A stretch of DNA of 10,078 bases from Candidatus Poribacteria bacterium (GTDB taxonomy: Bacteria > Poribacteria > WGA-4E > WGA-3G), in NCBI GenBank assembly GCA_009845505.1, contig VXZL01000372.1:1-10078 (forward strand), in the 5' to 3' direction. Positions 1-10,078 of the stretch are shown piece by piece. The translations under genes were made by a program, and so were the position numbers. Numbering within the stretch: position 1 is the stretch's first letter; the number at the start of each line of letters is the position of its first letter. A model generated the notes under the pieces. The model saw only the letters and a program-made list of their open reading frames with translations, was not told the DNA's origin and did no database searches.

Positions 1-149
1 TGTTCAGCTGCAGTTATTCGTAGTTGTTTAGTGACTGTATTGTCGTGTTTTTCTAATAGATCTGCTGTGAAATCTTCAAGTAATTCGCCTTTTTGTTTTT
101 TGGGGCTGCCTGGAGATGTTGCAACTTCAATACGTGCTTTATGTTCCAT
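1..149 (-). CDS. Partial gene, N-terminus of a possible Mrr-like restriction endonuclease
   Basis: Reading leftwards from an ATG at 149, the frame stays open for 49 codons to the window edge, so only the N-terminus is present. The start is supported by a GGAG (plus-strand CTCC at 156-159) six bases upstream. The peptide starts MEHKARIEVATSPGSPKK and continues into a segment of the form KGELLEDFTADLLEK...TKQLRIT. This resembles the opening helix and first strand of Mrr-type/PDDEXK nuclease domains (G-x-x-x-E-x-F-x-x-x-L-L, then a strand before the metal-binding Asp). The catalytic residues would lie outside the window, so activity cannot be judged. It lies in the same orientation as, and 140 bases downstream of, the DUF499 ATPase, so it is probably another part of the same locus. 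That the gene is real is fairly sure; the nuclease assignment is inference from a short stretch. Confidence 0.6.
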   Translation of the reverse strand, partial: MEHKARIEVATSPGSPKKQKGELLEDFTADLLEKHDNTVTKQLRITAAE

Positions 150-289
150 TATGTACTCCGTAACTTTATACGTGTATTGGTATTCAACAATTGTTCCAAG
201 GTCGAAGTTTGCAGCGCATCAGTTCCATTAATTAGACTTTTGAATTAAGGTTACCTTTGGCATGAAAGCATCATGAACCAGGACGGAAC

Positions 290-3200
290 TTAACCAAACT
301 TCAGTTTATCCGTGACCTTCCGAAGTGCTTCGTTTATCTTTTCCAACACCTCACTTGACGGGGGGCCTCCCTCAGCACTAATTGTGATACGAAACTTAAA
401 ATCGAGCTCCGGTGCGATTTCAGCCAAATCAATAACCGTTTCAGGCAACTCTTGAACTTCAAGTTCGGTTAACTCAGATTCAGCATGGCGCATCCACGCT
501 GGCTTCCGTACCCGGGTTTTATAAAATCCGTTGGTTAAGGATTCTGCATCAGAGGCGATTATGCCAGTCTTAATAGCCTGTTCTACAGCATAGCGGAACA
601 CATCATCAGAAATAGAAATGCCTCTTTTGGCTTCCAGTGTCTCTTTAATCAACGCGAGTGTGGGTTGTCCAGATTCCCAAGCGGATTCTGCGTCATTTCC
701 AATAAGGTCGTTCGGGGCTATAGTCACGGGGGCTTGGGAAACTTTTAAACCGATCTTGTCTGCTTCTGCAGGTGGACAGGGCCACGGTGGACTCCCTTCA
801 ATGAATTCAAAGCGTTTTTTATCCAGACCATCGTTGATAGCATCAACGGTTAATGACCAAGGAATTGGAGAGCCTTTGAGTAGTGCTAACGCGTGTATTA
901 TCTTACCGACAGATGAAGTTTCGTTCTCCCACGCGTCAGGCAGGTTGTTGTGGCTAAGTTCCGAACCGCTGATAGGTTCTAATGGCTTAAGCAATTCCAT
1001 ATCGTCGGTCATTTCTGCGTCAGGGATGTGCTCTTTAAGATAAGCTTTGTTGTCGCGGCGTGCCATGAGCAACCCCGCCTGAGTTGCAGACTGGATTGTT
1101 TTGAAAAGAATTTCGTCAGAGGCAAGTTTGGGAACATCGTCTCCTTTGAAGAATTCCCGAATTGCACCTACCGTAATCGGGAGATTATCGTCTTGCCATA
1201 ACTCTGATAATTGACCCGGACGCAAAAGTTCAGGACTGAGATTGTGAAGTTCCGCGTACGCAATTGGAACAATTTCTAACTCTTTTTTCCAAATATCTTC
1301 GTCCGTGAGGGATGCCTCGCGCCAGTAGGTTTGTTGAGATCCGTCTGGTCGGACAGTGCGTAACACAATTTGACCTTCTGTAACACCGCGCCGAAGTGTG
1401 TCAATGAATACTTGACGATTTAATAGTCTCGGCAAGCGTGGAAGACTCGCAAACATACCGTACAACCCTTGAACAGGCTTGGCGGTTTCGTCTTCTCCCC
1501 AGATGTCAAGGTAACTCTCTGGTGTGAGGAGTTCTGGGTCGAGTGAGGTCGCTAACAATCTATCTTCGTCAATCAGAGCTGCTTTCACGCGTTCAAAGGG
1601 TGAATTCGGCCCTGGGGGTAACAAACTCGCTTTAATATCGCCTTCTTCGTCAACAGCAAGCAGGACACTATAAGCGGCTATTATTGACTCTGCAATACCG
1701 GCTTGATCCGCTTGCTTACGTTGGGGCAGCAACATTTTTTGTTGTGGGTTGAGTAGATTTATGTCGTCTCCACTTTCGATTGATTCCCATCCGAGGATTT
1801 TACGAATACGTTGGCGGAGCCCTATCAGTCGCGAATTTTCGGGCGCAAGAACGATAACACTGTTCCGATACGTTCTGTTGAAAAAGGCTGCGAGCGATTC
1901 AGAGACGTTTTCACCGGGGACCGCCGTCCGTTCCGGCTCTGCAATCACAAAGCGAAGTTCTGGGTTTTCAGGGAGATCGGCGGCGGAGTGAGGGAGGGTA
2001 TGCACATTAACCTTATCTGAGTTTTTTCCAAGCGCAGCCTTTCTTATCCGCTCCTTTAAGTTTTCGGTGATTTGGTCTTCATTGATTCTGTTCATTGCGC
2101 GGACGTGCATATTGGTGAGATTCGGGGTTGTTCCCAAAGCCCAACTGTTTTCGTTTTCCTTGAGAAACCAAGAGGCTTCTCGCCACTCGGAGAGCCCTTT
2201 CTCAACAGACATTGGGTCAATATCGGCGTGTGTGAGTAGTAGGTAGAGATCTGCCAATTCTGCCTTTTGTCCTGCGGGTTGTGAATGTAAAAAAGTGGCA
2301 AGGACTGCGGCTTCAATCTCTCGGACTTTGAGCATCGGCAGGCCTTTCTGAACATTTCGAGATCTTTCGAGTTCACCTGTGAGGATGGGTATCCACCGCG
2401 TGCCTTCATCACAGGCTTTAACGAGCTCTTGAACGACATCCGAGAGTTCAGGACCAGTCGTAAGCAGCGCGCTCGGTCCGACAAACGCTGCGGGGTCTTT
2501 TCCGGCAGCCGCTCTCAGAATAAGCGCGAATGTCCGAAACATCCCACGCGTCCCTTGAAATCCATCCAGCTGTGTCCATTTTTGGTAGAAAACCTCGATG
2601 AGGTCCGGGTGAAATGGATAAGACTTGAGGAGTTCGCTATAGGCTTCCTGATCCTTATCCGACTCGCGGAGTGGCAATTTTTGTCTGGCTGCAATGAGAC
2701 TATCTACAACAGCACGGCGTGCTTGTTCCGGGGGAACATCTTCAAACAACCGCCGTCGGAGTAGTTCTGATACGTCCCCGCGTGAAACAGGTTCAACAGG
2801 CTTATCTAACCTATGAAATACCCCTTCCAGCATCTTTAGCACGCGAACACCGGTTGGATCCTCGCCGACAATATCAGAGGTAATGAGACTTGCTACAATT
2901 GCGGCGTTACTCACCTTCTCCACTGCCTGCGTAAGTGCTTGGAAGAAGTCTTGAAGGATCCCGAATCGGTTTGGATCATCATTGACAGCAGCGCGCGTAT
3001 ACATGAGTGCCTCATCAAGTAAGATGAGGGTGGACATTCCTTCCGCCTGTGGGATTTTGAGCAAGTCGCGAAGCGGCTGTTCCTGTGGGTTAATATAATC
3101 GGCTTCATGCTCGGCAACGATAGCGAGTCCTTTATCGCCGGCGAGTTGATACGCCAGGGCACCCCAGGGCGTTTGAACCCGCTTTCGTTTGCCGTCCGGA

Positions 3201-3637
3201 CTTACAACCGAAAGCCCTTTTTTCACATCAAATTCGTCGAACGGAAGGATAGCAACACGTGTCCGGGGCAGCGTCCCTAAGTCGCTGAATGCCATAAACT
3301 CCTGCACAGTGGAATGTGTTTGCAATTCAGTGCCGTGTTCTGCCAAGTGCAAGAGCGTGATGAGCGAGTGGGTTTTTCCGCCCCCGTAAGCAACTTGGAG
3401 CGTGATAACGGGATTGCCATCTTGTCCGGCTAACCGTCGGAGCACATCTCGCGCCAACGTCTTGAGATTATAGGTCGGGTAGGTACGGTCGAAAAAGAGG
3501 GTGGGGACTCGATAGACGTTGGGGGCATCTCCCGTTCGCACGGCGTAAAGGTCTGCTGCAAACTCAGCGAGTTCAAGTGTGCCTTGTCGGACATCATCTC
3601 TTAAAATACAGTGTTCATGCCATGCGTTATTGGCCAT
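290..3637 (-). CDS. DUF499-family P-loop ATPase of a DNA modification/defence locus
   Basis: This 1115-residue protein is a large AAA+/P-loop ATPase. Its Walker A motif, in the DUF499 form YGGGKTHSL, lies at about residues 84-92, and its Walker B (TLILLDEA) at about 203-210. Further on, SYPFHPDLI (about 339-347) and FQGTRGMFR (about 360-368) match the conserved block that supplies the sensor-2 or arginine-finger region in this family and in the related BREX ATPases BrxC/PglY. The remaining roughly 700 residues carry no motif I recognise; they probably form winged-helix and interaction domains. Family members are consistently encoded beside DUF1156 methylases in defence islands. A role as an ATP-driven partner of the methylase is inference. 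The ATG at 3637 has an AGAGGA site eight bases upstream and overlaps the preceding stop by 11 bases, indicating translational coupling to the MntA-HepT fusion. No signal peptide or membrane segment is evident, so the protein is cytoplasmic. Confidence 0.88.
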   Translation of the reverse strand: MANNAWHEHCILRDDVRQGTLELAEFAADLYAVRTGDAPNVYRVPTLFFDRTYPTYNLKTLARDVLRRLAGQDGNPVITLQVAYGGGKTHSLITLLHLAEHGTELQTHSTVQEFMAFSDLGTLPRTRVAILPFDEFDVKKGLSVVSPDGKRKRVQTPWGALAYQLAGDKGLAIVAEHEADYINPQEQPLRDLLKIPQAEGMSTLILLDEALMYTRAAVNDDPNRFGILQDFFQALTQAVEKVSNAAIVASLITSDIVGEDPTGVRVLKMLEGVFHRLDKPVEPVSRGDVSELLRRRLFEDVPPEQARRAVVDSLIAARQKLPLRESDKDQEAYSELLKSYPFHPDLIEVFYQKWTQLDGFQGTRGMFRTFALILRAAAGKDPAAFVGPSALLTTGPELSDVVQELVKACDEGTRWIPILTGELERSRNVQKGLPMLKVREIEAAVLATFLHSQPAGQKAELADLYLLLTHADIDPMSVEKGLSEWREASWFLKENENSWALGTTPNLTNMHVRAMNRINEDQITENLKERIRKAALGKNSDKVNVHTLPHSAADLPENPELRFVIAEPERTAVPGENVSESLAAFFNRTYRNSVIVLAPENSRLIGLRQRIRKILGWESIESGDDINLLNPQQKMLLPQRKQADQAGIAESIIAAYSVLLAVDEEGDIKASLLPPGPNSPFERVKAALIDEDRLLATSLDPELLTPESYLDIWGEDETAKPVQGLYGMFASLPRLPRLLNRQVFIDTLRRGVTEGQIVLRTVRPDGSQQTYWREASLTDEDIWKKELEIVPIAYAELHNLSPELLRPGQLSELWQDDNLPITVGAIREFFKGDDVPKLASDEILFKTIQSATQAGLLMARRDNKAYLKEHIPDAEMTDDMELLKPLEPISGSELSHNNLPDAWENETSSVGKIIHALALLKGSPIPWSLTVDAINDGLDKKRFEFIEGSPPWPCPPAEADKIGLKVSQAPVTIAPNDLIGNDAESAWESGQPTLALIKETLEAKRGISISDDVFRYAVEQAIKTGIIASDAESLTNGFYKTRVRKPAWMRHAESELTELEVQELPETVIDLAEIAPELDFKFRITISAEGGPPSSEVLEKINEALRKVTDKLKFG

Positions 3638-4337
3638 GGGCTTGTTCCTCTTCCAAGTCTTTGAGAATCTGCGCGATGATAGGTTGAAGTGGAGGAATCA
3701 TTTCCGTAACAACCTCCCAGACGATAGTGTAGTTAACGTCAAAATACGCATGGATAATCCGGTCCCGCATTCCTGCCATCTGTCGCCATGGCACTTGGGA
3801 GTACTTTTGCCGAACCGTTTTCGGAACATTCTTAGTCGCTTCCCCAATAATTTCAAGTTTTCGGACGACAGCAGAAGCGGTTTTATCATCAGCAACAAAT
3901 GCCTCGAAATCCATTCCTTCAACGAATATCTGAGCAGTACCCATTGCCTCAAAAATATCTTTCAGATAAAGTCGGTAGTTTCTCATAGGTGGCCCGTTTG
4001 TTTCGACACAACGTCTCGATTGGAGCTTGGTGAAGCCCTCTATGTCGATTTCAACACTTATCATTTCGCTGAAAACGGATGAACGCAGCTCTTCGCGAAG
4101 TGAATCCCGGGACACGACATCTACTTTACACCCGAGCTTGTCCTCCAAAAATTGCTCCAGCCCGATCATATCAAAGAGATTAACACCGTCGTCAAAATCC
4201 ACTAAGAGATCCAAATCGCTATCTGCGTGGAAATCTCCGCGCGCGTAGGAACCGAAGACGGCTTTAATCTGCGCCTTGTACTGCTTGCGGATTTTGTCCT
4301 TTTCTTCTGTTACTATTTTTTTTAGTGCTTCAATCAT
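3627..4337 (-). CDS. MntA-HepT fusion: nucleotidyltransferase antitoxin joined to HEPN RNase
   Basis: One continuous 236-residue frame carries both halves of a MntA/HepT toxin-antitoxin pair. Residues 1 to about 100 are a minimal nucleotidyltransferase: GSYARG at 29-34 followed by DLD at 41-43 gives an exact GSX10DXD motif, with a third acidic residue probably D73 in KVDVV. A linker of about 17 residues leads to a HepT/DUF86 HEPN domain from about 118 (MRNYRLYLKDIF). It contains the RX4HXY motif as R191, H196 and Y198. In characterised pairs HepT is an RNase that MntA silences by adenylylating that Tyr; here both would act within one chain. The start at 4337 has AAGGA eight bases upstream. 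The internal ATG at 3986 begins the HepT half but has no good ribosome site, so a separately made HepT is possible but unlikely. The two halves are normally separate genes. The stop overlaps the DUF499 gene start by 11 bases. Confidence 0.87.
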   Translation of the reverse strand: MIEALKKIVTEEKDKIRKQYKAQIKAVFGSYARGDFHADSDLDLLVDFDDGVNLFDMIGLEQFLEDKLGCKVDVVSRDSLREELRSSVFSEMISVEIDIEGFTKLQSRRCVETNGPPMRNYRLYLKDIFEAMGTAQIFVEGMDFEAFVADDKTASAVVRKLEIIGEATKNVPKTVRQKYSQVPWRQMAGMRDRIIHAYFDVNYTIVWEVVTEMIPPLQPIIAQILKDLEEEQAHGQ

Positions 4338-4407
4338 AACGCAATTCCTTAGGTATCAAACGGGCAATCTCGCTTACAAATTTTGGGGATCGCGTGCTTC
4401 TCTGTTA

Positions 4408-4752
4408 TTAGTTGAACAAGGCGATCATGGCTATAATTACAGCGGCGATGGCTGCACCAGTGGTGAAGACGGTCAACATTCTACCACTGCCTTCCTGCTT
4501 TCCCTCCAATTTGCCTTTGATCCATCCGACATCGTGCTTCAATTGCCCGACGTGGGTTTCAATAGCATCGAGCCGTTTTTCTAAGCGTTCGTTAGTGGTA
4601 TCAAGTCGTTTTTCTAAACGCTCGTTATCTGTTTTCCTTTGTGCCTCAATGGTATCGAGTTGTTTTTCTAAACGGTCATAGCGTTCTTTGCTTTGTTCTT
4701 TAATTTCTCCTAAGGCAGTAAGTATCATATTCTGAAAATCTTGATCTGTCAT
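4408..4752 (-). CDS. Small coiled-coil protein with C-terminal membrane anchor
   Basis: I do not recognise the family. From the ATG at 4752 the product is 114 residues. An upstream in-frame ATG at 4788 would add 12 residues, but the perfect AAAGGAGG (4761-4768) eight bases before 4752 decides the start. Residues from about 5 to 85 are strongly charged and helical, with RLEKQLD/RLEKRLD units repeated at 18- and 11-residue spacing, typical of a long coiled coil. After a short GKQEGSGR linker comes one hydrophobic segment of about 20 residues (LTVFTTGAAIAAVIIAMIAL), which ends almost at the C-terminus. This architecture suggests a tail-anchored inner-membrane protein with a cytoplasmic oligomerising stalk, loosely like phage XhlA-type or Bdr-type proteins. 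It ends in tandem TAA TAA stops and has its own promoter. It is the first gene of the block leading to MntA-HepT and DUF499. Its role in the locus is unknown; a membrane sensor or effector is speculation. Confidence 0.8.
   Translation of the reverse strand: MTDQDFQNMILTALGEIKEQSKERYDRLEKQLDTIEAQRKTDNERLEKRLDTTNERLEKRLDAIETHVGQLKHDVGWIKGKLEGKQEGSGRMLTVFTTGAAIAAVIIAMIALFN
4562..4681 (-). repeat. Three imperfect 33-bp coding repeats in the coiled-coil gene
   Basis: Units at 4562-4594, 4595-4627 and 4649-4681 share a plus-strand core of GTATCGAGT followed by CGTTTTTCTAAACG with few differences. The first two are directly tandem and the third is offset by 21 bases. Each encodes an 11-residue unit of the form (N/Y)(E/D)RLEK(R/Q)LD(T/A)(T/I). 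The similarity persists at DNA level, which suggests fairly recent internal duplication, and copy number could vary between strains by slippage without breaking frame. Confidence 0.8.
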
Positions 4753-4760
4753 CTCTATCG

Positions 4761-4768
4761 CCTCCTTT
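4761..4768 (-). promoter_or_regulatory. Consensus ribosome binding site AAAGGAGG
   Basis: The minus strand reads AAAGGAGG, then eight bases, then the ATG at 4752. It is the strongest Shine-Dalgarno sequence in the window and decides the start of the coiled-coil gene over the in-frame ATG at 4788, which lies upstream of it. Confidence 0.85.
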
Positions 4769-4798
4769 GGTGAATCGTTTCCATACAATGTATAGGGC

Positions 4799-4828
4799 AG
4801 TTTAACACGACTTGCCTGTTAAAGTCAA
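4799..4828 (-). promoter_or_regulatory. Sigma70-type promoter for the coiled-coil/MntA-HepT/DUF499 block
   Basis: On the minus strand a -35 box TTGACT (4823-4828) and a -10 box TAAACT (4799-4804) are separated by 18 bases. The -35 matches TTGACA at five of six positions and the -10 matches TATAAT at four of six. Transcription would begin around 4790, leaving a leader of about 40 bases before the AAAGGAGG site. This suggests the left block can be transcribed independently of the methylase operon. It is a sequence prediction only. Confidence 0.55.
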
Positions 4829-4919
4829 CCGAAAATCAATTGTAATTTCTTATGATTGACTATGATTTTCATGAGAATTATAGTGCGAATTATCGCGGCT
4901 GACCCGAATTTCGCGGATT
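4829..4919. repeat. Degenerate short-period intergenic repeat after the methylase gene
   Basis: The stretch directly after the methylase stop is non-coding in all frames I checked. On the minus strand it is a series of related words: AATCCGCGA, AATTCGGGTC, CCGCGAT, AATTCGCAC, AATTCTCATG, AATCATAGTC, AATCATAAGA, AATTACAATT. The AAT steps are mostly 10-12 bases apart. TATGATT occurs twice ten bases apart (4851-4857, 4861-4867). It has no strong hairpin with a U-tract, so I do not call a terminator. It looks like an eroded tandem repeat and may occur between other operons of this genome. Confidence 0.5.
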
Positions 4920-7850
4920 TTAAGAAATATCGTCAAATGTGAGTTGCCCTTCGGTTTCATGTGTGGGCTGCCTTGGAGATGAACCCCCACTGCTCGGTTC
5001 TCCGGGTTCATAATTGATGAGTGTCTCTAAAAGCGGTCTGTCGCTGGAATTCTGCGGACTTGTTTCGATGAGTGCCTGAACGACGGCTTTAAAAAGGGTG
5101 TTTTCTTGCAGGCCATACTCGTGGAAGTAGGCATTCATCTGTGCGCTTTCGCCTGCATTCCAAAGTTTCATGACTCTGTGAATCATGTCTATCATCGGAA
5201 TTCTTCCGGAGGTATGGGCATAACCGATCCGCTCTGAAGTACGTTCGGTGGATCCGAGGAGTTTCATGTTAGAACCGACCTTCTTCAGGATGCCAATTTT
5301 CGGTGCGCGAAGATCGTCAAGTGAAACCCCATATCCTTGTGCTAAGAGGATGCACTCACCTACGGGTGCGTTTTCTGTACCGAAGTAGTCTTTGTGCATC
5401 AGATAGTAGCGCGTCCATTCATCCAATGCTTCAGTACTTGCACCTTGCAGAACCTTGCCTAATGCAAAATCAGTGACGATACGACGTACCTCAGTCAAGA
5501 ATTCGCTAACCGTAAATGGTTCGCCTGTTTGTCTCCTGACTTCTTTGTAGCTGGAGTAACTTTCCAAGGCAGGTCCGATTGCTGCCCAGACGAAGTCGGG
5601 ACCTTGGATGCCTTGGTCCCAGAAATAGCGGAGGCGTTCCGTAATCCGTTGCTGCATTTCACGCTTGACTTTACCATAATGTCCATTTTTGGCATTTGCT
5701 GGGCGTTTTCGGCATACCATCCAGAGTGAAGTCGCGAGTGCAGCACTCCCCTGGGCTCTCATTCTCCGTCCTTGTTCAGTGTTGATCGGCCAAGATGCCG
5801 TAACCACTAAGTCAGATCCAATCATTGCCTTAACAAGGGTTTCCCAAGCGGCGGGATCTTTGTGGGCAAAAACAATCACTATTCTACCATTGTCAGACAG
5901 TGATCCGTTCGCTGCTCGAAAACTTTCTCCCATACCTTTTTCGTAAAACCTTTTTGCTTTATCATTATTTCCGTCAAAACGTCCAGCGTATTGAACAAGT
6001 TCATTGATCTTAGGCGTGAGTGGCTCCGATACAACACCGGAAAACTGAGTACCGATCATGCGGCGAAGCCATACAAAAAAGAAGTCAGAAAGATCGGCGT
6101 AAGGGATTAGGTCATAGTACGGTGGATCGGTGACAATAGCATCGGCTTTTCGGTCAATTGGATCAGTCGCAGATTGATGTAAAATTAGACAATGCGGTGT
6201 TTTCGTTGTGTGAGCTTTACAAATTGTTTCCAAGGAAGAGAGAATTTTGTTGAGACAGAGCTGATAACCGCCTCGCACTTCATTGGGAATCGCACTTTCG
6301 CTAAAATCCCACGTCATCGGAAGGGTATATCGAACAAAAGTATGACCTATTTGCTGCCCACTTGGTTCCCAGGCTATTAGGGTTGAGTTAAAATCCAGCA
6401 TTCTATCAAAAGCACAAGCCAAATATCCGTTAATCGCCTCCAACCATTCTGGTGGATATCCAATGTTCTCCATCTCTCGCTGTGCTGCGTGTGCCCACCT
6501 CACAAACGTCATCAGTGTCAGCAATTGCCGATTTGTGAATAGGTCTGTCCATTTCTTGAAACCGTAAAGTGGTGGTGAAATTGCTCGTCCAGCCCCGGAG
6601 GTATCACTTTGCGGTAATGCTTCGTCAGGCATCCCATGTAAAATTGCCTTAGCAATTGCTTTCAACTCCTCTGTTGGTATTTCTGCTTTATCAATTTCTC
6701 CTTGTCTCGGTAGGCGGTACTCCTTACTGTATTCTTCTTTATAAACGACTGCTGTCATCTGTACCCTGAGTTTGTTCTCATGTCCACACCGTTTGATGTA
6801 GTCCGCTGGTTGTTGTGAATCGCAAAACGGACAGATAGCTTTTATCGCTTTTGTGGCCGACATCGTGGGTTTGCCAACATCATCTACGTTTTTGGGTGTG
6901 GATATCTCAAAGCGGACATGTTTTGTCGTAAGATCCGGACATAACTTGAGAGCACGTCTGGCATTGATGATAACCTTCGTCTGATTTCTTGTCTTTTTGA
7001 GTCTGAGAAAGTCAGGACGTTGTCGATTTTCTGGGGTATCTTTAAGGGTTTTCTCCGTCTTCTTACATAGCCATAGTGTTTTGAGCAATGGAATAGTGGC
7101 CCCACACTGTGGATCTTGGCACGGAATGGTTCGCGCCCAGAGATAGGCGACCGTTGGTTTGTTGTCAATCACCGGATAGTATTGCACAAGTTCTTTACGG
7201 GCGTTTTCTAAGATCCATTGGCCCCATAAACGCACATGGTCGGAGAGATCGCCGTTTGTCAGGTTGGGAGGTTCCTCAAGGTTAAGGTCGGGGAGTTTCG
7301 CTGTTTTTCCGGCGAGACGTTGCGGATATTCAAGCATGCATTTGAGAAGAAACCACGCAACTGGGTTATAGTCGTTGGCTATAACCTCACAACCGAGTCG
7401 CATCGCCTCAAAAGGAATCGCTCCACCACCGGCAAACATATCCAGTACTTTTGGCGGGTGTCCATCGTAAGCCATTAAAATGAGTTCTCTGGCGATTCGG
7501 AGTTTGTTCACCCATCGTCCATCCCGATCTTTTGCGTCCCAATCGCCGTGTCCATTTTCGTCGCCCCATCGGGTCAGTGAAGCAATAAGATCGTTGCACA
7601 AATATTCTCGTTGTTTTTCAGGTAAAGGTGATCCTGAAAGACGTGTGTATTCCTCTTTCATCCTTTCGGGGGCATCGGCAGGATCTGGGAGTAGCGTGGC
7701 TATCGTCACAGCACGGCATGCGGCAAGTGGTCTGCGTGCCGGCCAAACGTGAAGTGAGGAAATATGTCCAGGGAGCGGATTCTTTTCGTGTTTTGAATCT
7801 TCGGAGACCTTTTTCAGTGGAAAGGCTTCCTCGATGAGTCTACGTGGCAA
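4920..7850 (-). CDS. DUF1156-type DNA methyltransferase (N6-adenine or N4-cytosine)
   Basis: This large S-adenosylmethionine-dependent DNA methylase has about 976 residues from the proposed TTG start at 7850. Its N-terminus (PRRLIEEAFPLKKVS, then LHVWPARRPLA at about 33-43) is the DUF1156 signature. The SAM-binding motif VLDMFAGGGAIPFEA lies at about 135-149, and the catalytic DPPYYD motif (575-580) marks exocyclic-amino methylation. Between them is an insertion of about 430 residues with possible zinc ligands: C244, C249, C262, C340, C343, C355, H357. The C-terminal 250 residues include NTEQGRRMRAQGSAAL, usual in this family. TTG at 7850 is preferred because AAAGGA (7859-7864) sits eight bases upstream and the product then begins where relatives do; ATG at 7880 is an alternative that adds ten residues. 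The start overlaps the HNH gene's stop by 11 bases. It probably marks host DNA so that the locus's nuclease or nucleases spare it. Confidence 0.88.
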   Translation of the reverse strand: MPRRLIEEAFPLKKVSEDSKHEKNPLPGHISSLHVWPARRPLAACRAVTIATLLPDPADAPERMKEEYTRLSGSPLPEKQREYLCNDLIASLTRWGDENGHGDWDAKDRDGRWVNKLRIARELILMAYDGHPPKVLDMFAGGGAIPFEAMRLGCEVIANDYNPVAWFLLKCMLEYPQRLAGKTAKLPDLNLEEPPNLTNGDLSDHVRLWGQWILENARKELVQYYPVIDNKPTVAYLWARTIPCQDPQCGATIPLLKTLWLCKKTEKTLKDTPENRQRPDFLRLKKTRNQTKVIINARRALKLCPDLTTKHVRFEISTPKNVDDVGKPTMSATKAIKAICPFCDSQQPADYIKRCGHENKLRVQMTAVVYKEEYSKEYRLPRQGEIDKAEIPTEELKAIAKAILHGMPDEALPQSDTSGAGRAISPPLYGFKKWTDLFTNRQLLTLMTFVRWAHAAQREMENIGYPPEWLEAINGYLACAFDRMLDFNSTLIAWEPSGQQIGHTFVRYTLPMTWDFSESAIPNEVRGGYQLCLNKILSSLETICKAHTTKTPHCLILHQSATDPIDRKADAIVTDPPYYDLIPYADLSDFFFVWLRRMIGTQFSGVVSEPLTPKINELVQYAGRFDGNNDKAKRFYEKGMGESFRAANGSLSDNGRIVIVFAHKDPAAWETLVKAMIGSDLVVTASWPINTEQGRRMRAQGSAALATSLWMVCRKRPANAKNGHYGKVKREMQQRITERLRYFWDQGIQGPDFVWAAIGPALESYSSYKEVRRQTGEPFTVSEFLTEVRRIVTDFALGKVLQGASTEALDEWTRYYLMHKDYFGTENAPVGECILLAQGYGVSLDDLRAPKIGILKKVGSNMKLLGSTERTSERIGYAHTSGRIPMIDMIHRVMKLWNAGESAQMNAYFHEYGLQENTLFKAVVQALIETSPQNSSDRPLLETLINYEPGEPSSGGSSPRQPTHETEGQLTFDDIS

Positions 7851-8733
7851 TTTGGTATTCCTTTGAATAAAAAGGAGCATCAAAATACCGAATCATACCT
7901 GCGTATTCTGCCCCTGGTGCTTTCATACTTTTTATGGCATTTATGATGTCATTCCGGGTTTCCGAACTGATGAGCTCGTTCTCAAGTGTTCCCCTCAATA
8001 TCTTATATTTATGGTAAGTTTCATATCTCCGGCCCTTGAGCTCCATGCGATTCAAGCCGTAGTACGCAATAGATGCGGCAGCAATAGGTTCAACAACTTC
8101 GGGATTTTCAGTGTTAATGATGACCTCGACTTGGAAATTTTCAGAGTTAGGCGTAATTTCAACTTCTCTTATCACCTCATCGGCACGCCATGCGAAGTAT
8201 TGAGTGGGTTCGTCGAAATAAGGGTTAAGCAAGAGTGGACGCTCCTGTTGATGTTGACGAATGAAGTCGTTAACTTGATTTGTATTCAGCGGGTCAGGCG
8301 CGATTGTTCCTGCTTTAGCATCTATAAAGTTATCTGGTGTATTCCATTGAATTTCAGGGGATGTCATCTTTCTATTTTGAATGGGGAAAGCATCCCGCTT
8401 GAAACTCTGATTGCAAAGCTGGCATGAAGCAACATAATTGTCGTAGCAATAGGCAAGCCACCAATAGCTGCTTTTGGGCCGATAATGCTCGACATCTCCG
8501 AAAGCGACAGCTGAAACGGGTGCTTCGCAATAGGCACATTTGCCCCCTGTTTCGGCGAGAAGTTGATTTTTCGCGGGTTTCCAACAATTGCTGTTGAAAG
8601 TGTGTTTTGCAATCTCACCGCGCCTGATACGTTTTTGATTGATCAATAATTCCTTCTCAAACGTTCTTTTGTTTCCACCGTAGAAGTTAAAGTGGATATC
8701 CGTTTTGGAACGACTTCTCCTCAAGCGTATCAT
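7840..8733 (-). CDS. HNH endonuclease, PtuB-like (Septu/retron-associated type)
   Basis: The 297-residue product carries an HNH nuclease core in its N-terminal third. GGKCAYCE at 63-70 supplies the first zinc cysteine pair (C66, C69). DVEHYRPKS at 80-88 supplies the acidic residue and catalytic histidine (E82, H83). SCQLCN at 103-108 supplies the second cysteine pair and the asparagine (C104, C107, N108), followed by a lysine and AFP. The EHYRPKS...YWWLAY pattern is typical of the TIGR02646/PtuB group, nucleases paired with an ABC-type ATPase in Septu and some retron systems. The C-terminal 180 residues have no motif I recognise. The ATG at 8733 overlaps the ATPase stop as ATGA, with AGAAGG seven bases upstream, so the two are almost certainly made together. 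Its likely role is nucleic-acid cleavage licensed by the ATPase. The stop lies inside the start region of the methylase, an unusually tight link between a Septu-like effector and a methylase. Confidence 0.87.
   Translation of the reverse strand: MIRLRRSRSKTDIHFNFYGGNKRTFEKELLINQKRIRRGEIAKHTFNSNCWKPAKNQLLAETGGKCAYCEAPVSAVAFGDVEHYRPKSSYWWLAYCYDNYVASCQLCNQSFKRDAFPIQNRKMTSPEIQWNTPDNFIDAKAGTIAPDPLNTNQVNDFIRQHQQERPLLLNPYFDEPTQYFAWRADEVIREVEITPNSENFQVEVIINTENPEVVEPIAAASIAYYGLNRMELKGRRYETYHKYKILRGTLENELISSETRNDIINAIKSMKAPGAEYAGMIRYFDAPFYSKEYQIAT
7859..7864 (-). promoter_or_regulatory. Ribosome binding site supporting a TTG start of the methylase
   Basis: AAAGGA on the minus strand lies inside the last codons of the HNH gene, eight bases before an in-frame TTG at 7850. 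No comparable site precedes the ATG at 7880 or the TTG at 7883. The methylase would therefore be translated by ribosomes terminating at the HNH stop (7840-7842). Confidence 0.55.
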
Positions 8734-9992
8734 CTACTACCCTTCTGCAATTCCGCCTCGATTTTTCGCAAAAGCTGCGTGTGTTCTTCAGAGGATTGCG
8801 TATTTGACCTACCTCCGGTTGGGAGATGGGTTAGTGACGCTTTCAATTGGCTAAGTTCCTCTTGCTCCTTGGATGACAGATCCACTTTGTCGCGAAGGTG
8901 GCGGTATCGATTCTTCATATCCTCAATCTCTTTTGACTCATCCGTATTCAATCCAAAGGCAGGGGACATCACCAGTTGATGTAGGAGGAGTTTGTTCGGG
9001 GCACCGGAAAACGGATAGAGATGAATTTTCCCCCTTTCGCGCGTCAGACAGTGAAGTTCGCCTTCGTCTGCCTGTTGTGCTGTCATAGGCGAGTGCGTTG
9101 TCACAACGAATTGAAAATGCGGCAACCATTTCTTGAGGAGCGAGAACAGTTTGCGTTGTCGCTTTGGGTGAAGATGCAAGTCAACTTCATCAATAAGGAG
9201 GAGCCCCTTTGTCGTGCGCGGTTGTTCTTTTAAGTCACCAAAGATTTCTAAAGTTCTGAACAATAGATCGCCTATCCAAGCTGCCATTGCGAGATACCCA
9301 TCACTAAGGCAGTGTAACGGCACAATTCCATCTGCTGTTTCAAACAGCAAGTGCCCACTCTGTTTATCAATACGGTGGAACTCTATTTCCGGTAGCAAAT
9401 CGCTGAGTACCTTTCGGACAGTTTCCAACCCAGGACGGTTTTCAAGGTAGTCAAGATCCATTGCCCATGAATCAATAGACGTTGTGGCTGCGTCGGGATC
9501 GAACAAAGTGGCGACGCGTTGTGCCCTTTTGTTTGTGAATCCTGATGTCTTTGTTCTCCGACCATTTTCCGTATTGAGCCGTCGGGACGCGCCAAAACCG
9601 AGAACAAAATAGTCGCTATCGTTCTGTTTTAGCGTGTCATCAAGCCATCCGAGACTCTTTTCGTTTTTCAGGATGACATCTGATCGAGTGTCTTTAGGCG
9701 CAATCCGTAAGCGGAGCTTGTGTTCTTTTCCTTCCGTTGTAACTAAGACAGCTGAGATTTCACAACCTTGTGTATTGTATCGAATCCAATCGGAAGGTTC
9801 CGGCAACAGATCAGCTATCGCGTCACTACCACCGGTCACCAAGGCGATGGCTTTCAGAAGTGTACTCTTGCCCCCGCCGTTTTCAGCGAGGAGCAGTGTC
9901 CACTTGCGGATAGTATCATCCTCGTTTTCAAAGGATAAGGTAACATCCGAAAAACATTTGACATTGTTCAAACGTATTGATTTGAGAAACAT
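8730..9992 (-). CDS. ABC/OLD-like ATPase, PtuA-like partner of the HNH nuclease
   Basis: This 420-residue SMC/ABC-type ATPase has every nucleotide-binding motif in order: Walker A AENGGGKST (36-44), ABC signature LSDGY (229-233), Walker B GLLLIDEVDLHLHP (263-276) and the H-loop VVTTHSP (296-302). The N-terminus MFLKSIRLNNVKCFSD is the usual first strand of RecF/OLD-type ATPases. There is no TOPRIM domain, which argues against a full OLD nuclease. Residues 350-420 form a charged helical tail (KEIEDMKNRYRHLRDKVD...) that may be a coiled coil. Being directly upstream of, and overlapping, a PtuB-like HNH gene makes it the PtuA-like subunit, expected to dimerise on ATP and control the nuclease. 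GGAG lies seven bases before the ATG at 9992. It is the first gene of the operon that runs into the methylase. No reverse transcriptase is visible, so a retron context would need sequence to the right. Confidence 0.87.
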   Translation of the reverse strand: MFLKSIRLNNVKCFSDVTLSFENEDDTIRKWTLLLAENGGGKSTLLKAIALVTGGSDAIADLLPEPSDWIRYNTQGCEISAVLVTTEGKEHKLRLRIAPKDTRSDVILKNEKSLGWLDDTLKQNDSDYFVLGFGASRRLNTENGRRTKTSGFTNKRAQRVATLFDPDAATTSIDSWAMDLDYLENRPGLETVRKVLSDLLPEIEFHRIDKQSGHLLFETADGIVPLHCLSDGYLAMAAWIGDLLFRTLEIFGDLKEQPRTTKGLLLIDEVDLHLHPKRQRKLFSLLKKWLPHFQFVVTTHSPMTAQQADEGELHCLTRERGKIHLYPFSGAPNKLLLHQLVMSPAFGLNTDESKEIEDMKNRYRHLRDKVDLSSKEQEELSQLKASLTHLPTGGRSNTQSSEEHTQLLRKIEAELQKGSR

Positions 9993-10024
9993 CTCAGTTC
10001 TCCAACTTTTTCAAACTTTCGTAT

Positions 10025-10074
10025 ATTGTATCAGATTTACTTGATTATACTATAGTTTGGACAATTTTAAAATT
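10025..10074 (-). promoter_or_regulatory. AT-rich leader with -10 boxes and palindrome before the ATPase operon
   Basis: On the minus strand a perfect TATAAT (10044-10049) is preceded at 17 bases by a weak -35, TTTTAA (10067-10072). The -35 lies within a perfect 12-base palindrome, AATTTTAAAATT (10063-10074). A second -10-like word, TACAAT, is at 10025-10030. The arrangement would fit a promoter with a weak -35 that is either UP-element-driven or repressed by a protein bound to the palindrome. The upstream part is cut by the window edge. No ORF of an upstream gene is seen in this stretch. Confidence 0.45.
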
Positions 10075-10078
10075 TTAG

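What the first reader, a model, noticed from the sequence alone, without database searches (positions are those of the whole stretch)
290..9992. Composite defence locus: Septu-like pair, DUF1156 methylase, membrane coiled-coil, MntA-HepT fusion and DUF499 ATPase in one array
Six consecutive same-strand genes combine a DUF1156/DUF499 modification core with two modules usually known as stand-alone systems. Overlaps at three of the junctions argue for co-selection and not a random pile-up. DUF1156 plus DUF499 is an established defence-island pairing (from memory, Hma-type helicase-methylase-ATPase loci, which often carry embedded cargo). The exact combination seen here is not one I know as a named system. 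No helicase is visible, so the locus may continue to the left.
Basis: partly seen in the sequence, partly recalled or inferred. Interest (0 to 1): 0.8.

Follow-up and report, generated by a model that had tools for sequence, protein, structure and literature searches.

The report
Stacked virus-defence cassette with swappable parts
A bacterium of the phylum Poribacteria carries a likely anti-virus gene cluster, of a type already described, in which smaller predicted defence and toxin modules sit inside a larger predicted restriction-like system, at one chromosomal spot where relatives carry reshuffled, stripped-down or no versions of it.

Summary
The six genes are real and in the stated order. 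The window is one whole contig of a Poribacteria draft genome. It is an Hma locus (also called a DUF499-centred BREX-related, BR, system). The missing helicase HmaA lies on another contig, placed by synteny to the right. A seventh gene, a predicted Mrr-nuclease/STAND protein, begins at the left edge. Septu PtuAB sits between HmaA and HmaB; a coiled-coil gene and a fused MntA-HepT sit between HmaB and HmaC.

PtuA is tied to Hma: all 16 close copies found in 84 genomes lie in Hma loci. The small modules are not: 20 of 29 copies of the site that lack this Hma carry one or a fragment, and three such genomes keep scraps of HmaB, HmaC or the seventh gene. A same-species genome has the site empty. 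The parts have conflicting trees (a mosaic), and a hypervariable HmaB block, probably its target-recognition domain, varies apart from its framework.

Septu embedded in Hma, and MNT-HEPN fusions beside these systems, are in print, so this is a variant of a known kind. The recurrent site, the swapping and the toxins that outlast the core are the interesting part. All function is inferred.

The parts
8730..9992 (-). ptuA, OLD/ABC-family ATPase of Septu type I
   Evidence: PADLOC PtuA1 1.3e-127; solved PtuA 8ee4 at E 1.3e-17; ENGxGK, Walker-B DE and TTHSP motifs in 16 of 16 relatives
7840..8733 (-). ptuB, predicted HNH nuclease of Septu
   Evidence: PADLOC PtuB1 1.6e-35; CxYC, VEHYRPK and N..CxxCN elements in 14 of 14 relatives; Pfam HNH below cut-off; weak match to solved retron PtuB, E 0.009
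4920..7883 (-). hmaB, DUF1156 DNA methyltransferase (TTG at 7883 or ATG at 7880 as start)
   Evidence: PADLOC HmaB 2.8e-122; FAGGG in 20 of 20 and DPPY in 19 of 20 relatives, the miss being a sequence cut at a contig end
6174..6713 (-). hypervariable block of HmaB (residues 391-570, just before DPPY), inferred target-recognition domain; variability reaches about residue 700
   Evidence: mean pairwise identity down to 0.29 (15 loci) and 0.43 (120 homologues) against 0.8-0.9 in most of the framework
4408..4752 (-). coiled-coil protein with predicted C-terminal membrane helix, 114 aa (ORF opens at TTG 4788)
   Evidence: AAAGGAGG before ATG 4752; heptad-like repeats; family with matches in 37 of 84 genomes
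3627..4337 (-). MntA-HepT fusion: minimal nucleotidyltransferase + HEPN RNase-like toxin
   Evidence: Pfam HepT-like 4e-29, NTP_transf_2 3.1e-13; GSx10DxD at residue 29, RDRIIHAY (Rx4HxY) at 191; two folded domains, linker 99-118 of low confidence, mean pLDDT 81.9; matches solved MntA-HepT structures
290..3637 (-). hmaC, DUF499 AAA+ ATPase
   Evidence: PADLOC HmaC 5.7e-99, Pfam DUF499 1.2e-21; GGGKTH in 20 of 20 relatives
1..149 (-). 5' end of a seventh gene, predicted Mrr-type nuclease fused to a STAND ATPase; continues beyond the contig
   Evidence: 59-70% identical pieces of L035:17184-19991 (Mrr_cat 7.5e-11, nSTAND1 6.4e-9); C-terminal piece on contig C151

Best explanation
This is an Hma (DUF499-centred BREX-related) locus with embedded cargo that likely protects the cell from phages in layers: HmaB would methylate the host's own DNA at a motif set by its variable block, HmaC and the helicase-nuclease HmaA would find and destroy unmethylated incoming DNA, and PtuAB, MntA-HepT and the Mrr-STAND protein would act as backup effectors when that layer fails. 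Shown here: gene content and order; the helicase with an intact GFDL...EVK nuclease motif in all 20 relatives; intact methylase, ATPase, HNH and Rx4HxY motifs in the window; the exclusive link of close PtuA copies to Hma; small modules that also occur at the same site without this Hma; scraps of HmaB or HmaC in two such genomes; conflicting trees of the parts; a variable HmaB block that varies apart from the framework. Inferred: that the variable block sets the methylated motif; that HmaA-HmaC restrict unmethylated DNA; that PtuAB cleaves tRNA (as shown for one E. coli Septu) or DNA and acts as a guard of the core; that MntA AMPylates HepT in cis and releases its RNase on infection. Because HmaA keeps its own nuclease motif in loci with and without PtuAB, PtuAB is read as an added layer, not a replacement nuclease.
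For: Identity: PADLOC HmaB, HmaC, PtuA, PtuB; HmaA model 7.1e-196 on the L058 helicase, 82% identical HmaA in the window's own genome. Effector kept in HmaA: GFDL...E[VI]K in 20 of 20. Septu link: 16 of 16 close PtuA hits in 84 genomes lie in Hma loci, 15 of 16 with HmaA upstream on the same contig; PtuA data do not reject the HmaA tree (AU p 0.23), the only one of 42 cross-comparisons not rejected at 0.05. Specificity block: central HmaB block correlates with its neighbour (r 0.61) but little with the N- and C-framework (0.19, 0.04), which correlate with each other (0.71), in 153 locus pairs; block and framework reject each other's trees (p 0.0025 and 1.8e-5). Modular site: 16 of 20 close-Hma genomes have AMPP and HmaA on one contig; same-species genome G055 has AMPP followed by the right flank after 37 bases, and its 98% identity with G000 stops at the AMPP/HmaA border. 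Literature: one E. coli Septu cleaves tRNA-Tyr and needs both active sites (PMC13096335, passages); nuclease and HEPN backup effectors proposed for these systems (PMC12839542, sections 29 and 35 part 1).
Against: No activity was tested anywhere. NCBIfam cut-offs are not met by any of the proteins (for instance PtuA 117 of 500 bits, MntA 48 of 60, HepT 33 of 60, DUF1156 182 of 1000). Pfam HNH in PtuB is below its cut-off and the PtuB model was too poor to use (pLDDT 54.6). A 2013 survey holds that HEPN domains fused to MNT usually lack the catalytic residues and are regulatory (PMC3710099, passages); here the motif is present, but 4 of the 22 fused rows lack it in place. PtuB is absent in 2 of the 16 PtuA loci (G056, G081). 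Four of the 20 close-Hma genomes have no PtuA. Two of 20 (G021, G045) have Hma away from the AMPP site. All five locus genes tested, HmaA and PtuA too, reject the tree of the flanking genes. Within the 120-protein set even the two ends of the HmaB framework correlate only weakly (r 0.18), so range restriction adds to the low correlation there.
Confidence: 0.6

Rival explanations
1. It is two or three independent systems that share a chromosomal hotspot: a complete Hma locus, a stand-alone Septu and a stand-alone toxin-antitoxin module, with no functional link between them.
For: MntA, HepT, PIN/C18 and coiled-coil modules occur at the same site without this Hma in 20 of 29 closed sites, counting fragments. 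Cargo elsewhere is varied: a TIR-STAND gene between HmaA and HmaB (L028), OLD-ABC + DUF4276 (L049, L050) or an LmuB-like ATPase (L055) between HmaB and HmaC, RelE/HigA in one of four plasmid loci looked at. Trees of the parts conflict.
Against: PtuA behaves differently from the small modules: 16 of 16 close copies are in Hma loci, and its data fit the HmaA tree.
Confidence: 0.3
2. The fused MntA-HepT is a domesticated regulatory nucleotidyltransferase, with HepT serving only as a substrate-binding or scaffold domain, not a toxin.
For: Stated as the usual fate of HEPN-MNT fusions (PMC3710099, passages); 4 of 22 fused rows lack the motif in place; MntA occurs alone at many sites.
Against: GSx10DxD and Rx4HxY are intact in the window and 18 of 22 fused rows keep both in place.
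Confidence: 0.3
3. The embedded small modules are parasites of the operon's gaps, or slow-to-decay leftovers, without any role in defence or retention.
For: Several copies are broken: MntA with internal stops in G078 and G080, broken HepT in G036, short MntA or HepT fragments in G049 and G031.
Against: Full-length fused copies with intact motifs persist in several species, and toxin modules stay where the core has been reduced to scraps (G052, G064).
Confidence: 0.25

Closest known systems
Hma system (Payne et al. 2021, PMC8565338), with embedded Septu
   Same: HmaA helicase, HmaB methylase and HmaC ATPase, with Septu type I inside; PADLOC models hit with E below 1e-98
   Different: Also holds a fused MntA-HepT, a coiled-coil gene and a predicted Mrr-STAND gene; the paper calls HmaB an m5C methylase, while DPPY and the 2026 paper point to N6-adenine
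Type-1 DUF499-centred BREX-related (BR) system (PMC12839542, 2026)
   Same: DUF499 ATPase, DUF1156 methylase, SNF2-type helicase with a C-terminal nuclease motif; OLD-ABC + HNH dyads and HEPN-MNT fusions are listed there as backup effectors
   Different: No HEPN on the N-terminus of HmaC; the site, the mosaic trees and the core scraps reported here were not seen in the passages and sections read
Septu type I (PtuAB), e.g. PDB 8ee4 and Septu EcB88 (PMC13096335)
   Same: ATPase + HNH pair, overlapping genes, catalytic motifs
   Different: Always inside Hma among the close Poribacteria copies found; PtuB only weakly similar to solved PtuB; two loci have PtuA without PtuB
MntA-HepT type VII toxin-antitoxin; PADLOC candidate PDC-S09
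   Same: GSx10DxD nucleotidyltransferase and Rx4HxY HEPN; fold matches 7bxo and 1wot
   Different: One fused polypeptide; below both NCBIfam cut-offs
DarTG2 embedded in a type I restriction-modification island (PMC12255303)
   Same: Toxin-antitoxin embedded between subunit genes of a restriction system
   Different: Different restriction system and toxin; has a dedicated repressor (RptR), not looked for here

Membership tests
Hma / Type-1 BR system | DUF1156 methylase (HmaB) with motifs I and IV | tested here: met
   PADLOC 2.8e-122; FAGGG, DPPY
Hma / Type-1 BR system | DUF499 AAA+ ATPase (HmaC) with Walker motifs | tested here: met
   PADLOC 5.7e-99; GGGKTH
Hma / Type-1 BR system | SF2/SNF2 helicase (HmaA) in the same locus | tested here: met
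   On contig C234 of the same genome, next to the AMPP flank; directly upstream of PtuA in relatives; the C234-C319 join itself is inferred
Hma / Type-1 BR system | C-terminal PD-(D/E)XK nuclease motif on the helicase | tested here: met
   NOV_C 1.7e-21 on L058 HmaA; GFDL...E[VI]K in 20 of 20, window genome included
Hma / Type-1 BR system | N-terminal HEPN on HmaC (a subset only, PMC12839542) | tested here: not met
   No HEPN domain found in HmaC by Pfam; not a required feature
Hma / Type-1 BR system | NCBIfam equivalog cut-offs for anti-phage DUF1156 / DUF499 | tested here: not met
   182 of 1000 and 118 of 1200 bits; these models fit another subfamily better
Hma / Type-1 BR system | Methylation-dependent phage restriction | not testable with these tools
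   Needs methylome and phage assays
Septu type I | PtuA OLD/ABC ATPase with Walker motifs | tested here: met
Septu type I | Adjacent PtuB HNH nuclease | tested here: met
   PADLOC 1.6e-35, catalytic elements; Pfam HNH below cut-off, fold not confirmed
Septu type I | tRNA or DNA cleavage on infection | not testable with these tools
   -
MntA-HepT (type VII TA) | GSx10DxD nucleotidyltransferase and Rx4HxY HEPN RNase motif | tested here: met
MntA-HepT (type VII TA) | Two separate proteins | tested here: not met
   Fused in the window; separate in for instance G079 and G068
MntA-HepT (type VII TA) | HepT AMPylation by MntA, RNase toxicity | not testable with these tools
   -

The most novel reading that the evidence does not exclude
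A cassette-exchange immune locus: at one chromosomal site Poribacteria keep a restriction-like core whose specificity domain and effectors are swapped piecemeal between species, while toxin modules lodged in its gaps act as retention devices. Deletions that take the core but spare the toxins survive, which would explain sites that hold only toxins plus scraps of HmaB and HmaC.
Probability: 0.3. Interest if true: 0.72.

Novelty: new variant of a known kind. Interest (0 to 1): 0.5.

Why it matters
Embedding of one defence system inside another is known, but why it happens is open. This site gives a natural series in one bacterial family: full stack, partial stack, toxins only, core scraps with toxins, and empty. 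It separates cargo bound to the core (Septu) from cargo bound to the site (small toxin modules), and it offers a direct test of whether embedded toxins protect a defence locus from deletion. The modular HmaB block also makes the unproven specificity of Hma testable by reading methylomes.

Tried and rejected
Chance pile-up of genes: rejected, the order recurs in relatives.

Sequencing or assembly error as the source of the MntA-HepT fusion: rejected, the fused frame recurs in 22 aligned rows.

Septu as the replacement nuclease for a dead HmaA: rejected, the HmaA nuclease motif is intact in 20 of 20 loci with and without PtuAB.

Simple vertical inheritance of HmaA and PtuA: their distances correlate with the flanking sigma-factor gene (r 0.72 and 0.59), which first suggested it, but tree tests reject the flank tree for all five genes, so the claim was dropped.

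Empty site with both junctions in the window's own genome: only the left junction could be fixed; the right one is broken by contig ends and by the seventh gene.

Rfam and tRNA search of the window: no hit. Repeats that might mediate the module swapping: no long ones found in the window. A weak PtuB-like hit at the G079 site (28%, E 0.005) was disregarded; the reversed-sequence control gave 0 hits. The PtuB structure model was too poor to search.

Two first-pass regular expressions (HmaA Walker A, MntA) were wrong, failed on the window itself and were replaced. In one search the HepT pattern also matched P0145 at a wrong place; it is counted as lacking the motif.

Selection made by hand: 28 of 65 hits went into A3; 18 of the 120 listed HmaB homologues (window included as one) into A1; the 120 are the best of 7784. 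Sites were fetched for 36 of the 39 genomes of the family without the close Hma (G032 and G050 have no AMPP hit, G060 has it at a contig end); 29 of the 36 are closed on both sides.
Full report
WHAT IS THERE. The window is the whole of contig C319 (10,078 bases) of a Poribacteria draft genome of 691 contigs, 86.5% complete (the phylum comes from named near relatives). Six minus-strand genes fill it, in transcription order: ptuA, ptuB, hmaB (DUF1156), a coiled-coil gene, a fused mntA-hepT, and hmaC (DUF499). A seventh gene starts at 149 and leaves the window on the left; in L035 its relative is a 936-aa protein with an Mrr-type nuclease domain and a STAND ATPase, directly downstream of hmaC. 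The C-terminal piece of this gene is on contig C151 of the same genome, beside the HEAT-repeat, methyltransferase and sigma-factor genes that form the right flank of the site in relatives. The contigs do not overlap, so the join is inferred from relatives.

NOT CHANCE. A search of 84 genomes of the phylum found a DUF1156 match in 50 (E up to 0.001) and a close one (64-100% identity) in 20. Annotation of these loci and of the loci from named genomes gave the recurring order AMPP, HmaA, PtuA, PtuB, HmaB, HmaC, right flank, with variable genes between HmaA and HmaB and between HmaB and HmaC.

THE HELICASE AND ITS NUCLEASE. The L058 helicase hits PADLOC HmaA with E 7.1e-196 and carries a NOV_C/DUF3883 domain. 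The motif GFDL...E[VI]K is present in 20 of 20 HmaA sequences, with or without PtuAB in the locus. PtuAB is therefore not standing in for a dead core nuclease.

SEPTU IS TIED TO THE CORE. At E up to 1e-40, 16 of 84 genomes have a PtuA match, one each, and all 16 lie in the Hma locus. In 15 of 16 HmaA is upstream on the same contig (in two of these a PIN and a C18 gene come between), and in the window's own genome HmaA is on C234. Four of the 20 close-Hma genomes lack PtuA (G027, G028, G045, G065). PtuB is missing in two PtuA loci; one of them, G056, has another gene (C24) in its place. More distant PtuA families were outside this search.

THE SMALL MODULES ARE TIED TO THE SITE. In 16 of 20 close-Hma genomes AMPP and HmaA share a contig (for G058 only the end of AMPP is there); two are cut by contig ends (G051, G056) and two have Hma elsewhere (G021, G045). 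Of the 39 genomes of the family without the close Hma, 36 were fetched around AMPP and 29 are closed on both sides. Of these 29, 20 carry MntA, HepT, PIN, C18 or the coiled coil (counting two short fragments, G049 and G031) and 9 carry none. Fused MntA-HepT at the site without this Hma occurs in G072 and G077. The coiled-coil family has matches in 37 of 84 genomes, mostly away from the site. The same-species genome G055 has only 37 bases between the AMPP match and the right flank, and its 98% nucleotide identity to G000 ends at the AMPP/HmaA border.

SCRAPS OF THE CORE. Two of the closed sites keep pieces of the core: G052 has the C-terminal end of HmaB and an internal piece of HmaC, in the order PIN, C18, HmaB piece, coiled coil, HmaC piece; G064 has the C-terminal end of HmaC behind MntA, PIN and C18. 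A third genome, G035, whose contig ends nearby, keeps 33 residues of the Mrr-STAND N-terminus. The reversed-sequence control gave 0 hits. In G052 and G064 at least, the core was there and was lost while toxin-type modules stayed. Whether the same happened at the other module-only sites is not shown.

MOSAIC. In 11 loci, trees of the flanks, HmaA, PtuA, PtuB, HmaB framework, HmaB variable block and HmaC were tested against each other: 41 of 42 cross-comparisons are rejected at 0.05 by the AU test; only the PtuA data accept another part's tree, that of HmaA (p 0.23). In a 12-taxon test all five genes reject the flank tree (PtuB with 11 taxa). One simple model (LG+G4) was used, so the exact p-values should not be leaned on.

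THE HMAB BLOCK. Residues 391-570, just before DPPY, fall to a mean pairwise identity of 0.29 (15 loci) or 0.43 (120 homologues) in the worst 30-residue block, against 0.8-0.9 in most of the framework. In 153 pairs of loci the block follows its neighbour 600-700 (r 0.61) and not the N- or C-terminal framework (0.19, 0.04), while these follow each other (0.71). In 7140 pairs of the 120 homologues block and framework are uncorrelated (r -0.02); there the framework ends themselves correlate only at 0.18, so part of this is range restriction. Its position fits the target-recognition insert described for these methylases (PMC12839542, section 29). That it sets the motif is inferred.

THE FUSION. MntA and HepT motifs are intact in the window; 18 of 22 fused rows keep both in place. 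The model has two folded domains joined by a low-confidence linker (mean pLDDT 81.9) and matches solved MntA-HepT structures. A 2013 survey says that fused HEPN domains are usually inactive (PMC3710099, passages), so the intact motif here is worth an assay.

WHAT IS KNOWN. Hma was defined in 2021 because a three-gene operon sat so often with Septu type I (PMC8565338, passages). A 2025 paper cites 'Septu in Hma systems' as an example of embedding (PMC12255303, passages), and 'Hma-embedded candidates' is an established label (PMC12988326, passages); the 2024 preprint behind both is not held and was not read. The 2026 study that renames these systems BR lists OLD-ABC + HNH dyads and HEPN-MNT fusions as backup effectors (PMC12839542, passages, section 29, section 35 part 1). 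One E. coli Septu cleaves tRNA-Tyr and needs both active sites (PMC13096335, passages). I saw no description of this full combination, of the Poribacteria site or of the core scraps in the listings and passages from searches; supplements could not be read, so absence from print is not established.

VERDICT. A layered Hma locus, a variant of a known kind. The most useful part is evolutionary: a recurrent site, a core whose parts are exchanged, Septu that goes with the core, and toxin-type modules that stay when the core is lost. All functional steps are inferred.

Noticed in passing
L038 and L042 (OY282383.1): HmaB relatives 73% and 70% identical to the window's lie in this chromosome without a recognisable HmaA or HmaC in the flanks searched: possible solitary methylases. 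The same chromosome has a full locus at the AMPP site (L047).
   Followed up: no
G000 contigs C459 and C331 (L030, L031): Two further, distant DUF1156/DUF499 pairs (about 28% identity) in the window's own genome.
   Followed up: partly
L028, L029, L049, L050, L055: Other cargo in the same two gaps: TIR-STAND; metallophosphatase + GHKL ATPase; OLD-ABC + DUF4276 (HEC-01); an LmuB-like ATPase with two unknown genes.
   Followed up: partly
L058:9160-9990, L048:8898-9986, L034:8521-9408: Three gene families (C17, C24, C28) between HmaA and HmaB with no Pfam or PADLOC hit; C24 takes the place of PtuB in G056.
   Followed up: partly
L114 (Planktothrix agardhii plasmid p3) 4748-14786: RelE/ParE toxin and HigA antitoxin genes between the helicase and DUF1156 genes of an Hma-like locus.
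   Followed up: no
L051:6947-7781, L074, L082: A PIN-domain gene with a small partner (C18, weak DUF3896 match) recurs at the site with and without Hma; it looks like a toxin-antitoxin pair.
   Followed up: partly
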